Shown one piece after another: positions 1 to 64,000 of a DNA stretch of 64,000 bases. How positions within the stretch are numbered: the stretch's first letter is position 1; each line of letters begins with the position of its first letter. The notes below the pieces were generated by a model. That model saw nothing but the letters and a program-made list of their open reading frames with translations, did not search any database and was not told the origin of the DNA. The stretch spans positions 1-64,000 of IMG/VR virus record IMGVR_UViG_3300045283_000349, one strand, 5' to 3'. The position numbers and the translations under genes are program-made. Origin of the DNA: a virus.

Positions 1-13
1 AAATGCCTTGTTT

Positions 14-625
14 TTATAACGGGGGACGGTCGCGCTTCGCGGCGGCTGCCTCGCCCAGAAGCTCCTGGTAGGCGGTCAGCAGCCGCTCAAATTGGTCCTT
101 CAGCTTGCGGTAGTACTCGGCCGCCCCGGATGCGGCCGCCAGCTCGCGGTCGCGCCAGGCAATCTCCGCCGTGGCCTCGGCCAGGCGCTTGTCAAGCTCG
201 GCCTGCACCAGCAGCGCGCACTCGTAGCAATCGACGCGGGTGCAGTTCCTGTCGAGGTGGGCGAGCGACTGAAGGCTCATCACCACGAAGCCCTCGGGAA
301 TGCCCCACGCAGGGCCACGCGCGAGGTATGAGACGGACCTGCGCAGCTCGCGGCCGGTGTACTTGCCCGGTGGTTCCTTGGCCCACTCGACCGTGTGCGG
401 TCCGAGATCGGGAGCGAAGCCCGGGGGGTATGGCGTTCCGCCCTCCCACTCCCGGCGCGGCACCCATTCCTTGAGCACCAGCACGTTGCCGGGGTCGAAG
501 CCCCGATCGTCGCGCCGGAACTCGAAGGTCTTGCGCCCGCAGCGGAGCGCCTCGAATGGGTCGGGCCATGTCTTCAGCTCGTGGACCACGTCCGGGCGCC
601 AGTATTGCAGCTCGTTAAGGGTCAT
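14..625 (-). CDS. DUF3850-domain protein
   Basis: A 203-residue protein. Residues 15-60 (HELKTWPDPFEAL, then a Lys-Thr-Phe-Glu-Phe-Arg-Arg-Asp stretch) match the DUF3850 family of small ASCH/PUA-like domains common in phages; members of that fold are thought to bind RNA or nucleotides, but the exact role is unknown. The C-terminal third (about 130-195) holds several cysteines and then a charged, probably coiled-coil helix that is unusual for the family. The ATG overlaps the stop of the gene upstream by 4 bases (ATGA), so the two are probably translationally coupled. It is the last gene of the long minus-strand cassette in this window. Confidence 0.8.
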   Translation of the reverse strand: MTLNELQYWRPDVVHELKTWPDPFEALRCGRKTFEFRRDDRGFDPGNVLVLKEWVPRREWEGGTPYPPGFAPDLGPHTVEWAKEPPGKYTGRELRRSVSYLARGPAWGIPEGFVVMSLQSLAHLDRNCTRVDCYECALLVQAELDKRLAEATAEIAWRDRELAAASGAAEYYRKLKDQFERLLTAYQELLGEAAAAKRDRPPL

Positions 626-1059
626 CGCGCCGGCCCCACCGTGCCGTCAGGGTGGAGGGCCACGAGCTGGCCGGCCTCGATCGGCTCGCGCGCCACCAGC
701 GGCGTCACCTCGCGCATGCCATGCATCTGCACCCAGCGCCGCAGGGCCTCCAGGTCGATGAACACCGGCAGGCCCAGGCTGTTGGCCAGGTCGACCTCGG
801 CGCGCGTGCCCTTGCTGGTCTCGACGTGCGCGACGTCGAAGACGTAGACGGCATCGCACCGGCGCAGCAGCTCGGCCGTGCCGGCGTACCAGAAGGCTTC
901 GGTCTGCGCCGAAATCATGTTGACCGTAATCGAATGCGGGACAACCGGCATTGCGCCGCACCCAGCAACGCTGATCCCGGCGAGTTCGGCGGCGAAGACG
1001 TTCTCGCGGATGCTCTTGGGGCCGGCGTTGAAGGCCCCAGCGATGTACACCAGCTTCAC
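622..1059 (-). CDS. DUF4406 / nucleoside deoxyribosyltransferase-like protein
   Basis: Starts at GTG (1059) and gives 145 residues. The N-terminus VKLVYIAGAF, the later segment ending YVFD, and the Thr-Ser-Lys-Gly-Thr-Arg-Ala-Glu turn are typical of DUF4406, a Rossmann-like family related to nucleoside 2-deoxyribosyltransferases and often found in phages. The Glu of the last motif sits where the relatives keep a catalytic acid. It may act on nucleotides or modified nucleosides, but no substrate can be read from the sequence. A longer upstream reading frame exists but is arginine-rich and overlaps the next gene, so the GTG start is preferred. Confidence 0.75.
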   Translation of the reverse strand: MKLVYIAGAFNAGPKSIRENVFAAELAGISVAGCGAMPVVPHSITVNMISAQTEAFWYAGTAELLRRCDAVYVFDVAHVETSKGTRAEVDLANSLGLPVFIDLEALRRWVQMHGMREVTPLVAREPIEAGQLVALHPDGTVGPAR

Positions 1060-1364
1060 GGCCGCGCCTCCCGGTCGATGCCCCGCGCCTTGTCGTTCGC
1101 GGCCATCGCCTCGAGCACCGCCAGCTCGATGCGCGCGTCCCGCACGATGGGCCCCATCTGCGCCCACAGCGCATAGGCCGCCTCGTGGTGCAGGTGGATC
1201 AGGTGCTGCTGGTCCACGCCCACGACCCGCAGCAGGCACAGCTGGGCGGTGCCGGCGGGCCTCTCGATCGAGACCGCGACCGGGGGCGGATGCCCCGGCG
1301 CTGCGGGCAGGGTCGTGTCGTAGGTGGTCGGCACCGTGGGCACCTTGGGCTTGCGGCGGCTCAT
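1056..1364 (-). CDS. hypothetical protein
   Basis: A 102-residue protein starting MSRRKPKVPT. The N-terminal third is proline/threonine-rich and probably disordered; residues 55-95 (HLIHLHHEAAYALW onward) look helical. No family is recognised. Its ATG overlaps the stop of the holin-like gene upstream (ATGA) and its own stop overlaps the GTG of the DUF4406 gene, so it sits inside a coupled chain. Confidence 0.6.
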   Translation of the reverse strand: MSRRKPKVPTVPTTYDTTLPAAPGHPPPVAVSIERPAGTAQLCLLRVVGVDQQHLIHLHHEAAYALWAQMGPIVRDARIELAVLEAMAANDKARGIDREARP

Positions 1365-1591
1365 GGGTTGAGCTTGGCCAGGCCGCGGCTGATGGCGTAG
1401 AAAATGCCCGACACGACCGACAGGCCGGCCTGCCACTGCGGCGGGATGTGCGACGACAGCCAGGGCAGGATCGCCGTGACCAGCGACAGGTAAAACTCCG
1501 TGGTCTGCCAGCCCGGCTTGATCGCCTTGGCGGGCAGCACTGGGGTAGGGCGGTCGGGAGGGACGGGGGCGGGCGCGGCGGTTTCGGTCAT
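1361..1591 (-). CDS. holin-like small membrane protein
   Basis: A 76-residue protein: a proline-rich N-terminus (1-25), then two hydrophobic stretches (about 33-48 and 55-72) ending in SRGLAKLNP. This layout, with Phe-Tyr-Leu-Ser-Leu-Val-Thr at the start of the first helix and a Gly-Leu-Ala-Lys end, resembles small phage holins that accompany endolysins. The endolysin of this phage lies far away at 19.2 kb, so assignment to lysis is only suggestive. Another possibility is an unrelated inner-membrane protein. Confidence 0.5.
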   Translation of the reverse strand: MTETAAPAPVPPDRPTPVLPAKAIKPGWQTTEFYLSLVTAILPWLSSHIPPQWQAGLSVVSGIFYAISRGLAKLNP

Positions 1592-1812
1592 GGCGATCCT
1601 TTCGGTTTGCGGCGGGCATTGCAGCGGGGGCAGAGCACGAGGACGGGGGCACCTTGGGTCTTGCCGTCGACGAGCCAGCCGCCAATCTGGCGGATGCTGT
1701 CGAACACGCCGTGGGCGCCACAGGCGTCGCCGTCGCAGTCGAGCACGAAGGGCGCGCGCTCGAACCGGGCGCGGGCCAGCTCGTCGGGGGCGGGCAGGCG
1801 CTTGGCTTTCAT
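1588..1812 (-). CDS. small zinc-ribbon-like protein
   Basis: A 74-residue protein with two cysteine pairs, CDGDAC near residue 27 and CPRC near residue 61, spaced as in a zinc ribbon. The C-terminus is basic (RRKPKGSP), which would suit nucleic acid contact. Function is unknown. The ATG overlaps the stop of the tiny Cys-rich gene upstream. Confidence 0.6.
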   Translation of the reverse strand: MKAKRLPAPDELARARFERAPFVLDCDGDACGAHGVFDSIRQIGGWLVDGKTQGAPVLVLCPRCNARRKPKGSP

Positions 1813-1958
1813 CGGGCCTTTCTCTTGTCCGCAAGCGGCTCGCAGGGGCAGCCGACTTTGCACAGGCCACGGCATGGGCAGTGCTGGTAGCAGCGGCAGC
1901 GCATGCGCGGGACGCGCTTGGTGACGTAGTGCAGGCCGCACTTCGCGCAGGTCACCAC
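1809..1958 (-). CDS. tiny cysteine-rich protein (49 aa)
   Basis: A gene too short for usual gene-finding cut-offs. It starts at GTG 1958 (or the adjacent GTG 1955, which forms a GTGA overlap with the stop of the Tad2-like gene) and ends in a TGA that overlaps the next ATG. The 49 residues contain nine cysteines in the pattern C4, C7, C21, C23, C27, C29, C33, C37, C39 and a basic tail. The exact fit between two neighbouring start/stop overlaps is the main evidence that it is translated. It probably binds one or two metal ions; no known family is recognised. Confidence 0.55.
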   Translation of the reverse strand: MVTCAKCGLHYVTKRVPRMRCRCYQHCPCRGLCKVGCPCEPLADKRKAR

Positions 1959-2263
1959 GGCCCCTTGATGGTGAGGGTCCGTTCCCACGCGCCGGCTGGC
2001 AGCGGCTCCGACGGCTCGGGCTCAGCCCTGGGTGGTTCCGACTCCCAGATCCAGTCATCAGCCAGGATGTCCGCGGCCATCGGCTGCCCGCGGCAAGTAC
2101 CCGGGCACGGGCTGATCAGCTTCTCGCCCCACGCGCCGGTGCGCATCCAGTGATAGATGGGCTGCTCGCCGGCCAGGGTGACGTACTCGTCAGGGCGCCA
2201 GCCCGCGCGCCGGATGCGCCCACCGTCACGCTGCAGGCTTTCGACCGCCCTGATGACGTTCAT
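1952..2263 (-). CDS. DUF2829 / Tad2-like protein (candidate anti-Thoeris)
   Basis: A 103-residue protein matching the DUF2829 layout: an N-terminal AVESLQRDGGRIRRAGW segment, a central aromatic-rich region (IYHWM), and the hallmark Ala-Asp-Asp-Trp near residue 70. In the literature, DUF2829 proteins of the Tad2 type are phage sponges that bind cyclic ADP-ribose signals made by Thoeris defence, and some bind other immune nucleotides. I infer the same role here from family likeness only. The C-terminal 30 residues, rich in Pro and Glu, extend beyond the core domain. ATGA overlap upstream. Confidence 0.65.
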   Translation of the reverse strand: MNVIRAVESLQRDGGRIRRAGWRPDEYVTLAGEQPIYHWMRTGAWGEKLISPCPGTCRGQPMAADILADDWIWESEPPRAEPEPSEPLPAGAWERTLTIKGPW

Positions 2264-2460
2264 GGCTGCCCAGCATCGGCCTGCGCGTCCTCAGCGCGGG
2301 CCATCTCGATCGCGCGCTTCTTGGCCTGGGTGCCGTTGGGCGCCTCGACCTCGAAGACCTCGCAGCCGTTCCAGTCGGGGTCGTACCAAACCGTGTAGGC
2401 GATGTATTTCACGCCCCTGGCGCCCTTGCGGCGGAAGAGGCCCACCTTGAACAGGCTCAC
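2260..2460 (-). CDS. hypothetical protein
   Basis: A 66-residue protein when started at GTG 2460, which overlaps the upstream stop as GTGA; an internal GTG at 2412 would give 50 residues. The core KYIAYTVWYDPDWNG followed by an acidic helix suggests a small beta-alpha fold. No family is recognised. Confidence 0.55.
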   Translation of the reverse strand: MSLFKVGLFRRKGARGVKYIAYTVWYDPDWNGCEVFEVEAPNGTQAKKRAIEMARAEDAQADAGQP

Positions 2461-2567
2461 CGGCAACCTCGCGCCACGCGCAGCCAGACCGCGGTCAGGC
2501 GCCGGCAGCGATAGCCCGGCGGCCGCCACCAGGCACGCCACACTTTGCGGGCCACGCGCAGCCTCAC
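2457..2567 (-). CDS. tiny basic protein (36 aa)
   Basis: A 36-residue open frame, GTG 2567 to TGA, very rich in Arg and Trp with two cysteines. Both ends form GTGA overlaps with the neighbours, the arrangement seen throughout this cassette. That is the only support, so the call is tentative; it might instead be a translational bridge whose product has no function. Confidence 0.35.
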   Translation of the reverse strand: MRLRVARKVWRAWWRPPGYRCRRLTAVWLRVARGCR

Positions 2568-2791
2568 ATCTGCCTCGGTAGTTTGGCGACCGCGGCGGCG
2601 ATCGCGTCGACCTGGCGCTCGGCCATGCCCGCGGCTTGGCGAAACATCGGTGCCGCATCTTCGGCCTGGACGTTACCTGTCACCGACGCCTCCCGAGTGT
2701 CGAGGTCGGCGGCGAAGGCTACTAACGCAATGCCGTTGTGGCGTTTCATGAAAACGTCGAGATCCCGCAGGAATTGATTGAGCCGCGTCAC
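2564..2791 (-). CDS. hypothetical protein
   Basis: A 75-residue protein from GTG 2791 (GTGA overlap with the gene upstream). Mostly amphipathic helices with no cysteines. No family is recognised. Confidence 0.6.
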   Translation of the reverse strand: MTRLNQFLRDLDVFMKRHNGIALVAFAADLDTREASVTGNVQAEDAAPMFRQAAGMAERQVDAIAAAVAKLPRQM

Positions 2792-2979
2792 CGCTGCGCC
2801 TCCTCGAGCGCCTGCAGCGCGGCCTTCTGGATCTCGAACAGCTTGGCGTCCGACATGCCCGGGCGGTCAGCCAGGAGCACACCCTTGAGGACGCCGCGCA
2901 GGACCAGCACGATCGGCGGCTCGCCGACATTGCCGCGCACGACGTCGGCGGCCCAGTCTTTGAGCGCGGCGGCGGTCAC
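2788..2979 (-). CDS. hypothetical protein
   Basis: About 63 residues from GTG 2979; a second GTG lies one codon upstream. A hydrophobic patch, PPIVLVLRGVLKGVLLA, sits mid-protein, followed by a helical C-terminus. No family is recognised. Confidence 0.55.
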   Translation of the reverse strand: MTAAALKDWAADVVRGNVGEPPIVLVLRGVLKGVLLADRPGMSDAKLFEIQKAALQALEEAQR

Positions 2980-3254
2980 CACGTGGGGTCCTCCTCTGGC
3001 ACCCAGCCCCCGAGCGGGCGCAGATTCAGGCTGGCCTGGATGAGCGCCAGCTCCTTCTTCAGAATGGCGAACCGGGCGGTCTCAAAGCCGGTCAGCGTGA
3101 TGCAGCGGCAGTGCCCGTGCGTGACGTCGCCCTTGACCCCCTCGAAGCGCAGGTCGATGCCGTCGCCGTCGTGGAGCGTGAAGCTCAGCTGCGGATCCCG
3201 AAAGCCCGCTGCCTTGGCCTGCTTGAGGAACGCGATGATGTCGTCGCTGGTCAT
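2976..3254 (-). CDS. hypothetical protein
   Basis: A 92-residue protein starting MTSDDIIAFL, chosen because this ATG forms the ATGA overlap with the gene upstream. Alternating hydrophobic strands around residues 20-60 suggest a beta-rich domain; His and Cys residues near 50-55 could bind metal. No family is recognised. Confidence 0.6.
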   Translation of the reverse strand: MTSDDIIAFLKQAKAAGFRDPQLSFTLHDGDGIDLRFEGVKGDVTHGHCRCITLTGFETARFAILKKELALIQASLNLRPLGGWVPEEDPTW

Positions 3255-3490
3255 GGGAACAGCCGGCTCCAATCTGCCTCCCAGGGCGGCCGCGCCGGCT
3301 CGGCCTGGATCTCCCGGGCCTTGGCCGCCAGCGCCGACGGCGTGACGAGCATGTCAGCCGCGGGTGTCTTCGTCTTGTCCTGCACCAGCGCCCACTGATC
3401 CGCGGGCATCAACGGGCAGACCATCAGCGAGAAGGGCGAGCCGGGGACCTGCTCCTCGGCGTGCTCGCTGCCGCACACGGGGCACCTCAT
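3251..3490 (-). CDS. small CxxC protein
   Basis: A 79-residue protein beginning MRCPVCGSEHAEEQ, a typical zinc-knuckle start, with a further Cys near residue 25. Only half of a classical zinc ribbon is present. Function is unknown. ATGA overlap upstream. Confidence 0.6.
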   Translation of the reverse strand: MRCPVCGSEHAEEQVPGSPFSLMVCPLMPADQWALVQDKTKTPAADMLVTPSALAAKAREIQAEPARPPWEADWSRLFP

Positions 3491-3846
3491 GGCCGCAGCC
3501 TCGGCGGCATCGGGAAGTCGAAGACCACGTGATATTCGCGGGTCACAACCTGCTTGCCATTCTCGGCGACCAGCAGCCCGACCGGCGTCCAGTGGATCGT
3601 CATACGCTTGCCATCGGTGCCGAGGTAGAGGTCGCGCCCCACCAGGATGTCGACGACCCGGCAGGGCGGGCGGCCCCCGAGATCGCCGAGCGCTTCAACC
3701 GCGGCCTGCGCCGCGCTCAGGCGCTTATTTACGACCTCAAGGATGACGTCGGCCGTGGCCCGAAGATCGCGCATCGACTTGGTCAGCTCGTCCACGTCCT
3801 GGCGCAGGTCGGTCTTGCGGCCGGTCCGCACGCCGCCCGACATCAT
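3487..3846 (-). CDS. hypothetical protein, coiled-coil N-terminus
   Basis: A 119-residue protein. Residues 10-55 form a charged helix suited to a coiled coil, followed by a beta-rich part ending PMPPRLRP. Two ATG codons in a row overlap the stop of the gene upstream. No family is recognised. Confidence 0.6.
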   Translation of the reverse strand: MMSGGVRTGRKTDLRQDVDELTKSMRDLRATADVILEVVNKRLSAAQAAVEALGDLGGRPPCRVVDILVGRDLYLGTDGKRMTIHWTPVGLLVAENGKQVVTREYHVVFDFPMPPRLRP

Positions 3847-4112
3847 GACCGCCCCCCGCCCGCATCACACCAGGCCTTGAGCTTCGCGGCGGCCCGCGAG
3901 CCGCAGTGGATGGTGTCCACCTTGCCCGTCTCGATCATGGCCATGAGACCAGCCAGCTTGTGGTCGCCGCCCTCGCGCTTAGCCTTGTCCTCGGCGGCGC
4001 GGATAGCCGCGTGCTCGGCCTCGGTCAGGCCGCGCGGCTGGGCGAAGAGCGCGTCGGGCTCGATGAACTTGTTGACCAGGATGCGCACCTGGCCGGGCAG
4101 CGCGGTGATCAA
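3843..4112 (-). CDS. hypothetical protein
   Basis: Predicted from TTG 4112, which overlaps the preceding stop as TTGA; a GTG at 4088 is an alternative. The 89-residue product has a helical, charged middle (LTEAEHAAIRAAEDK) and a C-terminus with two cysteines. The coding part reads cleanly only from near 4112 downwards. No family is recognised. Confidence 0.5.
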   Translation of the reverse strand: MITALPGQVRILVNKFIEPDALFAQPRGLTEAEHAAIRAAEDKAKREGGDHKLAGLMAMIETGKVDTIHCGSRAAAKLKAWCDAGGGRS

Positions 4113-4321
4113 CCCCAGCCCCCGTACCGCGCGTAGCCGTCGTGCTGGGCGAATTCGATCGCCTCGTCCGCTATGGCCTGGTGGTGCTCCCGCTCGGCCC
4201 GCACGCAATCGCGCGCCCCGCACACCAGGAAGTCCCGGGCCTCGCGCGGGCAGACGCCCAGGCTTTCCCCGCAGTTGTCGCAGAACTGCTCTTTGTCGGG
4301 TCGCTTGTCGTGGATCGCCAT
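4109..4321 (-). CDS. small zinc-finger-like protein
   Basis: A 70-residue protein starting MAIHDKRPDK; an AAAGGGA ribosome-binding site lies just upstream of this ATG, which decides it against an in-frame GTG five codons earlier. Four cysteines (CDNC, then CGARDC) and nearby histidines suggest one zinc site. Function is unknown. Confidence 0.6.
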   Translation of the reverse strand: MAIHDKRPDKEQFCDNCGESLGVCPREARDFLVCGARDCVRAEREHHQAIADEAIEFAQHDGYARYGGWG

Positions 4322-4332
4322 TGATGTCCCTT

Positions 4333-5040
4333 TCACCGCGCGGGCCGGATGACTGCGCCCATAACGAACGGGTAGAGCTTCGCGGCCTTGCCCTCCGACC
4401 GGAGGACCACGCCGGGGATCTTCCCCTTGCTGGCCCAGTGGTAGATGCTATTGCGGGCCGACGTGGGCGAGCTGTAGTGGCCGCGGCCAAGCTGGCTGAT
4501 CAGCTCCTTGATGGTCATCCCGGGGCGCTCAGCGACCAGGCGCCCCACCGTGCGGCACGTGTCCTTAAATGGCGTCCAGAAGCCGCCGCCGTTGCCGCCG
4601 GCCTCGACGCCGGTGATCTGCTCGGCCCGCAGGTGCGCGCGCAAAGACCGGGTGTGCTCACGCACGCGCATCAGCTTCGCGTCGAGCTGCTCGCGCACCG
4701 GCCGGCCGTATCCGTCGCCGCCGGTGACCTGCAGCCAGCCGATGCCGTTGTCCTTGCAATACGACTCGAGGACCCAGTGCGGCCGGCTGACAGGCGTTGC
4801 GACCGAGACCAGGTTCGCGCGCCACAGCCAGCCGGCCGCCTGGCCGATTACAGACGTCCCGAACTGCAGCTTGGTCTCGATTGCCCAGGTGAGCGGTCCC
4901 CGCGTCGCTACCACGTCGCAGGTTGAGCTGCCATCGTGCACCTCCTGATACACCGTCCAGCCCTCGGACCTGAGCCAGGCCACGAGGACGCGAGCCAGTC
5001 CTGACTCGCTGCTGAACAAAGACATGCGGCGCGTGCTCAC
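4333..5040 (-). CDS. predicted PD-(D/E)XK nuclease-like protein with C-terminal winged helix
   Basis: A 235-residue protein from GTG 5040. Residues about 10-80 carry a nuclease-like core: a Glu in an early helix region, TCDVVA (Asp near 42), then AIETKLQFG (Glu-x-x on the next strand, with Lys) and a following helix with Gln, the order expected of PD-(D/E)XK enzymes. The C-terminal half (150-230) looks like a helix-turn-helix or winged helix. It could be a phage repair or restriction-type nuclease. Assignment rests on motif spacing only. Confidence 0.55.
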   Translation of the reverse strand: MSTRRMSLFSSESGLARVLVAWLRSEGWTVYQEVHDGSSTCDVVATRGPLTWAIETKLQFGTSVIGQAAGWLWRANLVSVATPVSRPHWVLESYCKDNGIGWLQVTGGDGYGRPVREQLDAKLMRVREHTRSLRAHLRAEQITGVEAGGNGGGFWTPFKDTCRTVGRLVAERPGMTIKELISQLGRGHYSSPTSARNSIYHWASKGKIPGVVLRSEGKAAKLYPFVMGAVIRPAR

Positions 5041-5168
5041 GTTTTCCTCAGCCACTCGGCGATGGCGCCGATCAGCAGCACGATGCCGAAGATCACAAAC
5101 AGCCCCCAGGGCGGTGGGCCGGGCGGTACGTGGTGGCCTTCGGGCATGGCGAGGCGCTGGTGGTTCAT
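5037..5168 (-). CDS. tiny membrane protein (43 aa)
   Basis: A 43-residue frame with one transmembrane helix (GLFVIFGIVLLIGAIAEWL) near the C-terminus after a proline/histidine-rich start. It overlaps both neighbours by 4 bases. First of three consecutive small membrane proteins reading in the map order; role unknown. Confidence 0.5.
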   Translation of the reverse strand: MNHQRLAMPEGHHVPPGPPPWGLFVIFGIVLLIGAIAEWLRKT

Positions 5169-5356
5169 CGGCACATCCAGCGGCACGTGCGCTCGGTCAT
5201 CGCGCTGCGCCCCGTGCACTCGTCCGTGCAGGCCGACCAGCGGCGCCACTGGTAGACCGCGAGACCCAGTGTCACGACCACCAGCACGGCGGTCCACGCG
5301 CCCCAGCCCCAGCGGCTGACCAGTGCGCGGCGTGATGTCGGCTGCAAAATGGTCAT
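5165..5356 (-). CDS. small membrane protein with cysteine-rich tail
   Basis: A 63-residue protein with one transmembrane segment (about 20-36, ending AVYQWRRW) and a short C-terminal tail containing four cysteines. Chosen start ATG 5356 overlaps the stop of the next small membrane gene. The tail could form disulfides if exported. Role unknown. Confidence 0.5.
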   Translation of the reverse strand: MTILQPTSRRALVSRWGWGAWTAVLVVVTLGLAVYQWRRWSACTDECTGRSAMTERTCRWMCR

Positions 5357-5523
5357 GGGCGAAAGTCCCGCGGCTCGGCGCCCTTCTCGATCGCGCGCTG
5401 GAACCGACGCATGAGCGCAACGACGCGACTGGCGGCCACCATCACCGCCACGTTCGCCACGATGCACACGAGCACGAGGACGGGGACCAGCAGGTCGGCG
5501 ATGCCGGAACAGGTCAGCGTCAC
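5353..5523 (-). CDS. small membrane protein (56 aa)
   Basis: Starts at GTG 5523 (GTGA overlap). A single long hydrophobic stretch (LLVPVLVLVCIVANVAVMVA) is followed by a basic/acidic tail, so it is probably anchored with the C-terminus inside. Role unknown. Confidence 0.5.
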   Translation of the reverse strand: MTLTCSGIADLLVPVLVLVCIVANVAVMVAASRVVALMRRFQRAIEKGAEPRDFRP

Positions 5524-5735
5524 GATTTTCCCTCCCGCATCGACAGGCTGAGCCCGAGCTTGGCCCGTGGGTTGAGCGCGTTCACGGCCTGGCGCAGGGC
5601 CGTCTCGGCCGCCTCGAGCTCGACCATGCCCTGGTGCCGGAGCCGCTTGAACCGCTTGCGGTACTCGGGCTCGACGCCGAATTTGGCGGCGCTGCGCAGG
5701 CCGCGCGCGAAGTGCTTGAGGTCGCCGGGTTTCAT
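5520..5735 (-). CDS. hypothetical helical protein
   Basis: A 71-residue basic, helical protein starting MKPGDLKHFARGL. The start is chosen by its ATGA overlap with queD. No family is recognised. Confidence 0.6.
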   Translation of the reverse strand: MKPGDLKHFARGLRSAAKFGVEPEYRKRFKRLRHQGMVELEAAETALRQAVNALNPRAKLGLSLSMREGKS

Positions 5736-6145
5736 GGGCGCCACGACGCCCCCGATGTGGCGTCCTCCTGCAGGTCGATGCGGTCAAGCCAGAGGCGCCG
5801 GTCCGGGGCGGCCGACGCGATTAGGCTTTCGAGCCGGACCGCCAACCATGCCGCGAACCGCTCAACGGTGGGGTTCTCGGCCACCCATGCGGCGGTCGGC
5901 GTTGAACACCGCTCGGCCAACGTGTTGAGGCTGTGATGGTCGACGGCCCGGAGCACCGGTCGGATCACGCGGTCGAGGTCGTCATACTCGATCAGCATGC
6001 CGTCCGCGTTTAGCTCACCGCCCACGTGCAGGGTGAGCTCGTAGCGATGCCCATGCAGCCGTCGGCATTTGTGGCCCTCAGGCACCCCCGCCGTGAGGAG
6101 GTGCGCGACCTCGAGGTCATAGCGGCGTCGAATCAGAATTGCCAT
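5732..6145 (-). CDS. queD: 6-carboxytetrahydropterin synthase QueD
   Basis: A 137-residue enzyme of the QueD/PTPS family, which converts 7,8-dihydroneopterin triphosphate to 6-carboxy-tetrahydropterin on the path to preQ0. Zinc ligands are visible at His15, His31 and His33 (CRRLHGHRY), the catalytic Cys at 27, an Asp-His-His near residue 69 and a Glu in NPTVE further on. Length is normal. It overlaps the DpdA-like gene by 13 bases. A preQ0-path enzyme beside a base-exchange enzyme points to modified DNA rather than tRNA. QueC, QueE and FolE are not visible here and would have to come from the host or the rest of the genome. Confidence 0.88.
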   Translation of the reverse strand: MAILIRRRYDLEVAHLLTAGVPEGHKCRRLHGHRYELTLHVGGELNADGMLIEYDDLDRVIRPVLRAVDHHSLNTLAERCSTPTAAWVAENPTVERFAAWLAVRLESLIASAAPDRRLWLDRIDLQEDATSGASWRP

Positions 6146-6741
6146 GCCGACTGTCTCCTGGCGCTGTCGAGCATCGGGATCGTGGTCGCGAACCGGGTGG
6201 CGCTGGTGCCATCGAAGCTGTCAGCGCCGGCCATCACGCACATCTGGATCCGGCGGGCGCTGTTGACCCGGCCCACGTGGCAGTAGGCGCCGTGCGCGCG
6301 AGCCAACGCCGCCCAGCTGGCCATCGTGCGCAGTTTCCACTCTGTCGAACCGCCAACAAAAACGCCGACATCACCGCCCAGCAGCGACCGCACGTCCGCA
6401 GGCTGCATCCCGTCCTGGACCGGGACCAGGCGTCGGCGACCAATCCGGTCCAGGCGTGGCAGCCAGGTCTCGGACAATCGTAGCGAGCGCAGGCCGCCGG
6501 CAACGACGTCCGGCACCACGACGAAGGCAGCGCCCGCGCCGAGCTTGTCGATCACCTCTTCGAACGCGGCGGGTTCCCACGGTCGGCCCTGCTGGTGCGC
6601 GGTCCAGGCGCCGTTGTCGATGCCGTAAACATCAAACCCTTCTGTGCGGTGAACGCCCGAGGCGCTGACGAGCAGTCCCCATCCGCGCGCGCGCAAGGCA
6701 TCGAGGTTGCGTCGCGTGCCTGTGCGGCTCGCGTACGCCAT
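6133..6741 (-). CDS. DpdA-like DNA transglycosylase (phage type)
   Basis: A 202-residue protein (ATG 6741; a GTG one codon upstream is possible). It shows features of the short TGT-like proteins described in phages as DpdA variants: YGIDNGAW near 39-46, a PDVV strand near 80, LVPVQDG, GVFVGGSTEWK near 130 and CHVGRVNS near 155, then a Gly-Ala-Asp-Ser-Phe-Asp-Gly turn. These enzymes are thought to swap guanine in DNA for a 7-deazaguanine made with QueD and related proteins, which protects phage DNA from restriction. The direct link with queD supports the call. The base inserted cannot be told from sequence. Confidence 0.72.
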   Translation of the reverse strand: MAYASRTGTRRNLDALRARGWGLLVSASGVHRTEGFDVYGIDNGAWTAHQQGRPWEPAAFEEVIDKLGAGAAFVVVPDVVAGGLRSLRLSETWLPRLDRIGRRRLVPVQDGMQPADVRSLLGGDVGVFVGGSTEWKLRTMASWAALARAHGAYCHVGRVNSARRIQMCVMAGADSFDGTSATRFATTIPMLDSARRQSAWQF

Positions 6742-6842
6742 CACGGCACGCCCCAGTCGAAGACCTTGACCGCCAGGCCCAGGATCGCGACGGCCGCCAA
6801 CATGAACGTGATGCCCAGCAGGGCGAGGCCTTCGCGGGTCAT
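6741..6842 (-). CDS. tiny membrane protein (33 aa)
   Basis: A 33-residue frame, nearly all one transmembrane helix (LLGITFMLAAVAILGLAVKV). It overlaps the gene upstream as ATGA and the DpdA-like gene downstream as TGATG. Role unknown. Confidence 0.45.
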   Translation of the reverse strand: MTREGLALLGITFMLAAVAILGLAVKVFDWGVP

Positions 6843-7036
6843 GGCGTGGCTCCGAGCTTTGCGGCCAGCTTTTGGATCTGCTCTTCGACCTCGTCTTCGG
6901 GGAAGACCTGCCGCAAAGCGGCCGCGGCTTCGGCGAAGGTCTCGAAGCGCTTCATGTGCGCGCTGTGCTCGGCCAGCGTGCAGGTGCGTGACACGCCCGC
7001 GACGGAACGCAGGTAGATGGCGGCCTCCGGGCTCAC
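6839..7036 (-). CDS. hypothetical protein
   Basis: A 65-residue, helical, mostly acidic protein from GTG 7036 (GTGA overlap). No family is recognised. Confidence 0.55.
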   Translation of the reverse strand: MSPEAAIYLRSVAGVSRTCTLAEHSAHMKRFETFAEAAAALRQVFPEDEVEEQIQKLAAKLGATP

Positions 7037-7239
7037 GTCCCACCTGCCGCCTCTGACGTAGCCGCCTCATCATCGGGCGGCGGCGGCGGAAGCTCCCTCC
7101 ACGTCGTGTCCCTTGGGCGGGGATTGAATGCAACCCAGACCCGGCCTTCGTCGTCGAGGGCGTAAAGGGCGGGGTACCATGTGTTGTCGGGACCCTCGTG
7201 CGGCGACGTCACTGCGATCTGGACGAACTTGCGCTTCAT
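7033..7239 (-). CDS. hypothetical protein
   Basis: A 68-residue protein starting MKRKFVQIAV; a beta-rich first half (YALDDEGRVWVAFNP) is followed by an acidic proline-rich tail. The pattern resembles small phage proteins with a single WD-like beta hairpin, but no family is assigned. Confidence 0.6.
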   Translation of the reverse strand: MKRKFVQIAVTSPHEGPDNTWYPALYALDDEGRVWVAFNPRPRDTTWRELPPPPPDDEAATSEAAGGT

Positions 7240-8033
7240 GTGCCCCCCCCTCCGGCCTTCGTCGGCTGGCGCATGAGCATGGCCCCCAGCATCTGCTCGG
7301 TGACCCCCGGGGGCAGCTCGCCGCGCGCCAGCTGCTCGAGCTGCTCGGCCGTCAGCTCTGGTGCCTCGGGCTCGGGCGCCAACGCGCCGTTGCCCAGCAG
7401 GTAGCGCATCGCCATCGGCGCGGTCTGAAAGCACTTGCACCACAGGGCCGTGGCGTGGATGACGGCACCGCCATCGACGTAGGCCTGATCGATCTCGACC
7501 ACGTTCTTGTCTTTGTCGAAGCTCTTGACCCTGCGATACCTGATGAACGTGGCGGCCCCAACGGCGGTGCGCAACTTCCGACCGAGCTCGCCCACCAGAT
7601 CGGGGGCCATCTCGGCTACGGGCATCCACTTCTCCTGGTACTCGCGCCAGCGGGTCGCGCTGGTCTTGCCCGCGTCCTCGGCGGCCGCCCTGTCGCGTTC
7701 GAGCTCCTTTTCCCGGGCAGCCTCGGCCTGCTTGTCGAACAGCTTCCAGCGCTCCCGCATGGCGGGCCAATTGTTGCCAGGCCATCCGCGTTGAATCGCC
7801 GTGCAGGCCATCCGAACCGAAACGCCGGTCCGCCTCGCAAGGGAATGGTCGGTCCGAGCCCCCGCTCGAAAGGCCGACCACATCGCCGCGTAGACCCCCT
7901 CGGGGGGCGCCTCTTCGATCCAGCCACCCTTCGGGGCCTCTACTCGTTCCGGCCCGTCATCGAGGGTCGGGATAGGGCGGATTGGGTGGATTGGGCCAAT
8001 GGGCGGTTTGCTCTCATCGCTCTCATCGGACAT
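7236..8033 (-). CDS. DNA-binding protein, possible small terminase subunit
   Basis: A 265-residue protein starting MSDESDESKP. Residues about 45-100 contain a helix-turn-helix (DHSLARRTGVSVRMACTAI) of the kind used by small terminase subunits and Mu-type packaging proteins; a long charged helix and an alpha-beta C-terminal part follow. Promoter motif M1 lies 42 bases upstream of this ATG and no Shine-Dalgarno is seen, which supports this start over a longer frame to 8192. It is the first gene of the whole left-hand cassette. A regulatory role is equally possible. Confidence 0.5.
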   Translation of the reverse strand: MSDESDESKPPIGPIHPIRPIPTLDDGPERVEAPKGGWIEEAPPEGVYAAMWSAFRAGARTDHSLARRTGVSVRMACTAIQRGWPGNNWPAMRERWKLFDKQAEAAREKELERDRAAAEDAGKTSATRWREYQEKWMPVAEMAPDLVGELGRKLRTAVGAATFIRYRRVKSFDKDKNVVEIDQAYVDGGAVIHATALWCKCFQTAPMAMRYLLGNGALAPEPEAPELTAEQLEQLARGELPPGVTEQMLGAMLMRQPTKAGGGGT

Positions 8034-8063
8034 GCAACCAGCGTTGCCACACGCGCGCGCCCG

Positions 8064-8076
8064 CCCCAAGGTTTCG
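8064..8076 (-). promoter_or_regulatory. M1 motif copy 1
   Basis: Reads CGAAACCTTGGGG on the minus strand, 42 nt from its G to the ATG at 8033. One of seven copies. Probable promoter of the 0-8 kb minus-strand cassette. Confidence 0.6.
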
Positions 8077-8252
8077 GGTCTCGTTTTTCTCGCTGGTTGG
8101 GTTGTTGTGGGGAACCCTGTGGGCACGTGGTGGAGAGCCGGGGGTGGGATAGCGTGCAGGTTCGAAACATGGAACTGAACGCCCTTGCGCAAGTCGTTTA
8201 GTTCACGCGGATGCCCCTGGGAACAGGCACGGAGGCGCGGCTATCGTGGGCC

Positions 8253-8468
8253 ATGCTTCGTCGCACCTCGTTCCCCAAGCTGCCGCGCGCGCGGGGCCAG
8301 CGCCTCACATGGCTGGCAGACGAGCTGGGCTGCCCGCGGGCGGGCTTTTGGGAGCATGTCCCGCTGTTGGGCGACTGGCTGCTGCGGCGGCGTATACGGC
8401 ACACCAGGCTCGTCAGGCTGGCCACGGACCGGCCGGTGAGCCGGCTCTTGTCCTGGCTGGGCAAGTAG
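8253..8468 (+). CDS. hypothetical basic protein
   Basis: A 71-residue arginine-rich frame (start ATG 8253; another in-frame ATG at 8211). No ribosome-binding site and no family. It lies between the divergent promoter and the YkgJ-like gene. The GC-rich background makes such frames common, so it may not be a gene. Confidence 0.3.
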   Translation: MLRRTSFPKLPRARGQRLTWLADELGCPRAGFWEHVPLLGDWLLRRRIRHTRLVRLATDRPVSRLLSWLGK

Positions 8469-8511
8469 CCCCCTTTACTTCTGACGCGGTACTCGGCTAG
8501 ACCTGCAGCCG

Positions 8512-9234
8512 ATGGCCCTCATCCGCCGCGACGATCTCCTCCGCAAGGTGAAGATCCGCACATTCGACTACGCCACGGCGCTCCGAGAGCACGCGGCCAA
8601 GCTCATCGGGGCGCCCATCACGTGCGGCAAGGGCTGCGCTTACTGCTGCTACTCGAAGATCTGCATCGACGCCGGCACCGGCATGGTGATCGCGCTCGAG
8701 CTGGTGGCGCAGGGGCGCTGGACGCCCGCGCTGGTGGCAAAGCTGACCGCGGCCGATGCGGCCATGACCCGCACGAACCACCACGACTGGTTCAACTTGC
8801 GCCGGCCCTGCGTGTTCTTGGCCGAGGACGAGTGGGGCAGGGGCACCTGCACGATCCACGCGGTTCGGCCCTACAGCTGCGTGACCACGTTCTCGGCAAG
8901 GCCCGCCATCGAATGCAGCGTGGGCGACAACGTCGCCAGCTTCCAGGTCGCTGACGAGCAGATCGTCGAGCACCTCATGCCCTACCACGAGGCGCTGCTC
9001 AACGGCGCGGGCGAGACCCGGACATGGTTGATGACCATCCCCGGCGCCGTGCTGTACGGCTACTCGCTGGCGGCCAAGGAGCCACCACCATCGTCGGTCC
9101 TGCGACTGGACCAGGACCAGGGGCCGCGCGGCGATTCGATGACGCTAGTCGAATGGCTGGACAAGCACGGGGCCGCCCATGGGGCGCGGATGGCCGAGGC
9201 CGCGGCGCGGGCACCGCTGCTGGGCGCATCGTGA
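8512..9234 (+). CDS. YkgJ-family cysteine-cluster protein
   Basis: A 240-residue protein with the CxxCC signature (CGKGCAYCCYS near 38-48), a further Cys near residue 100 (RRPCVFL) and Cys residues around RPYSC, the arrangement of the YkgJ (CxxCxxCC) family thought to bind zinc or an iron-sulfur cluster. The biochemical role is not known. It overlaps dnaB by 4 bases, so both are likely made together as early replication genes. Confidence 0.75.
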   Translation: MALIRRDDLLRKVKIRTFDYATALREHAAKLIGAPITCGKGCAYCCYSKICIDAGTGMVIALELVAQGRWTPALVAKLTAADAAMTRTNHHDWFNLRRPCVFLAEDEWGRGTCTIHAVRPYSCVTTFSARPAIECSVGDNVASFQVADEQIVEHLMPYHEALLNGAGETRTWLMTIPGAVLYGYSLAAKEPPPSSVLRLDQDQGPRGDSMTLVEWLDKHGAAHGARMAEAAARAPLLGAS

Positions 9235-10697
9235 GCGAGAGCGGACGCAAGCCGCCCTACAGCGAGAGCGCCGAGCGCGCGGTGCTGGGCGGCATCCTGG
9301 CCAAGCCCACCAACGCGTTCGAGGTGATCCCGGTCCTCGACGGGGACGACCTCTTCCTACCCGTGCACCGCGAGGTCTTCGCCGTCATGTGCGAGCTGAT
9401 CACCACCGGGGTTGGGATCGATGCCGTCACGGTCGCGAACCGGATCAAGAGCCGCGGCGCCTACGCGCTCGAGGGCGGGGCCGAGGCATTCTGTTTGCGC
9501 CTGATGGACGACCAGAGCGTGCTGGCCTCGGACAACATCATGCATTGGGTGGGGATCGTCATCCGCAAGGCCAAGGAGCGGAAGGCCATCTCCATCTGTG
9601 CGGACATCCAGGCCCGGGCCTACCAGGGCGACGAGGACGACTCGCTCTTCGACGACTTCGAGACGTCCGTCTTCGCCCTCAACGCCCAGCGCTCGAGCAA
9701 GCAAAGCTTCAGGGCCGACGTCACCCGGGCCCTCGAGCGCTACGAGCGGCGCGGCCTCAGCAAGCGCGACCTGCTCGGCATCCCGAGCGGCATCTACCCG
9801 CTCGACCGCCTAACCCAGGGCTGGCAGGCAGAACACTTCATCGTGCTGGCGGGCCGGCCAGGCATGGGCAAGAGCGCCTTCGTCTTCGACAACTGCGCCC
9901 TCAATGCGGCCGTCCACCTCAACCATCCCGTCCTGATCTTCTCGCTCGAGATGGGCCGCAACGAGCTGACGGATCGCATGATCGGGGCGCGGGCCCGCAT
10001 CGATACGCGCCGCCTCGTGCGCGGGGAGATCACACAGAACGAATGGTCCCACCAGCTCTACCCCGCCAGCGAGCAGCTGCAGGCCGCGCCGATCGAGCTC
10101 GAGGACACCCCGGGCATGTCGATTGCCCAGATGACCGCGAAGATCAGGCGGTTCCGGGCCGACGAGCGCTACTTTCCCCGCGGCGTGGAACTCACGCCCG
10201 AGGGCGAGCCGCTGCCGGGCCTGGTCATCGTCGACTATGCCCAGTTGGCGACGGCGCCCGGGGGCAAGGGGCAGAGCCGCGAGCAGGAGGTGGCGGCCAT
10301 CACCCGAGGCCTCAAGAGCGCGGCCAAGAGCACGCGCCTGCCCATCATCGCGGTGTCGCAACTGAACCGCGGCCTCGAGAAGCGCGAGGACAAACGGCCC
10401 GGCCTGGCCGACCTGCGCGAGAGCGGCGCCATCGAGCAGGACGCGGACATCATCATCTTCATCCACCGCGAGTCGTACTACTTCAACGACGACGAGAAGG
10501 CCGCGGCCATCGCCAAGGGCGACGACATGACCACCACCGAGTTCATCGTGGGCAAGAACCGCCACGGCGACGTCGGGGTGGCCAGCGCGCGCTGGATCAA
10601 GAACCTGGTCCGTTTCGAGGGCATCGAGAATCGTCCGGGCTACACCCAGGATCCCGAGGCCAGCGCCGAGGACGGCGAGCACTGGTCGTCGCGCTGA
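9231..10697 (+). CDS. dnaB: replicative DNA helicase DnaB
   Basis: A 488-residue hexameric replicative helicase. The N-terminal DnaB domain spans about 10-110 (ERAVLGGILAKP at the start). The RecA-like ATPase domain follows, with Walker A GRPGMGKS near 207-214, a Walker B strand VIVDYAQL near 335 and the conserved FSLEMGRNE helix. It unwinds DNA at the phage fork. Start GTG 9231 is fixed by its GTGA overlap with the YkgJ-like gene. No loader (DnaC/DnaI-like) is visible nearby, so the phage may use the host loader or the initiator at 50-52 kb. Confidence 0.95.
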   Translation: MSESGRKPPYSESAERAVLGGILAKPTNAFEVIPVLDGDDLFLPVHREVFAVMCELITTGVGIDAVTVANRIKSRGAYALEGGAEAFCLRLMDDQSVLASDNIMHWVGIVIRKAKERKAISICADIQARAYQGDEDDSLFDDFETSVFALNAQRSSKQSFRADVTRALERYERRGLSKRDLLGIPSGIYPLDRLTQGWQAEHFIVLAGRPGMGKSAFVFDNCALNAAVHLNHPVLIFSLEMGRNELTDRMIGARARIDTRRLVRGEITQNEWSHQLYPASEQLQAAPIELEDTPGMSIAQMTAKIRRFRADERYFPRGVELTPEGEPLPGLVIVDYAQLATAPGGKGQSREQEVAAITRGLKSAAKSTRLPIIAVSQLNRGLEKREDKRPGLADLRESGAIEQDADIIIFIHRESYYFNDDEKAAAIAKGDDMTTTEFIVGKNRHGDVGVASARWIKNLVRFEGIENRPGYTQDPEASAEDGEHWSSR

Positions 10698-10892
10698 TCA
10701 GTCAAGCTCGTGCAGCAGCTCGTCGGCGAGGCCGATCGGGTCGGTCTCATCGGGCTTCGCGTACCGCCGCAGCCATTCATTGAGCGCGATGCGGGCGCCC
10801 CGCCTGAGGTCCTCTTCGGTCACGTCGGGCTGGTCGATGCGCGCGTCCTTGCTCGCGCTGGCGGCCCGCTTGATGAGCGTCGACATCTTCAC
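10698..10892 (-). CDS. hypothetical protein
   Basis: A 64-residue acidic helical protein from GTG 10892, preceded by GGAG at a good distance. Its stop lies directly against the dnaB stop (convergent). No family is recognised. Confidence 0.6.
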   Translation of the reverse strand: MKMSTLIKRAASASKDARIDQPDVTEEDLRRGARIALNEWLRRYAKPDETDPIGLADELLHELD

Positions 10893-11158
10893 GAATTTCC
10901 GCTCCGAAGCGGCCGCGGCGGGGAATTTAGTGCGGGTCGTGGCGTTCTACGATCGCGCGCCCGCAGCTTGGCCATCTCCCAGGCGGCCTCGCAGCGGGGC
11001 TTGCTGCAGCAGTGGCGCTCCGGTCTTTCATGCGGGCGCTGCTCGTACTCCTCCTCGCAGAAGGCGCAGATTTTCTTCCCCTCGACCAGGCGGCGGACCC
11101 GGATCGAGGGGCGACGAGACTCCATCAAACTGGCGAAGGCATAGGTTACGACCGGCAA
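10889..11158 (-). CDS. zinc-finger-like protein
   Basis: About 89 residues from TTG 11158, chosen because GAGAGGAGAT lies just upstream; an ATG at 11125 is the alternative. It contains KICAFCEEEYEQ, then HCCSKPRCEAAW, giving a four-to-five-cysteine zinc site, and a basic C-terminus. The pattern recalls proteins that recognise nucleic acid, but no family is assigned. Confidence 0.55.
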   Translation of the reverse strand: MPVVTYAFASLMESRRPSIRVRRLVEGKKICAFCEEEYEQRPHERPERHCCSKPRCEAAWEMAKLRARDRRTPRPALNSPPRPLRSGNS

Positions 11159-11345
11159 GGGGCATCTCCTCTCCGTGCGTTGCGGCCGAGCAACAGGATC
11201 GTTGCAGCGGCGGACGAACCTTTTACAAAGCCAAGCGCCTTGGGCGAAAGGCCCCAAAGCGAGGGCCCCTCAAATTTGGACGCAAGTGCCCGACAGGTCG
11301 CCGGCACGTGCGTCCAAGGTCATGTTAACAAAGTGCACGATGTCC

Positions 11346-11364
11346 GCACCTGAAGCGCAGGTGC
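11346..11364 (-). terminator. hairpin after the 11.4 kb gene
   Basis: Inverted repeat GCACCTG / CAGGTGC with a 5-base loop directly after the stop of the gene at 11366-11653. It lacks a clear T tract, so it may be a weak terminator or an mRNA-stabilising hairpin. The surrounding 11159-11365 gap holds no convincing gene. Confidence 0.35.
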
Positions 11365-11365
11365 A

Positions 11366-11653
11366 CTACTTGGGCTGTTTCAGCTTCGGATCATCAGGCA
11401 CGAGACTTAACGTTTTTGACTTCGGTCGTGTCGTCGGAGCCGGTGGTAGCGCCCACCGATCCATCGCAGCCTGGACCTGACGAAGGACCGAGCGCACCCG
11501 CGAGCGTAGGCGCACGCCCGAGGCGATGTGCGCGTCGATGTCGACCACCAACGCCTCGAGATCGGCCTGCTTGAGGACGGGCACCTCGATCAGCATCGGC
11601 TGGACCGCGATGCCGACGGGCGCCGGCGCCGGTGTTTTCTCGCCCGCAGCCAT
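11366..11653 (-). CDS. hypothetical protein of the recombination cassette
   Basis: A 95-residue protein, last of the operon with YqaJ. Valine-rich start, then a helical middle (residues 28-68) and a basic tail. Its ATG shares a base with the stop of the gene upstream (TGATG). No family is recognised; position suggests an accessory factor of recombination. Confidence 0.6.
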   Translation of the reverse strand: MAAGEKTPAPAPVGIAVQPMLIEVPVLKQADLEALVVDIDAHIASGVRLRSRVRSVLRQVQAAMDRWALPPAPTTRPKSKTLSLVPDDPKLKQPK

Positions 11654-12933
11654 CAGCCCTCGCTGCCGGGCTCGGGCGGGTCAGCTGGCGTGCCTTGCCC
11701 GATCATGCTCTCGTGCAGCTTGTCCAGCTCGGGCGGCGTCGCGCCCGCGGGCAGGGGCGGCACCTTCTCGGTCTTGCCGGCCCAGTCGAACGTGGTGCGG
11801 CCTGCCGCGCGCGCCTTCGCGATGGCGGCGGCGCGCGGATCGCCGGCGGCGGCCGCGATGGCTTCGCGCGCAGCCTTCGACTGGGCCGCGACGTCGTTGA
11901 GGCTAGCGGGCTTCGACTTGCCGGCGGCCGCGCCCGCCTCGGCTGCTGTCTGCGGCGGCGTGGCCGCGCCGGGCGTTGCGGGGTCAGCGGCCGGCGGCGT
12001 CCCAGTGAAGGCGGCAGCGTTGGCCCGCCCACGCTGCTCGAGCTTGTGGGCGATCGCCTCGTCCCAGGTGGCCTCGCCGTCCTGGATCGTCGTGAACAGG
12101 CTGCGCAGCTCCTGCATCTCGCCCACGTTGACCGTCGCGACCGGGTGGCCCAGGTACTCCACCAACTGGGCCTCGTTGACCTTCAGCTCGGACAGGTATG
12201 CCGCACGCATCCGCTTGACGCTGTCCGGGTCTGACGCCAGCGCCTTTTCGCGCGTGGCATAGCAGGCCTCCATCGCCTCCTGCAGGATGTCGCCAGGCAC
12301 CACCCGCAGCAGCAGCGTGCGCAGGGCCTTGCTGACCAGGCTATTGTTCTTGTTCAAGGTCTCGTCGTCGGTCGCGGCGACCTCGAAGACCTGATAGCCC
12401 TTGCTGTTGTAGCGACTGCTGATCGCGGTCTGCCCCTTGCCCACCTTGCTGCGCTCGACGGTCTTGGTCACCACGACGCTCATGGGATAGGTCAGGTTGG
12501 CCTCAAGATCGGTCACGCTGACCTGGAGGATCCGCCGCTCCCGGTCCTCGTAGATCGTCATCACGTTCGTGTCGATGTTGCCCATGGCCCGGGCCGCCTC
12601 CTCGGCCAGCCGGATCGACGGCCCCTCGATGCCCTCGCCGACGGGCTTGCGGTAGATCGCCACGTCCGCGAACTTGGGCCGCGCGCAGGCCTTGAGCAGG
12701 TTGGTGCGCGTGCGGTCGATGTCCCGCGGATATTGCCGGGCCATGACGAAGCGGGCCTCGATGCCGGCGCGGGCCGCCGCCGCGATCGATGCGGTCGCGG
12801 TCTCCCCGCTGATCTGCATCTCGGCCCCCATGGCCCCCGTGCGCTGGGTGCCGACAGCCATCGAGCTGCCGTTGTTGCGGGGGACGTTGACCAGGGTGCC
12901 GGTGGCGGGCTGCTCGGGAGGATTCGCGCTCAT
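11653..12933 (-). CDS. phage recombination-associated protein, probable annealing partner of YqaJ
   Basis: A 426-residue protein. A conserved-looking core covers about 50-260 (RFVMARQYPRD, a Gly-Pro-Ser-Ile-Arg-Leu-Ala-Glu helix, VSVTDLEAN, VVPGDI), followed by a long Ala/Pro-rich, probably flexible C-terminus. I recognise the core as that of phage proteins found next to exonucleases and RecT/Erf-type recombinases, but cannot show it is itself a RecT fold. Immediate linkage to YqaJ suggests it anneals single strands or loads the exonuclease product. ATGA overlap with yqaJ. Confidence 0.6.
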   Translation of the reverse strand: MSANPPEQPATGTLVNVPRNNGSSMAVGTQRTGAMGAEMQISGETATASIAAAARAGIEARFVMARQYPRDIDRTRTNLLKACARPKFADVAIYRKPVGEGIEGPSIRLAEEAARAMGNIDTNVMTIYEDRERRILQVSVTDLEANLTYPMSVVVTKTVERSKVGKGQTAISSRYNSKGYQVFEVAATDDETLNKNNSLVSKALRTLLLRVVPGDILQEAMEACYATREKALASDPDSVKRMRAAYLSELKVNEAQLVEYLGHPVATVNVGEMQELRSLFTTIQDGEATWDEAIAHKLEQRGRANAAAFTGTPPAADPATPGAATPPQTAAEAGAAAGKSKPASLNDVAAQSKAAREAIAAAAGDPRAAAIAKARAAGRTTFDWAGKTEKVPPLPAGATPPELDKLHESMIGQGTPADPPEPGSEG

Positions 12934-14012
12934 GCTGCTTTGCCTTTCTTGCTCGGTTTGCGGGCGGCCTTGCGGGCCACGGTCAGATCGTCACTGGGCA
13001 CCGGCGCCAGCTCGGGCGGGCCCCCAGGCGGCGGCTCGGGCGCGCGCTCAGCGGGCAGCGGCTCCTTGGTCTGTCGAAGCATCCGGTAGGAGTAGGGCGG
13101 GACCACGTTCGTGTAGCCCGGGTTGTCGATCGTCTTGTAGGACAGGCGGGTGCCGTCAGGCAGGACGCCGAACGTGTTCGGCCCCAGCCAGGCCTTCACC
13201 CGCGCCTCAGCCACGGCCTGCAGGCGCTCGGCCGCCTTGCCCGCCTCCTTGGCTGCGCGCAGTTGGTCCCAGGCCTCCAGGGCCCCGCCGGGCAGGTTGA
13301 CCACGCAGCCGTTGTCCTTGGGATGCAGGCGCTTGAGCGCCTCGAGCGTGCGGGGGTGGCCGTCGACCTCGGGCTCTTGGCCCGATTGCACCGACTCCCA
13401 GAACGTCTCGACCTGGATCTGCAGCTCCTCGATGAACCCGTCCATGCGGGGCACGTCCCAGGTCATCAGCTTGTTGCCCATGGCCAGCGTCGCGACCGTC
13501 GCGTAGTCGCGGCCCGTGACCGCCAGCTCGTGCTGGACCTGGATCTGGACGTGTTGGGGCACGCCCGCGGACCAGCCGTCGGGGTCGAAGACGTTCGCCG
13601 TGTTCTTGATCTGGAGCGTGCCCTCCTCGGCCAGGCCCAATGCCCGGCGGTCCGGCGCCTCGATGATGAACCCATCGGGGGTGGCGAACATGCACGGAAG
13701 CTGCGGGTGCTGGGCGATGCAGAAGCTCGAGAAGCGCCACAGCTTGCGGCCCGTGCGCAGGGCGTGCTCGTCGGCAATTGGCCCCTCCAGCAACTGGCCC
13801 CAGCGCAGGCGCTCGGCCACGTCGCCCTCGGGCTCCCACTCGGGCACGCGCCCCGACTTTATCAGCCAGAGCGAAAACCGGCTCTGGTAGGGCGACAGGC
13901 CGAAAAGGGCCGCGCTCTCGCTGGCGCCGATGCCGCTGCGCCGGGCCGCCAGCCAGTCGGCGCGGTTGCCGTAGTCCACCACGTGTTCGACCGGGAGCCG
14001 TTCAGTTGCCAT
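12930..14012 (-). CDS. YqaJ-type lambda-exonuclease-like recombinase
   Basis: A 360-residue protein of the YqaJ viral recombinase family (PD-(D/E)XK fold, 5'-3' double-strand exonuclease). GIGASESAALFGLSPY (27-42) is the family opener; the active-site region shows ATPDGF (Asp near 113) and later LQIKNT (Lys near 134). The C-terminal 100 residues, Pro- and Lys-rich, are longer than in small members and could contact the annealing protein. It prepares ends for homologous recombination of phage DNA. Confidence 0.88.
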   Translation of the reverse strand: MATERLPVEHVVDYGNRADWLAARRSGIGASESAALFGLSPYQSRFSLWLIKSGRVPEWEPEGDVAERLRWGQLLEGPIADEHALRTGRKLWRFSSFCIAQHPQLPCMFATPDGFIIEAPDRRALGLAEEGTLQIKNTANVFDPDGWSAGVPQHVQIQVQHELAVTGRDYATVATLAMGNKLMTWDVPRMDGFIEELQIQVETFWESVQSGQEPEVDGHPRTLEALKRLHPKDNGCVVNLPGGALEAWDQLRAAKEAGKAAERLQAVAEARVKAWLGPNTFGVLPDGTRLSYKTIDNPGYTNVVPPYSYRMLRQTKEPLPAERAPEPPPGGPPELAPVPSDDLTVARKAARKPSKKGKAA

Positions 14013-14258
14013 CTACGTCGCCTCCGTGCTGCTGCTTGGGTCTTCGGCCTCTGGGGGCTTGATGTGCGGGTACGCCGCGAACAGGCTCTCGAGCTCGACG
14101 AAGTGGAACATGCCGCTGCGGCGCCCGCGCAGGGTGCCGCGCTCGATCCGCTTGTAGAGCGTGGTCATGGTGTGTCCGGTCATCCGGGCCGCCTCACAGA
14201 TCGAGATGAACCCGTCCTGACGCATTAGATCCTGGGTGCGTTGCGACGTCTTTGGCAT
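14013..14258 (-). CDS. MerR/excisionase-like helix-turn-helix protein
   Basis: An 81-residue protein starting MPKTSQRTQD. Residues 15-55 (FISICEAARMTGHTMTTLYKRIERG) are a typical winged helix-turn-helix of the excisionase/MerR class. It is the first gene ahead of yqaJ and may regulate this operon. It overlaps the end of the preceding zinc-protein gene by 65 bases. Confidence 0.7.
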   Translation of the reverse strand: MPKTSQRTQDLMRQDGFISICEAARMTGHTMTTLYKRIERGTLRGRRSGMFHFVELESLFAAYPHIKPPEAEDPSSSTEAT

Positions 14259-14634
14259 GTGGGACCTGGGGACCTGGGGGACTACTTGTTGACTTGTTGA
14301 CAGGCAGGACGCCGTCAACTGCCAGGTCACTCTCAACTGGTCGAAGGGGTTCTTCAAGGTATCGACCACCCGAAGCCGCCGCGCTCGCCACCAGCGCGCA
14401 GGCTGTGTGCGCGAGGCCCTTGCCGGCGAAGGGCAGGCCGTCCTCATGCCGGTCCACGAACCGCCCGCAACACGCGCACAGGGCCGCGCAGCCCTCGCAC
14501 AGGGGCACCTCGCCGGCCAGCAGGTCGGCCGCATGGCCGCATCGGCAGAGGGCCCGAACGCGGCCCTTGCCAGCGCAGGCGTCGCATTTCGCACCAAGGC
14601 AAGCGGGGCAGGTGATTTTGACTCCTTTTGCCAT
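14194..14634 (-). CDS. DnaJ-like zinc-binding protein
   Basis: A 146-residue protein with a strong GGGAGG ribosome-binding site before ATG 14634. The N-terminal 60 residues hold ten cysteines in CxxC pairs (CPACLGAKCDACAGKG, then CRCG, CEGC, CACC), resembling the zinc part of DnaJ proteins. The last 35 residues overlap the next gene and an M2 array, so this C-terminus may have arisen by reading into a regulatory region. Function unknown. Confidence 0.6.
   Translation of the reverse strand: MAKGVKITCPACLGAKCDACAGKGRVRALCRCGHAADLLAGEVPLCEGCAALCACCGRFVDRHEDGLPFAGKGLAHTACALVASAAASGGRYLEEPLRPVESDLAVDGVLPVNKSTSSPPGPQVPHAKDVATHPGSNASGRVHLDL
14281..14302 (-). promoter_or_regulatory. M2 octamer array copy 1
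   Basis: Minus-strand octamers TGTCAACA and AGTCAACA in tandem, followed by AGTAGT, ahead of the helix-turn-helix gene at 14258. It lies inside the C-terminal codons of the zinc protein gene, unlike the other copies. Confidence 0.45.
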
Positions 14635-14656
14635 CGTGGTCCTCCCTATCGGGGTT

Positions 14657-14675
14657 GCGCATCTATGAGATGCGC
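14657..14675. promoter_or_regulatory. 19-bp operator-like palindrome
   Basis: Perfect palindrome GCGCATCT-ATG-AGATGCGC between two divergently transcribed genes, the zinc protein (minus) and the ribbon-helix-helix protein (plus). Its place and symmetry fit an operator, probably for the regulator encoded 62 bases away. Confidence 0.55.
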
Positions 14676-14736
14676 TCGCATGCTAATAGGTGCGTGTTTG
14701 ATTTTCAAGCCCGAGGTGTGCTATTGCAGCTTAGAG

Positions 14737-14937
14737 ATGGCATTAGCATCCAAGAGCACCCGGCCCAAGAAATCGCCCGCGGTCCGCCGCTGGACCATCC
14801 AGTTCGACAAAGAGCGCGGCGACGAGATCCTGGCCCTGGCCACCAAGCGGGGCACCAAGCCGGCCATCTGGATCCGCGAGGCCGCCTTCGAGCGCCTGCA
14901 GCGAGACGTTGCAGACCCGGTCCCGCCCCGCCGGTAA
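14737..14937 (+). CDS. ribbon-helix-helix DNA-binding protein
   Basis: A 66-residue protein. After a basic N-terminal arm, RRWTIQFDKERGDEILALA reads as the beta-strand and helix of an Arc/CopG-type ribbon-helix-helix repressor, followed by the second helix (PAIWIREAAFERL). First gene of the 14.7-19.7 kb operon, next to the palindrome at 14657, so it may control the divergent pair. Confidence 0.65.
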   Translation: MALASKSTRPKKSPAVRRWTIQFDKERGDEILALATKRGTKPAIWIREAAFERLQRDVADPVPPRR

Positions 14938-15052
14938 AAGGGGGCATGGTGGTGGGCGGTCCGCTCTTCAGCACCACCCCCCAGGCGCCTCAGCGCCCAC
15001 GCCGACGAAACATTCGAAACACCACCTTGCATGTTCCTGCCGGGTGCCGCGC

Positions 15053-15412
15053 ATGACTATCAAGCTGCGCAGCCGCCTGCTGGGCGCCCACGTGCATGTA
15101 GGCGTGTTCCTGGGGACCGACGCCGATCACCTCCAGAACAGCGGCGATCTCGTCATGGACGTGGGCCAGTGGTGCAAGCTGACCATCCTGCTGGCCTCGG
15201 GCCATCTCGAGAGCCGGCGCGGCCCCGATCCTGTCGACTTTCACTTCGAGGACGCCGACCCCCGCCTGACTCAATTCCTGCTCGACCACTGCGACCGCGC
15301 TCGGCAGATGCTGGCCGAACGCGCCGCCCAAGAAGAGGAAGACCAATGCCCAAGCCCAAACCCGTCAAGACCCGACGACGCTTCACCACCCAAGAAAAGC
15401 ACGGCCTCGTGA
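15053..15412 (+). CDS. hypothetical protein
   Basis: A 119-residue protein starting MTIKLRSRLLGAHVHVGVF, with a beta-rich body and a charged helix near the end. The last 20 residues overlap the next gene by 67 bases. No Shine-Dalgarno is seen; a degenerate M1-like sequence (CGAAACATT) lies about 46 bases upstream. No family is recognised. Confidence 0.6.
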   Translation: MTIKLRSRLLGAHVHVGVFLGTDADHLQNSGDLVMDVGQWCKLTILLASGHLESRRGPDPVDFHFEDADPRLTQFLLDHCDRARQMLAERAAQEEEDQCPSPNPSRPDDASPPKKSTAS

Positions 15413-15744
15413 TCCGACTCCGGACCCGGCCCAGCAACGAGACGATCAAGGCGTTCGCGGCAAAGCACGGCGTCACGCCCGGCGTGCTGCACTACTGGAA
15501 CAACGACCCGCGATTCGCCAGCAATGATCCCGTGGGCGAGGCCCGGTCCGTGCGGAAGAACACCGGCAAGCGCGGCCCCGGCCGGCCCAAGGGCTCCCAG
15601 AACGGCGTCAGCCAGGGCAACGACCGTCTCGTGCAGGCCGAGCAAGAGCTGGAGGTCTTGCGGCTGATGGTCGAGTTGGCCTTCGCGCAGGGCTTTCTCA
15701 AACTGTCGAACCGGATGCACTTTCTGCAGGGGGGGCCGCGGTGA
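15346..15744 (+). CDS. helix-turn-helix protein with AT-hook-like segment
   Basis: A 132-residue protein with a good AGAGGAAG ribosome-binding site. Residues 12-50 (RFTTQEKHGLVIRL through AAKHGVTPGVLHYW) form a transposase-type helix-turn-helix; KRGPGRPKGS near 75-84 resembles an AT-hook. It probably binds DNA. It is not accompanied by a transposase, so it is read as a stand-alone regulator. Confidence 0.65.
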   Translation: MPKPKPVKTRRRFTTQEKHGLVIRLRTRPSNETIKAFAAKHGVTPGVLHYWNNDPRFASNDPVGEARSVRKNTGKRGPGRPKGSQNGVSQGNDRLVQAEQELEVLRLMVELAFAQGFLKLSNRMHFLQGGPR

Positions 15745-16052
15745 TCAAGCTCGACGTGCCCGACGCCAAGGACGATCCAGAGCGGGGTCCCGGTTACACC
15801 GTCCAGGAGGTCTGGGCCTATGTCGCCGTGGATCCTGAGACTGGGTCCGAGGGCGTGATCGCGGTGGGGGGCACCGTGCTCGGCGAGCGCACCTTGCTAC
15901 CGTTGGTGTTCACCGACAGGAAGCGCGCCTTCTCGCCCGCGATGCGCGAGCATGCGATCCGCGCCGGGCGCATGGACCGCAAGGAGGTGCGCTTCCTGCA
16001 CTTCACCAACCGCGAGAAGGTCGAGACCGTGTACGTTCCGCCGGGGGCATGA
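15741..16052 (+). CDS. hypothetical protein
   Basis: A 103-residue protein from GTG 15741 (GTGA overlap). Beta-rich middle (VWAYVAVDPETG) and a C-terminal strand ending ETVYVPPGA. No family is recognised. Confidence 0.6.
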   Translation: MIKLDVPDAKDDPERGPGYTVQEVWAYVAVDPETGSEGVIAVGGTVLGERTLLPLVFTDRKRAFSPAMREHAIRAGRMDRKEVRFLHFTNREKVETVYVPPGA

Positions 16053-16056
16053 CCAA

Positions 16057-16761
16057 ATGAACGAGAGGGCGCTTCCCGACTCTGCCGAAGGCGCGGCTTC
16101 GCTCCTCGCCATGGCCAAGGAGCGCGCTGAGCGCGACATCGCGAAAGGCGCCGAGATGATGGCCAGCGCCGTGATCTGCGGCCTCCGCGATTCGAAGACC
16201 GGCAAGACCCTGGACAAGGCGGGTCTGACGTTCATGATGATCACCCCAGACTGCTTCGACCCTCGCCGTGGTGGGCAGCGGTCCGTCGCAGCCATGCTGA
16301 GACGGACATGCATGATGGCTGACGCCGTTGGCTTCGTGTTCGCGAGCGAGATCTGGAAGCTCCCTCGGCGCGACATCATGCCGGTGGATTTCTCCGAAGA
16401 CCCCGAACGCCAGGAGGCCGTGCGGCTGCAGTTCGAGCACCGGCCGAGCGGACAGTACTTCGTCGAGGAGGCGCTGGTAATCCGGGACGGCGACAAGGCC
16501 AGCCTCGGCCCCTGGGAGCGGGAGGTTCTCGGCGGGCCATCGTTCCTGTTCACTGAGAAGCTGCGGACAGCCGAGCAGCACGGCCTCGCCGCACTTGCGG
16601 CGTCGGCTGGGCCGTTGCTGCCCGCGGAGCGTTCGGCCCGTCTGATGGCAGCGGCAGCCAATCTGGCCCGGCTCTTCCCCGACGAGCGCCGCAACCTGAT
16701 CGCCGAGCTAATGGTGTTCCTGCGCGGGGCTTTGGAAGAGCGAGGGGTTACTTTCGAGTGA
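16057..16761 (+). CDS. hypothetical protein
   Basis: A 234-residue, mixed alpha-beta protein starting MNERALPDSAEG. No motif of a known family is visible. A second helical part (residues 165-225) is alanine-rich. It lies in the middle of the plus-strand accessory operon. Confidence 0.6.
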   Translation: MNERALPDSAEGAASLLAMAKERAERDIAKGAEMMASAVICGLRDSKTGKTLDKAGLTFMMITPDCFDPRRGGQRSVAAMLRRTCMMADAVGFVFASEIWKLPRRDIMPVDFSEDPERQEAVRLQFEHRPSGQYFVEEALVIRDGDKASLGPWEREVLGGPSFLFTEKLRTAEQHGLAALAASAGPLLPAERSARLMAAAANLARLFPDERRNLIAELMVFLRGALEERGVTFE

Positions 16762-16810
16762 GGGAAGATGCAGCGCCGAGCGAGCCGAAGAAAAAGAAGG
16801 AGAATTGACC

Positions 16811-17251
16811 ATGGGTGACCGCCGTTTCCCCGTCGCCTACAAGGTGGTCGTCAACGAGAAGCTGACCGCGAACGAGCTGAAGGCCCGCGAGCTTGGCGGC
16901 TGCGACGCGGTCATCATCCATTCGATCATCTATCCGGCCGACGGCAGCCGCAGCGAGGTGATCATCGGCCATGATGGCCGGACCGACACGGACCTCTCCG
17001 AGGACGAGCTGTTCAAGTCCTGGGCGATGCTGGGGCATCGACTGGCCCAGTCCACCACGCTCGGCATCGGCCGCAAGGCCCTCTGCGAAATGGTCCACGA
17101 GGCCCTCCGGCGGGTGGTGGCAGGCAAGTGCAACCATCCCGCCGTGTTCGTGAAGCCCACGGTCGTCGACGACGACACCGAGGTCATGTGCTGGCTCTGC
17201 CAAAAAACCGGTCGGAGCTGTGACGGAGGTTTAGCCTCCGACCTGTTGTAA
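16811..17251 (+). CDS. hypothetical protein with C-terminal CxxC
   Basis: A 146-residue protein with AAGGAG upstream of ATG 16811. Two Cys residues (CWLC) near residue 126 and one further on suggest a metal site. The stop codon lies within a pair of competing hairpins (17210-17243). No family is recognised. Confidence 0.6.
   Translation: MGDRRFPVAYKVVVNEKLTANELKARELGGCDAVIIHSIIYPADGSRSEVIIGHDGRTDTDLSEDELFKSWAMLGHRLAQSTTLGIGRKALCEMVHEALRRVVAGKCNHPAVFVKPTVVDDDTEVMCWLCQKTGRSCDGGLASDLL
17210..17243 (+). terminator. two mutually exclusive hairpins at a gene end
   Basis: GGTCGGAG (17210-17217) can pair with CTCCGACC (17236-17243), while CGGAGG (17224-17229) can pair with CCTCCG (17235-17240). Only one can form at a time. 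It sits at the end of the preceding gene and could terminate or attenuate transcription into the next genes. Confidence 0.4.
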
Positions 17252-17283
17252 CGCGAATTACCACGTGTCCGATATAAAACATT

Positions 17284-17532
17284 ATGTCAACTAGCGACCC
17301 AGATCTGATCAACGGCCTGGTCAACCGCATGAAGGATGCGGCCACCGGTCCCGATGGACGCATCGACGCCAAGGCGGTGGTCGTTGCGTGCAGCAAGCTC
17401 GCGATGCTGGTGCTCATCGAGATGTCCAAGCGTGGCCCCGAGGGGCTCCGCGAGGCGACGGCTGGCGCCAGCATCGCAGCCTTGGGTTTCCGTGGCCTCG
17501 CCTTGGACCTGGAGCAAGGGCGCCCGTCGTGA
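17284..17532 (+). CDS. hypothetical protein with GASIAALGF motif (long form)
   Basis: An 82-residue helical protein. Its C-terminus carries GASIAALGF-R-GLALDLEQG, which is repeated almost exactly in the 45-residue gene two positions downstream. The region before it (VVVACSKLAMLVLIEM) is hydrophobic. Function unknown. Confidence 0.65.
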   Translation: MSTSDPDLINGLVNRMKDAATGPDGRIDAKAVVVACSKLAMLVLIEMSKRGPEGLREATAGASIAALGFRGLALDLEQGRPS

Positions 17533-17693
17533 AGACGATCTCCCGGATCGCGATCGACGACGCCTGCGACCTGTGCGGGCCCACCGCCAAGGGCCGTCTG
17601 GGCATCCTGATCAAGGTCCGCGGGCTGTTCTTGGTGATCTGCCAGCGCTGCATCGAACGAGCCGCGGGGCTCCTGCGAGGTGATGCCACATGA
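17529..17693 (+). CDS. small zinc-ribbon protein (54 aa)
   Basis: Starts at GTG 17529 (GTGA overlap). Two CxxC pairs, CDLC near residue 15 and CQRC near 39, separated by a beta hairpin, make a complete zinc ribbon. It resembles small phage proteins that may bind RNA polymerase or nucleic acid, but no partner is known. Confidence 0.65.
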   Translation: MKTISRIAIDDACDLCGPTAKGRLGILIKVRGLFLVICQRCIERAAGLLRGDAT

Positions 17694-17827
17694 GCAACGA
17701 CTGCCCAGACGAGAAGTCCCGGAGCGGTGAAGACAACCGCCAGGAGGCTGTGCGTGGCGCAAGCATCGCAGCCCTCGGCTTTGCCGGCCTCGCCGTGGAT
17801 CTGGAGAAGGGGCCGCCGCCGCAATGA
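17690..17827 (+). CDS. tiny protein with GASIAALGF motif (short form, 45 aa)
   Basis: A 45-residue frame with exact ATGA overlaps at both ends. Its C-terminal half, GASIAALGF-A-GLAVDLEKG, is a near copy of the end of the gene at 17284-17532. The N-terminal half is charged and probably disordered. The overlap pattern and the shared motif support that it is translated. Confidence 0.6.
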   Translation: MSNDCPDEKSRSGEDNRQEAVRGASIAALGFAGLAVDLEKGPPPQ

Positions 17828-18063
17828 CAAGGGCTGCAACAGGAGAGCGCCGCTTTTCGGGCAGAGCTATACCGGCGGCCCTCGCGCTCTGCCCGAATCT
17901 TCGAGAGTTCCATCCCGAAAGCGCGACCGTGATCTACTTTCTATTGAAGGGACGCGAGGTCGTCTACGTCGGTCAGACTAGAAACCTGCCCAGACGCGAT
18001 CAAACCGATGCCCTAGATTTTTCCTGTGCGCATCGATTCGTTCGTCCCTCTCGTCTCGATTGA
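17824..18063 (+). CDS. GIY-YIG nuclease, N-terminal part (frame broken)
   Basis: A 79-residue frame. VIYFLLKGREVVYVGQTRNLPRR (about 36-58) is a clear GIY-YIG opening, with the two tyrosine-containing strands and the catalytic Arg. Past residue 65 the sequence stops resembling the family, whereas the overlapping frame continues it. Skipping one T in the run 18018-18022 would join both into one protein. Either a mutation, a sequencing slip or a frameshift site explains this. The intact protein would be a small nuclease that cuts or nicks DNA. Confidence 0.6.
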   Translation: MTRAATGERRFSGRAIPAALALCPNLREFHPESATVIYFLLKGREVVYVGQTRNLPRRDQTDALDFSCAHRFVRPSRLD

Positions 18064-18523
18064 CCGGCGTGTACAGGACGAAGTCGAACGCACCTTCATC
18101 GCGTGGCTGAATCCCCGGCTCAACAGGATGTGCAGTCCGGGCGATTACCACGCCCCTCCTCCGTACCTTGCCATGGGCTGCGGCAGCGCCGCAGAGGCTG
18201 CCCAACTGTCGCCGATCGAGGCGTCTCTGAGGGCAACATCGGCTGATCACCGCCTAGGCAAAACCACTTGCCGGGGCTGCGGCCGGAGACTTCGCTTTGT
18301 ATCCGGCGACGACCGCTGCAAGCAATGCTTCGGCAGGGTTGCCGGCGCCGAGGATCACGCAATGTGGAGGGCAGAGATCCAGCGTCTTCGATCACTCGGA
18401 TTGCCCCACGTGCACCTGCGCGACCCAGAGAAATGGCGGGAATACCAGAATCAACCTTCGATCACGCTGGGACCGAGATGGGGCTACTTTGCGAAGGAGA
18501 AAAAGCGTGGGAGCCAGCCTTGA
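18026..18523 (+). CDS. GIY-YIG nuclease, C-terminal part with zinc ribbon (frame broken)
   Basis: A 165-residue frame that opens at GTG 18026. VPLVSIDRRVQDEVERTF followed by IAWLNPRLN is the second half of a GIY-YIG domain, including the metal-binding Glu and the closing Asn. Further on, CRGCGRRLRF and CKQC form a zinc ribbon. An in-frame TAG at 18014 shows it is not simply a longer gene. It probably belongs to the same gene as 17824-18063. Confidence 0.55.
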   Translation: MRIDSFVPLVSIDRRVQDEVERTFIAWLNPRLNRMCSPGDYHAPPPYLAMGCGSAAEAAQLSPIEASLRATSADHRLGKTTCRGCGRRLRFVSGDDRCKQCFGRVAGAEDHAMWRAEIQRLRSLGLPHVHLRDPEKWREYQNQPSITLGPRWGYFAKEKKRGSQP

Positions 18524-18547
18524 GTCGCGAGTCTACAGGGTAGGACA

Positions 18548-18910
18548 ATGAAGAACGAAGGTCTGTCCCATCACTGGACCCTGCAGTCATCCGAGGGCGC
18601 GGGCGGCGTGTTCACCATCGTCGACCGCATGAACAGCGTGGTAGGCACCGTCGAGTTCTGGGGCGGACCCGAAGGTGAATCCGCACGCACCAACGCTGCG
18701 GCAATCGAGGAAGCTCCGGCGATGGTTCGCTTGTTGCGCGATTACTTGGAGACCGGCGCAATGAACGCAGAGCACGTCAGGCGAATCATCGCCCACGTCG
18801 ATGCCCAAGAGGCGCCGCACATCGACACGCTCGAGGAGATACATCAGCGGGTTGACGAAGAGTTTGCGGCGGCGCGCTGGGCCTCTGGTGAAGGCAAGGA
18901 CGATGTCTGA
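18548..18910 (+). CDS. hypothetical protein
   Basis: A 120-residue acidic protein: a beta-rich start (WTLQSSEGAGGVFTIVD) and a helical end. No family is recognised. Confidence 0.6.
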   Translation: MKNEGLSHHWTLQSSEGAGGVFTIVDRMNSVVGTVEFWGGPEGESARTNAAAIEEAPAMVRLLRDYLETGAMNAEHVRRIIAHVDAQEAPHIDTLEEIHQRVDEEFAAARWASGEGKDDV

Positions 18911-19169
18911 CCACGAATGCCCTGACGAGATGGCGATCGCCGCCGAGGCCGGGCTCGAGCTGTTCCGGGTGCGTGCCCAAATCGGCCGGGCCGTACACCA
19001 GGAAGACCCGCACGTCATCATCGCCGCCATCGGCCTGCTGATGTGCGACCTGCTCGAGCAGGTCAGCAAAGCGGACATGGACGAGGACCTGCGGCAGCTT
19101 TTCATCGCGCAGGCGCGTGACCTGGGCGAGACCATCGTCGAGTCAACGAAGCGGCGCCGAAACCTTTAG
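18903..19169 (+). CDS. hypothetical helical protein
   Basis: An 88-residue, mostly helical and acidic protein starting MSDHECPDEMA, overlapping the previous gene by 8 bases. Its last codons and stop overlap the M1 promoter motif of the endolysin gene. No family is recognised. Confidence 0.6.
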   Translation: MSDHECPDEMAIAAEAGLELFRVRAQIGRAVHQEDPHVIIAAIGLLMCDLLEQVSKADMDEDLRQLFIAQARDLGETIVESTKRRRNL

Positions 19170-19170
19170 G
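19158..19170 (+). promoter_or_regulatory. M1 motif copy 2 (endolysin)
   Basis: CGAAACCTTTAGG, with its G 42 nt before ATG 19201. No ribosome-binding site is visible between them. Probable promoter of the lysis gene. Confidence 0.6.
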
Positions 19171-19200
19171 CCGCGCCCGGGCCGGTGCAGGCTCGGGTGC

Positions 19201-19689
19201 ATGGACGAAGAGCTGATCACCCCCCACTTCCCGTGGTCCGGAACGCTCTGCCACGACGGCACGCCGATCCCCGACGAGCTGAGGCCGAACGCGGTCCGCC
19301 TGGCCGGCCAGCTCGAGATCATCCGAGCCGCCTGGGCGCTGGTGGTGGCGCCCGCGTCGCCGGCGATCATCCCGGTCTGCTGGTACAGGACCCCCGCGCA
19401 CAATGCGGCCCTGCGCGAGGCCAAGCTGGCCCAGGGGCTGGTGCCGGGGACCGCGGTCAACAGCCAGCACATGACCGGGGGGGCCATCGACGCGCGGCCG
19501 GTGCGGCTGGCCGACCTGACCCGCTTCGAGGGCTGCATCGCCGATCTTCTAGCCCAGGGGCAACTGCCGCTGATCGGCGGCTGGGGCTTCTACTCACATC
19601 AATGGATTCACCTGGATGTGCGGCCGAGGCCGACCAGCGGTCACGTCGCGTTCTGGGAGGGCAACGGCGTCGCGAGCGAGATGGCCTAG
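19201..19689 (+). CDS. M15-type peptidoglycan peptidase (endolysin)
   Basis: A 162-residue zinc peptidase of the M15A (D-Ala-D-Ala carboxypeptidase-like) fold. Predicted zinc ligands are His90 in NSQHMTGGAIDARP, Asp97 in the same segment, and His137 in QWIHLDV; Asp139 is a further active-site candidate. It would cut peptide cross-links in the host wall at lysis. It has no signal peptide, so a holin or another route is needed. Convergent with the RuvC-like gene; the stops overlap. Confidence 0.87.
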   Translation: MDEELITPHFPWSGTLCHDGTPIPDELRPNAVRLAGQLEIIRAAWALVVAPASPAIIPVCWYRTPAHNAALREAKLAQGLVPGTAVNSQHMTGGAIDARPVRLADLTRFEGCIADLLAQGQLPLIGGWGFYSHQWIHLDVRPRPTSGHVAFWEGNGVASEMA

Positions 19690-20153
19690 CTTCCGTTGAA
19701 GCGGCCGACCTTGGCCCGCCAGGAGGCTAGGCAGATCCCGTCCGCCTCGTCCTCGAGCGCGACGATCCCGAACGTGCTCTTGACCCAGATCGCCGCGGCC
19801 CTCTTGCGGGCCTCGCGCGGCGACCGGTTGGTGATCAGGCCGGCCAGCAGCTGCATCTGCCACTGCGACGCCGTGAAGGTCTCGAAGGCCAGCGCGGCAC
19901 GATCGCATTCCTGCATCCAGCGTCCGACGACCGTCCCCAGCTTGAGCGCCGTGTCGGGGTTGACCGAGACGTAGGGGAACTCGATCGCGGCCTTGGCCGC
20001 GCCGAGCTTGATTGCGGCCCCCACCACCGCCGTCAGGCTCCGGTAGTTGCCCACCTTGGCGATGCCGAAGTCCAGCAGGCGCGGCCGGCCCGCCGTGGTG
20101 TCGACGATGCCCCAGCCGCTCTTGGCGGCCGCGTCGATCCCGAGGACGATCAC
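19686..20153 (-). CDS. RuvC-like Holliday junction resolvase
   Basis: A 155-residue protein from GTG 20153. It has the RNase H-like RuvC layout: VLGIDAAAKSGWG (Asp7), AIEFPY (Glu58) and ALEDEADGICLA (Asp near 137) at the acid positions. It would cut branched DNA before packaging. It is slightly shorter than bacterial RuvC, as is common in phages. Confidence 0.82.
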   Translation of the reverse strand: MIVLGIDAAAKSGWGIVDTTAGRPRLLDFGIAKVGNYRSLTAVVGAAIKLGAAKAAIEFPYVSVNPDTALKLGTVVGRWMQECDRAALAFETFTASQWQMQLLAGLITNRSPREARKRAAAIWVKSTFGIVALEDEADGICLASWRAKVGRFNGS

Positions 20154-20419
20154 CGCCGGCGGCGCCCCGGCAGCGGCGGCTCGATACGGCGGGCCGTGTC
20201 GTGCAGCTTGCCAGCCCGCTCGATCAGGTGGTCGGCGGCCTTGCGCAGCTGCTGCGCCACGAACGATGCGGCGGGGCTGCCCTCCGTCCTGGCCTTCACC
20301 ACCGAGGCCCGCAAGTTCTTCTCGTCCTCTCGGAGCTGGCGCCAGAGGGCCAGCAGCACGTCGGCGGCCGCCTCGAGCTCAACCGAGACGTTCGGTTCGG
20401 TCACTTCATCTTTTTCCAC
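20150..20419 (-). CDS. hypothetical helical protein
   Basis: An 89-residue helical protein from GTG 20419 (or GTG 20404). Acidic start and strongly basic end (GRRRR). GTGA overlap with the RuvC-like gene. No family is recognised. Confidence 0.55.
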   Translation of the reverse strand: MEKDEVTEPNVSVELEAAADVLLALWRQLREDEKNLRASVVKARTEGSPAASFVAQQLRKAADHLIERAGKLHDTARRIEPPLPGRRRR

Positions 20420-20663
20420 TGGGCCCCTCTTTCGACGGCTTGTTCTCCACCGGGTCCCTCGCCTCGATCTCGGCCATCAGCACGTTGATGACCATGCGCA
20501 TGTTGTTGAAGTCGTGCCGGAGCTGCTTCACCTCCAGCGTCATCGATTCGATCTGAGCCTTGGTCCCGCTCTCGAGAGCCGAGGCCCTTCGCTCCAGCAC
20601 CTCCAGCAGCTCATTGGCCTCGATAACCCTGCGTCTGAGGTCCTCCGGCATCGGCAGCGTCAT
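20406..20663 (-). CDS. coiled-coil protein
   Basis: An 85-residue protein that is almost one long helix with heptad-like spacing (VIEANELLEVLERRASALE). It could be a tail fibre-associated or chaperone-like factor, since it follows the fibre gene, but nothing specific is known. Confidence 0.6.
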   Translation of the reverse strand: MTLPMPEDLRRRVIEANELLEVLERRASALESGTKAQIESMTLEVKQLRHDFNNMRMVINVLMAEIEARDPVENKPSKEGPSGKR

Positions 20664-20685
20664 TCGCTACCTGCGGCCCGCTGGC

Positions 20686-21699
20686 CTACGTGGTCACCGA
20701 GGGCATCAGGTTGCACGCCATGTTGAGCGGCCCGTGATAAAGGTCGCCCGGATTCGACCGGAGGATGGTTGCGCCCGCCGTGTTCTTGGCAGCCATCAGC
20801 GGGGCCGCACTGCCCGTGATGGGCACCGTCGTCGTGTTGGTCGCGACCAAGGCCTGGCCAATGTAGAAATACACGGCCTTGGTGCCGCCATCGTTCACGT
20901 TGGCGCCGCGGTACTCGATCCGCATCCGCATGTTGGCGCCCGCGCTAACGGCAACGCCGGTGTCGGTCATGGTCTCGCTGGTCGCGTCGCGCGTGACCGC
21001 CTGCCAATTCGCCTTCGTGATGTCGCGCAGGAAATAGCAGCCCGGGATCGTCCTCGGATCGCCGACGAAAACGTCGGTGATTCCAGCCATCACGTCCGGC
21101 CTGGTCGCGCCAGCATCGTCGCCGACATTGAGGATCGTCTCCCAGGCGATGTCCGCATCGGCGTGAAAAGCGCACATGGGCGCAGCCTGCAGGCCGTAGA
21201 ACTGATTGAGCACGTCCCCGGCGCAGATGCGGACCATGCCCATCCGATCGTTGGGCACGCCGGCGTAGGTAGCAGCGGGCGGATGCACGAACACGATGCC
21301 GCTGGCGACGGCGCTGCAGATGTTGACCCAGTTGACGCCCGGATAGTTGGGCAGCACGCGGCCGCTGGGATCGCCCGACAGCCCGGTGACGAAGGGCCAG
21401 CGCTCCTGCATCTGCAGGTATGTGCCGGCGGGCAGGCCATTGCGGTCGAGCGCCCAGCGCGTGTGACCCAAGGAGGTGCGGCCGCGGTACAGGTGGCGGA
21501 CCGCCGCGCTGGTGCTGCCCTTAGGCTTCATAGCCCGGGCCAGGTGATTAGCGAGCACCTTGAACGCCTGGGCGATCGAGGCAGCATTGGCCAGATCGCC
21601 ATCGGCCGGCAGCGTGATCGCCGGCGTTGCCTCGGGCTTTTGCCCAGCGTCGGGAGCCAGCGGCGCTGCATCCGGATCGGCTGTGTAAGTCGTCGACAT
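20686..21699 (-). CDS. tail fibre/receptor-binding candidate
   Basis: A 337-residue protein directly after the tail protein I gene, the place where contractile phages encode fibres. The start is disordered (Pro/Ala-rich), then helices (residues 38-60), then a long beta-rich body with many aromatic and Gly residues. No enzyme motif is visible. Function is inferred from position and composition. Confidence 0.55.
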   Translation of the reverse strand: MSTTYTADPDAAPLAPDAGQKPEATPAITLPADGDLANAASIAQAFKVLANHLARAMKPKGSTSAAVRHLYRGRTSLGHTRWALDRNGLPAGTYLQMQERWPFVTGLSGDPSGRVLPNYPGVNWVNICSAVASGIVFVHPPAATYAGVPNDRMGMVRICAGDVLNQFYGLQAAPMCAFHADADIAWETILNVGDDAGATRPDVMAGITDVFVGDPRTIPGCYFLRDITKANWQAVTRDATSETMTDTGVAVSAGANMRMRIEYRGANVNDGGTKAVYFYIGQALVATNTTTVPITGSAAPLMAAKNTAGATILRSNPGDLYHGPLNMACNLMPSVTT

Positions 21700-21711
21700 T
21701 CTCGTGCTCTC

Positions 21712-22401
21712 CTATCGCGGCGGGATAAACGATCCCGTGCCGCCCCAATTGAACGATCCCCAGGTGCGCGTTGTCGGCCAGCCCCACGTCGCGCCCGAGG
21801 CGATGATTGCGGTCCCGATGAAGTCGGCCTTGGCCGGGCGCCAGCGCCACACGATCCGGTTCAGCTTGGCGGCCGCCGCGCTGAATAGACCGGTCAACGC
21901 GTCCCACGTGAGCGATGGTTGCGCGGCCACGAAGAGCAGGCCGAATTCCGCGTATGCCTCGGGCGGCTTTCCGCTCCAGGTCCACACCGGCCCATCCGTG
22001 ATCGTGGTCGCGCCGAGGCTCGTCCGCGTCGAGCGGCGGCCGCTGCGCTGGATCACGTACAGATTGGCGCGGTCGTAGCCCGCGATGTCGAGCTGCCCCA
22101 ACAGCGCCCCGTGCGAGCCCATGCGCGGGAACACGTCCCAGGCCAGGCGCAGCCGCTCGCCATACTGCGCATTGGTCTCGGTCGGGCCGCGCTCGAGCTG
22201 GCGTTCGGCACCGATCTTGGCCAGCGCCTCGGTCGCCGGGGTCATCGTCGAGACGACGCCGGGCATCGACAGCTTGCGCGCCTGGATCATCTCGTCCGTG
22301 CACTCGTCGAGCTCGGCACCGAGCGCCTTGATCAGTCGCCCGCTCCAGGTGCCCTGCAGCGCGGGGGGCGCGAGCTTTGGCAGCCAGTCCTCGTAGAGCA
22401 T
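21712..22401 (-). CDS. tail protein I / gp48-like baseplate protein
   Basis: A 229-residue protein starting MLYEDWLPKLAPPALQG; an ATG sharing a base with the stop of baseplate J fixes the start. The N-terminal helical part (residues 10-90) and order after baseplate J match P2 gpI / Mu gp48 proteins that link the baseplate wedge to fibres. The C-terminal 80 residues are rich in Trp, Gly and Thr. Confidence 0.7.
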   Translation of the reverse strand: MLYEDWLPKLAPPALQGTWSGRLIKALGAELDECTDEMIQARKLSMPGVVSTMTPATEALAKIGAERQLERGPTETNAQYGERLRLAWDVFPRMGSHGALLGQLDIAGYDRANLYVIQRSGRRSTRTSLGATTITDGPVWTWSGKPPEAYAEFGLLFVAAQPSLTWDALTGLFSAAAAKLNRIVWRWRPAKADFIGTAIIASGATWGWPTTRTWGSFNWGGTGSFIPPR

Positions 22402-23861
22402 CAGAGCACGATCCAGTTGAGCAAGGTGGCCAGCGAGCTGCCGGCCAAGGCCTGCATCACCTCGGTGCTGAGCACCGTGAAATCCGGATAGATCGCACTG
22501 CCGGTGGGGCCGATGAAGATGTCGAAATAATCGACCGCACCGGCGTCCATCAGGATCTGGATCAGCTTGGCCGCGCGGACAGTTCCGCCGATCGGCAGGC
22601 CCGCGATGTAGACCTGCCAGGCCAACTGCGCCTCGGTCTGGATCCGGGTCAGGTCGGCCGCGTTGACCTCCACGTTGCCAGCGCTCTCGATGTCGACCAC
22701 CGTGGCGGCGGCGACGAACGGGTGGTCTGTCACGCCGGCCCGCTGATCGATGTAGGCCTGCACTGTGCTGACAATGCCGGTCAGATCCGAGAGGCCAGCG
22801 ATCAGAATATCCGTGCGGCCCGGGTGCGCGGCCGTGTTGTTGGGATTGACGGTCACCTTGGTGACCTGGGTCGAGGCCAGGCGCGCCCACTGCTCGTAGA
22901 TGTCCGTGGTCGGGACCTCGGCCAGCGAGGGCCAGCGGGCCATCATCCGCGCGCCCAGCGCCTCCTTGGTCTCCTCATCCAGGCCTTGGAGCGCGATGGG
23001 TGATCCGGGCGTGCTGAAGTCGTAGGTGTCGAGGTAGACGAACGAGGGGTTAGCGGTGCCCGCCACGAACGCCACCACCGTCCCCCCGGGCAGCACCACG
23101 CCCCCGCTGGCGCAGCTGCCGGCGGGAATGTAGGGCGCGCCGTCCTGGCTGTACTCGAACGTGGCGACGTCGGGCTGGCCCGATGCCGTGATCCGCAGCG
23201 TGAACCGCGCCGGGCCCGTAGGCGTCCCGCCCAGCGACAGGGTGCCGGTCCCACTGCCGGCGTGGCCAACCGCGGAGAAGGTCGGCGCGCCGTTGATCGC
23301 GCTCACGCCCGGCAGCTGCTTGGTCAGCAGGGTGGTGATCTCACCGGCCACATCGGCGTAGGCCGCCCCCGGGCTCTCGGCTTTGAACTGCAGCGCCTTG
23401 TAGTCGGTGCCGTCGACCGCGGTGGGGCCGACACCGAGCGCGGTGCCGATCGGGATCGTCCCGGCCTGAGCCAGGATGTAGCGGTTGCCCGACAGCGCCT
23501 GCACCACGAGATCGCCGGCGGCGACGGTGTAGGGTCCCACGCCCGGAGCCGCGTACAGCTTGACGGTCTGGACCGTGAAGCTGGCGCCGATCTTGTCGAT
23601 CGCGTAGTTCTGCTGGGCCAGCAGCGTCAGCCAATCATCGTCGGCCTCGTCGACGAAGCCGCCGCCGGCGATGCGCGGCACGAGGCCCGCCACGTTGTCG
23701 GCGATGCCGGCAGCGGCCATCTCAACGAAGGTCCGGCCGTTCGCCCCGGGGGCGAAATCGGTGATGGGGAAGCCGTCGCTGTTGAGCCGGCCGAACAGCC
23801 GCTCGCGGATCTGGTCCTGGGTCAGCCCCGCGAGTAGCTGGTCGAATGTCAGGAGCGCCAC
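22401..23861 (-). CDS. baseplate J-like protein (Mu gp47 type)
   Basis: A 486-residue protein from GTG 23861. The start (FDQLLAGLTQDQIRERLFGRL) and the beta-rich middle followed by VEVNAADLTRIQTEAQL and a final alpha-beta domain match the baseplate J family (P2 gpJ, T4 gp6), which forms the wedge ring of the contractile baseplate. No Shine-Dalgarno is present; an M1 motif sits 41 nt upstream. Confidence 0.85.
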   Translation of the reverse strand: MALLTFDQLLAGLTQDQIRERLFGRLNSDGFPITDFAPGANGRTFVEMAAAGIADNVAGLVPRIAGGGFVDEADDDWLTLLAQQNYAIDKIGASFTVQTVKLYAAPGVGPYTVAAGDLVVQALSGNRYILAQAGTIPIGTALGVGPTAVDGTDYKALQFKAESPGAAYADVAGEITTLLTKQLPGVSAINGAPTFSAVGHAGSGTGTLSLGGTPTGPARFTLRITASGQPDVATFEYSQDGAPYIPAGSCASGGVVLPGGTVVAFVAGTANPSFVYLDTYDFSTPGSPIALQGLDEETKEALGARMMARWPSLAEVPTTDIYEQWARLASTQVTKVTVNPNNTAAHPGRTDILIAGLSDLTGIVSTVQAYIDQRAGVTDHPFVAAATVVDIESAGNVEVNAADLTRIQTEAQLAWQVYIAGLPIGGTVRAAKLIQILMDAGAVDYFDIFIGPTGSAIYPDFTVLSTEVMQALAGSSLATLLNWIVL

Positions 23862-23890
23862 GACCCGACTCTACGGGGCCGGGACGGCAG

Positions 23891-23941
23891 CCTAAAGGTT
23901 TCGTTGACCTATTGAGCTATGGACCTGGGTACCCGTGGACC
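23891..23941 (-). promoter_or_regulatory. M2 array (5 octamers) joined to M1 motif copy 3
   Basis: On the minus strand, five 8-bp units (GGTCCACG, GGTACCCA, GGTCCATA, GCTCAATA, GGTCAACG) run straight into AAACCTTTAGG, sharing the M1 start. The G of M1 is 41 nt before the GTG start of baseplate J. This is the best preserved double element in the window. Confidence 0.65.
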
Positions 23942-23961
23942 GGGCGACACCAGGACCCGCA

Positions 23962-24600
23962 TCAGTAAGCGCACTCGTCGCAGCTCGCCACGCAGAGGAT
24001 CCGCGAGACGTCGTGATAGTCGGCCGTGTACGAGCCGGGCGGGCTGGCCTTGGTGCAACCGCTGGCCGGCTCAGGGGCAGCTTTCGAGCCAGTCGCGCAG
24101 GTGGCGCAGCGGCTGCCGTCCTTGCGCTGCCAGCGGAAGTAGCCGGGGACACCCAGGTCAGCAACGCCGCAGCTGCCCGTGAACTGGACCCCGTTTTCGC
24201 AGCCCGGGTAGACCACATGCGCGGGCGGGTCGGCGTCGACCATCACCACCGGCGGGGTGCCGCCGTCTGCGGCGCCGGCGTCCGCCGCGCCCGTTTGCCC
24301 GCCGGTGCCCGGCATCGCGTCCGGCGCGGCCGGCAGCGCGTCCGGGGCCGCTTCCCCGCCCTGGCCACCCTGCCCGCCCTCGCCCGCCTGCGCGCCGCCT
24401 GTGCCCGTTTCCGGGGGCGTGGCGACGGGATCCTTCATGACGACCGGCTTGCCCTTCTCGGGGTCCTTCTTCACGTCGGGCATCGCGCCAACGCCCGCGT
24501 CACTTTGCAGCTCGGCGACGGGCGCGGCGGCGTCCGTCGTGGACATGTCGCAGGCGGCGAAAAGCAGTGCGGCGAGGGCGATAATGCGGCTCTTGTTCAT
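23962..24600 (-). CDS. secreted lipoprotein with Gly/Pro/Ala linker
   Basis: A 212-residue protein with a classic lipoprotein signal: basic start, hydrophobic core and lipobox LFAAC (Cys17). A long low-complexity linker with Thr-Gly-Gly and Gly-Gln-Gly-Gly repeats follows (about 60-130), then a C-terminal domain with about eight cysteines, likely disulfide-bonded. Such architecture is common in myxobacterial lipoproteins. As a gene placed within the baseplate cluster it is probably a lysogenic conversion (moron) gene that alters the host surface, perhaps against superinfection. Confidence 0.75.
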   Translation of the reverse strand: MNKSRIIALAALLFAACDMSTTDAAAPVAELQSDAGVGAMPDVKKDPEKGKPVVMKDPVATPPETGTGGAQAGEGGQGGQGGEAAPDALPAAPDAMPGTGGQTGAADAGAADGGTPPVVMVDADPPAHVVYPGCENGVQFTGSCGVADLGVPGYFRWQRKDGSRCATCATGSKAAPEPASGCTKASPPGSYTADYHDVSRILCVASCDECAY

Positions 24601-24657
24601 GGGTTCGGCTCCGTACCCCTGAACAACGGCAGGACCATAACGAAGCTTGAGCCCCGG

Positions 24658-24681
24658 CTATAACCGGGGTTATAGTTAACC
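24658..24681. promoter_or_regulatory. operator of the toxin-antitoxin operon
   Basis: CTATAACC-GG-GGTTATAG is a perfect inverted repeat (24658-24675); a second one, GGTTA/TAACC, overlaps it (24668-24681). It ends just before ATG 24683. Antitoxins of this class usually repress their own operon by binding such sites. Confidence 0.6.
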
Positions 24682-24682
24682 C

Positions 24683-24913
24683 ATGTTGAACAAGCGTCTC
24701 ATCAAGGTGGGCCAGTCTCTCGCCCTCATCATCGACAAGCCGATCCTGGAACTCCTGGGCCTGAACGGCGAATCGGATCTGGAGATCACCACGGACGGCC
24801 GCGCGCTGAAGATCGTGCCCAAGGTTCGCCACGCGACCCGTGAGCAGCTGGAAGCGGCCATGCAGCAGGTCTTCACCGACCACGCCGAAACCTTCGCCAA
24901 GCTGGCCAAGTGA
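24683..24913 (+). CDS. AbrB/MazE-type antitoxin
   Basis: A 76-residue protein with an N-terminal SpoVT-AbrB swapped-hairpin domain (KRLIKVGQSLALIIDKPILELL, about 4-25) that binds DNA, and a helical C-terminus that likely wraps the toxin. It is followed by a Doc-type toxin with overlapping codons. Together they would keep the phage element in the cell population. Pairing of an AbrB antitoxin with Doc instead of Phd is a less usual combination. Confidence 0.8.
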   Translation: MLNKRLIKVGQSLALIIDKPILELLGLNGESDLEITTDGRALKIVPKVRHATREQLEAAMQQVFTDHAETFAKLAK

Positions 24914-25296
24914 TGACCGAGCCAGTCTTCCTCACGGTCGAAGACGTGGAGCTGATGCATGCGCGCGGCATCGCCCTTCATGGGGGCCAGCACGGCGTGC
25001 GCGATCGCGGGAGCCTCGAATCCGCGGTCGCCACGCCCCAGGCTGGCTTCGGCGGCGAGTACGCGCACCCCACGCTCTGGCTGATGGCCGCGGCGTACGC
25101 CTTCCACATCGCCGAAAACCAGGCCTTCCTCGACGGCAACAAGCGGGCCGGGCTGGCTGCCGCGCTCGCCTTTCTCAACGTCAACGGCCACCCGGTGCGA
25201 ACCACCACCGGCCTGTACGAGGCCATGATCGCGATCAGCGCGCGCAAGCTCGACAAGGTCGGGCTGGCCGCCCTGCTCGAATCGCTGGCCAGTTAG
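24913..25296 (+). CDS. doc: Doc-type toxin (Fic fold)
   Basis: A 127-residue Fic-fold protein. Its signature HIAENQAFLDGNKR near residues 65-79 is the Doc version of the Fic motif; Doc is known to phosphorylate and inactivate EF-Tu. The start is ATG 24913, sharing a base with the antitoxin stop (TGATG); a GTG one codon earlier is possible. Convergent with the next gene, stops overlapping by 4 bases. Confidence 0.87.
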   Translation: MTEPVFLTVEDVELMHARGIALHGGQHGVRDRGSLESAVATPQAGFGGEYAHPTLWLMAAAYAFHIAENQAFLDGNKRAGLAAALAFLNVNGHPVRTTTGLYEAMIAISARKLDKVGLAALLESLAS

Positions 25297-26816
25297 GCCG
25301 CGTCGAGCAGGCCGAGGATCTCGACGGTCACGGCCGAGATGCCCAGCACCAGCGTGAAGGGCCCGGCCGCGGTCGTGCCCCGGATCGTCACCTTCATCGT
25401 CTCGGACGACCGCACGAACAGGACGTCCGCCGTGATGGCCTGCACGCGCTCGTCCTTGGCGCACTCGGCGGCGATCTCGTCGGGCAGCACCGCCATCTGC
25501 GAGTCGGTGACGCCCGCGTTCAGGTAGTCCCGCAGGTCGAAGCCGTAGCTCGGATCGTAGAACAGCCTGCCCCGCGGCGTGATCAACCGGCGGGCCAGCG
25601 CCATGCCGAGATTCTGCAGGCCCGACGCCAGCGCGAAGGTCGGGGTGATGTCGGTCACGCCGGCGAAGTCCACGCCTAGGTCCACGCGAGCGTCCGGCGT
25701 CCGGCCCGACAGCGGCGCCACATAGGTGGGCGTCACCACCGGCGGCGCGGGGGGATAGACCGGCAAGGCCGGGCAAGCGGCGCAGCCTGGGAACACGTAG
25801 ATCGGCACGTCGGTCCCGCTCGTGGTACTGCCGTCCCAGGGCACGAGGAGCCCAAACTGATCGGCGGGCCCGTACTTGAACGACTTCTTGCCGTCGCGGG
25901 TTGCGAAGTCGCTGGAGGCCGGCGCGGTGGCGCTGCAGATGTAGACGTCGGGCATCCAGTAGCGGGCGTCGTGCGTGGTCAGCGAGCGCAGCCCGATCTT
26001 GTGCACCGGGTAGGCCGCCCGCCACGGGTCCAGCCGGTTGAGCCAGAGGCTCGCGTGATCGATGTCCATCGACCGGTGCTCTTGCAGCGTCCCGTCCTGC
26101 AGCCGGCCCACGCAGCTGCCGTTCGTACCGGTGAAGAGAAACGGCGTCGCGCCGAAGGTCTGGTTGTTGCCGATGAAGGCGAGGTAGGGGTTGAGGTCGG
26201 CGGCGTGCGGCAGCTCGAGCGGGAAATAGCCCAGCAGCAGGCCGTCGGCGGTCAGGTCGGGCGTGGTGTCTCGATAGACGCCGCTGTAAAAGCCGCGGCC
26301 ATCCTTGCGCACAGCCAGATAGAAGTACTCGTTCGACGTCGACTGCGGCGTGAAGGTGACGCCGGCCGTGTTCAGCTCCCGCGCCGCGGTCGGTGACGAG
26401 GTGACGTCCGTGGGCCGCGTGGCGGTCCCAGTGCCCCCGCCGCGCCAGGCGCCGCCGGTCTCAAACTTGTTGAGGGCGAACACGACCGTGATCACGGACA
26501 CGGGCCCGCTGCTAGTGCCGAGCAGGAAGCAGACCTGGTGCCCGGTCGCGATGTTCTCGGCCACGGCCCAAATCGGGTTACCCGCGCCGGCGACCTCGGT
26601 CTGCAGTTTGCCGGTCAGATAGTCGACGCCGTCGGGGGTCGCGCTGTAGGCCGCGCCCAGGGTGCCGTTGCGGGAGGTGCCGCGCACGCGCCACGGGCTC
26701 ACCGGGTCAGCGAGCAGCCCGCTCCACATGGCCAGGAACCAGTTCCAGCGCAGGATCGTCGCGGATGCGCCCGTGATCGATTGCTTGGGCGTGATGGTGT
26801 AGTCAGTGTTGGCCAT
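25293..26816 (-). CDS. gp25-like baseplate protein fused to a large N-terminal domain
   Basis: A 507-residue protein. Only the last about 130 residues (TFALASGLQNLGMALARRL, then YDPSYGFDLRDYL and IAAECAKDERV) match gp25/GPW/Mu gp46 baseplate wedge proteins, which are normally about 110-150 residues. The first 370 residues form a beta-rich region with a Cys-Pro pair and a proline linker, of unknown type. The fusion may put a decorating or receptor-binding domain on the wedge. It begins the baseplate group in transcription order after the 75-residue gene. Confidence 0.7.
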   Translation of the reverse strand: MANTDYTITPKQSITGASATILRWNWFLAMWSGLLADPVSPWRVRGTSRNGTLGAAYSATPDGVDYLTGKLQTEVAGAGNPIWAVAENIATGHQVCFLLGTSSGPVSVITVVFALNKFETGGAWRGGGTGTATRPTDVTSSPTAARELNTAGVTFTPQSTSNEYFYLAVRKDGRGFYSGVYRDTTPDLTADGLLLGYFPLELPHAADLNPYLAFIGNNQTFGATPFLFTGTNGSCVGRLQDGTLQEHRSMDIDHASLWLNRLDPWRAAYPVHKIGLRSLTTHDARYWMPDVYICSATAPASSDFATRDGKKSFKYGPADQFGLLVPWDGSTTSGTDVPIYVFPGCAACPALPVYPPAPPVVTPTYVAPLSGRTPDARVDLGVDFAGVTDITPTFALASGLQNLGMALARRLITPRGRLFYDPSYGFDLRDYLNAGVTDSQMAVLPDEIAAECAKDERVQAITADVLFVRSSETMKVTIRGTTAAGPFTLVLGISAVTVEILGLLDAA

Positions 26817-27043
26817 CAGCTGATGGTTCCCGTGGCCGCGCCGGTGACAGGCCCGCCCGCAGTGCCTGGTGGGGCCAGCAGCCCGGCGGGGTTCACGGTG
26901 ACGACCCCCGCGGTTGTGAGGTGCTGGATCACGGCATCGGCCAGGGCCTCGAACGTCTTGGCCCTATCGGCTTTGTCCTCATTGCTGAGGGCGTCCATTT
27001 TGGAATGCATCAAGGCGCCGAGGACGGTCTTGCTCAGAGCCAT
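26816..27043 (-). CDS. small conserved tail-region protein
   Basis: A 75-residue protein: helical first half (MALSKTVLGALMHSKMDALS) and a Gly/Thr/Pro-rich tail. I recognise the type from tail clusters of contractile phages but no role is established. It shares a base with the next stop. Confidence 0.6.
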   Translation of the reverse strand: MALSKTVLGALMHSKMDALSNEDKADRAKTFEALADAVIQHLTTAGVVTVNPAGLLAPPGTAGGPVTGAATGTIS

Positions 27044-27047
27044 GGCA

Positions 27048-27509
27048 TCACTTCGCGTAGACCTTTGCGGCCAGGTTGCCGGCCACGTAGTGGGGCGCGC
27101 CCGTGAACTGGCAGGGCGTCCGCCCGACCACCAGCTGATCGAGCAACGGCTGCAGGTCCTCGGCCCCCAGCTCGATCTTCGCCGCCGTGATGCTGATCGT
27201 GAACACCTCTGCCCCCTTCTGGAAAAGGAAAGCATAGGCGCGCTGCGGATCCCCGTTTCTCCAGCCCACCATCACCATCGCCCCGGCCGGGATCGCGACC
27301 GTCGCCCCGGGGATTCCGAGGTCGAGGGGCACCTGCGCCATGGCCGACGGCAGGCGCGAATCCTCGGGGGCCACGTCGACCGTGCTCCGGTCAGCCGACT
27401 GCACCACGACCTTGGCGCTGTAGTATGCGAAGTAGTCAACGGTCGGTCTGCTGCTGCGGACGATCGCGAACAGCGCCTTCTTCATCGCGTCGGCCGCGGC
27501 CGAGGTCAT
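27048..27509 (-). CDS. baseplate spike / gp45-like assembly protein
   Basis: A 153-residue protein starting MTSAAADAMK (this ATG makes the ATGA overlap; an ATG at 27518 is possible). The middle part (VVVQSADRSTVDVAP, a Leu-Gly-Ile-Pro-Gly turn, then MVMVGWRNGDPQRAYAF) looks like the OB fold of spike proteins such as P2 gpV and Mu gp45. The C-terminus is a beta region with no obvious metal-binding tip. It would form the central puncturing device under the hub. Confidence 0.65.
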   Translation of the reverse strand: MTSAAADAMKKALFAIVRSSRPTVDYFAYYSAKVVVQSADRSTVDVAPEDSRLPSAMAQVPLDLGIPGATVAIPAGAMVMVGWRNGDPQRAYAFLFQKGAEVFTISITAAKIELGAEDLQPLLDQLVVGRTPCQFTGAPHYVAGNLAAKVYAK

Positions 27510-28165
27510 GCCAGCCATGCCGTCGCCCTCGCGCCTTCGCGGCCGATCCGGTGCTCGACGTAGTCGATCCGGTCATCGCCCAGGACCGTCGCCGGCAGCA
27601 GCGCGGGGCTGTTCAGGCCCAGCTCGAGGCGCCCCTCCCGCGGCATCCGGTCAAGTTCCCGCCACTCGCTGAGCGTCGAGTCGGGCCAGGTCTCGGCGCC
27701 GATCCAAAGTGTCCCGTCCGGCAGGAACCGCCAGGCCGTGCCGGCTGGCATCCCCGTCCCGACCAGGGCCGCCAGGGCCTCGCCCACCGGCATGCGCAGC
27801 GTGGTCCAGCCCGCGAGCGGCCGGCTCAGCAGGGCAGGATCGATCGTGGACGACAGGGTCTCGCCTGCCGACGCGACGAGGTCAGTCAGCACGGTGCGCA
27901 CGGTCCCGCCGCCGTAGTGCTTGGGCGCCGTCTCCTTGCCGAGGCCGGCCTGGCCGGCAACGATGCGCGTGCACAGATAGCCGTAGGCCATGGTGCCGGC
28001 CACCACGGTGCCGACCAGGGTCGGACCCTCGGCGATCTCGATCGAGATGGAGCCCTTGATGTCGATGGTGGCGTCCAGCTCGAGGTCGGCCGCCCAGACA
28101 CCCACCCGCGGCAGCAGGATGTTCCCGCCCCGGACCGCGTAGCCCCCGGCCGTGAGCAGCGCCAT
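27506..28165 (-). CDS. baseplate hub protein (gpD/gp27-like)
   Basis: A 219-residue beta-rich protein ahead of the spike gene. The order hub then spike and the general length agree with the N-terminal hub half of P2 gpD-type or VgrG-type proteins. Sequence motifs are weak, so the assignment is mostly from position. Confidence 0.55.
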   Translation of the reverse strand: MALLTAGGYAVRGGNILLPRVGVWAADLELDATIDIKGSISIEIAEGPTLVGTVVAGTMAYGYLCTRIVAGQAGLGKETAPKHYGGGTVRTVLTDLVASAGETLSSTIDPALLSRPLAGWTTLRMPVGEALAALVGTGMPAGTAWRFLPDGTLWIGAETWPDSTLSEWRELDRMPREGRLELGLNSPALLPATVLGDDRIDYVEHRIGREGARATAWLA

Positions 28166-28873
28166 CTAGTCCGCCCCCTGGCGGCCCGCGGGCAGGGATC
28201 CCTGCGTCGTGCCCGACGTCGTGCTCTGCCCCGGGCTCTTGCCCGCCTGGTTGACGGTGGCCGCAGGCAAGGTGTGCGTCGGCTTCAGCAGAGGCTCGTC
28301 GCCCTTGACTACCTTGGTTTTGCCGCTCTTGGGAGACGGCACGAATTCGAGGCACTTGATGTTGACGATCCGGCTCTGCGGCGCCGGGCCCGGCTTGGGC
28401 AGCGAGCGGCCGGTGATGACGACCAGGTTGATCTTCGCCTCCTGCAAGGTCGGGTGCCCGATCGTGACCGCCCTCTGCTCGGCCAGCGCGGCGCCCTTGG
28501 CGATCTGGCTGCGCTCGGCGCCCGTCTTGTCGATCGAGCTGAAGAACTGCACGCCGCGCTCGGAGAAGCCCGACGAGATCTTGCCTGGCCTGGTCCAGAC
28601 CAGATCCATCACCTGTTGGAACACGGCCCATTGCTCCTCGGTCCACATGAGGACCTCGATATCGATGGGCCCGGGCAGGTAACCCTGCAGGATGATGGCC
28701 GCGCCGTCCCGGCCGGGGGCCTTCTCACGGCCATACTCCAGCGTCGGCAGCGCCTCGACCGAGCACTTGCCCGGCAGCTTCCTGCCGCCCAGGACAACGA
28801 GATCGTGGGGGTTGGGTGCGTACAGCGGCCCCTCGTAGCCCTGGGTTCCGCGGCCCCAGAATGTGGCGGCCAC
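28166..28873 (-). CDS. tail protein, LysM/Afp7-like linker candidate
   Basis: A 235-residue protein. The first 170 residues form a beta-rich domain with Pro-Gly turns, then VKGDEPLLKPTH resembles a short LysM-like or linker segment and the tail is Ser/Thr/Gly-rich. Its position between a tube-like and a hub-like gene is where contractile particles encode the LysM protein that joins tube initiator and hub (Afp7 type). Confidence 0.5.
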   Translation of the reverse strand: MAATFWGRGTQGYEGPLYAPNPHDLVVLGGRKLPGKCSVEALPTLEYGREKAPGRDGAAIILQGYLPGPIDIEVLMWTEEQWAVFQQVMDLVWTRPGKISSGFSERGVQFFSSIDKTGAERSQIAKGAALAEQRAVTIGHPTLQEAKINLVVITGRSLPKPGPAPQSRIVNIKCLEFVPSPKSGKTKVVKGDEPLLKPTHTLPAATVNQAGKSPGQSTTSGTTQGSLPAGRQGAD

Positions 28874-29413
28874 CTACGGCACCTCTTGTAGGTTGGAGGG
28901 CAAGATGTCGGGCCGCCAATCGATGGTCAGCTCGGAGTTTTCACCACCCTCGATCTCGGCCGTGCCGTAGATGATCGTGGTCGGATCCAAGGTGACCCGC
29001 ACCTTGTTGGCCTCGTTGCCGTCCTGGCCGCTGAAGTCGATGTCGGTGATGCGGCAGCCTCGGATCACATGGGTCGTCACACCCTCGGGCGCGGCCGTCT
29101 TGGTCGATGCCGACTCGTACATGAGCGGCTCGGCGAAGGCGACCTGGATGTCGAACGGGATGAGCCCGAAGCCGGGGCCCAACGTCTCGAGCAAGGCCTG
29201 AAACTCGTGTTGCAACATGTCGATGTCGCAGCGGTGATCGGCATCGCCCGGCGTCCGCCCCAGCTTCTCCGCGTCGGTGCCGCGGATGATCCCGGGCTTG
29301 AGGCTCGAGCCGTAGGCGATGCGGGTGATGCCGAGAAAGAGGCGGTTGTTCGCGGTCAGATCGATGCTCGCGAAGCTGTACCGGTGGCCGTTGATGAGCG
29401 CGCTGTCCGCCAT
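28874..29413 (-). CDS. tail tube-like protein, probable tube initiator
   Basis: A 179-residue protein. Its pattern (ING-YSFASIDL, GT-AEKLGRT, PFDIQVAFAEP, IRGCRITDIDF, KVRVTL) lines up along its whole length with the tail tube protein at 31857-32336, which has QGNFYSFASIE, GTRSQKLGTT, FPVVVQFAEA, LLGCRIVKADY and KVSLTL. A second tube-fold protein placed after the tape measure is expected to be the tube initiator sitting on the hub. Confidence 0.65.
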   Translation of the reverse strand: MADSALINGHRYSFASIDLTANNRLFLGITRIAYGSSLKPGIIRGTDAEKLGRTPGDADHRCDIDMLQHEFQALLETLGPGFGLIPFDIQVAFAEPLMYESASTKTAAPEGVTTHVIRGCRITDIDFSGQDGNEANKVRVTLDPTTIIYGTAEIEGGENSELTIDWRPDILPSNLQEVP

Positions 29414-29417
29414 GACG

Positions 29418-31280
29418 TCACGTCGTCCCGGTCTCGAGCGCGATCCTGGTGAAGGCGCTTTGCAGCTGCCCCGGCAGGAGATCCTTGATCATGTCGGCGA
29501 TCTCCTGGGCTGCCGCCTCGCCGCCGGCGCCGCTGTAGTTGATCGTGATCGGCGCGCTGACGCTGACCGCCCCGACCGTCCCGCCGGCACCGCGCTTGGC
29601 GTTGCGGATGTCCTGTGACGGTGCGGGGATCGCTCGGGCCGTGGCATCAGCAACACGCCCGCCCATGCCCTCGATGCCTGCCGCAAACCCCTCGCCACTC
29701 ATCCGGCCATAGCGCTCGAACACCTTCGAGGGCGAGTGCATCTCGAGGACGGCTGGGGGGATCGCCTTGAGGTCCTCCATCATGTTGAAGAGCGCCGCCG
29801 GCGCCTTTCCGCCGGCGATGCCGTCCGCGACGCCCTGGTCGATGCCGCTACCGAACCGGTTCACGTCGGGCAGCAGTGAATCCAGCGCGTTCATCATCAG
29901 CTGCACCGACGGCGGTAAAAAGCTGTTGGTCGAGACGCCCGCGGCCAGGCCGCCTGGCGGCCTGCTCTTCACCACGTGCGGCGCCATGGCGATGCTCATG
30001 GCGTTCTTGGGATTGAAGACATCCTCGACGAATCCGGTCTGGCCCGCGCGCGAGGCGGCGCCCGCCGTTGGTCCTCCCACCTCCTTCTTGCCGCCGGGCA
30101 GCTTGCCCAGGAACTCCAGGAACGCGACCCCCGCCTTCGTCGTCCCTTCGATGAGCCCGGGCAGCTTGGTGAAAAGATTGATCAGCGAATCGGACAGACC
30201 CTTGATGTCGATCGCCGCCAGCGACTTCGCCACGCTCTGGAGCATCTGATCGAGCGAGTCGACGATCCGCTTGCCGTTGGGGCTATCGGGATCGAGCATG
30301 TCGGCGATGCGGCCAAAGGCGTTGCCCAGCTCGGTCACGCCCTTCGAATCAGCTAGGCCTTTGAAAAGCTCCTCTTTGGAGCCCAAGAGTCGGTCGAGCT
30401 GGGCCATCGGCGTCTTGCCCATTGCATCGGCCGTCGCTCCAGCCTGAGCACCTTTCGTGACCTTTTTCAGTGTGCGCTGGATGGCTCCGAAGATCAGGTC
30501 TGGCTTCACCCCGCCCTCGGGACCCATCTCCACGCGCTTCTGCGCCTCCAGTGAGCTGACGCCCATGTGCTTGGCGATGTCGCCGAAAAAATCCTTGTCG
30601 CTGACGCCCACGCCTCGGAGCAGCCTGTTGTCAAAACCGCCCTTTCGCTGCGCCCTCGCCAGTTCGGCACCGACCTCCAAAGCCTTGGAGGTCTTGGCCG
30701 CCCTGTCAGGCAGACCAGGAGTGAGCGCAGTGATATCCGCGGCGATCGCGAAAGCTTTGTCGAGCTTGTCGACCGCCATCCCGGCCCGCAGCAGACCGGC
30801 CGCCATGCCTGTAAACGCCTCGTCCTCAATGCCTGTGGCGGAGCGCATGGCATCCGCGAGCGCCTGAATCCGTTTGGCGTCGGCGGGTCCGGCTATCGTC
30901 GACAGGATCCGGTTCGTCTCGCTGGCGATGCTCGACAGCTTGATCATGTCGACGCCTAGGTCGATGGCGCCGCGGCCCATAGCCTTGAGGCCTTCGAACG
31001 TTGCGAACCCCAGGAACGAGGAGCCAGCGTCGCGGAAGAAGGTCCCGACCTGCCGGCCCAAGGCGCCCAAAACCTTCCCCATCCCGGTGCCCATGGCATC
31101 GACCGCCTTGTTGGCGCCGGCCGCCGCAATGGGCAGGGCGTTGAACGCCCGCAGGGTCATCTTCATGCCCGGATCGATCTTGACCAGCTGCTTGGTGATG
31201 CTGTTGAGCACCTTGTCCAGCGCCGGCAACGAGCCGAGCTTGGCGTCGAGAGCGAGGATGAATTTTAGCGGGGCGGCCAT
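29418..31280 (-). CDS. tail tape measure protein
   Basis: A 620-residue protein with long helical and hydrophobic stretches and the typical C-terminal SPSKVFERYGRMSGEGFAAGI signature near 520. Tape measures set tail length; at about 0.15 nm per residue this length suggests a tail near 90 nm. A perfect AAAGGAGG ribosome-binding site precedes its ATG. It follows the frameshifted chaperone gene, as is usual. Confidence 0.9.
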   Translation of the reverse strand: MAAPLKFILALDAKLGSLPALDKVLNSITKQLVKIDPGMKMTLRAFNALPIAAAGANKAVDAMGTGMGKVLGALGRQVGTFFRDAGSSFLGFATFEGLKAMGRGAIDLGVDMIKLSSIASETNRILSTIAGPADAKRIQALADAMRSATGIEDEAFTGMAAGLLRAGMAVDKLDKAFAIAADITALTPGLPDRAAKTSKALEVGAELARAQRKGGFDNRLLRGVGVSDKDFFGDIAKHMGVSSLEAQKRVEMGPEGGVKPDLIFGAIQRTLKKVTKGAQAGATADAMGKTPMAQLDRLLGSKEELFKGLADSKGVTELGNAFGRIADMLDPDSPNGKRIVDSLDQMLQSVAKSLAAIDIKGLSDSLINLFTKLPGLIEGTTKAGVAFLEFLGKLPGGKKEVGGPTAGAASRAGQTGFVEDVFNPKNAMSIAMAPHVVKSRPPGGLAAGVSTNSFLPPSVQLMMNALDSLLPDVNRFGSGIDQGVADGIAGGKAPAALFNMMEDLKAIPPAVLEMHSPSKVFERYGRMSGEGFAAGIEGMGGRVADATARAIPAPSQDIRNAKRGAGGTVGAVSVSAPITINYSGAGGEAAAQEIADMIKDLLPGQLQSAFTRIALETGTT

Positions 31281-31284
31281 CTGC

Positions 31285-31853
31285 TCACGAGCCTCCTTTC
31301 AGGAACCGGCGCACGCCGCGCAGGCAATCGATGAGGTCTCCCACCACCAGCTCGCCAACCTCCGCTAGGTCGCTTTCCTCGTTGTGCAGGACCCATCGCA
31401 GCCAGGCCGTCACGGCCTCCCCGGTTTCGCGCAGGTCGGCGCGCGACCGTTGGAGACCGGCTACAATTTTTTTTCGGTGGCCTCTTGCCCCGAGCCGGAC
31501 CAGCCGGCCAGCTTGTCGCCCCAGACCTCGGCCCAGCCAGGCCGCCGCTCGAGCATGGCGCTCAGCTCGGCGGTGGGCGGATGCACGCAGCAGCCGAACA
31601 CCAGGGTCTCGAGCGCCATGGCCCGCTGGTTGGGGTCCACGACCATGGACCGGAAGCGCTTGTACTCGCCCCGGCTGGGGGCCTTGCAGATGATGGCACC
31701 GCCCTCCTCGGTCACGATCTGGCGCAGCTCGGTGGTGGGGAAGCGAGCCTTGACCGCTTCGATCACCTCCGGCGGGAACGCGGTCGGGATCAGATCGGTC
31801 ACATCGTCTTGGGCTCGGCGTGCCGCAAGTTCATCCATGGTCCTGTCCTCCAT
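31285..31853 (-). CDS. tail assembly chaperone, -1 frameshift product (gpGT-like)
   Basis: If ribosomes slip -1 on the A-AAA-AAA heptamer at 31467-31473, the chaperone gains 60 residues (IVAGLQRSRADLRE onward, ending FLKGGS) and the product is 189 residues. The added part is helical and ends just before the tape measure gene. Lambda and many phages use this device to make G and GT in fixed ratio. A short stem, GGTCG/CGACC, lies downstream of the slippery site. Confidence 0.7.
31461..31853 (-). CDS. tail assembly chaperone (gpG-like)
   Basis: A 130-residue protein starting MEDRTMDELAARR. It lies between the tail tube and tape measure genes and ends EATEKKL at a run of eight A residues, the hallmark place and form of tail chaperone gene pairs. 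Such proteins coat the tape measure while the tail is built. It has no other recognisable motif. Confidence 0.75.
   Translation of the reverse strand: MEDRTMDELAARRAQDDVTDLIPTAFPPEVIEAVKARFPTTELRQIVTEEGGAIICKAPSRGEYKRFRSMVVDPNQRAMALETLVFGCCVHPPTAELSAMLERRPGWAEVWGDKLAGWSGSGQEATEKKL
31467..31473 (-). promoter_or_regulatory. programmed -1 frameshift slippery site
   Basis: A AAA AAA read in the zero frame (GAA AAA AAA TTG TAG), with the stop two codons later. The -1 frame stays open for 60 codons. This is a canonical slippery heptamer. Confidence 0.7.
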
Positions 31854-31856
31854 TGT

Positions 31857-32336
31857 CTAGAAGCCGATCCCGATGGGAGCGGCGATCATCCCGTCGACGC
31901 CCTCGATGACGCGCATGACGTTCAGGGTGAGCGAGACCTTCGTGGGGTCGGTGCCGTCGGCGTTGTTGTAGTCCGCCTTGACGATCCGGCAGCCCAGCAG
32001 CGTGTGGGTGACCACCGGCATCTGCGCCTCCGCGAACTGGACCACGACCGGGAACCGCACCTCGCCATAGCCCTGCCCCGCCAGGAACCCCACGGCGTTC
32101 AGGCTGGCCCGGAACACCTCCCAGGCGCGCAGGTACATCTCGAGCGTGCCGTCCGCGGTCTGCTTGCCGCGGGTGGTGCCGAGCTTCTGCGAGCGCGTCC
32201 CATAGACGTCGGCGACGTCGAGGCCGGTCGAGTAGTTGATCGCGGTGAAGTCCACGATCTTGATCCCAGGCAGCCCCGCCTCGATGGAGGCGAAGCTGTA
32301 GAAGTTGCCCTGAATCAGCGGGTTTTGCAGCGGCAT
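31857..32336 (-). CDS. tail tube protein
   Basis: A 159-residue protein right after the sheath gene, as in Mu and P2. It shares its full pattern with the probable tube initiator at 28874-29413. It would polymerise into the inner tube of the contractile tail. Good length for a tube subunit. Confidence 0.75.
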   Translation of the reverse strand: MPLQNPLIQGNFYSFASIEAGLPGIKIVDFTAINYSTGLDVADVYGTRSQKLGTTRGKQTADGTLEMYLRAWEVFRASLNAVGFLAGQGYGEVRFPVVVQFAEAQMPVVTHTLLGCRIVKADYNNADGTDPTKVSLTLNVMRVIEGVDGMIAAPIGIGF

Positions 32337-32349
32337 GGTGTCCCTTTCC

Positions 32350-34008
32350 TCAACCGATCGCGGGGTTGCTGAAGCCGATGCTGGTGGTGATGTGTTTGAG
32401 GTAGGCCTTCGGGATCACGCGCACCGTGACCGGCTGGGAGGCGCCCTCCAGCAGGTTCGCAGTCCGCGACATCACCACCTGGGCCGACGAGGCCATGCCG
32501 GGCGCGATGAGGCCGGCCCTCAGCTGGCTGTTGACGTCGGCCTCGAAGCGCTGGGCCTCTTTCTCATCGATGAACCCGTTGGCGGCGATCGTCACCTCCT
32601 GGTTCAGGTACGGCAGCTCGGCCTGGCGGGTGATCCTGCAAGCCGTGTCCATGACCCGGCGGTTCATGCCGTAGGTGAAGTCGGACCCGCCGGGCGCCAT
32701 CATCCGGAAATTGGTGATGAAGTAGCCCTCTTTGCCCCGCTGCCTGGTGAGCGTGGTGAAGCGCTGCTCGTCGAGGCCCGGCGTGGCGCCCTCGTTGCGG
32801 TAGATCGAGGTGACCCCGGGCAAGGCGCCGCGGCCCACCCAGGCGGGATCCTCCTCCTGCGAGATGAGGGCGATCCGGGCCGCCACCACCCAGGCGCAGT
32901 TGCGGCGGTTGATCTTGGACGTGAGCGGCGAGACCAAGGCGGCGTCGCCCGCGCAGACCGTCACCCGCTTGGAGACGTAGGAGGCGAAGGTGCTGATCAG
33001 CACGCTGTCGGCCTCGGTCGTCGGGCACTCGGTGAGTGCATAGGTGTAACGGAATGCCGTCTCCATCCCGGTCAACTTGGTGTCCACCGCGACCGCCAAG
33101 GTGTAGGCGTTGGCCGCGCTGCTGGGCGCTCCCACGACGTGGATGTGATCCCACTCCGTGGCCTGGCCGCTGAGGACGTCCATGGCGCTGTTGACGTCGC
33201 TGACCGTGAAGGCAGCGGCCACCGAGGTGAAGCTGTAGGTGTCGCCAGCGGTGAAGGTCCCGGCGAAGGTCAGTACCAAGCCGGTGCCCGGGATCGCATA
33301 GACCCCGCCGCCCGGGATGGCGATGATCGGCGAGACGCTGTTGCCGCCGTCGGTGCTGTAGATGAAGGCGCCGACACCGAGGCCGCCCGCGGTGTTGATC
33401 TGGACGATCGCATCGAAGGCGTCGTCGGGCGACGAGGCCTGCGTGACGGTCGGGCCACCGCCCGCGTTGGTCACGACGCCGTTGGTCCCGACCGTGTAGG
33501 TGGCGTTGAGGACGTAGGTCCCCGCCGGGAACGTCAGGACGGTCAGTGTCCCGGGCACCAGGATCGTGGCGGCCGTCGGGACGGGCGCGCTGTAGGCACC
33601 GCCGTCCACGCTGAACTGCACCTGCGACGTGGCCAGGATGCCCGCGGTCGAGATCTTGGCCACGATCACCCGGTCGGGCGCGAGGCTCACCGCCACGGTG
33701 CCTGTGCCGGGGCCCACGTGGGTGGTGCCGCCGCCGGTGCCGTTGACGCCCGCCGTGCCCGGCGTGGTGGGGTTCGCGGGGCAGGCATAGACGGGCCCCC
33801 CGGCGACGTTAAGCACCTGGCCGATGGCCTCGACCAGCGGCCCAGAGCCGAGGTCGGCCGAGAGCTGGTTGATGTCGCTGTACCCCTTGACCGTGTTGGG
33901 CACGCCCTTGCTGCAGATCCCGATCTTGGCCGAGGCGCCGGCGACGTTTGGCGGGAGCGTGCCGAGCGCCCCGTCCTCGATCGTCATTGTGATCCCTGGT
34001 AGTGCCAT
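32350..34008 (-). CDS. contractile tail sheath protein
   Basis: A 552-residue protein. The opening (MALPGITMTIEDG) and the C-terminal segment with INRRNCAWVVAARIALISQ, YRNEGATPGLDE and VRVIPKAYLKHI match tail sheath proteins of the Mu/DUF2586 group. Residues about 85-275 are an inserted Gly/Thr-rich beta domain that probably decorates the outside. The sheath contracts to drive the tube into the cell. An M2 array lies between it and the gene upstream. Confidence 0.85.
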   Translation of the reverse strand: MALPGITMTIEDGALGTLPPNVAGASAKIGICSKGVPNTVKGYSDINQLSADLGSGPLVEAIGQVLNVAGGPVYACPANPTTPGTAGVNGTGGGTTHVGPGTGTVAVSLAPDRVIVAKISTAGILATSQVQFSVDGGAYSAPVPTAATILVPGTLTVLTFPAGTYVLNATYTVGTNGVVTNAGGGPTVTQASSPDDAFDAIVQINTAGGLGVGAFIYSTDGGNSVSPIIAIPGGGVYAIPGTGLVLTFAGTFTAGDTYSFTSVAAAFTVSDVNSAMDVLSGQATEWDHIHVVGAPSSAANAYTLAVAVDTKLTGMETAFRYTYALTECPTTEADSVLISTFASYVSKRVTVCAGDAALVSPLTSKINRRNCAWVVAARIALISQEEDPAWVGRGALPGVTSIYRNEGATPGLDEQRFTTLTRQRGKEGYFITNFRMMAPGGSDFTYGMNRRVMDTACRITRQAELPYLNQEVTIAANGFIDEKEAQRFEADVNSQLRAGLIAPGMASSAQVVMSRTANLLEGASQPVTVRVIPKAYLKHITTSIGFSNPAIG

Positions 34009-34024
34009 CGTCTATTCCCCCGCC

Positions 34025-34052
34025 TGTTGACCTGTTCGTTGACCTGTTGACC
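34025..34052 (-). promoter_or_regulatory. M2 octamer array copy (sheath)
   Basis: Minus strand reads GGTCAACA, GGTCAACG, a 4-base AACA spacer, then GGTCAACA, ending 17 bases before the sheath ATG, with a GGGGGA ribosome-binding site between. It may boost sheath and tube expression. Confidence 0.55.
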
Positions 34053-34065
34053 TACGGGCGCGCGT

Positions 34066-34353
34066 CTACTGGATCCCGACCTGCCCCGCCTCCATCACCG
34101 CGGCGTCGAACTCGGCCTCGGTCACCTCTTTGCCCTCGGGCCACTTCCTGTGGGCCTTGGCCTGCGTGTAGAGCACGAGGTTCGGGTTCTGCCGGGGCAT
34201 CTGCACCTGCCGGCTGCCCATGCGCGCGGGCGTTGTGATGAGCGCGGGCAACATCCCCTTGGCCGTCGCCCACTCCTCGATCGTCTTGACCGGGCCCGGG
34301 GCTTGCGCCGGGGGGCCGCTGCTGGTCTTCTCTTCTTCGTCGTCGCTGATCAT
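34066..34353 (-). CDS. hypothetical tail-region protein
   Basis: A 95-residue protein with a disordered acidic start, then KTIEEWATAKGMLP and KWPEGKEVTEAEFDAAV. I know the latter pattern from phage tail clusters but not a function. It takes the place of Mu gp38. Confidence 0.6.
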   Translation of the reverse strand: MISDDEEEKTSSGPPAQAPGPVKTIEEWATAKGMLPALITTPARMGSRQVQMPRQNPNLVLYTQAKAHRKWPEGKEVTEAEFDAAVMEAGQVGIQ

Positions 34354-34369
34354 GGCTGCGCGGCCTCCT

Positions 34370-34807
34370 TTAGCTGGGCGGATCGATGACGGGCACGAGC
34401 GGCCCGTCCGTGAAAGGCGCCGTCAATTCGCGGCGGTTGATCGGGATCAAGAACGACATCTCCTGCGTGACCAGGAAGCCGCGGCCGCTGAGCGCCTTGA
34501 GCGTCCAGGCGCCGGTCCCAGGCCGCACGGTCCAGCTGACCGCGGCGATGATCGCGTTGATCAGCTGCTCCTCGAGGTCCTCGACCGCATCCATCGAGTC
34601 GGCCCAGATGTGCATCCGGACATTTTCGACCTTGGTCAAAAGCGAGCGCGGGGCGCCGTGGGACCCCTCGTAGGTGCGGGTCGATGGCTCCATGACGATC
34701 CGGTTCGAGGGATCGTTCTTGGCCAGCTCGTCGCGGCCGCCGACCCGGTAAACCACGGTGGGCGGCAGCTGCGCCTTGATGGCGTCGAAGATGGCCGACA
34801 GGCTCAC
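34370..34807 (-). CDS. tail terminator / gp37-like protein
   Basis: A 145-residue protein from GTG 34807 (GTGA overlap). The alpha-beta pattern MSLSAIFDAIKAQL, a central MHIWADSMDAVEDLEEQL helix and a C-terminal beta strand fit the tail-completion (Mu gp37, gpU-like) proteins that cap the tail. Assignment relies on position and length. Confidence 0.6.
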   Translation of the reverse strand: MSLSAIFDAIKAQLPPTVVYRVGGRDELAKNDPSNRIVMEPSTRTYEGSHGAPRSLLTKVENVRMHIWADSMDAVEDLEEQLINAIIAAVSWTVRPGTGAWTLKALSGRGFLVTQEMSFLIPINRRELTAPFTDGPLVPVIDPPS

Positions 34808-35307
34808 GGCGTCCTCCCGGAGAACAGCGCCTTGATCCGCAAGCTTGCCTCGGCCCGGATCGCGGCGTCCCAGTAGGGGCCGATGTTGTCGATGGGCGGG
34901 ATCATCATCCGCTGTGGGATCGTCACCGACTTGGCGAAGAAGCGTTTGCCGCCGACCTTCCAGGACAGGTTGCGCGCCCGCACGGGCCGGATGTTGGCCT
35001 TGCCGTATTGGTGCACAGGCGCGTACTGCGCCCCGATCACGAGCTCGAAGCCGTCGGGCCGTGGGACCACCGTCGCCGAGGCCCGCATCCGACCGGTCCG
35101 CAGCAGGGGCTTGCCGGCGCGCAGGCGCAGCGGCTTCCAGGCATTGCCGTACGGGTCGCGGCTGTCCCGGAACTGGTCCATGAGCTGTTTGAGGGCGGCC
35201 ACGCCCATGCCCTGGCAGAGCGAGGCCTGCCACTGGGGCGTGGCCACCAGGTTGACCCGGTTGATCAGCCTGGCCAGCCCGGTGAAGTCCCCCGACACGC
35301 CGGCCAT
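34804..35307 (-). CDS. virion morphogenesis protein (Mu gpG / phage_tail_S type)
   Basis: A 167-residue protein. Residues 40-75 (LKQLMDQFRDSRDPYGNAWKPL with LLRTGRM) and YAPVHQYG then RRM/IPPID-like ends are typical of the virion morphogenesis family needed for joining heads and tails. It shares a base with the gp36-like stop (TGATG). Confidence 0.8.
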   Translation of the reverse strand: MAGVSGDFTGLARLINRVNLVATPQWQASLCQGMGVAALKQLMDQFRDSRDPYGNAWKPLRLRAGKPLLRTGRMRASATVVPRPDGFELVIGAQYAPVHQYGKANIRPVRARNLSWKVGGKRFFAKSVTIPQRMMIPPIDNIGPYWDAAIRAEASLRIKALFSGRTP

Positions 35308-35813
35308 CAGTCCCCCACAAACCCGCCGCGCGGGCCGTTGAGATCGAAGATGACCCCGTTGCCGTCGCCGCGGCTCGAGAAGCCCCGCGACGTGCCCGAG
35401 ATGACCACCGGTCGGCGCGCGGCCTCGTTGACGTCGGGCGGGGCCGGCGTGGTGCCCACGGTTCCGTGCAAGGAGATGTCGCCGTCGCGCACGCCCTCGA
35501 ACCACTTGATCGCGTCCTTGTAGCGCGACTCGTAGATGTTGTCGGCGCCGTTCTCGGGCGCATAGCCAACGCTCGAAAGCAGCAGGTAAGCGGCGATCCA
35601 GCTGACGTACATCGCGACGTCCGTCCCCACCGCCAGCAGGGGCAGCGTGAAGGGGTAGCCGTCGCGGTTGCTCAGATACCCGTCCGCCACGCGCGACGCT
35701 GCCTCGAGATCCCGGCCCACCATGTCTGTGGTGATCCCCTGGTCCTCGAGCAAATTCGGGCCGACCCCGAAATTTTCGAAGTCGGCTTCGGTGGCGTAGA
35801 CGGTGACGGGCAA
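35307..35813 (-). CDS. gp36-like head-tail connector protein (DUF1320)
   Basis: A 168-residue protein with a helical core (LEAASRVADGYLSNRDGYPF, about 35-55) and a Gly/Pro-rich tail ending GGFVGD. It corresponds in place and length to Mu gp36 (DUF1320), a connector protein between capsid and tail. Confidence 0.75.
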   Translation of the reverse strand: MPVTVYATEADFENFGVGPNLLEDQGITTDMVGRDLEAASRVADGYLSNRDGYPFTLPLLAVGTDVAMYVSWIAAYLLLSSVGYAPENGADNIYESRYKDAIKWFEGVRDGDISLHGTVGTTPAPPDVNEAARRPVVISGTSRGFSSRGDGNGVIFDLNGPRGGFVGD

Positions 35814-35826
35814 CTACGTGGTCCCT

Positions 35827-36225
35827 TCAGCGACGCTTGCGCGCGGCCTGTTCCTCGGACAGCACACCCTCGGTCGACGCGCCTTCCCTGGGTCCACCGG
35901 CGTGTGCCAGCACGGCACCCTCGCCGCCCCGGAGGCGCGCGTTCTCCTCTTTGAGGCGCGCGTTCTCGGCCACCAGGGCCGCGTGGTCCTGGGCCACGGT
36001 CAGCGGATCACCGGGCGCGCGGACCGTGAGGTGCGGGTCCTTCTTCAGGATCTCGTAGGTCGCCTTGCCGATCCGAACGCCCTTGGCGGGATCGTGCGCA
36101 GGATCCTCGTCCTGATCGAGGACCTCCACCGGCGTGGGAGCCCCGCTCGGCCACTTGCGCCCGGCCCGGTAGGAGCCGTCGTGGCCGGGCCGGGGGACGG
36201 CTTGGACGTGAAATTTCGTTGCCAT
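35827..36225 (-). CDS. gp35-like protein with coiled coil
   Basis: A 132-residue protein starting MATKFHVQAV; an early alpha-beta part is followed by VAENARLKEENARLRGG, a strong leucine-zipper-like coil. Mu gp35 sits in the same place after the capsid gene. Role unknown. The 128 bases between it and the capsid stop hold no gene. Confidence 0.65.
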   Translation of the reverse strand: MATKFHVQAVPRPGHDGSYRAGRKWPSGAPTPVEVLDQDEDPAHDPAKGVRIGKATYEILKKDPHLTVRAPGDPLTVAQDHAALVAENARLKEENARLRGGEGAVLAHAGGPREGASTEGVLSEEQAARKRR

Positions 36226-36353
36226 GAATGTCGCCCTTTCTGTTGCTGGGAAAAACCCCGCGGACACCGGCGCAACGGTCCACTTCGACCAGCAGCCCCT
36301 TGCAGGGCCGCCGGGAGAATGCCTAGGACCAGCACCGGCATCCGCGAGAAAAG

Positions 36354-37277
36354 CTAGACCGTGACCGCTCGGATCGCGGTGAAGGGCAGGCCGTAGCCGG
36401 CCGCACCGCGGGCGTCCGAGCCGAACTCGTACTCCTTGCGGTAGAACACGTTGTCGAGAGACGCGTCCGTCCGGGTGATGAAGTCCGGCTCCTTGCGGAC
36501 CTGCAGGATGATCGGCTTGAGCCGGGTCGTGCTGAGGAGGTAGTAAACCGTCGGCTCGTTTTCGAGCCGCGGAATCACCAGCACCTTCATCGGCCGGCCG
36601 CCCGCAATGCCCGCCAGCAGCGGGTTCGGGATGGCGGCGTTGTTGGACGCGACGACCGGCGCCATCGCCGTGGCAGCGTCCAGCGCGAGCGAGGGGGGCA
36701 CCACGAGCAGGTCGGGGTAGATCTCCAACGACCGTCCCGACTCGCCCTTGAACGCCAGCATCTTGTTGGACAAGAAGGCCAGGTTCGTGGGGGTGATCGG
36801 CTTGGCCGTGAACAGGTTGGCGTACGTGCCAGCGCTGTCGTCGTCCAGGTTGATCGGGTGGTCGGTGTCGAAGAAGAACTGGCCGTCGAAGGCCGTGGTG
36901 GTCGAGCCCGCCTGCAAGCAGTCGAACACGAGGTTGTCCCACAGCGCCTTGGCCGCGTCGCCCAGCAGCTCGGCGTGCCGGCTGTAGATGCCGAACTGAT
37001 CGTCTTCGATCTTGTTCCGTGAAACGGTGAAGCCGTCCTCCCAGTCCTTGTTGACGATCGAGTAGGCGCGGCTTGCCAGGTTGTGGAAGACCCGGGGGCC
37101 GATCCATTCCCGGAAGCCCGGGATCTCGGCCAGCCACGCGTACGTGTTCGACTCGGTCGTCGACGGCAACCGTTCGGCCAACTGCGGCCAGAAGATCGTC
37201 CGGTTGGCGAGGCCGAGGTCGAAGTCATTGTGGAACTGCGTGAAGAGGAAATTGAGCGATGCCGGTGTGATCTGCAT
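36354..37277 (-). CDS. major capsid protein (Mu gpT-like)
   Basis: A 307-residue HK97-fold coat protein of the Mu gpT family (length in Mu is about 305). The start (ITPASLNFLFTQFHNDF) and the segments FREWIGPRVFHNLASRAYSI and NKIEDDQFGIYSRH are family-typical. It builds the head from an assembly core made by the scaffold gene upstream. No cleaved N-terminal arm is evident. Confidence 0.9.
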   Translation of the reverse strand: MQITPASLNFLFTQFHNDFDLGLANRTIFWPQLAERLPSTTESNTYAWLAEIPGFREWIGPRVFHNLASRAYSIVNKDWEDGFTVSRNKIEDDQFGIYSRHAELLGDAAKALWDNLVFDCLQAGSTTTAFDGQFFFDTDHPINLDDDSAGTYANLFTAKPITPTNLAFLSNKMLAFKGESGRSLEIYPDLLVVPPSLALDAATAMAPVVASNNAAIPNPLLAGIAGGRPMKVLVIPRLENEPTVYYLLSTTRLKPIILQVRKEPDFITRTDASLDNVFYRKEYEFGSDARGAAGYGLPFTAIRAVTV

Positions 37278-37290
37278 GGTCGTCTCTCCC

Positions 37291-37719
37291 TCAGCTCGCG
37301 TGCTTCATCTGGACCCAGACGCCTTGGGCGTCGACCGCGATGATTTTTCCGGCTGCGGAGCGCGCGCCGCTGTTGTCCGTCTTGGCGACCGTGTGATCGT
37401 CGACGATGTAGCAGATGTTGCCGACGTCGGCCTGGGCGATGAGATCGCCCGAGGCGCTGTTGTCCCAGCGGAAGATCCCGCTGTCGACGGCGCACTTGAA
37501 CGCCTCGGCGGCGCCCCCCGTGTTGTCGTACGTGTCGCGCGAGCGCCCCACGCAGATGAGGCCCGTGGTGGTGGTGCCGGGCACCAGGCGCTTGTTGGTC
37601 CCGTCGATGCACGCGATCGAGCCCAGCCACACCTTGGCGTTGGCCGCGATCGGGAAATCGTACGGGGCAATGTCCTGCCCCAGGCGGGGCGTGCTTCGTG
37701 GCTTTGTCAGAGCGGCCAT
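37291..37719 (-). CDS. head decoration / capsid-associated protein
   Basis: A 142-residue protein with AGGAGG ahead of its ATG. The pattern (FPIAANAKVWLGSIACID, a Gly-Leu-Ile-Cys-Val-Gly stretch and a beta-rich end) fits DUF2190-type head proteins, found between scaffold and capsid genes. It would stabilise the shell. Confidence 0.7.
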   Translation of the reverse strand: MAALTKPRSTPRLGQDIAPYDFPIAANAKVWLGSIACIDGTNKRLVPGTTTTGLICVGRSRDTYDNTGGAAEAFKCAVDSGIFRWDNSASGDLIAQADVGNICYIVDDHTVAKTDNSGARSAAGKIIAVDAQGVWVQMKHAS

Positions 37720-37729
37720 GTCGTCCTCC

Positions 37730-38368
37730 TCACTTCCCCTGCGCGGCAGCGTCGCGGCCGCAGACCTTTGCGATGTGGGCCTCGAGCGGATCGGGCATGC
37801 CGCCGCCTTCGACGTTCGGCGGCTTGAGGCCGCCCGGCGGGATGGCCACCTTGAGCGACAGGCAGGTCCGCAAAAACGCGATCCCGTCGTGGGTGATGCG
37901 CCCGCCGTTGAGCTTGAGCGCGTCCGCCTTGAGCTTGGTCCGGTCCGCCGGGGAGAGGCCCTTCGCGCTGGCCTCGTTGAGGACGCCCTCGAACTCGCCG
38001 CTGAGCTTCTCGTTTTCCAGCTCGGTGACCCGCGCCGAGAGCCGCTCGACCTCGCCGTGCGAGGCTTTCCAGGAGTGGATTTTTCCGATCGCCACCGCAT
38101 CGCTGTCAGCGCCGGTGAGGCCGCGGACGTTGCTGCGGAACGTGGACAGGGCGGTGACCGCCGCGGTCCGATCGGGAGCGCCGGCCGTTGCACCCAGCGA
38201 CAGCACTGCGGTCAACGTCTTGACCTCTTCGACGGCTGTCTGGCCATCGCCCGCGGCCGTTGACAGCTTCGCCGTCAGGTCGGCGTTGGTTGCCTCCAGC
38301 GCAGTCAGTTTTGCGGTGAGCTGCTCGTGCGCGGCCTGCAGCTCCTTGTAGAGCTTCTCGTAATCCAT
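37730..38368 (-). CDS. internal-start scaffold protein (Mu gpZ-like)
   Basis: An in-frame internal ATG (residue 166 of the protease gene, MDYEKLYKELQ) is preceded by GAGGAGGGG at a good distance. It would yield a 212-residue, coiled-coil scaffold on its own, as Mu does with gpI/gpZ. Supported by the ribosome-binding site and by the domain border at this point. Confidence 0.6.
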   Translation of the reverse strand: MDYEKLYKELQAAHEQLTAKLTALEATNADLTAKLSTAAGDGQTAVEEVKTLTAVLSLGATAGAPDRTAAVTALSTFRSNVRGLTGADSDAVAIGKIHSWKASHGEVERLSARVTELENEKLSGEFEGVLNEASAKGLSPADRTKLKADALKLNGGRITHDGIAFLRTCLSLKVAIPPGGLKPPNVEGGGMPDPLEAHIAKVCGRDAAAQGK

Positions 38369-38863
38369 GCTGGTCCCCTCCTCTGTTCCGGTCGTTTGTC
38401 TCCGCGAGGCCGCGACGAGCGGCGCGATCCCGCGCATGGCGGGGATATTCGTAAGCGCGAGGTTGAGGACCTCCTTGATGCGGCCCTCGTCGGTGTGTGA
38501 AAAAGCCGGCGAGAAGTAGCGGTACTCGCCCGACGACAGGTAGCCCGCGGCGCGGTCGGTCCACTTGCACTCGGTGGCCCACAGCTCGCCGTTTCGGATC
38601 TGCGGCACCCAGCTCATGCACGACGCCGGCGCCTCGATGGGCGGCTCGGTGAGCGCCTGGTGCTCGTAGTCCATGGTCAGGTCGACCTTGCGGCGCCCGT
38701 ACGACTCCATCACCGTGCGGGCCGCTTCCTCGTCGAACGTGAAGTCGCCCTTCTCCGTCTCGTTCACGCCGGCCCGGAAGATCCGGAACTCCGACGGCGG
38801 CACACGCAGCTCGAGCCCGACGAGGGCGTCGAACATCGTGGGCGCGGCGTAGAGCGGATTCAC
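37730..38863 (-). CDS. capsid protease and scaffold precursor (Mu gpI-like)
   Basis: A 377-residue protein from GTG 38863, a start supported by an M1 motif 41 nt upstream; ATG 38836 is the alternative. The first 150 residues (FRIFRAGVNETEKGDFTF, VDLTMDYEHQALTEPP, YFSPAFSHTDEGR) match the Mu gpI head maturation protease, with likely catalytic His in DYEHQ. Residues 166-377 form a coiled-coil scaffold. The protease probably cuts the scaffold after head assembly. Confidence 0.85.
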   Translation of the reverse strand: MNPLYAAPTMFDALVGLELRVPPSEFRIFRAGVNETEKGDFTFDEEAARTVMESYGRRKVDLTMDYEHQALTEPPIEAPASCMSWVPQIRNGELWATECKWTDRAAGYLSSGEYRYFSPAFSHTDEGRIKEVLNLALTNIPAMRGIAPLVAASRRQTTGTEEGTSMDYEKLYKELQAAHEQLTAKLTALEATNADLTAKLSTAAGDGQTAVEEVKTLTAVLSLGATAGAPDRTAAVTALSTFRSNVRGLTGADSDAVAIGKIHSWKASHGEVERLSARVTELENEKLSGEFEGVLNEASAKGLSPADRTKLKADALKLNGGRITHDGIAFLRTCLSLKVAIPPGGLKPPNVEGGGMPDPLEAHIAKVCGRDAAAQGK

Positions 38864-38891
38864 CAGTCGCAGCGTGCAGGCGCGCGCAGGT

Positions 38892-38914
38892 CGCCTTCAA
38901 GGTTTCGCATGCGA
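38892..38914 (-). promoter_or_regulatory. M1 motif copy 4 with palindrome
   Basis: Minus strand CGAAACCTTGAAG (38893-38905) overlaps the 14-bp palindrome TTTCGCATGCGAAA (38901-38914). The M1 G is 41 nt before the protease GTG. The palindrome lies between divergent transcripts and may be an operator. Confidence 0.55.
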
Positions 38915-39060
38915 AAAGCTCAATATTCTCAAATGCTTACAGCTTCAAGACAACCGGGACTGGGTGGACTGTTACTAGATTCAGGAGAGGCAATATCAAA
39001 TGCGCCCTCGCCCGGCGCCGCGCCCTGTGGGCTGGCTGCTGCGCGTGCGACGCTTGGCAG

Positions 39061-39399
39061 GTGTGGATCACCCTGTGCGAGGGCCTCGGCGCGGACGATC
39101 CGATCAAGCTGCTGGCCAGCTACGGCCTGGCCGGTCTGGTCATCATCGCCCTGGTGGTCGATCGCAAGTACATGCAGGCAAAGCTCAACGCGGCCGAGGC
39201 CAAGTACGACGCGCAGACCGAGCGCCATCGCCTCGAGATGGACGCCTTCCACCAGCGCCACGAAGCGAAGGCCGAGAACTGGGCCGAGCACCTCAGCCAG
39301 ATCGCGGCCAAGAACCAGGAGAACGATGTAAAGATCATCGCCCTGCTCGAGGCGATGTTGCGCACGCGGGACAAGCGCGCGCCGGGCAGCAAGCCATGA
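39061..39399 (+). CDS. membrane-anchored coiled-coil protein
   Basis: A 112-residue protein from GTG 39061, with a transmembrane helix at about 18-33 (LLASYGLAGLVIIALVV) and a long charged coiled coil (40-95). A holin or inner spanin subunit is possible. A strong AGGAGAGG ribosome-binding site lies instead before ATG 39000, which is out of frame with this gene, so the N-terminus may be mis-read by a one-base error. It is the first of three plus-strand genes set in the late region. Confidence 0.55.
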   Translation: MWITLCEGLGADDPIKLLASYGLAGLVIIALVVDRKYMQAKLNAAEAKYDAQTERHRLEMDAFHQRHEAKAENWAEHLSQIAAKNQENDVKIIALLEAMLRTRDKRAPGSKP

Positions 39400-39674
39400 C
39401 CGATGACGATCTGCCGAGCCCGCGCCGGCCGCGCCTCACGCCCGCGCACGAGGCGCGCCTTGAGCCCGTAGACGCCCGCAGCCGCGCCAGCTACGAGGAC
39501 GCCGAGGCCGCGTTGCTGACCAAGGGCGAAGCGGGCGAGAAGCTCGACGAGCTGCTGGCCCTAATCAACGACGGCGGCGGCGTGCCGCAGGCCATGCTCG
39601 AGATGTCCGACTCGACCGTGCACACGCTGACGCTTGTGCTGCACCCGAAGCCCAAACCGGACGACGAGCGGTAA
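39396..39674 (+). CDS. hypothetical protein
   Basis: A 92-residue acidic protein (ATGA overlap). Helical, with a C-terminal strand TVHTLTLVLHPKPKP. No family is recognised. Confidence 0.6.
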   Translation: MTDDDLPSPRRPRLTPAHEARLEPVDARSRASYEDAEAALLTKGEAGEKLDELLALINDGGGVPQAMLEMSDSTVHTLTLVLHPKPKPDDER

Positions 39675-39711
39675 CTCGCAGTGGCGGGCCGCCGTGGTAA
39701 CGTCGCGGCCC

Positions 39712-39885
39712 ATGACGCCTCACCCCAGCGACTGCGACTGCTCCGCGTGCACGGTCTCGGCTGATCTGCGTCCCTCCGAACCGCCGCCGCTGCCCGTTTT
39801 CGAGCCGCCGACGGTGACTTTTCTCGGCACCGTCGACGACCTGCTGGCCATGACCTGCGGGCACGCCGCTCGCAGCGACGACTAG
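39712..39885 (+). CDS. small cysteine-containing protein (57 aa)
   Basis: A 57-residue frame starting MTPHPSDCDCSAC, three close cysteines and one later, then a proline-rich stretch. Its stop overlaps the convergent gene by 4 bases. Weak evidence. Confidence 0.4.
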   Translation: MTPHPSDCDCSACTVSADLRPSEPPPLPVFEPPTVTFLGTVDDLLAMTCGHAARSDD

Positions 39886-40169
39886 GGTTCCGGTTCGGGG
39901 TCGGGTTCCTGCAGGTCCATGGCCGCGCCGATCTCCTCGTACGTCGTCGCGCTCGGGTTGTCCTGCACCGCCTGCTCGAACCCGCTGATCAACTGGCCAC
40001 GCAGCTCTGCCAGTTCGCTCTGCACCGTCGTTCGCTCCTCGGTCAACGCCCCCCACTCTGCGTCTATCGGCACTCTGAGCGCCGCCAGCTCTTCGATACG
40101 CGCGTTGATCTCGAGCACACGCGCGGCGCGCGGGGTGATATCGCCGGTGATCTCCGTCAATGGCAGCAT
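39882..40169 (-). CDS. hypothetical coiled-coil protein after the fibre gene
   Basis: A 95-residue helical, acidic protein with an end rich in Glu-Pro repeats. Placed after the large fibre gene, it may help fibre assembly. No family is recognised. Confidence 0.6.
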   Translation of the reverse strand: MLPLTEITGDITPRAARVLEINARIEELAALRVPIDAEWGALTEERTTVQSELAELRGQLISGFEQAVQDNPSATTYEEIGAAMDLQEPDPEPEP

Positions 40170-40186
40170 GGTGGTGGGTCCCTTTC

Positions 40187-43100
40187 CTAAAGCGCCCCAT
40201 CCTGGAGCGATGACACGTTATCCGCTTTCCAGATCACCCGCGCGGTCGAACCGCTCGGGTTGAACGTCTTGCCGAGGCGGAGCTTCCGCTGGGTGCCAGT
40301 GCTGGGCGAGGTCGTCGTCGCAACCTTCGATGTGGTTGGCGACAGATACGACATCACGCCCGACGCGGGGGCTGCGGCGAAGTTGACCAGGGGCGCGCCG
40401 CCGGTCGCAATGTACCCCAGCGCACCGCTGGCAGGCGGCGTGACCATCACGCCATCGGCGTATGCGTTGCCGATCGCATCGGCCAGCGAGCCGGTGACCT
40501 GGTTGGTGGTGCCGTTGAACCGCACCACGTCTCCCACGTTGAGAGCGCCGCCCGAGCTATTGGTGACGGGGACGAAACCCGATGCGATCGCAGTACCGGT
40601 GCCCAGGATCTTGTTGGCCGCGCTGTCCTCGAACCCGACAGAGGTCAAGGCCGTATGCGACGTGATCGCTGGGCCTGCGACCCGGATGTCGCCCGCGGTG
40701 CCGCTGACCGTGTTGGCCGAGCTGCGGCCAGTGATTAGGGCACAGCCCACCGCCGCAGACATGTCGATCCCGACATCCGTGTTGCCCGAGGTGCCGGTGC
40801 AGCCATCCACGGACAACGTGCAGCCGATCGCGGTCAGTTTGATTGCGCCAGTGGTGGAGTTGGTGACGTCCACCCGACGAATGCCCATGGTCGACTGGTT
40901 GACCGCGATCTGGCCGGAGACCACGCGCGGCGCCGCGTTCGTGGCCGACGTGTCCCCGAACACGAAGCCCGATGTCTCGCCCAGGTTGGCGCCGCCCGGC
41001 GGGCCGCAGAGCGTGAACGACGGTGCAGTTTGAAAGTACGACCTGGGGCCGATGCCACCATTGGTGGATTGGCATTGCGACACCGCGAAGGTCGCGCTGG
41101 CTCGCATCGCTCCCAGGCACGTGACGTTCTGGGAGAACACGCGATTGATGTTGCCGTTGCAGGCCAGGCGTAGGCCCATGCCGAGAGTTATCGCCGTCAG
41201 CGCCTCGGTGTTGAACGTGTCGCGGACCGAGAAATTGAACATGTCCGACGCAGTGAAGACCGTCGTATTGGTGGCTCCGGATAGCTCGACAAAGGCGAGC
41301 CCCGTGCCAGGCGCGCTCACCTTGAAGGCGTTTGCCGTGGTGCTCGCGGTCCGCACGCCCGTGAGGTAGTTGAAGAACAGGCCAAAGCCGCTGGACTGTG
41401 GGATGCCGTGCGCCCAGTCGATCTTGTCGACGATGCAGCCCGGCCGTTCGATGAAGAACTGGTCTCCCGCCGAGCCCGTCGCAGGCGCGGTCGAGGTCGC
41501 GCTGCCCGGGGTGACGGACCCTGTCGCATTCAACGTTACGACCCGGCATTGATTGCGCAGCGCCACCGTGACGGTCGTGGGCGAGAAGCGAATCCGGTAC
41601 TGCACAGCCGCCGGATCGGCGCTGATCGACCCAGCGTTCAGGTTGAGCAGCGTGGTGGTACTGCCAGCGCCAACCGTGAATGACCCGTCGCCGTTGGGGC
41701 CGGTGGCCACCTGGACGCAGCCCTGGGTGATCTGGTCGCTGGCCGAGTTCGTGAGGTCTGTTGACCCCGACACGCGGAAGTACGGGTAGCCGGACAGTCC
41801 GCCGGTCAGGATGGAATCGGCCGTGACGCCGTCCTGTTTGAGGTACGTGCCTCCATCCGAGCGGTTCTTCCACAGCGCCACGATCCAGCGCCCAGCGCCG
41901 AGCTTCGGGACGATCTGAAAGAAGCGCTCCCAGGTCTTGATAGCGATGCCGGCCGGTGAGAGCGCCGCGCCGGCGGCCGCATCGATATAGCCGACGTTTG
42001 TGTCGAGACCGTTCTCGTTGTCGAGCACGTAGTAGCGGACCTGCTGCACGCCAGCGACGGTGATGGGCCACGTGGCAACGAGGGCTTGGAGCTTGGCGAA
42101 ATCGGCCGCGCTCAGATAGCCGTCCGCGGTCGGCGTGGCGAGCGGCAGCAGCGGGTGCTGGTGGTTCCAAGGCGACGCCTCGGTCCCATTGCCGGGATCG
42201 CCACCAGCCACGCTACCCAAGGGCGTGTTGGTCGAAAGAGGCGGCTGCGGGCCGGCGGGTCCCGTTGCGCCCGTAGCACCTGTCGGGCCTGTCGGGCCAG
42301 GGGCGCCGTCCGCGCCTGCTGGGCCCACAGGACCCGTCGCTCCCGTCGCTCCAGTTGCGCCTGTTGCACCAGTGGGACCTGGCGCCCCGTCGGCTCCAGG
42401 TGGGCCATCCGCTCCAGCTGGGCCGGCTGCACCCGTTGGCCCCGTCGCGCCAGCGGGACCCGTGGGACCGAGAGGGCCTTGCGGGCCGGTTGGTCCCGGC
42501 GGCCCATCGGCGCCGGCGGGCCCATCGGCCCCGTCTGCACCAGCGGGTCCGGTCGCGCCGTCCGCACCATCCACACCGTCGGCCCCCGCTGGTCCCTGTG
42601 GCCCGGTCGCGCCCGGCGCGCCGTCGGCCCCCGCCGGGCCGGTTGCACCAGGCGGTCCGATGAGCGACGTCGGATCCCCCCAGTCGCCGGCGGTCTTGTC
42701 GCCATAGATGTCGTACACCGTCCTGTCGATGCACCAGTCGCCATTGAAACCGAGCCCGGGCAGCGGCGGCCCATCGCTCGTTCGCAGCGTCCGGCCGCCG
42801 ATCAAATCGAGCAGTTCCGGCGGGACCGTGTCTGGCTCACCCAGTAGGCCCACCGATTCTCGAATCTCGAAAAAGCTGAGCGGCACCACCTGGGACCGCA
42901 CGTCCAAGGCGTCGGTCCAAAACACGTCGTAGTGGTAGCGGCCCCAGGGCAAGCCGGCCGTGTCGCCCTGAATAAGTATGAATTTCGCGGCGCCGCCCTC
43001 CAGGCTGATGGGCACAGCGGTGCGCACAATCGTTGGCACTAGGTCTGACGGCCGTCTCCGGACGCTGAGCACCAGCTCGCCGCCAGTCAGATCTACCGGC

Positions 43101-43252
43101 TCGCGATTCGAAGAGACGAGGGTAACTACGATCGTGGCGTCTTCAGCGATGACGAGTTCGAGTCGCTGAGGAGTCGCTTGCGCGGGCGCCCCGATAGCCG
43201 GCACGCTGCCATCGTTGAGAACCGCGCTGATCTGAAGATTGAGCACGGTCAC
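40187..43252 (-). CDS. large tail fibre with collagen-like region
   Basis: A 1021-residue protein. Residues 1-190 form a beta-rich N-terminal domain of the BppU-like attachment type. Residues about 199-336 are roughly 46 Gly-X-Y triplets rich in Gly-Pro-Thr and Gly-Ala-Asp, forming a collagen-like triple helix. A trimer junction ([19 protein letters not shown]) follows, then 650 residues of beta-rich, probably beta-helical, receptor-binding domain and a short end module. It would be a long trimeric fibre. A glycosyltransferase gene lies directly upstream in the operon. Confidence 0.88.
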
Positions 43253-43960
43253 TCAGCCCAATGCCATGGCATCGCACTCATCGCCGGCGTAGTTGGCCGA
43301 CTTGCGGTCTCCCGCTGGGCGCGCACGCGTGATGTGCACGGCCGTCACCTCTCCGATGTGCTGCACGATGTGCGGCAGGAGCATTCCGAATCGCAGGCCC
43401 TTGAAGTAGTAGCGCAGGGCGAACAGGCGCCCGAACTGCTTCTCGCCCGGCTCGTGCGACACGACGATCTCCGCGTGCTGCTTGTCCGGCCACATGAGCG
43501 CAAGCGAGCGCAGGGGGATCTTGATCGCCTGCACCCCACTTTGAATGACCCCCTTGTCGGGCACCGCGCGCTCCTCCAAGCCTGCCTTCGCGCCCGCCGG
43601 TGTGTAGAAATCGAAGAACGAGACGAACGCGAGGTCCGCGGGCACCTCGTACTCGACGATCTTCTTCACTGCGTTTTTGGACAACACGATGTCGTCCTCG
43701 AAGAAGGCCAGGTCTTGCTGGCGTTCGCGCGCCAGCTTCACGACGGCCTCCAGCCCCGGCAGCGTTCCGGTCGACTCGGCCGTGCTCCTCACGGTCCAGC
43801 CCTCCGGAGCGACGCCCTCGAAGGGCCCGTCGCAATAGATCAGCTTGTCTTCTTTCGGCAGACCGGCGCCCCCGGTCGCGTCGATCCGCTTGATTGTCTC
43901 GTTGAAGTACGAGAATCCATTCTCTCGCTTGGTGGTGTTGACGACGAGCAAAGTCGACAT
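43253..43960 (-). CDS. glycosyltransferase-like protein
   Basis: A 235-residue protein with a short Rossmann start (STLLVVNTTKRENGF) and an acidic EDD motif (LAFFEDDIVLSKN, Glu88-Asp90) as used by GT-A glycosyltransferases to hold metal and nucleotide-sugar. It lies between two collagen-like fibre genes in one operon, so the fibres are its most likely targets. It could instead modify host surface sugars. Confidence 0.65.
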   Translation of the reverse strand: MSTLLVVNTTKRENGFSYFNETIKRIDATGGAGLPKEDKLIYCDGPFEGVAPEGWTVRSTAESTGTLPGLEAVVKLARERQQDLAFFEDDIVLSKNAVKKIVEYEVPADLAFVSFFDFYTPAGAKAGLEERAVPDKGVIQSGVQAIKIPLRSLALMWPDKQHAEIVVSHEPGEKQFGRLFALRYYFKGLRFGMLLPHIVQHIGEVTAVHITRARPAGDRKSANYAGDECDAMALG

Positions 43961-44006
43961 TGGGCGGGATCCTTTGAAGAGGGGGTTTTGATAGGGGGTG
44001 GGTGGG

Positions 44007-44855
44007 CTACTCGGGGGCGTCGCCGGGATAAACAGACGATCCGTCGCCGTTCAACAGCTCGACCACCCAACCGTTGCCGTGTCCCGCAACTCCGACGTTC
44101 CAGCGCATCTGCACGGACGCGACGCCATTCGTGTCACGAACGATCACGTGCGCGCCGACGTTGCCGCTGCTGGTACCGCCGGAGAGGCCGTCGATGATCG
44201 TGGCGTTGATGACGAGCTGGTTCGTAGCGTGGGGGGCCATCGTGCGGAACGTATGCGGCTGATGATCGGCCGTGCCATTGGGCAGCGTCAGCGTCACGGT
44301 TCCACCCGCAATCTCAACATCGGTGTGCGTCTTGGCCAGATCGACGGTGCCGTCCGCGAAGAAGAACTGGTAGCCGCCAGCTCCGGCCGGGCCGGCCGGG
44401 CCAGTCGGGCCAGTTGGCCCTGTCGGACCTCTCGCACCCGTCAGACCGGTCGGGCCTGGCGACGATGGCAACAGACCCCAGGAGATCGTGCCCGTGGCGG
44501 GGCCGCCCAGATCACCCTTGGTCAGACGGCCGTTCGCATGCCAGACCTCCGGAATCGCATCACCATCGACCAGGAGCTGGATCACGGTGCGTGCGCCCAA
44601 AAATCCCACGCGGATCGGCGTCGGTACGCCGGGCGTAACCTCATCGCCAAAACCCTCGCCGTTCATCACGCGGAGCTGACTGTCCGGAACCCCCTGCGCA
44701 CCGGCCAGGATCCGGATCTGGACGGCGGTGTCGAACACCACGTCGCCCACGAACCCGCTGAAGTCCTTGTAGGTCCCGTCGCCCGTGTCCAACCACGTGA
44801 TGATTCCGCCCTCGGTGGGCTGCGGAGGTTGCGCGATCAGGATGTCATCTTTCAT
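44007..44855 (-). CDS. short fibre with collagen-like region
   Basis: A 282-residue protein: a beta-rich N-terminal domain (1-125), about nine Gly-X-Y triplets (PGPTGLTGARGPTGPTG onward, residues 132-160), and a beta-rich C-terminal domain. It is a second, smaller collagen-like fibre or baseplate attachment. It starts inside a 4-base overlap with a short leader reading frame. Confidence 0.75.
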   Translation of the reverse strand: MKDDILIAQPPQPTEGGIITWLDTGDGTYKDFSGFVGDVVFDTAVQIRILAGAQGVPDSQLRVMNGEGFGDEVTPGVPTPIRVGFLGARTVIQLLVDGDAIPEVWHANGRLTKGDLGGPATGTISWGLLPSSPGPTGLTGARGPTGPTGPTGPAGPAGAGGYQFFFADGTVDLAKTHTDVEIAGGTVTLTLPNGTADHQPHTFRTMAPHATNQLVINATIIDGLSGGTSSGNVGAHVIVRDTNGVASVQMRWNVGVAGHGNGWVVELLNGDGSSVYPGDAPE

Positions 44856-44899
44856 TGGGTTCCCAGCTTGTTGACCTGTTGACCTATGGACCTGCGCAT
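44852..44899 (-). CDS. 15-residue leader peptide frame
   Basis: ATG 44899 opens the frame MRRSIGQQVNKLGTQ, whose TGA overlaps the ATG of the short fibre gene. The codons for Gly-Gln-Gln-Val-Asn lie in the M2 repeat. It might couple translation to the fibre gene or regulate it. It is unproven that it is translated. Confidence 0.35.
   Translation of the reverse strand: MRRSIGQQVNKLGTQ
44869..44892 (-). promoter_or_regulatory. M2 octamer array (short fibre)
   Basis: Three octamers on the minus strand, GGTCCATA-GGTCAACA-GGTCAACA, ending 14 bases before the fibre ATG. Confidence 0.55.
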
Positions 44900-44920
44900 C
44901 GTCTCCCGGTCAGCCCCGAG

Positions 44921-44933
44921 CCTCAAGGTTTCA
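44921..44933 (-). promoter_or_regulatory. M1 motif copy 5 (divergent form)
   Basis: TGAAACCTTGAGG on the minus strand; the first base differs from the other copies. It is 33 nt before the leader ATG and 77 nt before the fibre ATG, overlapping the end of the gpF-like gene by three bases. This copy breaks the 42-nt spacing rule. Confidence 0.45.
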
Positions 44934-45644
44934 GCCCCCGTTCTTGAGCCGCTCCTCCAACGTGTCGCGTATCTCCTCGGGGTAGTCCTGCAGGTCCGGC
45001 TCCCAGTCAGGGCCATCGATGGGCGGCGGGGACCCGAAGCCTTCGTCGGGCTCGCTGTCGGGCGGCTCGTCGTCGATCCCCTCGTCCGCAGCCTCGTCCG
45101 CCGATAGCGGCGTGACCACCGAGCGGCAATTGAAGTGCAGCGGCGGCGTGCGGTTCTCCCAGGCCGGGTCATCCGCAGCCAGGACGGTGCCATCGTTGTC
45201 GTGGCAGACCTCGGTCTGCGCGTCATCGTCGATCCCATCAAAGCGCAGGTAGGGCCGGAACTGCCGGACCGACGGGGCCGAGATCACGGCATGGCGGCCG
45301 CCGTTGTAGGCAGTGAGCAGGTTGGTCCGGAAGATGGTCTCGAGCCGCCCGGGCTTGTCGGCCCCCCAGTGATCGACAAGCTTGGCCCCGGCGTCTGCCT
45401 TGAAGGTCTCGAAGGTCGTCCCCTGCTCGATCGCGGAGGCCAGGCCGTCGAACACCTCGGTGATGATGTCGGCCAGCGCGACCTCCGAGACGGTGAAGGC
45501 GAACTGCTTTTGCCCCTCGTTGAGCTTGTCCCACTCCTCGCGTTTCATTGGTACGCGGGCGCGGAATTTCTGGATCGCCTCGGTGAACTGGTTGGGGTCC
45601 GCAGGGATCCCGTCTTCGGCGCCGCCCCCTCCGCGCTTCGGCAT
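44931..45644 (-). CDS. gpF-like minor head protein
   Basis: A 237-residue protein of the Mu gpF / phage head morphogenesis family (PF04233). The helical core and the PPLHFNCRSVV motif near residue 165 are family hallmarks; the C-terminus is acidic and proline-rich. It is needed to build the head vertex with the portal, which is encoded just upstream. Confidence 0.85.
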   Translation of the reverse strand: MPKRGGGGAEDGIPADPNQFTEAIQKFRARVPMKREEWDKLNEGQKQFAFTVSEVALADIITEVFDGLASAIEQGTTFETFKADAGAKLVDHWGADKPGRLETIFRTNLLTAYNGGRHAVISAPSVRQFRPYLRFDGIDDDAQTEVCHDNDGTVLAADDPAWENRTPPLHFNCRSVVTPLSADEAADEGIDDEPPDSEPDEGFGSPPPIDGPDWEPDLQDYPEEIRDTLEERLKNGG

Positions 45645-45651
45645 CGGGCGC

Positions 45652-47697
45652 TCAGAGTTCCTCGAGCACGCCGAGGCGGCCCGCCATGTGGGCCATGATC
45701 TGCGCCCGCTCGACCACGCGCCGGAGCGCCGTTGCGTCGGCGCCCTTGTAGCGCCGGGTGAGGCGCGCCCTCAGATCGGCGGGGCTTGTGGCCTTGTCGA
45801 CGTCCTCGAGAATGCCCGCGAGGTCCTGCTTGAGCGCCTGGGCGGCCCGCCGCTTGGCCGCCTTCTTGAGGGCATCGGCATACTTGGCGGTCCGCTTGTG
45901 GCCCGCCACCCCGGGACCTGGTGCCCCGCTGAGTCGTTCGATTTGCTCGTCGGGGTCCTGTTGACCTAGCGCCGTGGCTGTTGAAATGACTAGTTTGGCA
46001 AGGCCACTCTTCACACCTGGCGGCGTCGCCGCGCCGTCGGCCGGCAACTGCGGGGGCTCCTTACCATCGGCCGGCAGCTGCGGCGGCGCTGCTGCTTGAT
46101 CCCCTGCCCCGCTGGCCCCGTCCCCTGGCCCCGTCCCCGCCTCAGCCTGCGCCGCCGTGGCAACCGTGGCGGCATGTTTGGCCTGGAACTCGGCCACGGT
46201 CAAATCCCCATCGGGATTGCGGCCGCCGCCTTCGCCCTCGAGCGGTCCCATCCCGGCGGCCGCGCGCGCCTCGTTCACGGTCACGATCGCGCCCAGCGCG
46301 GACGGGGTCAGCGCCACGCGGCCACCGGCGCCTGGTGTCGCGCCCTCGTCCAGCTCGGCTGCGGCAAGCAGCGGGATTCCCCAGATGGCAGCGATGGCGT
46401 CCGTGTCGATCTCGAGGCCAGCCAGCTGCAGCGCCGTGACGGCCACGCCCACCGCCTCGAGCGTCTGCGCCTCTTTCAGCTCGTCCTCGGGCTCCTCCAC
46501 TACGTAGCGCGCCCGCGGCGCCAGCGCCGGATCGCCATAGTTGCGCTCGGCCCAGTGGGTGAGCCCCTGCTTTTGCAGGGTGTCCGCGATCACCGCGTCC
46601 TCGAGAAGCTTGGTGAAAGCGACGCCGGCGTGGACATCGGCGGCAGCGCGTGAGCCTCCCTGCACCTCGGTGGTGAGGTTCTGGCCCAGGACTGTCACCG
46701 CGATGTTGACCTCGATCTTGCCGATCAGCCGCTCGAAGCCCTCCTCGCTGCGGCCCATGGGCTCGACGATGCTGAACTTGTATCTTGGCGCGTCCTTGTC
46801 GCCGGTCACGGGCAGGAACAACGCGGTCTCGGATCCCCGATTGGCGACGTCCTGCATGACCTTCTGCTTTTCGTCGTCGGGCGCGTTGTCCGGCACCTCG
46901 AGCACGTCGGCGGGCATGCCGTGCTTTTCGCTGTAGCGGGACCAGTCGCGGTATGCCCACTGCCGGCACAGGTACAGCATAGCCAGCGGGCGCAGCATGG
47001 CGCGCCGCCAAGGCGATCGGAACCCGTACGGCATGTAGATGATCCACTTGCCATCACTGCGGGCATTCTCCTCGGTCGAGGGCAGATCGATGAGGCCCTC
47101 CATGGTCCGCAGCTGGTAGATGCCCTTCTGGTAATTCCAGCGCAGGAACTGCGGGTGCCACACGCGCGTGGTGAAGGTCGAGAAGGTCGGATCGCTGTAG
47201 TCCCACATGATCTCGGCTACGCCGATGCCGAGAAGGCGACCCCAGTGCAGCAGCTCGGAGACCACGTCTTTGGGGAACATGGTCGACCACAGCCCGGGCT
47301 CGTCGTCGCTGCCCTGGATCAGCTCGGCGATCTTTTTGGCCTTGAGCTTGGGCTTGACCGTCGATGCCTTGATCGCCAGATCGGAGGCCACGAGCGCGCC
47401 CCAGCGCGTGGAAGTCGTGCCGCTGATCCGGTCATCCCTCAACATGGCGTCGGCCAGCTTGGCGGCGTCCTCGAAGGACGTGCCCTCCTCGAAGGTCCTC
47501 AACACCGACTTGATTTGGCCCACACGGTCCAGTTCGAGGAAGCCAGCCACCGGGGGCATCTGCTGCAGAGTCCCCGCGCGGATGGTTTCACGGGCGGGCG
47601 GCCGGGCCTTCAGGACGGTGACCGCCGCGCCATCACGGGCGGTCCCTGTGGCCACCACGGCCAACTTCCCTCGCTGCCTGTTCCTGCGCTTGGACAC
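45652..47697 (-). CDS. portal protein (DUF935, Mu gp29-like)
   Basis: A 681-residue protein. Start GTG 47697 is preferred because M1 lies 42 nt upstream, as for other operons; ATG 47709 and TTG 47733 are in frame too. The DUF935 portal core runs over about 50-470, with segments such as WHPQFLRWNYQKG, MPYGFRSPWRRAM and VLGQNLTTEVQGGS. A long Ala/Pro-rich linker and a helical C-terminal end (KKAAKRRAAQALKQDL) follow. It forms the DNA entry ring. Confidence 0.87.
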   Translation of the reverse strand: MSKRRNRQRGKLAVVATGTARDGAAVTVLKARPPARETIRAGTLQQMPPVAGFLELDRVGQIKSVLRTFEEGTSFEDAAKLADAMLRDDRISGTTSTRWGALVASDLAIKASTVKPKLKAKKIAELIQGSDDEPGLWSTMFPKDVVSELLHWGRLLGIGVAEIMWDYSDPTFSTFTTRVWHPQFLRWNYQKGIYQLRTMEGLIDLPSTEENARSDGKWIIYMPYGFRSPWRRAMLRPLAMLYLCRQWAYRDWSRYSEKHGMPADVLEVPDNAPDDEKQKVMQDVANRGSETALFLPVTGDKDAPRYKFSIVEPMGRSEEGFERLIGKIEVNIAVTVLGQNLTTEVQGGSRAAADVHAGVAFTKLLEDAVIADTLQKQGLTHWAERNYGDPALAPRARYVVEEPEDELKEAQTLEAVGVAVTALQLAGLEIDTDAIAAIWGIPLLAAAELDEGATPGAGGRVALTPSALGAIVTVNEARAAAGMGPLEGEGGGRNPDGDLTVAEFQAKHAATVATAAQAEAGTGPGDGASGAGDQAAAPPQLPADGKEPPQLPADGAATPPGVKSGLAKLVISTATALGQQDPDEQIERLSGAPGPGVAGHKRTAKYADALKKAAKRRAAQALKQDLAGILEDVDKATSPADLRARLTRRYKGADATALRRVVERAQIMAHMAGRLGVLEEL

Positions 47698-47727
47698 CGT
47701 TGCCAGCATGCCGACATGGCCACGGGC

Positions 47728-47762
47728 CCTCAACGTTTCGTGGACCTATTGATTTGTTGGCT
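47728..47762 (-). promoter_or_regulatory. M2 array (3 octamers) joined to M1 motif copy 6
   Basis: Minus strand units AGCCAACA, AATCAATA and GGTCCACG run into AAACGTTGAGG; M1 here has one mismatch (G for C). The M1 G is 42 nt before the GTG 47697 start of the portal gene. Confidence 0.6.
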
Positions 47763-47800
47763 TGGCCGTAGACCCCAACCAACCAATAGGCCAGCCGTTT

Positions 47801-49204
47801 TTAGATGCGCCGGGGGGCGTGCACCGTGGGCAGGGGCCTACCGACTCGTGGTGCCGAGCCACTCAACATGAGGTGGGTTAGGGCCCAGACGTTGGCATCG
47901 AGCCGGTCGGGACTCTTGCGGGCCAACAGCGGGTTCCACGTGGTCATCTGGTCCTCGAGCCTTGCATGCACACCGACGTGGTGCACCTCGCCCTTCTCGT
48001 AGAGCGTCGCGATCGGCTCGGCGCGGATGGCTTTGCCTCGCGATGCCGTGACGGCCTGGTAGGCCACGGGCCGGTCGCGCGCGTAGGCCCGCAGGGTCGA
48101 TCCCACCAGGGCGCCACCGTTGTTGACCTCGGCGATGATCTTGTCCATCTGCTGATCGTGGTAGGCGTCGACCGCGATTTTCGCCCACTCCTCGGGCTGG
48201 TAGTAGCCCGACAGGTCGCCCAGCACGAAGCCGTGCATGCCCTCCTTGTTCTGGCAGATGCAGCGGCCGACGCCCGCGTAGACGATGCCGGTCTCGGCGG
48301 TGAAGATCTCGGTCTCGGCGGCACGCTTGCGATCGGCCTCGTCGGCCGTGGCTGGATCGATCGCCAGCACCATGCGCAGCAGATCGAAGGGCGGCACGAC
48401 CACGCGCGACTTTTCGATCGTCGACATCTTGAACATGGCGCCCGGCGTGTCGCCGAGTAGCTCGCCGCGGATCTCCTGCTGGCCAAGGCGCGTGCCCTCG
48501 AATTCGTCGCGGATCGCCTCGAAGAACTTGCGGTCGAGGTTCTTGGCATTGTCGTAGGTGCTGCCGCCCTGGACGATGCTGCCCGGGTTGATGACGAGCT
48601 GGCGGATCAGAGCCGTGGGCCGCGGGGTCATCGTGATCACCATCTGGGGGCTGTCGCCCCGCGGGCCGGTGATGCGGAGGGCGAGCCGGATCAGCTTCCA
48701 GGTCATCTCGGCATTTCGCCAAGACCCGAGCTCGTCGGCCCAGAGGTAGTCGTGGTTGCCACCGCGGGCACGCTCGGGCTCCTCGGAGCTGTAGAGATGG
48801 GCCACGGCGCCGTTGGGCCAGTGCAGCTCGCGGTCCTTGGCGATCCAGGTTGGCCGATCAATTTCCGGCGTGATGGCCAGGATCCCGCTCGGTCCCTCGA
48901 TCATCAGCTTGCGGCCGTCGCCGAGGGTGGGGGCAACCAGCGCGATGTTGCGCCGCCGGCCCTGGGCGACCTGGGCGCGCACCGTCTGCGCACCGGTCAT
49001 CGTCTTGCCCCAGCCGCGGCCGGCCTTGATGATCCAATAATCCCAGTCCTTCCTCGCCAGCGCCGCGCCCGGCTCGCCAGGCGGGATCTGCTCGGGCCGC
49101 GCCATCGAGGTCCAGTCATAGGCGTTGACGGCGCGCCGGTGGGCGGCCTGCCGTTCGGAAAGGATGCTCGCAACGAGCCGGAGGCGGGCAGCGAAGGCGG
49201 TCAC
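47801..49204 (-). CDS. terminase large subunit
   Basis: A 467-residue packaging motor from GTG 49204. Walker A is GRGWGKT (62-68), Walker B is YLWADE with Asp157-Glu158, and a nuclease domain occupies the C-terminal half (IDPATADEADRK region, with Asp residues near 290). It is of the Mu gp28/TerL type and would cut and package DNA into the head through the portal encoded next. It overlaps the sigma-like gene by 4 bases. Confidence 0.92.
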   Translation of the reverse strand: MTAFAARLRLVASILSERQAAHRRAVNAYDWTSMARPEQIPPGEPGAALARKDWDYWIIKAGRGWGKTMTGAQTVRAQVAQGRRRNIALVAPTLGDGRKLMIEGPSGILAITPEIDRPTWIAKDRELHWPNGAVAHLYSSEEPERARGGNHDYLWADELGSWRNAEMTWKLIRLALRITGPRGDSPQMVITMTPRPTALIRQLVINPGSIVQGGSTYDNAKNLDRKFFEAIRDEFEGTRLGQQEIRGELLGDTPGAMFKMSTIEKSRVVVPPFDLLRMVLAIDPATADEADRKRAAETEIFTAETGIVYAGVGRCICQNKEGMHGFVLGDLSGYYQPEEWAKIAVDAYHDQQMDKIIAEVNNGGALVGSTLRAYARDRPVAYQAVTASRGKAIRAEPIATLYEKGEVHHVGVHARLEDQMTTWNPLLARKSPDRLDANVWALTHLMLSGSAPRVGRPLPTVHAPRRI

Positions 49205-49935
49205 CGCAGCGTGGTTTTCCTGTTCATTGTCGCGCGCGCGGCCGCGAAAGCATCCTGCGCCTGCACCTCGATCTGCCGGACCCGCTCGTGGCTGATGCCC
49301 AGGTTCTTGGCCGTCTCCGAGAGCGACGAGACGCCGGCGGCGGCGAGGTCAAGCGAGCAGGTGTGCTTCATGTCCTCGAGCGCAACGCCTGGGTGATTCA
49401 GCCGGATCGCCCCGCTGGTCGCGTGCACTTCGAGGAACAGGTGGTGCCGGCAGCTGACCCAGGGGCAGGGGCGGATCCCGCCTTCGCATTCCTCGCGGCT
49501 CTGCGGCCGCGGGTTCTCCGCGAAGAGCGCGCGCAGCTGCAGCGGCGTCAGCTCGCCATCGCTGATCCCGTCGAGTGCGGTCTGGCTCTTGGCCGAGACC
49601 CGGCCGCGCCGGCCGATCACGGGCAGCTTTACGGTCCGCATCCGCTGCAACGGCGCCGGGCCGATCGCGAACGGCAGCAGGGATCCGCGCAACACCAACA
49701 GCTGCTCGAGCCGCGCGCGGCGCGGATGGCGGAACAGGAAGGGCGCGCGCGGCCGCCGCGCCGGCAGGGACGGATCGCGGTCCTCGCGCCGGATCAACGC
49801 CACCGCTGCAGCACCACGTAACCACGGCTGACAAGGCGGCTCGGGCGGCGGCGGGGCCATAGCATGCGGCCCGACCACCGCCAGCCCCGGGCGTACAGGC
49901 ACCCACGTCTCAACTGGCTGACTCGCTGGCATCAT
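49201..49935 (-). CDS. sigma-factor region-4-like DNA-binding protein
   Basis: A 244-residue protein (ATG 49935, preceded by AAAGGGGGTG). After a disordered Pro-rich start, residues near 150-190 contain CEGGIRPCPWVSCRHHLFLEV, and the C-terminus TCSLDLAAAGVSSLSETAKNL then GISHERVRQIEVQAQDAF is a sigma-70 region 4 helix-turn-helix. I associate this combination with proteins encoded in myxobacterial chromosomes. Placed before the terminase gene, it could be a late-gene activator or a small terminase substitute. It is the prime candidate to read the M1 or M2 motifs. Confidence 0.6.
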   Translation of the reverse strand: MMPASQPVETWVPVRPGLAVVGPHAMAPPPPEPPCQPWLRGAAAVALIRREDRDPSLPARRPRAPFLFRHPRRARLEQLLVLRGSLLPFAIGPAPLQRMRTVKLPVIGRRGRVSAKSQTALDGISDGELTPLQLRALFAENPRPQSREECEGGIRPCPWVSCRHHLFLEVHATSGAIRLNHPGVALEDMKHTCSLDLAAAGVSSLSETAKNLGISHERVRQIEVQAQDAFAAARATMNRKTTLR

Positions 49936-49971
49936 GGCGTCACCCCCTTTCTCGATACCCATGTGGGTACT

Positions 49972-50003
49972 CGCTGACATGTGGACCTGTTGACTTATTG
50001 ATT
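49972..50003 (-). promoter_or_regulatory. M2 octamer array (terminase operon)
   Basis: Four octamers on the minus strand, AATCAATA-AGTCAACA-GGTCCACA-TGTCAGCG, 37 bases before ATG 49935. No M1 motif joins it. Confidence 0.55.
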
Positions 50004-50066
50004 GTGAGCTTGCATCCCAAGAAAACTCTACGGTGACGCGCAGGCGCGGCTAGCGGAAAGCGGTGA

Positions 50067-51899
50067 TCAACCCCGGCCCCCGGCTGCGGTTGGCTGGGTC
50101 TTCGCCTCAAGGCGCTCCACGCGGCCGCCCAGGCGCTGCAGGCGCTGCAGAAGCTCGAGGGCGGGGTCTGGCGCCGCGGGCGCGGGCTGGCCGACCAGGC
50201 GCAAGCCAACGACGCCGGCGCCGGGGGCGTCCGTGAAGCGCGGGGGCCATGCCCCGGCCGGGATGTGGGCGCGGCGGGGTGGGGCGGGCGGCGGCAGCGG
50301 CGCGGCGGGGGCTGGCGCGGGCGGCGCCTGGGCCGCTAGGTACTCGCGCAGGATCCGCGGCAGCGGCTGGGCGGGGTAGGCGGCACGGAATTCGGTCACC
50401 CGCTGGGCCATGACCGCGTTGACCACCGCGGCGATCGCGGGATCGGCCGGCGCGTGATACCCGAGGCCGGCGCAGTTGCGGTCCTTGCGGAAGTCGGTCC
50501 AGTCGAGTGCCCGCTGCCGGGCAGCCTCCTCGCGGCTGGGCGCGGCTGCGCGTTCGGCGCGCTCGGCCTCGATGGCGCGGGCTGTGCGCGCCGACGATGC
50601 GGCCAGAGCTTTTGCGCGCGCCTGCTTGTCGCGCTCGCGCCGCTCGGCCTCGAAATCGCGGGGCGCGCCGCGCGCCGCTGGCTTCTCGGCCTCTGGGTTT
50701 GCGGGCTTTGGGTCGGACCACTGGCGCTTGTGGAGGTAGCGCTCGAAGTAGGGGACGCCGATGCCGTCCGCCCAATGTGTGGGGACCTTCCAGGCGAGGT
50801 GTTCCATCACGCGGTCGAACAGCACCTGCTCGCCCAGCTCGGCGGCCAGCGCCAGCCAGACCCCGTGGGCTTGGATCTTGGTGCCGCGGTGGTTCGGGTA
50901 GGCCGAGAAGGCGGTCTCGAACCGGGCCGGAAAGCCGGAAGCCGGCATTGGCACGGCCGCTGGCATCCGCGGCTCCCGGGTGTGCCGCCGCCGGACGGAC
51001 GCATGGGCGGCTCGGCGGGTCTCGGCTGGGTCCCGGCCTGAAAAAAGCTCGGCCTGACCCCCCCCCGTCCCCGGGGGGTTAGGGGGGATCTGATCTTCAG
51101 ATCGTTCGTTCGTTCGATCCCCCGAACGAGAAGTGAATGGTTGCGCGGGGTTAACCGACTTCTCAGTGGGACGTCGGTGGGACGTCAGTGGGACGTCAGT
51201 GGGACGTCGGTGGGACGTCAGTGGGGAATCGGCGGCCTCGTCTGCAGGCTGCGCGGGTTGGAAACGGGCGAAGTTTTTGATCTGCAGCCAGGTCGGCCCG
51301 GCGCTGGGGTGGGGCACCAAATAGCCGTCTGCCAACAGTTCGCCGACCCAGCCGGCGAGCAGGCCGCGCTCGCGGATATGACGCTCGCCGCCCCAGGCCA
51401 AGCGCTGCATGATCTGGTCGGGATCGGCGTCGATCTCCCCGTCGTCGCCGGCGATGCGCAACAGCTGGTGCGCGAAGGCCTTGGTCATCATGGGCAGACG
51501 AGCGAACGAGGGCGACTCGTGGACGAAGCAGATGCGGAAGGCCCGGTGTGTGCGAATTCCGCCACCCCATCCCATGGCCGCTATTTCACTCCACGTGGGA
51601 ATTTCCAGGCATCCGTCCGTTAGGACGATGAGCCCCGCGGCTTCGAGGCGCGCCAGAGCGTTGCGGATGTAGCGATCGTCAACCTGGTTGACCCGACCGA
51701 GGACGCGGAACAGGTGGCGCTCGGCTTGCCGGAGCAGCGACAAGCTGGCTACGGCCGGAAAGTAGATGCGGCCCTTGTGGGCGTGCGCGGTCTTCTTCAT
51801 GAGGTCGAAGACCATTTGCGCGGTGGCGCCGATCTGCGCCTCTTTGCCGGTGGCCGCCCCCCGCTCGATGCGGATAAAGGGTAGGCGGTCATACCGCAT
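50067..51899 (-). CDS. replication initiator-like protein with internal repeat array
   Basis: A 610-residue protein starting MRYDRLPFIR with a GAGG ribosome-binding site. Residues 20-220 look like two winged helix units (FDLMKKTAHAHKG, FRVLGRVNQVDDRY, LIVLTDGCLEI; AFAHQLLRIAGDDGEID), as in phage and plasmid replication proteins. A low-complexity linker (225-300) encoded by tandem 11-bp repeats follows, then a helical part and an Arg/Ala-rich C-terminus. The repeats inside the gene recall lambda O and its origin. It probably recruits DnaB. Confidence 0.6.
   Translation of the reverse strand: MRYDRLPFIRIERGAATGKEAQIGATAQMVFDLMKKTAHAHKGRIYFPAVASLSLLRQAERHLFRVLGRVNQVDDRYIRNALARLEAAGLIVLTDGCLEIPTWSEIAAMGWGGGIRTHRAFRICFVHESPSFARLPMMTKAFAHQLLRIAGDDGEIDADPDQIMQRLAWGGERHIRERGLLAGWVGELLADGYLVPHPSAGPTWLQIKNFARFQPAQPADEAADSPLTSHRRPTDVPLTSHRRPTEKSVNPAQPFTSRSGDRTNERSEDQIPPNPPGTGGGQAELFSGRDPAETRRAAHASVRRRHTREPRMPAAVPMPASGFPARFETAFSAYPNHRGTKIQAHGVWLALAAELGEQVLFDRVMEHLAWKVPTHWADGIGVPYFERYLHKRQWSDPKPANPEAEKPAARGAPRDFEAERRERDKQARAKALAASSARTARAIEAERAERAAAPSREEAARQRALDWTDFRKDRNCAGLGYHAPADPAIAAVVNAVMAQRVTEFRAAYPAQPLPRILREYLAAQAPPAPAPAAPLPPPAPPRRAHIPAGAWPPRFTDAPGAGVVGLRLVGQPAPAAPDPALELLQRLQRLGGRVERLEAKTQPTAAGGRG
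51087..51103. repeat. inverted repeat beside the iteron array
   Basis: GATCTGA-TCT-TCAGATC, 7-bp arms, followed by three CGTT units. It lies 60 bases from the tandem repeats, within the same gene, and may be part of an origin. Confidence 0.45.
51166..51220. repeat. five tandem 11-bp repeats (iteron-like)
   Basis: Five copies of GTGGGACGTCR without gaps (the last base alternates G, A, A, G, A), then a partial copy. Each contains the palindrome GACGTC. As 11 is not a multiple of 3, the encoded protein repeats every 33 bp. The place within an initiator gene makes a replication origin likely. Confidence 0.65.
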
Positions 51900-52480
51900 G
51901 GACGGGCCTCGATGGCGCCACGCAACAAGCTAATGAAATTGCTTGCTTACGTGACAGTTCACAACCCGGAAAAATAATAATTCGGGCGAGGCTGTGGTAG
52001 CCTCTTTCGAGTTCACGGCGTCGGCGCATTGGAGTTCACGGCTCCTTGATTGGCTGGGGTGCTAGCCCCTGTTGAATGCACAGATGCCTGGGCCGCGAAC
52101 CCCTCGTCTCGTGCTTCAGGCTGGGCGGCCTGTCGCGCAAAAAAGGGACGAGGGGTTCGCGCCTGGTTCGTTGCGCTGATCCCCCCGTGCGGCCGGTCAG
52201 CACCGGCGCAGTGGTGGTAGTGTCGAGGAATCGGATCGCGATCGGCGGCGCCGCGTGGAACGTCTGAGATGCATGGCCGCCGGTCAGATGGCATCGATGC
52301 TGACTCCGAACCCCTACCGGGGCTGGTCTATTAGCACAACAGGTGAGAGTGGCTCTATTCGAGCCGTTTCCCCGATTGCGCTACGGTTGGCGCGAGAGGT
52401 TCATCCCGCCGCCGCATCGTCAAGCAAGGTCGCTGACGAGATCAACGTCAAAGCGTTCCCGCTGAAAAAAGACGACGGTG
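51900..52480. other. gene-free region of about 580 bp
   Basis: No convincing gene on either strand. It holds the AT-rich upstream region of the replication gene (51930-51990), a direct repeat GAGTTCACGGC (52009-52019 and 52032-52042), the large inverted repeat described separately, and a small one GGCTC/GAGCC near 52350. It may be an origin-linked, partition or regulatory RNA region. Confidence 0.5.
52094..52161. repeat. 15-bp perfect inverted repeat around a nested hairpin
   Basis: CGCGAACCCCTCGTC (52094-52108) and its exact reverse complement (52147-52161) flank 38 bases that contain a second hairpin CAGGC/GCCTG and a run of A. The structure could be an RNA hairpin, a terminator, or a protein-binding site such as a parS or att-like element. 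Confidence 0.55.
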
Positions 52481-52846
52481 TCAGCGCCGCGTCTGGGTCT
52501 TGTTGCGCCTGGCTACCCAGGCCCGGGCCTCCTTTTCGTGATCGAGCCAAAAGTCGAGTGCGTCGCGCAACACCGCGCTGAGATCGAACTTGTTGGTGTA
52601 GCCGAGCTGCTTGCGCTCCCAGGCGTGGTTGTCGAGCGCCTTGCGGTGTCGGTCGGCGATCGAGAAGGACGTGTAGATCTTCGCCGGCATCGGCTCGAGC
52701 TCGGCGCCGTCAGCGGGAGCGGCCTCTTTGCGGGCGCGCTTGGCCCGCGCGCCGGTCGACCCCAGGATGAAGTCGGGCTCGGTTGCTCGCTTGGCCGCAG
52801 CGGCCCCCACGGTCTCTGCCATCTGCTCTGCCGATCGCTTTGCCAC
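52481..52846 (-). CDS. partition-associated DNA-binding protein (ParB-like role)
   Basis: A 121-residue protein from GTG 52846, with AAAGGG at good spacing. The basic N-terminus and the C-terminal helix-rich region (SFSIADRHRKALDNHAW to AVLRDALDFWLDHEK) look like a small ribbon-helix-helix-type centromere-binding protein such as those paired with plasmid ParA. It follows parA directly. The fold is not certain. Confidence 0.5.
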   Translation of the reverse strand: MAKRSAEQMAETVGAAAAKRATEPDFILGSTGARAKRARKEAAPADGAELEPMPAKIYTSFSIADRHRKALDNHAWERKQLGYTNKFDLSAVLRDALDFWLDHEKEARAWVARRNKTQTRR

Positions 52847-52856
52847 GCGCACCCTT

Positions 52857-53621
52857 TCAGCGGCTCGCAAGCCGCGCCTTCGTCTCTTTCAAAATCGCCG
52901 TGTAGTCCTCGGCCCCGCGCGGGTCGGCGCCGTGGTCGAAGGCCACCGCGCCGGTCTCTGGCAGCTTCTTGCCCGCGGTCGACAGCCGGACCTCCGCATT
53001 GAACAGGCGGGCCGCGCCCAGCTGGCGGACGCTGGCCCGGGTCCCCTCGGTCACGCCTTCCCGATCATCGCCGCCGAAGATGACCGCGCCGGTGATATCC
53101 ACCTTCACGCGCGCGCGGGCGCGGATCTGGTCGACCAGCTTGCGGATGTCGACCAGGCCGTTGATGCCCATAAAACCAGGCAACACCGGCACAAGGACGC
53201 TATCCGAGGCGAAGATCGCGGACTGGGTCAGGAAGGCCACCCCGGGCGGGCAGTCGAACACCACGAGATCGAAGACCTTGCGGTGTGGCTTGAGGATCTC
53301 GCGCAGCACGGTCTCGCGACCGAAGGTCTGCGACAGCGTCGCCTCCACGGTCTGCAGGCCGTTCGAGGCTCGCGCCATGTAGAGACCGGGCCGGGCCTCG
53401 ATGTGGTCGATGTGCTCCTGCTCGAGGGCGCCTTGCACCATGGCCTCGGCGATCCCCTTGGGCGCGCGGCCCCCCAGCAGCCAGGTGCTGGCGTGGGCCC
53501 CGTGGTCGAGGTCGGCCAGCAGCACGCGCTCGCCTGCGGCGGCGGCGCCGGCGGCGATGTGCACAGCGAGCGATGTCTTGCCGACCCCGCCCTTGCCGCT
53601 GGCCACCGCGATCGAGCGCAT
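52857..53621 (-). CDS. parA: ParA-family partition ATPase
   Basis: A 254-residue Walker-type ATPase. Deviant Walker A KGGVGKTS starts near residue 10, Walker A' region VLLADLDHGAHAS near 36, Walker B FDLVVFDCPPGV near 125. Such proteins move plasmids or chromosomes by forming gradients on the nucleoid. Start ATG 53621 shares a base with the stop upstream. The presence of parA with a small basic partner in a phage genome signals low-copy plasmid maintenance, as in P1. Confidence 0.85.
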   Translation of the reverse strand: MRSIAVASGKGGVGKTSLAVHIAAGAAAAGERVLLADLDHGAHASTWLLGGRAPKGIAEAMVQGALEQEHIDHIEARPGLYMARASNGLQTVEATLSQTFGRETVLREILKPHRKVFDLVVFDCPPGVAFLTQSAIFASDSVLVPVLPGFMGINGLVDIRKLVDQIRARARVKVDITGAVIFGGDDREGVTEGTRASVRQLGAARLFNAEVRLSTAGKKLPETGAVAFDHGADPRGAEDYTAILKETKARLASR

Positions 53622-53842
53622 CACTCGTCCTTGGCTTTGGCCGCTCTGGGCCCTTTGCGTCTCTCGGCGGCGAATCGCTCGACATCGGCTCGCTTCATGA
53701 ACCGGGTGCCCCGGGTCGTCAACATGCAGGGCAAAACGCCGTTGTCGCAGAAGTCGCGGACGGTCTCGGCCGACACCATCAGGATGTGCGAGGCGTCCGT
53801 GGTTCCGACGATCTCCTCCTGGTCAGGCTTCTTCTTTGGCAT
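53621..53842 (-). CDS. helix-turn-helix regulator of the partition operon
   Basis: A 73-residue protein starting MPKKKPDQEE with a MerR/excisionase-type helix-turn-helix (LMVSAETVRDFCDNGVLP, about 21-40; FMKRADVERFAAE). It is the first gene of the parA operon and would bind the inverted repeat upstream. It is related in type to the 81-residue protein at 14013. Confidence 0.65.
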   Translation of the reverse strand: MPKKKPDQEEIVGTTDASHILMVSAETVRDFCDNGVLPCMLTTRGTRFMKRADVERFAAERRKGPRAAKAKDE

Positions 53843-53870
53843 GGCCGGCAAGGCAGCTCTCCTGTGGTGA

Positions 53871-53903
53871 GGGGTTGGTTCCAATGGTTGAGAAACCCCA
53901 ACC
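53871..53903. promoter_or_regulatory. inverted repeat ahead of the partition operon
   Basis: GGGGTTGG (53871-53878) and CCCCAACC (53896-53903), separated by 17 bases, 29 bases upstream of ATG 53842. Likely operator or partition site. Confidence 0.5.
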
Positions 53904-53955
53904 AAGGTGCTGCGAGATTTGATCCGCTGCGGCCCGGAGTCAACTTTTCTTCTGC

Positions 53956-53968
53956 CGAAACCTTGAGG
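53956..53968 (+). promoter_or_regulatory. M1 motif copy 7
   Basis: CGAAACCTTGAGG on the plus strand; its G is 43 nt before ATG 54000. No Shine-Dalgarno follows. Probable promoter of the 54.0-57.3 kb operon. Confidence 0.6.
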
Positions 53969-53999
53969 GTGGCCCAGGCCGCGCCGCACGATGGGCCGC

Positions 54000-54410
54000 A
54001 TGCGAACCCCTCAAGCAACGCTCCGCACCCTGCTGGCCCTGGTGGTTCTCTGGTTGGCGCCGCTGGCGCTGGTCCCGGCCTGCAAGACCACGGGCATCGG
54101 CGGCGTCGGCGCGAAAATCGTTGACTGCGCCGAGAAGGCCATCCGCGACAAGGCCATGACCTACCTCGGGAAGGTCAACGACATCCTGAGCAACACGGGC
54201 GTGACCGACCAGACGGCCGAGTCCCGGCTGATCGACCTCGGGGTCGAGGCGGGCGAGGACGTGATCGGCTGCCTGCTGACGGACCAGGCGCCGAAATTCG
54301 CCGAGGCCGCGGCGGGCAACCCGACCGATCAGGTGGCCAAGGCGGCGGCGAAGAGATCGCAGACCCGGCTCGAGGAGCTACAGGCCGCCGGCTGGCGCTT
54401 CACCAAATGA
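54000..54410 (+). CDS. small lipoprotein
   Basis: A 136-residue protein. ATG 54000 fits the M1 spacing better than ATG 53991. A hydrophobic signal ends in LVPAC (Cys28). The mature part is helical with two further cysteines. It could be an outer spanin-like, superinfection-exclusion or host-altering lipoprotein. Confidence 0.65.
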   Translation: MRTPQATLRTLLALVVLWLAPLALVPACKTTGIGGVGAKIVDCAEKAIRDKAMTYLGKVNDILSNTGVTDQTAESRLIDLGVEAGEDVIGCLLTDQAPKFAEAAAGNPTDQVAKAAAKRSQTRLEELQAAGWRFTK

Positions 54411-54829
54411 CCCTAAACCAGCTGCGCAAACGCGGGATCCAATTGCACTCACCGCAATACCAGGCCGCGCGGCTCGCGATCAAAGGGCTCTCGCAGGTGC
54501 TGATCGCCAACGAGCTGGGCATCAGCGCAAGCGCGGTGGGCCTGTTGATCGAGGAGGCCGAGGCGGTGCTGGGCGAGAAGTTGCCACGGACGTCTGGGCT
54601 GACGTCGCACGCCCACACGCCCGAGCTGGTCGCGCGCCACCGCCGGCGCCTGGCCAAGAAGGCAGAGATGCCCGACGTCGACGTGGCGCCCGGGACGATC
54701 GAGACCTGCGGCTTCTGCGGGCTGCGCTGGCACAGCGAGGACTGGCCGAACGGTCAACCACGCTGCGATCTCAAGATCAGGCGGCTGCACGAGGCGTACA
54801 TCGGCAGCGCGCTGGGCGCGGAGACCTAG
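54407..54829 (+). CDS. helix-turn-helix protein with zinc motif
   Basis: A 140-residue protein (ATGA overlap). QYQAARLAIKGL, then LIANELGISASAVGLLIEEAE (about 30-52), is a helix-turn-helix; CGFCGLRWH near 105 and a later Cys suggest a zinc site. Likely DNA-binding. Confidence 0.6.
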   Translation: MTLNQLRKRGIQLHSPQYQAARLAIKGLSQVLIANELGISASAVGLLIEEAEAVLGEKLPRTSGLTSHAHTPELVARHRRRLAKKAEMPDVDVAPGTIETCGFCGLRWHSEDWPNGQPRCDLKIRRLHEAYIGSALGAET

Positions 54830-55072
54830 ATGGCCAGTGTCATGGGCAAGTGCCGCAGCTGCGGCAAGGAGCTGATCTGGGCGAACACCGCGGCCGGCAA
54901 GAAGATGCCGCTCGAGGCCTGCTCGCTCGCCGAGGGCAACCTCAGGATCGATCAACACGGGATCGCCCGCGTGGGCAAGGTCGGCACCGGGCCGTACCGA
55001 TCACATTTCGCAACCTGTCCGAGCGCCGCTGACTGGCGCAAGGGCAACTCGGACGGAGGAGACGCGGCATGA
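54830..55072 (+). CDS. small zinc-ribbon protein
   Basis: An 80-residue protein: CRSCGKELIWANTAAGKKMP near the start and FATCPSAADWRK near the end form a common phage zinc-ribbon layout. Its function in phages is unknown. The next gene overlaps it by 4 bases. Confidence 0.65.
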   Translation: MASVMGKCRSCGKELIWANTAAGKKMPLEACSLAEGNLRIDQHGIARVGKVGTGPYRSHFATCPSAADWRKGNSDGGDAA

Positions 55073-55641
55073 ACATCGAGCTGAGCATCAACGCCACGAT
55101 CGCGAAGATCACCCTGCGCGTGCGGCAAAAGGATGACGTTGTCCGCCGCATCTGCAGCGTCGCCTTCGAGCGCGAGTTCGACAGCACCATCGCCTCGGCG
55201 CTGGGCGAGGACGCCCGCCAGGCGCTCGAGTCGTTGCACACGCACGGCATCACCGAGGTCAAGATCCCGCTCGACGACATCCAGGCCCGCTGCAAGCTGA
55301 CGGCGGGCGATTTGCCTGATTCGCCGAAGGTCGAGATCATGCACATGCGCGGGATCAAGGCGGTGGGCACGGTCAAGAGCGGCGATGCGGCCCCGCCCAT
55401 GATCCGCCTGCACTTCGAGTTCGACTTCGCCGAGGCCCCCTGGGTCTTCGTGGGCCGGCACTGCCTCTCCTGGGTGGACGCGCAGATCACGGCCCTGCAG
55501 GCCGAGCTGCCGCTGACCGCCTCGGCCGAGCCGCCCAAGCCCAACGGCAAGGGCAAGCGCAAGGGCAAGAAGGCCGACGAGGACGGCGAGGGCCACGACG
55601 AGGGCGACCGGTACGTGCCGGGCCCGGGCGAGGCGTTCTGA
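55069..55641 (+). CDS. hypothetical protein with basic tail
   Basis: A 190-residue protein. The alpha-beta body (residues 1-150) has a C-terminal strand-helix (APWVFVGRHCLSWVDAQI), then a Lys/Asp-rich tail. The shape suggests a replication accessory protein, but nothing specific is recognised. Confidence 0.6.
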   Translation: MNIELSINATIAKITLRVRQKDDVVRRICSVAFEREFDSTIASALGEDARQALESLHTHGITEVKIPLDDIQARCKLTAGDLPDSPKVEIMHMRGIKAVGTVKSGDAAPPMIRLHFEFDFAEAPWVFVGRHCLSWVDAQITALQAELPLTASAEPPKPNGKGKRKGKKADEDGEGHDEGDRYVPGPGEAF

Positions 55642-55892
55642 TGGACCCCGTGGCCAAGGTCGGCGCGACTGGAATCGTCGCTCTGTGGTGCTGGATCAAG
55701 TCTCTCGTCTGCAGGGTGGTCGGCCACGAGGAGCGCTCGTTCGTTGTCGGCTCTTGGGCGCTCGGCCGACTGATCCCATACCACCGCTGCAACCGCTGCT
55801 GGCGGATCGTCGAGATCCCGGTCCCCCCGCTGCCCGAGAGCGGGCCGTTCCTCGACTGCGCGGCCTACCTGAGATCGAGGCAGGGCGAGTGA
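55641..55892 (+). CDS. small protein with Cys-His residues
   Basis: An 83-residue protein with a short hydrophobic start (TGIVALWCWIKSLVCRVVGHE), then HRCNRCWR, suggesting a membrane or metal-binding role. Its stop is the start of the broken gene that follows. Confidence 0.55.
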   Translation: MDPVAKVGATGIVALWCWIKSLVCRVVGHEERSFVVGSWALGRLIPYHRCNRCWRIVEIPVPPLPESGPFLDCAAYLRSRQGE

Positions 55893-56114
55893 CCAAGCTC
55901 GAAGACTTCCACCTCAACCGGCGTCGAGGCCGGCTACGCGCAGGGCCTGCCGCGCAAGCGCCGGCGCGCGCTGCTGGCAGCGTTCCGCCGCAAGAGCTTC
56001 AAGGAGCGCGAGGCGGTGGTGGGCAGGATCAAGGCCGAGGCGGCGCGCGAGATCGCCAAGAAGGTCGAGCAGGCACGCTTTCGCCACAGCATCACAGGAA
56101 CGGGGGAACCATGA
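55889..56114 (+). pseudogene. small basic protein gene with a frame break
   Basis: GTG 55889 overlaps the previous stop and begins VTKLEDFHLN. The bases from 55920 on code a better protein in another frame: GVEAGYAQGLPRKRRRALL, followed by a long charged helix and ending HSITGTGEP, whose TGA overlaps the next ATG. Dropping one base near 55919 would join them. Either a sequencing slip or a real lesion. Confidence 0.45.
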
Positions 56115-56425
56115 CCGATTACAGTTGGCTGGCAGAGGCTCCTGGCCTTCAGGAGTGGGTCGAGCAGCACAAGGCGGATGCGCCGCCGCCCCTTCGGCTC
56201 GAGGTCGCCAAGTTCGGCGAGGATCGCTGGCACGCCAGCGTGGTCGAGATCGAGGGCGCCGAGGGCTACCGGGCGACCATCCAGGATTCCATCATCACCG
56301 CGGCCGCCCAGGCGCTGCAGGCCCTCGGACGTCAGATGATGAACGGCGCACCGGAGGCCATCGATCGGGGCTTGAGACTGTTCGACATCGTGGAGCCGAA
56401 GCCGGATCCGGAGACGAAGCCTTGA
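56111..56425 (+). CDS. hypothetical protein
   Basis: A 104-residue protein starting MTDYSWLAEAPGLQEWV; a beta-rich core (RWHASVVEIEGAEGYRAT) and a helical end. No family is recognised. Confidence 0.6.
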   Translation: MTDYSWLAEAPGLQEWVEQHKADAPPPLRLEVAKFGEDRWHASVVEIEGAEGYRATIQDSIITAAAQALQALGRQMMNGAPEAIDRGLRLFDIVEPKPDPETKP

Positions 56426-57147
56426 CTGGTGCCACGGTCCCGCACATCGCGGTCGTCCTGCACGTGCTCGACGATCCCGAGTTGACCAAGCAGGCGGCGC
56501 TCTGGACCGAGGCCTGCCGGATCCAGATGGAGAAGCACGTCGCGGTGGCCTGGCAGGGCTTCGCGCCGGCGCCGGGCGTGTTCTTCTACGGCACGGCCGC
56601 GGCCATTCCCAACGACCAGGCGGCCATCGTCGGCATCTTCGCCGACGCCGGCCAGGCCGACGCCGCTGGCTACCACTCGATCAGCTCGGACCTTGTGTTC
56701 GGCGCGGTCGACCTGTCGCGCTCGGAGAACCCATCCCGGACGCTCTCGCACGAATGCTGCGAGATCTTCGGCAACGCCTTTCTCGACTTCTGGGTGCCGG
56801 GGCCCGTGCCCGGGCGCGAGTACGCCCACGAGCTGTCAGACCCGGTCGAGGCCAACGACTATCAGATCGCGGTCGACGTCATGGGCGAGAAGGCCAGCAT
56901 CACCGTGGCCGACTTCGTCACGCCGGCCTGGTTCGATCCGAAGCTCACCGGGCTGCACAGCTGGTGCAACTCGGTCGACAAGGCCTTCATGATCGCGCCG
57001 GGCGGCTACCAGGTCGCGCGCGAGGGCGACAACATCCTGTATCTGCCGGCGCACGGTGAGGCCATCGGCCGCGCCACCATCACGCGCCCCCTGTCCCGAA
57101 CGAAGCTCATCTCGGACGGCGTCCGGGTGAAGCGGAAAGGCCCGTGA
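56422..57147 (+). CDS. metallopeptidase-like protein (HExxE type)
   Basis: A 241-residue protein from TTG 56422 (TTGA overlap). LSHECCEIFGNAFLDFW contains the zinc-binding His-Glu, and YAHELSDPVEANDYQI with AWFDP follow as further ligand and loop. The pattern belongs to a phage/prophage family of predicted zincins. It has no signal peptide and may be an internal protease. Its substrate is unknown. Confidence 0.55.
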   Translation: MTGATVPHIAVVLHVLDDPELTKQAALWTEACRIQMEKHVAVAWQGFAPAPGVFFYGTAAAIPNDQAAIVGIFADAGQADAAGYHSISSDLVFGAVDLSRSENPSRTLSHECCEIFGNAFLDFWVPGPVPGREYAHELSDPVEANDYQIAVDVMGEKASITVADFVTPAWFDPKLTGLHSWCNSVDKAFMIAPGGYQVAREGDNILYLPAHGEAIGRATITRPLSRTKLISDGVRVKRKGP

Positions 57148-57308
57148 TGCTGAACCTGTTGATCTGTGCCCTGGTTGCCGCCCTCGGCGGCGTCGCCTTC
57201 TCGGCCACCAAGGAGAACCAGCTGGTCAAGGAGTACGGCCGGGCCGCGATGGTCGCCGGTTTCGTCGTAGGGCTTGCGGTGGCGGTGTTCGGTCCGCGGC
57301 TGCACTGA
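57147..57308 (+). CDS. tiny two-helix membrane protein (53 aa)
   Basis: A 53-residue frame with two hydrophobic helices (LLICALVAALGGVAF and MVAGFVVGLAVAVFG) joined by a short polar loop. It shares a base with the preceding stop (TGATG). A small holin-like or stress protein is possible. The end overlaps a minus-strand gene. Confidence 0.5.
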   Translation: MLNLLICALVAALGGVAFSATKENQLVKEYGRAAMVAGFVVGLAVAVFGPRLH

Positions 57309-57462
57309 TCTTCGACCAGGGCGCGCCGGTCGGGATCAGCAGGGTGTGGTTGCCGTCGTGCCCCTCAGGCAGCCCGCATTGCACCCGCGGGTTGATGGGC
57401 GGCTCGTCCCACGGCGTGAACGATGGGCAGCGGCCGGGGCCATCAACGAGGCGCTTCGTCAC
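57226..57462 (-). CDS. small Cys-His protein
   Basis: A 78-residue protein from GTG 57462. CPSFTPWDEPPIN and CGLPEGHDGNHTL form a Cys/His pattern known from small phage proteins. The basic C-terminus overlaps the opposite-strand membrane gene by 83 bases, so its end is uncertain. Confidence 0.5.
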   Translation of the reverse strand: MTKRLVDGPGRCPSFTPWDEPPINPRVQCGLPEGHDGNHTLLIPTGAPWSKISAAADRTPPPQALRRNRRPSRPGRTP

Positions 57463-57947
57463 CGCAGCCCCAGCCGCGCGACCCGGTTGATCGCGGCCTG
57501 CTCGACCCGCTTGGCTTCGAGGTCAGCGTCGACGGGCGCCTGCCACTTGTAGCCCGTCGGCTCGACCACCACCTGCTCGGTGGCCTTGCACTCGCAGACG
57601 CTCAGATCCCCCGGCTTCCAGCTGCAGGGGATGAACCACTTCCGGATCCCCGCGCCGCTCTCGTGGTTGTCCTCGTCGGCGGGTTGCATGTCGAAGTCCC
57701 GCAGGGCGCGGGCCACCTCGTCGTCGGTGGCGTACTTGCCGCGCGCCGAGACAGAGATCATGTAGTGCCACTTCTCGACGCCGTGAAAAAGCGTCCAGGC
57801 CAGGGTCGAGAAGACGGTCAGGCGGCCGCGGGTCCACACGTGCACGAACGGGTCGCCGGGCAGGGGGCGCGGGCCCAGGTCCTCCCAATTGGCCCAGGCG
57901 GGCGGGCGCTTGGCGGTCAGGCCTTCGGGGACGGCGATGGTGGGCAT
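57459..57947 (-). CDS. hypothetical phage protein
   Basis: A 162-residue protein with a beta-rich middle (WHYMISVSARGKY), then ADEDNHESGAGIRKWFIPC and VCECKATEQVVVEPTGYKW. The last segment is a pattern I know from conserved phage proteins of unknown role. GTGA overlap downstream. Confidence 0.6.
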   Translation of the reverse strand: MPTIAVPEGLTAKRPPAWANWEDLGPRPLPGDPFVHVWTRGRLTVFSTLAWTLFHGVEKWHYMISVSARGKYATDDEVARALRDFDMQPADEDNHESGAGIRKWFIPCSWKPGDLSVCECKATEQVVVEPTGYKWQAPVDADLEAKRVEQAAINRVARLGLR

Positions 57948-58156
57948 GGCTGAGGATTATGCCAGGGGCATGGCTCGGGCAACGAGCAGGGCGACTCCAG
58001 CACCACGCAGAAACAGCCGTCGTGTAGCGGCGGGGCGATGAGCTTCCAGACGTCGTGATCGGGCGGCGCCCGGTGGCCGTGATATTTCCGGCAGTCGGCG
58101 CACGCGAGCGGAGCCTCGCGACTTACGAAGACCCAGACCCGGTGCGCGCAACTCAC
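57917..58156 (-). CDS. small Cys-rich protein
   Basis: A 79-residue protein from GTG 58156, with CADCRKYHGH and PPLHDGCFC recalling the terminal motif of gpF-like proteins. Proline/cysteine-rich C-terminus. It overlaps the next gene by 31 bases. Function unknown. Confidence 0.5.
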   Translation of the reverse strand: MSCAHRVWVFVSREAPLACADCRKYHGHRAPPDHDVWKLIAPPLHDGCFCVVLESPCSLPEPCPWHNPQPCPPSPSPKA

Positions 58157-58542
58157 GCTTCCCCCCTCAGTCGGCGCAGCCAGGCCATGCCCGCCTCGCG
58201 CGCGTCGGCGCGGGCAGGATAGACCGCGGTGGTGACCAGCGGCCGGCCATGAACGGTCACCGAGGCGGTCCAGCCGCCTTCTGCTTCACTGAACGAGATT
58301 CCCTCGAAAAGCCGGTAAATCGGCTCGAAAGCCCCGCACATGACGGCCTGGTCCGCGCATGCCGGGCAGGCCTCGATGTGGTCGAGGAGCGACGCTGCGC
58401 CCTCCTCGGTCATGGGCCAGTGCTCGCAGGCACCGCAGGGCTGCAGGTAGTGCGGCCGGCGGGCACCAGCGGTCACGGTCCAGCCGCGACAATGGGGCGA
58501 GCAGGGCAGCGACGGCGGGGCGATGCAGGGGGCGGGGGTCAA
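58153..58542 (-). CDS. hypothetical Cys-containing protein
   Basis: A 129-residue protein from TTG 58542 (TTGA overlap). CGACEHW and CPACAD pairs suggest a zinc site; the C-terminal half is alpha-beta (WTASVTVHGRPLVTTAVYPA). No family is recognised. Confidence 0.55.
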   Translation of the reverse strand: MTPAPCIAPPSLPCSPHCRGWTVTAGARRPHYLQPCGACEHWPMTEEGAASLLDHIEACPACADQAVMCGAFEPIYRLFEGISFSEAEGGWTASVTVHGRPLVTTAVYPARADAREAGMAWLRRLRGEA

Positions 58543-58838
58543 TACTCAACCTCCTTTTCGCGCAGGATAGCGCCCTGGCTCACGAGCCACGGGAACACCT
58601 TCGAGCGCATGCAGTCGGGGCAGATGTCCACGGTGGTCACGGTGAGATTGGTGCCCTCGGGATAGCGGTCGCCCTCTTCGAGGCTGATGGTCGTGTCCTC
58701 GACGTCGTAACCGTATTTCCACTTGTTGTCGCTGGTGCCACCCGGTCTGCCTGTGCGGTCGCAAAGCTCGCACTTGACCTCGACCTCGCGGGTTTCCTCG
58801 CGTGCGGGGATGACCTGCGTTTCGGAACGGCGGCTCAT
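58539..58838 (-). CDS. zinc-ribbon-like protein
   Basis: A 99-residue protein with CELCDRTGR near residue 24 and CPDCMRS near 74, an apparent split zinc ribbon around a beta-rich insert. Function unknown. Confidence 0.6.
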   Translation of the reverse strand: MSRRSETQVIPAREETREVEVKCELCDRTGRPGGTSDNKWKYGYDVEDTTISLEEGDRYPEGTNLTVTTVDICPDCMRSKVFPWLVSQGAILREKEVEY

Positions 58839-59056
58839 GGCAGCGGCCCCCCGTTGCGCCGCTCCTCAGGCGTGGCCGCGGCGATGCGAGCCTTGATGCA
58901 TTCCGGGCAGAACTGGACCGGCTTGTCGTGCTCGCACCAGCCGCAGAGCCAATGGCCGAATTTGCCGGCTTCGGGGCAGTTGGCCCGCTCGAGGTCATCG
59001 CGGACCGCGAGGCAGCCGGTCGCACTCTCGAAGTCGTCGGCGGTCTTCGGCGTCAC
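58835..59056 (-). CDS. small zinc-finger-like protein
   Basis: A 73-residue protein from GTG 59056. CGWCEHDKPVQFCPECI gives a four-Cys zinc site with a short loop. Function unknown. Confidence 0.6.
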   Translation of the reverse strand: MTPKTADDFESATGCLAVRDDLERANCPEAGKFGHWLCGWCEHDKPVQFCPECIKARIAAATPEERRNGGPLP

Positions 59057-59247
59057 TTCCGCTCCCGCGCGTCGTCGATCAGCACCACCAGCGCGGCGGC
59101 CAAGACCCGGTTCTCCGACAGGGACAGGGCGTCCATCACCTTTGTCCCCGCCGCGACCTCGGCCAGGATGGGCCGCGCGCGCTCGAGCACGGCCGCACGG
59201 GCGGCAGCAGCAGCGGCGGCCTCGGCCTGGTCCTCAGCCTTGGCCAT
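59053..59247 (-). CDS. hypothetical helical protein
   Basis: A 64-residue Ala-rich helical protein with a good GAGGGA ribosome-binding site. No family is recognised. Confidence 0.55.
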   Translation of the reverse strand: MAKAEDQAEAAAAAAARAAVLERARPILAEVAAGTKVMDALSLSENRVLAAALVVLIDDARERK

Positions 59248-59533
59248 GGGGTCCCTCGGGCGGCAGGCCGGCGTGGTAGCGGGCCAGCAGCGTGATCACC
59301 TGCATCGACGCGTCCTCGTTCTCGACCCGATCGCGCGGCTCGGTCAGCGCATCCCAGAACGCCGCCTTGCGGTCGTTGTGGGCCTGCTGGCGCTGGTTCC
59401 GGAAGGTCTGGTAGGCCTGCGTCACCAGGACCAGGAAGTGCGCCAGCGCTGGCCGCTCGACCGGATCGCCCGGCTTGTCGCCGTTGACGACCGCGGCGAG
59501 GTAATTCAGGAAGTGGTCAATCTCGGTGTCCAT
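59234..59533 (-). CDS. hypothetical protein
   Basis: A 99-residue helical protein starting MDTEIDHFLNYL (AAGGGG upstream); a GTG two codons earlier would overlap the previous stop. It overlaps the next gene by 14 bases. No family is recognised. Confidence 0.55.
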   Translation of the reverse strand: MDTEIDHFLNYLAAVVNGDKPGDPVERPALAHFLVLVTQAYQTFRNQRQQAHNDRKAAFWDALTEPRDRVENEDASMQVITLLARYHAGLPPEGPHGQG

Positions 59534-59535
59534 GG

Positions 59536-59830
59536 TCACCCCTTGAGCTTGTGCAGTTGGATCGCCAGCGCGGCCGCGGGCTGCTCGCAGCGTTCCAGCA
59601 GCTGGACGCATTCATCGAGGATCTCGGCGCGGACCTTCGCCAGATCCCTGGCCAGCAGCTCGGCGGTGGCGTACAGGGCAGCCACGCGATCGCCGGTATC
59701 CCGCAGCGATGACACCATCACCGGTGCCCGCTCCCACGCCCCCTCCTCGACCTCGATGATGCGCGCATGCAGTTTGTAGGTCTCCTTGACCAGGACCTCC
59801 GGCAGCGCGCTTGGCGTCGGCGAGGCTCAC
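59536..59830 (-). pseudogene. helical protein gene with a frame break
   Basis: GTG 59830 overlaps the previous stop and begins VSLADAK. From 59808 down the coding frame is the other one: ALPEVLVKETYKLHARII, then a helical body ending QLHKLKG. Skipping the base at 59809 joins them into about 97 residues. An ATG at 59718 would give only 60. A slip in sequencing or a true mutation. Confidence 0.5.
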
Positions 59831-60084
59831 GACCGGCCTCCCCGTATCGGCGGCCGGATCTCTCCCGGCTTGCGCAGCTTTTTCAGCAGCTCCTCGAGCG
59901 CCTCGATCATCGATGCGCGCTGGGCGTTCGACACGTAGGTCGCCCAGCCGTCGTTGCCGAATTCGAACAGCCACACGACGAAACCGATGCCCTGGGGCAG
60001 GTCGTCGCCGATGGCGTGCCCCAGCTTGCGAGCCTGGGCCTCGAGCTTGGCCAGGGCAGCGATGCGGGCTGGATCGTCGCTCAC
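59827..60084 (-). CDS. hypothetical protein
   Basis: An 85-residue protein from GTG 60084 (GTGA overlap). Short helices around a beta strand (GFVVWLFEFGNDGWATYV). No family is recognised. Confidence 0.6.
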   Translation of the reverse strand: MSDDPARIAALAKLEAQARKLGHAIGDDLPQGIGFVVWLFEFGNDGWATYVSNAQRASMIEALEELLKKLRKPGEIRPPIRGGRS

Positions 60085-61820
60085 TGCGCCAGCTCCGGGT
60101 GAATGCGCAGCTTGCCGCCGTCCCGCAAGAACAGCCCCGCGCCGACCAGCTCGCCCACGTAGGCCTTCCAGGTCCCGCCCGTGATCGTCATGGGCTCGTC
60201 CCCATCCTTGGAGCGCGAGCGGTTGACCGCATCGTTGAGCACCTGCGGCGTCGCCTCGTGGTTTACCGCCAGCTCCAGCAGGATGTCGACCGTCCCCTTG
60301 CGGAACTTGGACGCCCACTCGTCGAGGATCTCACTGCGGTTCAAGGTGGCGCGGGGCACCTCAAGGGCGACCCCAGCCGGGGTCAGGCCGAGCTTGCCGT
60401 CCTCGCGGTCGACGTAGCAGCCGCCGACCAGCTCGCCGATGTACGCCTTGAATGTGCCGCCCGTGACCGTCATCACGGCCAGCACCGCCAGGTCGGCCGG
60501 GGCCACGCGCGCCGGGTGGTGCTGCTGAAGGATCGAGACGAGGCGCAGGACGCCCGCGCGCAGACGCTTGCCGCTGGCGCCGTTGGGCTGCGGCGACTTG
60601 CCGCCCACGATGCCAAGGCGGGCCGCCGACCCTGGGGGCGGCCCTTTGAGGATCACGGTGGCGGTGCTGCTGACCTGCGCGGGGAATCGCCGGGCCTTGA
60701 GGTCGCTCTGCAAGAGCTCGAATTCTCCGACGACCCTGCGCATGACGTCCAGGACCTCGCCCAGCGTCTCGCTGATCGACTCGACCCGGGCAAACACCGC
60801 GGGCGGGATCGGTGGCGGCGGCGGCGGCGCCGGGGGCCTCGCCATGCCCACCGCCGCCTTGAGCTTCCGCACCTCGGCCTTGAGCGCGTCGACGTCGTTG
60901 GCGGCGATCTCGGTCTCGACCGAGGCTAGCGCCGCGCGCACCTCATCGAGATCGATCGGCGGCAGCTTGCGCGTGGTCTCGCCCGCGCGCCCACCCGTGG
61001 GTGTGGCGCTGGCGTCGTAGGTCTCCTTGCGCAGGATCTTGTGCCTGCCGAAGGACCCCAGCCACTGCGGCGACCACACCAGCGCCGTGCCGGGCTTCAG
61101 GCTGGGCAGATCGTTGGCGATCTCGCGATCGCCCGCGCCGGTCTCCTGCACCCATCCCGTGATGGCCTTGCGCTCCTGGGGCCCGGTCAGCTGGAACGCC
61201 AGCATCACCTCGGCCTGGTTGAGGACGTCCTTGTTGACGGCCTGGGGCCGCTGCGAGATGAGCGAGCAGCCCACGCCGTAGTTGCGCCCGAGCTTGATCA
61301 GGCGCTCGACCGCGCCGACCATCTTGGCCATCTCGGGCCGGACCAGCTGGGGCACGAATTCCTGCGCCTCCTCGAACACGATGTGCAGGGGCGAGCGCGA
61401 GCGCTTCTTGGCGTGGAACAGCTCGAGGCAGAACTCTCCAACGAACTTGCGCTGTTCAGCCCCGGTCATCTCCGAGACGTCGAGGACCATCGACGTCGAG
61501 CGGGTGACCACCATCTCGGCGAAGACTTTGCCCGCGGTGGGCGGCAGCGGCAGATCCCCGTGCGCCCCGCCGAACACCGGGACGTTGAGGCCCGAGGGCT
61601 TCTTGCCGTCGGCGGCGAAGCGCAGGCCCCACCACGTCCCGACCGGATCGATCACGACGACCTGGACGCCCACGCCGATCAGCAGCTCGGCCATGCGGCC
61701 CGCGCCGTAGGTCTTGCCTGAACCACGGCGGCCCATCCAGGCATAGACCTGCGTGGCCGCGGTCTCGGCGGGCAGGTCCAGGTCCTCGCCGAGGGCGAGC
61801 TTCCAGCCGGCGGCGGTCAT
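60081..61820 (-). CDS. HerA-like AAA+ ATPase with duplicated C-terminal winged helix
   Basis: A 579-residue protein. Walker A GRRGSGKT lies near 31-38 and VVVIDPVGTWWGL near 54; EEAQEFVPQL is a Walker B-like part, RNYGVGCSLISQRP carries a sensor Gln and an Arg. This is the HerA/FtsK-like DUF87 class of DNA pumps. Two similar C-terminal units (TGGTFKAYIGELVGG and TGGTWKAYVGELVGA) look like duplicated winged helices. No NurA nuclease is adjacent. It may move or unwind DNA or act in defence. Confidence 0.75.
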   Translation of the reverse strand: MTAAGWKLALGEDLDLPAETAATQVYAWMGRRGSGKTYGAGRMAELLIGVGVQVVVIDPVGTWWGLRFAADGKKPSGLNVPVFGGAHGDLPLPPTAGKVFAEMVVTRSTSMVLDVSEMTGAEQRKFVGEFCLELFHAKKRSRSPLHIVFEEAQEFVPQLVRPEMAKMVGAVERLIKLGRNYGVGCSLISQRPQAVNKDVLNQAEVMLAFQLTGPQERKAITGWVQETGAGDREIANDLPSLKPGTALVWSPQWLGSFGRHKILRKETYDASATPTGGRAGETTRKLPPIDLDEVRAALASVETEIAANDVDALKAEVRKLKAAVGMARPPAPPPPPPIPPAVFARVESISETLGEVLDVMRRVVGEFELLQSDLKARRFPAQVSSTATVILKGPPPGSAARLGIVGGKSPQPNGASGKRLRAGVLRLVSILQQHHPARVAPADLAVLAVMTVTGGTFKAYIGELVGGCYVDREDGKLGLTPAGVALEVPRATLNRSEILDEWASKFRKGTVDILLELAVNHEATPQVLNDAVNRSRSKDGDEPMTITGGTWKAYVGELVGAGLFLRDGGKLRIHPELAQ

Positions 61821-62134
61821 GGCGTGGCGGGCTCCGTGGCGTTGCACTCGGCGCACCCGCACCCAGGGATCCCAATACGGCGCCAATAGTCGTCGACGGG
61901 CAGCGCGCGGGCGGCCGCGATGGCCGATGTGAGCGCCTGGACGAAGCGCTCAGCGTGCTCTATCGACAGACTCCCCTGGAATGAGAGGCCCTGGGTTCTG
62001 GCCTCGAACACCACGCGGGCGGCGACGAGAGGCGCGGCATGCGGCGTGGTTCGAAAAGGAGAACGGGAAACGACGTTCAGATTTACACCATCGCCCTCAC
62101 CCGCATCGAACGAAGGGATCTCGGATCTGCCCAT
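61817..62134 (-). CDS. hypothetical protein
   Basis: A 105-residue protein with three close cysteines near the end (GCGCAEC). Mixed alpha-beta. ATGA overlap with the ATPase gene. No family is recognised. Confidence 0.6.
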   Translation of the reverse strand: MGRSEIPSFDAGEGDGVNLNVVSRSPFRTTPHAAPLVAARVVFEARTQGLSFQGSLSIEHAERFVQALTSAIAAARALPVDDYWRRIGIPGCGCAECNATEPATP

Positions 62135-62367
62135 CACTTCCCCTCCTTTGCGTCCCGCTCGGCCTTCTCGCGCTCCATGCGCTGCTCGCCTGCGCCGATG
62201 ATCCAGGCGTTGAAGCTGAGGCCCACGCGCTTGGCTGCGCGCTTGAAGGCCTCGTGCAGCGGCCCGGGCAGGCGGATGCCGCGGACCGGATCGTTGCGCG
62301 TGATCGTCGGCTTGGCAGTGAACCTGTTCCCGCTCACCACAGCAACGTGTATCACACCATTCCTCAT
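62134..62367 (-). CDS. ribbon-helix-helix-like protein
   Basis: A 77-residue protein with VRGIRLPGPLHEAFKRAAKR, then GLSFNAWIIGAGEQRM (about 28-63), the strand-helix-helix of CopG/Arc or HicB-type DNA binders. It may regulate the surrounding genes or act as an antitoxin; no toxin is adjacent. Confidence 0.55.
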   Translation of the reverse strand: MRNGVIHVAVVSGNRFTAKPTITRNDPVRGIRLPGPLHEAFKRAAKRVGLSFNAWIIGAGEQRMEREKAERDAKEGK

Positions 62368-62561
62368 CGCGGCAACCCACCGTCAGGAACGCCGCCATCT
62401 GGCACAGAAACCACGGACTGCGCCTCAGGGCATGGTGTCTTCCACTGACACACGGGCGCGGCCGGGTAGTTGGGCCGGCCCGGCCCGAGGTCGTCGTTCA
62501 CCCCGTCGCCGCAGGCCGCGGCCGTGAGCGCCAGCAGCAGGGGCAGCGCGAGCCGGATCAC
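62364..62561 (-). CDS. small lipoprotein
   Basis: A 65-residue protein from GTG 62561. The signal ends LTAAAC (Cys17); the mature part is Pro/Gly/Asp-rich with two cysteines. It overlaps the tiny membrane gene by 4 bases. A lipoprotein beside a tiny inner-membrane protein could be a spanin pair. Confidence 0.55.
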   Translation of the reverse strand: MIRLALPLLLALTAAACGDGVNDDLGPGRPNYPAAPVCQWKTPCPEAQSVVSVPDGGVPDGGLPR

Positions 62562-62659
62562 TTGGCCACGTCCTCGCGCCAGGCCCGAAGGATCTCGCGC
62601 CCGACGAACACCCAGATGGGCGGCATGACGACCGCGACATAGACAGCAAGCGCGTTCAT
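62558..62659 (-). CDS. tiny membrane protein (33 aa)
   Basis: A 33-residue frame with one transmembrane helix (AVYVAVVMPPIWVFVG) and a charged tail. It overlaps its neighbours by 4 bases on both sides. Confidence 0.45.
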   Translation of the reverse strand: MNALAVYVAVVMPPIWVFVGREILRAWREDVAK

Positions 62660-63003
62660 TGTTCGGTTTCCTCGCTGGCGGGGACATGGCTGATGTCGGG
62701 GCAGCGCTCCTGGTACAGGTAGCCGCACTCGCCGCCGCACACCTTGCGGATCTCACCGCCGAACATGACCGTGGTGGGCACGCGGCTGTGGGTCTGGCTG
62801 TTGCCGTCGAGCGCAACCTCGAGCCGCACCAACGCGGCGAGGACCGCATCGACCGCGGGCGCGACGGAGTCGACATCGGCGTCGCCCTTCGCCCAGGCCT
62901 CCATCGCGTTGAGGACGCCGGCCTGTATGGCATGGATGCCGCCCGATCGGTCGTAGGCCAGCGCGATCGAGACGGCCCGGATCAGGCGCTGATGGCGGTT
63001 CAC
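62656..63003 (-). CDS. hypothetical protein with C-terminal Cys motif
   Basis: A 115-residue protein from GTG 63003. Helical first part, then VCGGECGYLYQERCP, a compact three-cysteine motif. Function unknown. Confidence 0.55.
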   Translation of the reverse strand: MNRHQRLIRAVSIALAYDRSGGIHAIQAGVLNAMEAWAKGDADVDSVAPAVDAVLAALVRLEVALDGNSQTHSRVPTTVMFGGEIRKVCGGECGYLYQERCPDISHVPASEETEQ

Positions 63004-63155
63004 AGCCGCACCATCCGGGCATGTTCGCCGCGGGCGGCGAGGTCGGCGATCACCTCTTTGGCGCGCGCGGCGGTAACCCCGCGGGCCCAGGCGACGGTGG
63101 CCCAGCGGCCCCCCTTCTCGATTTGAACACTGTACTGACCCGATTTGAACAGCAT
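63000..63155 (-). CDS. small beta-alpha protein (51 aa)
   Basis: A 51-residue protein starting MLFKSGQYSV, with a beta hairpin (GRWATVAWARG) and a helix. First gene of the 57.2-63.2 kb cassette. The 133 bases before the next, opposite gene hold promoter space only. Confidence 0.55.
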   Translation of the reverse strand: MLFKSGQYSVQIEKGGRWATVAWARGVTAARAKEVIADLAARGEHARMVRL

Positions 63156-63288
63156 GGAATCAGGGCTCCTTGTCTCGTTCTTGGTGTAGCACACGAACCA
63201 GGGCTGAGCCGAAAAGTGCCGCGGAAGCCCGGGCGAATTGCCAAGGTGCCAGCATTGCCCCTTACGTGTACGTGTTGCACACCATCGC

Positions 63289-63771
63289 ATGGCACTAACA
63301 CCAGAGCAGGCAGCGCAACGTTTTCGAGACCTTTTGACCAGCAACGGCTTTACGCCGGAGGACGTGAAAGTGAGCGTCGATTCGATGTCCCTGGGCAGCA
63401 CGATCGACGTCACGATCATGCGGTTGGGCGTTCGCCTCGATGCGATAGACCGCTTGGCGAAGAAGCACCTAGAAATTGAGGTCGACGACGCCGGCGAGCT
63501 GCTGCTGGGCTGGAACCGGCACGTGGACGTCCGGTATGCCCGGGCCGCGCTGGCGCCCCTGGAGGCCGAGGCAGCGGCCCGCATCGGCCTCCTGAAGCGC
63601 GGGCAGGGCGCCGAGCTCGGGTCCTACGTCGTTACTCGAAGCGACGTGGGCTGGGAGGTCGCGGTCAAACATCTGCCCGACGAGCTGCCGCGCGCCTTCC
63701 CAAGCCGGGAGCGCGCTGCGCTCTGGGTGGCGCAATGGGTGGCGGCCAGCGGAAAGAAGTCGATACCTTGA
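63289..63771 (+). CDS. hypothetical protein
   Basis: A 160-residue protein starting MALTPEQAAQRFRDLL. Two alpha-beta halves without recognised motifs. It opens a new plus-strand operon. Confidence 0.6.
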   Translation: MALTPEQAAQRFRDLLTSNGFTPEDVKVSVDSMSLGSTIDVTIMRLGVRLDAIDRLAKKHLEIEVDDAGELLLGWNRHVDVRYARAALAPLEAEAAARIGLLKRGQGAELGSYVVTRSDVGWEVAVKHLPDELPRAFPSRERAALWVAQWVAASGKKSIP

Positions 63772-64000
63772 GGGCGCTGGGTGGCAGCGCCATCTTGGTG
63801 GGCATGCTCCCCACCTGGCAGGCCTTGGGAAAGCTCGACGTGTCCATCGGCGGGCCCGAGCGGGCCGGATCGCTGGTCCGCTGCAACGGCTGCGGCGGGC
63901 GCGGCCGGCGCCTCGTGTACGTGCAAGACGGGCCCGAGGACGCCAGCCCGGACTGGGATTACTGCGCGATCTGCCAGGGCCAGGGGCAATTCGCGCTGCC
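63768..64000 (+). CDS. DnaJ-like zinc protein, cut by window end
   Basis: A frame from TTG 63768 (TTGA overlap) that runs off the window. CNGCGGRGRR and CAICQGQGQ are the CxxCxGxG repeats of DnaJ-type zinc domains. At least 77 residues are present. Confidence 0.55.
   Translation, partial: MRALGGSAILVGMLPTWQALGKLDVSIGGPERAGSLVRCNGCGGRGRRLVYVQDGPEDASPDWDYCAICQGQGQFAL

What the first reader, a model, noticed from the sequence alone, without database searches (positions are those of the whole stretch)
51166..51220. Iteron array inside the replication gene
Five gapless GTGGGACGTCR units with a nearby inverted repeat and three CGTT units lie in the initiator-like gene. Lambda O binds iterons inside its own gene; the same trick may be used here. 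The DNA signal forces the protein to carry an 11-residue repeat (Pro-Thr-Ser-His-Arg-Arg type), a sign of selection on DNA rather than on protein.
Basis: partly seen in the sequence, partly recalled or inferred. Interest (0 to 1): 0.72.

Follow-up and report, generated by a model that had tools for sequence, protein, structure and literature searches.

The report
Phage replication origin inside initiator gene
A bacterial virus carries, inside the gene for its own replication starter protein, a row of five short repeats next to an easily melted stretch, which is most likely where copying of its DNA begins; this is a known trick, seen in phage lambda and its relatives, found here in a virus with no close known relatives.

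Summary
The array is real: five perfect GTGGGACGTCR units at an exact 11-bp step (51166-51220), with a decayed sixth. It is the strongest tandem array in the window, and 5000 synonymous-codon shuffles of the gene never gave so long an 11-bp periodicity. The gene (50067-51899, minus strand, 610 aa) has a C-terminal domain related to phage replication initiators (phrog_270); its first ~225 residues match nothing I could find. The array lies in the linker between the two parts, and the least stable 50 bp of the gene begins 24 bp past it. Lambda O, P22 18, phage L 18 and SPP1 38 show the same order. Of 51 phrog_270 genes, 34 hold a tandem array (synonymous shuffles: mean 10, maximum 15; neighbour ORFs: 11 of 120), mostly with different motifs. 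Phage L gene 18, with six 11-bp repeats annotated as a putative origin, is the closest published case. Binding, origin activity and conservation could not be tested: no close relative of the protein was found. A probably circular genome, parA and no tyrosine or serine integrase hint at a phage-plasmid.

The parts
50067..51899 (-). Replication-initiator gene, 610 aa, ATG start
   Evidence: ORF; phrog_270 replication initiation protein E 9.6e-5 over residues 282-460 and phrog_9327 primosomal protein E 0.0039; no Pfam family at E<=1
51166..51220 (+). Five perfect 11-bp iterons GTGGGACGTCR (each contains the palindrome GACGTC)
51221..51230 (+). Decayed sixth iteron GTGGGGAATC
   Evidence: (the 30-nt copy that spans it is 73% identical in register)
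51088..51138 (.). Candidate unwinding element: least stable 50 bp of the gene, 24 bp past the array in coding sense
   Evidence: only 0.42% of 50-bp stretches of the 64-kb window are less stable; 52% GC over 51088-51162
51083..51129 (.). Inverted repeats (GATCTGA/TCAGATC; GGGGGATC/GATCCCCC; TCGTTCG/CGAACGA) and CGTT units inside the unstable stretch
   Evidence: DNA folding z about -2.5 on either strand
51222..51899 (-). N-terminal part of the protein (226 aa), presumed DNA-binding, no identified family
   Evidence: no PHROG match at E<=10; only PF21084 winged-helix E 0.15, below cut-off; unaided AlphaFold model pLDDT 38.5, unusable
50613..50936 (-). C-terminal initiator domain (residues 322-429, FETAFSAYP ... 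GVPYFERYLHKRQW)
   Evidence: profile from related initiators: 20.8 bits against a best of 6.7 in 2000 shuffled copies
51900..52480 (.). 580-bp stretch between the candidate par genes and the initiator with no gene assigned with confidence; holds the least stable 50 bp of the window (51931-51981), two GAGTTCACGGC repeats and a 15-bp perfect inverted repeat (52094-52108/52147-52161); candidate promoter or partition region and the main rival place for an origin
   Evidence: no Rfam match
52481..52870 (-). 129-aa protein next to ParA, candidate partner of ParA
   Evidence: position and overlap only; no Pfam or PHROG match
52857..53624 (-). ParA-like partition ATPase
   Evidence: phrog_164 E 6.5e-44; PF13614
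9024..10697 (+). Phage DnaB-like replicative helicase
   Evidence: PF03796 E 2.2e-78; phrog_19 E 1.5e-95

Best explanation
The array is the iteron set of this phage's replication origin, placed inside the coding sequence of the initiator that binds it. Inferred steps: the N-terminal part of the 610-aa protein binds the 11-bp units, which stand about one helical turn apart and so face the same side of the helix; the bound row of proteins strains and opens the weak, hairpin-rich stretch at 51088-51138 just beyond it; the C-terminal domain brings in a replicative helicase, plausibly the phage's own DnaB. Shown: the array, its position, the weak stretch, the C-terminal relationship, the family habit and the DnaB gene. 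Not shown: binding, opening, helicase contact, origin activity.
For: Exact 11-bp array, 0 of 5000 synonymous shuffles. C-terminal domain of initiator families. Order repeats-then-least-stable stretch as in lambda O, P22 18, phage L 18 and SPP1 38, and by tendency in the family: the gene's least stable window starts -20 to +150 bp from the array end in 15 of 33 genes against 18.6% expected, P 0.0004, and the downstream side is weaker than the upstream side in 23 of 33, P 0.007. In-gene arrays in 34 of 51 phrog_270 genes against a shuffle mean of 10, maximum 15, mostly with different motifs. Phage L gene 18 has 11-bp in-gene repeats annotated as a putative origin (PMC8022706 passage). The phage encodes a DnaB-like helicase.
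Against: No close homolog of the protein was found, so conservation of the array was not testable. 17 of 51 family genes (11 of the 43 of at least 240 aa) have no array at score 40. Similar GTGGGA-type 11-bp tandem repeats are common in bacterial DNA with no initiator: of 100 pattern loci only L005 lay in a recognisable initiator. Cumulative GC skew has its minimum at 32122, not here, and its range is no larger than chance. The least stable 50 bp of the whole window is upstream of the gene. The protein's N-terminal part matches no DNA-binding family with confidence.
Confidence: 0.78

Rival explanations
1. The array is a recent slipped-strand tandem duplication tolerated in a disordered linker, with no function as DNA.
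For: Units are almost identical, as after recent expansion; tandem GTGGGA-type 11-bp arrays occur in many bacterial genomes outside initiator genes; no relatives to show conservation.
Against: Arrays with different motifs recur at a similar place in the phrog_270 family far above synonymous shuffles and neighbour ORFs; 13 of 34 have periods that are not multiples of 3, against 1 of 11 in control ORFs; the weak stretch lies beside it.
Confidence: 0.1
2. The array is a partition site (centromere) for the ParA system encoded 1-2 kb away, bound by the 129-aa protein or another adaptor.
For: ParA and a small overlapping gene are near; some partition adaptors bind short tandem repeats (11-bp repeats of plasmid R1 parC: recalled, from no call; iterons before a parM gene in phage B83: PMC6669507 passages).
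Against: The array sits inside the neighbouring initiator gene, in the linker where family members hold arrays; a region without an assigned gene but with repeats lies between the par genes and the initiator and would be a more usual site.
Confidence: 0.06
3. The origin is in the 580-bp region upstream of the initiator (51900-52480); the in-gene array is a copy-number control or autoregulatory site.
For: 51931-51981 is the least stable 50 bp of the window; repeats and a 15-bp perfect inverted repeat are there.
Against: An AT-rich promoter region is expected upstream of a gene; only two or three diverged repeats and no iteron array there.
Confidence: 0.06

Closest known systems
Phage L gene 18 (P22-like Salmonella phage; MW013502)
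   Same: Gapless 11-bp repeats inside the initiator gene, after the N-terminal part, followed by the gene's least stable stretch; phage has its own DnaB-like helicase (PMC8022706 passage)
   Different: Motif TGTCCAACGGA in two clusters; no detectable protein similarity to the window protein by BLASTP; its helicase gene is adjacent, here it is about 24 kb away on the circle
Bacteriophage lambda O / ori-lambda
   Same: Iterons within the initiator gene, then an AT-rich stretch; N-terminal DNA-binding and C-terminal P-binding halves (PMC3985674 and PMC6022878 passages; annotation)
   Different: Four 18-bp iterons of hyphenated symmetry spaced 20-24 bp; separate helicase-recruiting protein P; sequence relation to the window protein not tested directly
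SPP1 gene 38 (G38P)
   Same: 11-bp tandem array (x4.6) inside the initiator gene with the weakest stretch directly after it
   Different: Different motif, N-terminal family (the one shared by locus L005) and a separate loader G39P. That oriL lies within gene 38 is recalled; the passages I read say only that G38P binds oriL
phrog_270 replication initiation proteins of bacterial genomes (prophage-type)
   Same: C-terminal domain; in-gene arrays in 34 of 51
   Different: Window protein is about twice as long as most, and its N-terminal 226 residues do not match the profile

Membership tests
Phage initiator with in-gene origin (lambda O / P22 gp18 / phage L gp18 type of arrangement) | Repeated binding sites inside the initiator coding sequence, between N- and C-terminal parts | tested here: met
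   (that the repeats are binding sites is inferred)
Phage initiator with in-gene origin (lambda O / P22 gp18 / phage L gp18 type of arrangement) | Easily unwound stretch directly beside the repeats | tested here: met
   (computed duplex stability only)
Phage initiator with in-gene origin (lambda O / P22 gp18 / phage L gp18 type of arrangement) | Encoded protein binds the repeats | not testable with these tools
   needs a binding assay
Phage initiator with in-gene origin (lambda O / P22 gp18 / phage L gp18 type of arrangement) | Fragment acts as replication origin | not testable with these tools
   GC skew gives no signal
phrog_270 protein family | Sequence match to the C-terminal half of the profile | tested here: met
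   E 9.6e-5; independent profile 20.8 bits
phrog_270 protein family | Sequence match to the N-terminal half of the profile | tested here: not met
   no match at E<=10 for residues 1-226; so related in the C-terminal half only, not filed as a full member
Phage-plasmid | Circular genome with phage structural genes and partition genes, no integrase | tested here: inconclusive
   127-bp direct terminal repeat, which circular permutation or assembly also gives; ParA; terminase and portal; no PF00589 or PF00239 match; other integrase types not searched

The most novel reading that the evidence does not exclude
The protein joins a so far undescribed DNA-binding N-terminal region to a phrog_270-type C-terminal domain, and brought its own matching 11-bp origin along inside its gene; this single in-gene origin, next to parA, serves both lytic copying and maintenance as a low-copy plasmid. 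More widely, the linker of such initiators would be a standard, fast-changing slot for the origin, so that initiator and origin are always inherited together.
Probability: 0.3. Interest if true: 0.5.

Novelty: new member of a known kind. Interest (0 to 1): 0.33.

Why it matters
If right, it gives an exact, testable origin for an orphan phage lineage, and suggests that origins of uncultured phages can be predicted by looking for tandem repeats in the linker of initiator genes: 34 of the 51 phrog_270 genes examined hold one. It also illustrates how origin and initiator specificity can stay coupled by lying in one gene.

Tried and rejected
Close relatives: peptide scans of IMG/VR and GTDB contigs, tblastn of phages and plasmids, 385 genomes of the class of G001, and scans with terminase, portal and ParA gave no homolog of the initiator; the terminase gave three distant phages.

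Iteron motif as a tracer: exact double unit 0 in IMG/VR; a loose 11-bp GTGGGA pattern gave 5 viral and 95 bacterial loci, nearly all tandem repeats without an initiator; only L005 was one by the domain motif (which examined the first site of each locus and tested the motif on at most the two longest reading frames of at least 140 aa). This tells against the motif itself being diagnostic.

Structure: AlphaFold of residues 1-226 without relatives was unusable and no fold search was run. Solved-structure search gave only chance-level hits. Rfam and tRNA gave nothing. GC skew gave no signal. Considered and rejected: a repeat selected at protein level, because the period is 11 bp and not a multiple of 3.

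Survey limits: of 53 listed phrog_270 places at E<=1e-10 (17, 36), 47 had loci and were used; 6 had none. Of 21 places the 5 strongest were used (one of them, L107, is also) and 16 weaker ones dropped; 47 + 4 = 51. L105 was found through its array and so is not an independent observation (without it 33 of 50). One gene with an array was dropped for short flanks. The score limit was set after a first look. Two near-duplicate pairs of proteins are among the 51. Control ORFs are simply long open frames, not verified genes. Tandem Repeats Finder misses lambda's iterons, so a miss is not proof of absence.

Full report
Observation. It is the highest-scoring of 73 tandem-repeat rows in the window (126; next array 71). 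It lies in a minus-strand gene of 610 codons, 50067-51899. Because 11 is not a multiple of 3, three units make 33 bp and the protein shows two copies of about (S/V)PLTSHRRPT(D/E). Shuffling synonymous codons, which keeps the protein, never gave so long an 11-bp periodic run (0 of 5000). Near it are inverted repeats and CGTT units at 51083-51129; both strands fold somewhat better than shuffles (z about -2.5).

The gene. PHROGs calls residues 282-460 a replication initiation protein (phrog_270, E 9.6e-5) and, more weakly, a primosomal protein (E 0.0039); Pfam has nothing at E<=1. A profile that I built from the C-terminal parts of those related initiators that bear the aromatic-YP motif scores the window protein 20.8 bits, with the best of 2000 shuffled copies at 6.7. 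The N-terminal 226 residues match no PHROG even at E 10 and only a sub-threshold winged-helix model in Pfam. So the protein is initiator-like by one half only; that its N-terminal half binds DNA is inference from the arrangement in lambda O and its like.

Anatomy. The array falls between the two parts. The least stable 50 bp of the whole gene is 51088-51138, starting 24 bp past the array in the coding sense; 0.42% of the window's 50-bp stretches are weaker. As yardsticks I took four phage initiator genes: lambda O, P22 18 and phage L 18, whose records annotate in-gene iterons or an origin, and SPP1 38. In all four the least stable 50 bp of the gene begins close to the end of the repeats, on their downstream side (with lambda's iterons taken from the annotation). 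Lambda's irregularly spaced iterons are missed by the repeat finder; SPP1 38 and phage L 18 give 11-bp periods.

Family test. Searching genomes with phrog_270 (14 of 190 genomes in the class of G001, 29 of 274 in the class of G003) and nine records or genomes reached through loci gave 51 usable initiator frames. A tandem array of period 8 or more and score 40 or more lies in 34 of 51, against 11 of 120 neighbouring long ORFs (score 50: 30 of 51 against 8 of 120). Synonymous shuffles of the same 51 genes give a mean of 10 and a maximum of 15 (score 50: 5.5 and 10). Among the frames of at least 240 aa it is 32 of 43. The arrays start at a median of 38% into the frame (32 genes). Periods 11, 12 and 21-24 are common and 13 of 34 are not multiples of 3, against 1 of 11 control arrays; closeness to multiples of 11 is not distinctive by itself (21 of 34 against 6 of 11). 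The motifs mostly differ from gene to gene. The weakest stretch of the gene starts from -20 to +150 bp of the array end in 15 of 33, against 18.6% expected (P 0.0004), and the downstream side is weaker in 23 of 33 (P 0.007); these last tests are exploratory. 17 of 51 show no array at this limit.

A parallel case. Locus L005, found by its motif, is a 280-aa initiator frame from another virus with a GTGGGAYGTGC 11-bp array between an N-terminal domain and an FERFWGSYP-type C-terminal domain. Its N-terminal domain aligns with SPP1 gene 38 and with replication proteins of Staphylococcus, Bacillus, Listeria and Vibrio phages. Against the motif as such: 99 of 100 pattern loci showed no recognisable initiator at the site examined.

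What is in print. [quoted passage not shown] PMC3985674 and PMC6022878 (passages) describe ori-lambda within gene O, its four iterons and the adjacent AT-rich region. The arrangement is therefore known; this phage is a new member. Seven full-text searches did not list, by title and abstract start, a family-wide count of such arrays, but the library lacks most subscription papers and I read passages of eight papers only, so I make no claim that none exists.

Setting. The record is 66,967 bases with a 127-bp exact terminal repeat, so probably a circular 66.84-kb genome. It has a terminase and a Mu-type portal, a DnaB-like helicase, a RecE-like exonuclease, ParA, and no tyrosine or serine integrase by PF00589 and PF00239. 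In four family loci (L107, L126, L149, L158) a relative of that DnaB lies in the same short locus as the initiator. This suits an initiator that recruits a phage helicase, as P22 and phage L are annotated to have, and hints at a phage-plasmid.

Verdict. Interest is modest: a clean instance of a known arrangement in an orphan phage, with a useful general rule attached.

Noticed in passing
window 1-127 and contig 66841-66967 (L171): Exact 127-bp direct terminal repeat: the record is probably a complete circular genome of 66,840 bp.
   Followed up: yes
window 60081-61886 (-): 601-aa second packaging-like ATPase (phrog_2666 terminase large subunit E 5e-19; HerA_C barely over cut-off) besides the Terminase_6 gene at 47801-49204.
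   Followed up: no
L171:2499-3695 (contig 65499-66695, -): DNA methyltransferase (phrog_498) with a weak ParB-like match (phrog_8071, E 0.0006) at its N-terminal part.
   Followed up: no
window 49201-49980 (-): 259-aa protein with a sigma-70 region 4-like C-terminal end between the initiator and the terminase, where a small terminase subunit might be expected.
   Followed up: no
window 51900-52480: 580-bp stretch with a 15-bp perfect inverted repeat (38-nt spacer) and two GAGTTCACGGC repeats; no Rfam match.
   Followed up: partly
L010-L104: Tandem 11-bp GTGGGA-type repeats are widespread in bacterial assemblies (several contigs of one Saprospiraceae and one Breznakibacter bin), often outside long ORFs.
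   Followed up: no
window 11653-14012 (-): RecE-like (YqaJ) exonuclease (12930-14012) next to a 426-aa phrog_3657 protein of unknown function (11653-12933): candidate recombination pair.
   Followed up: no
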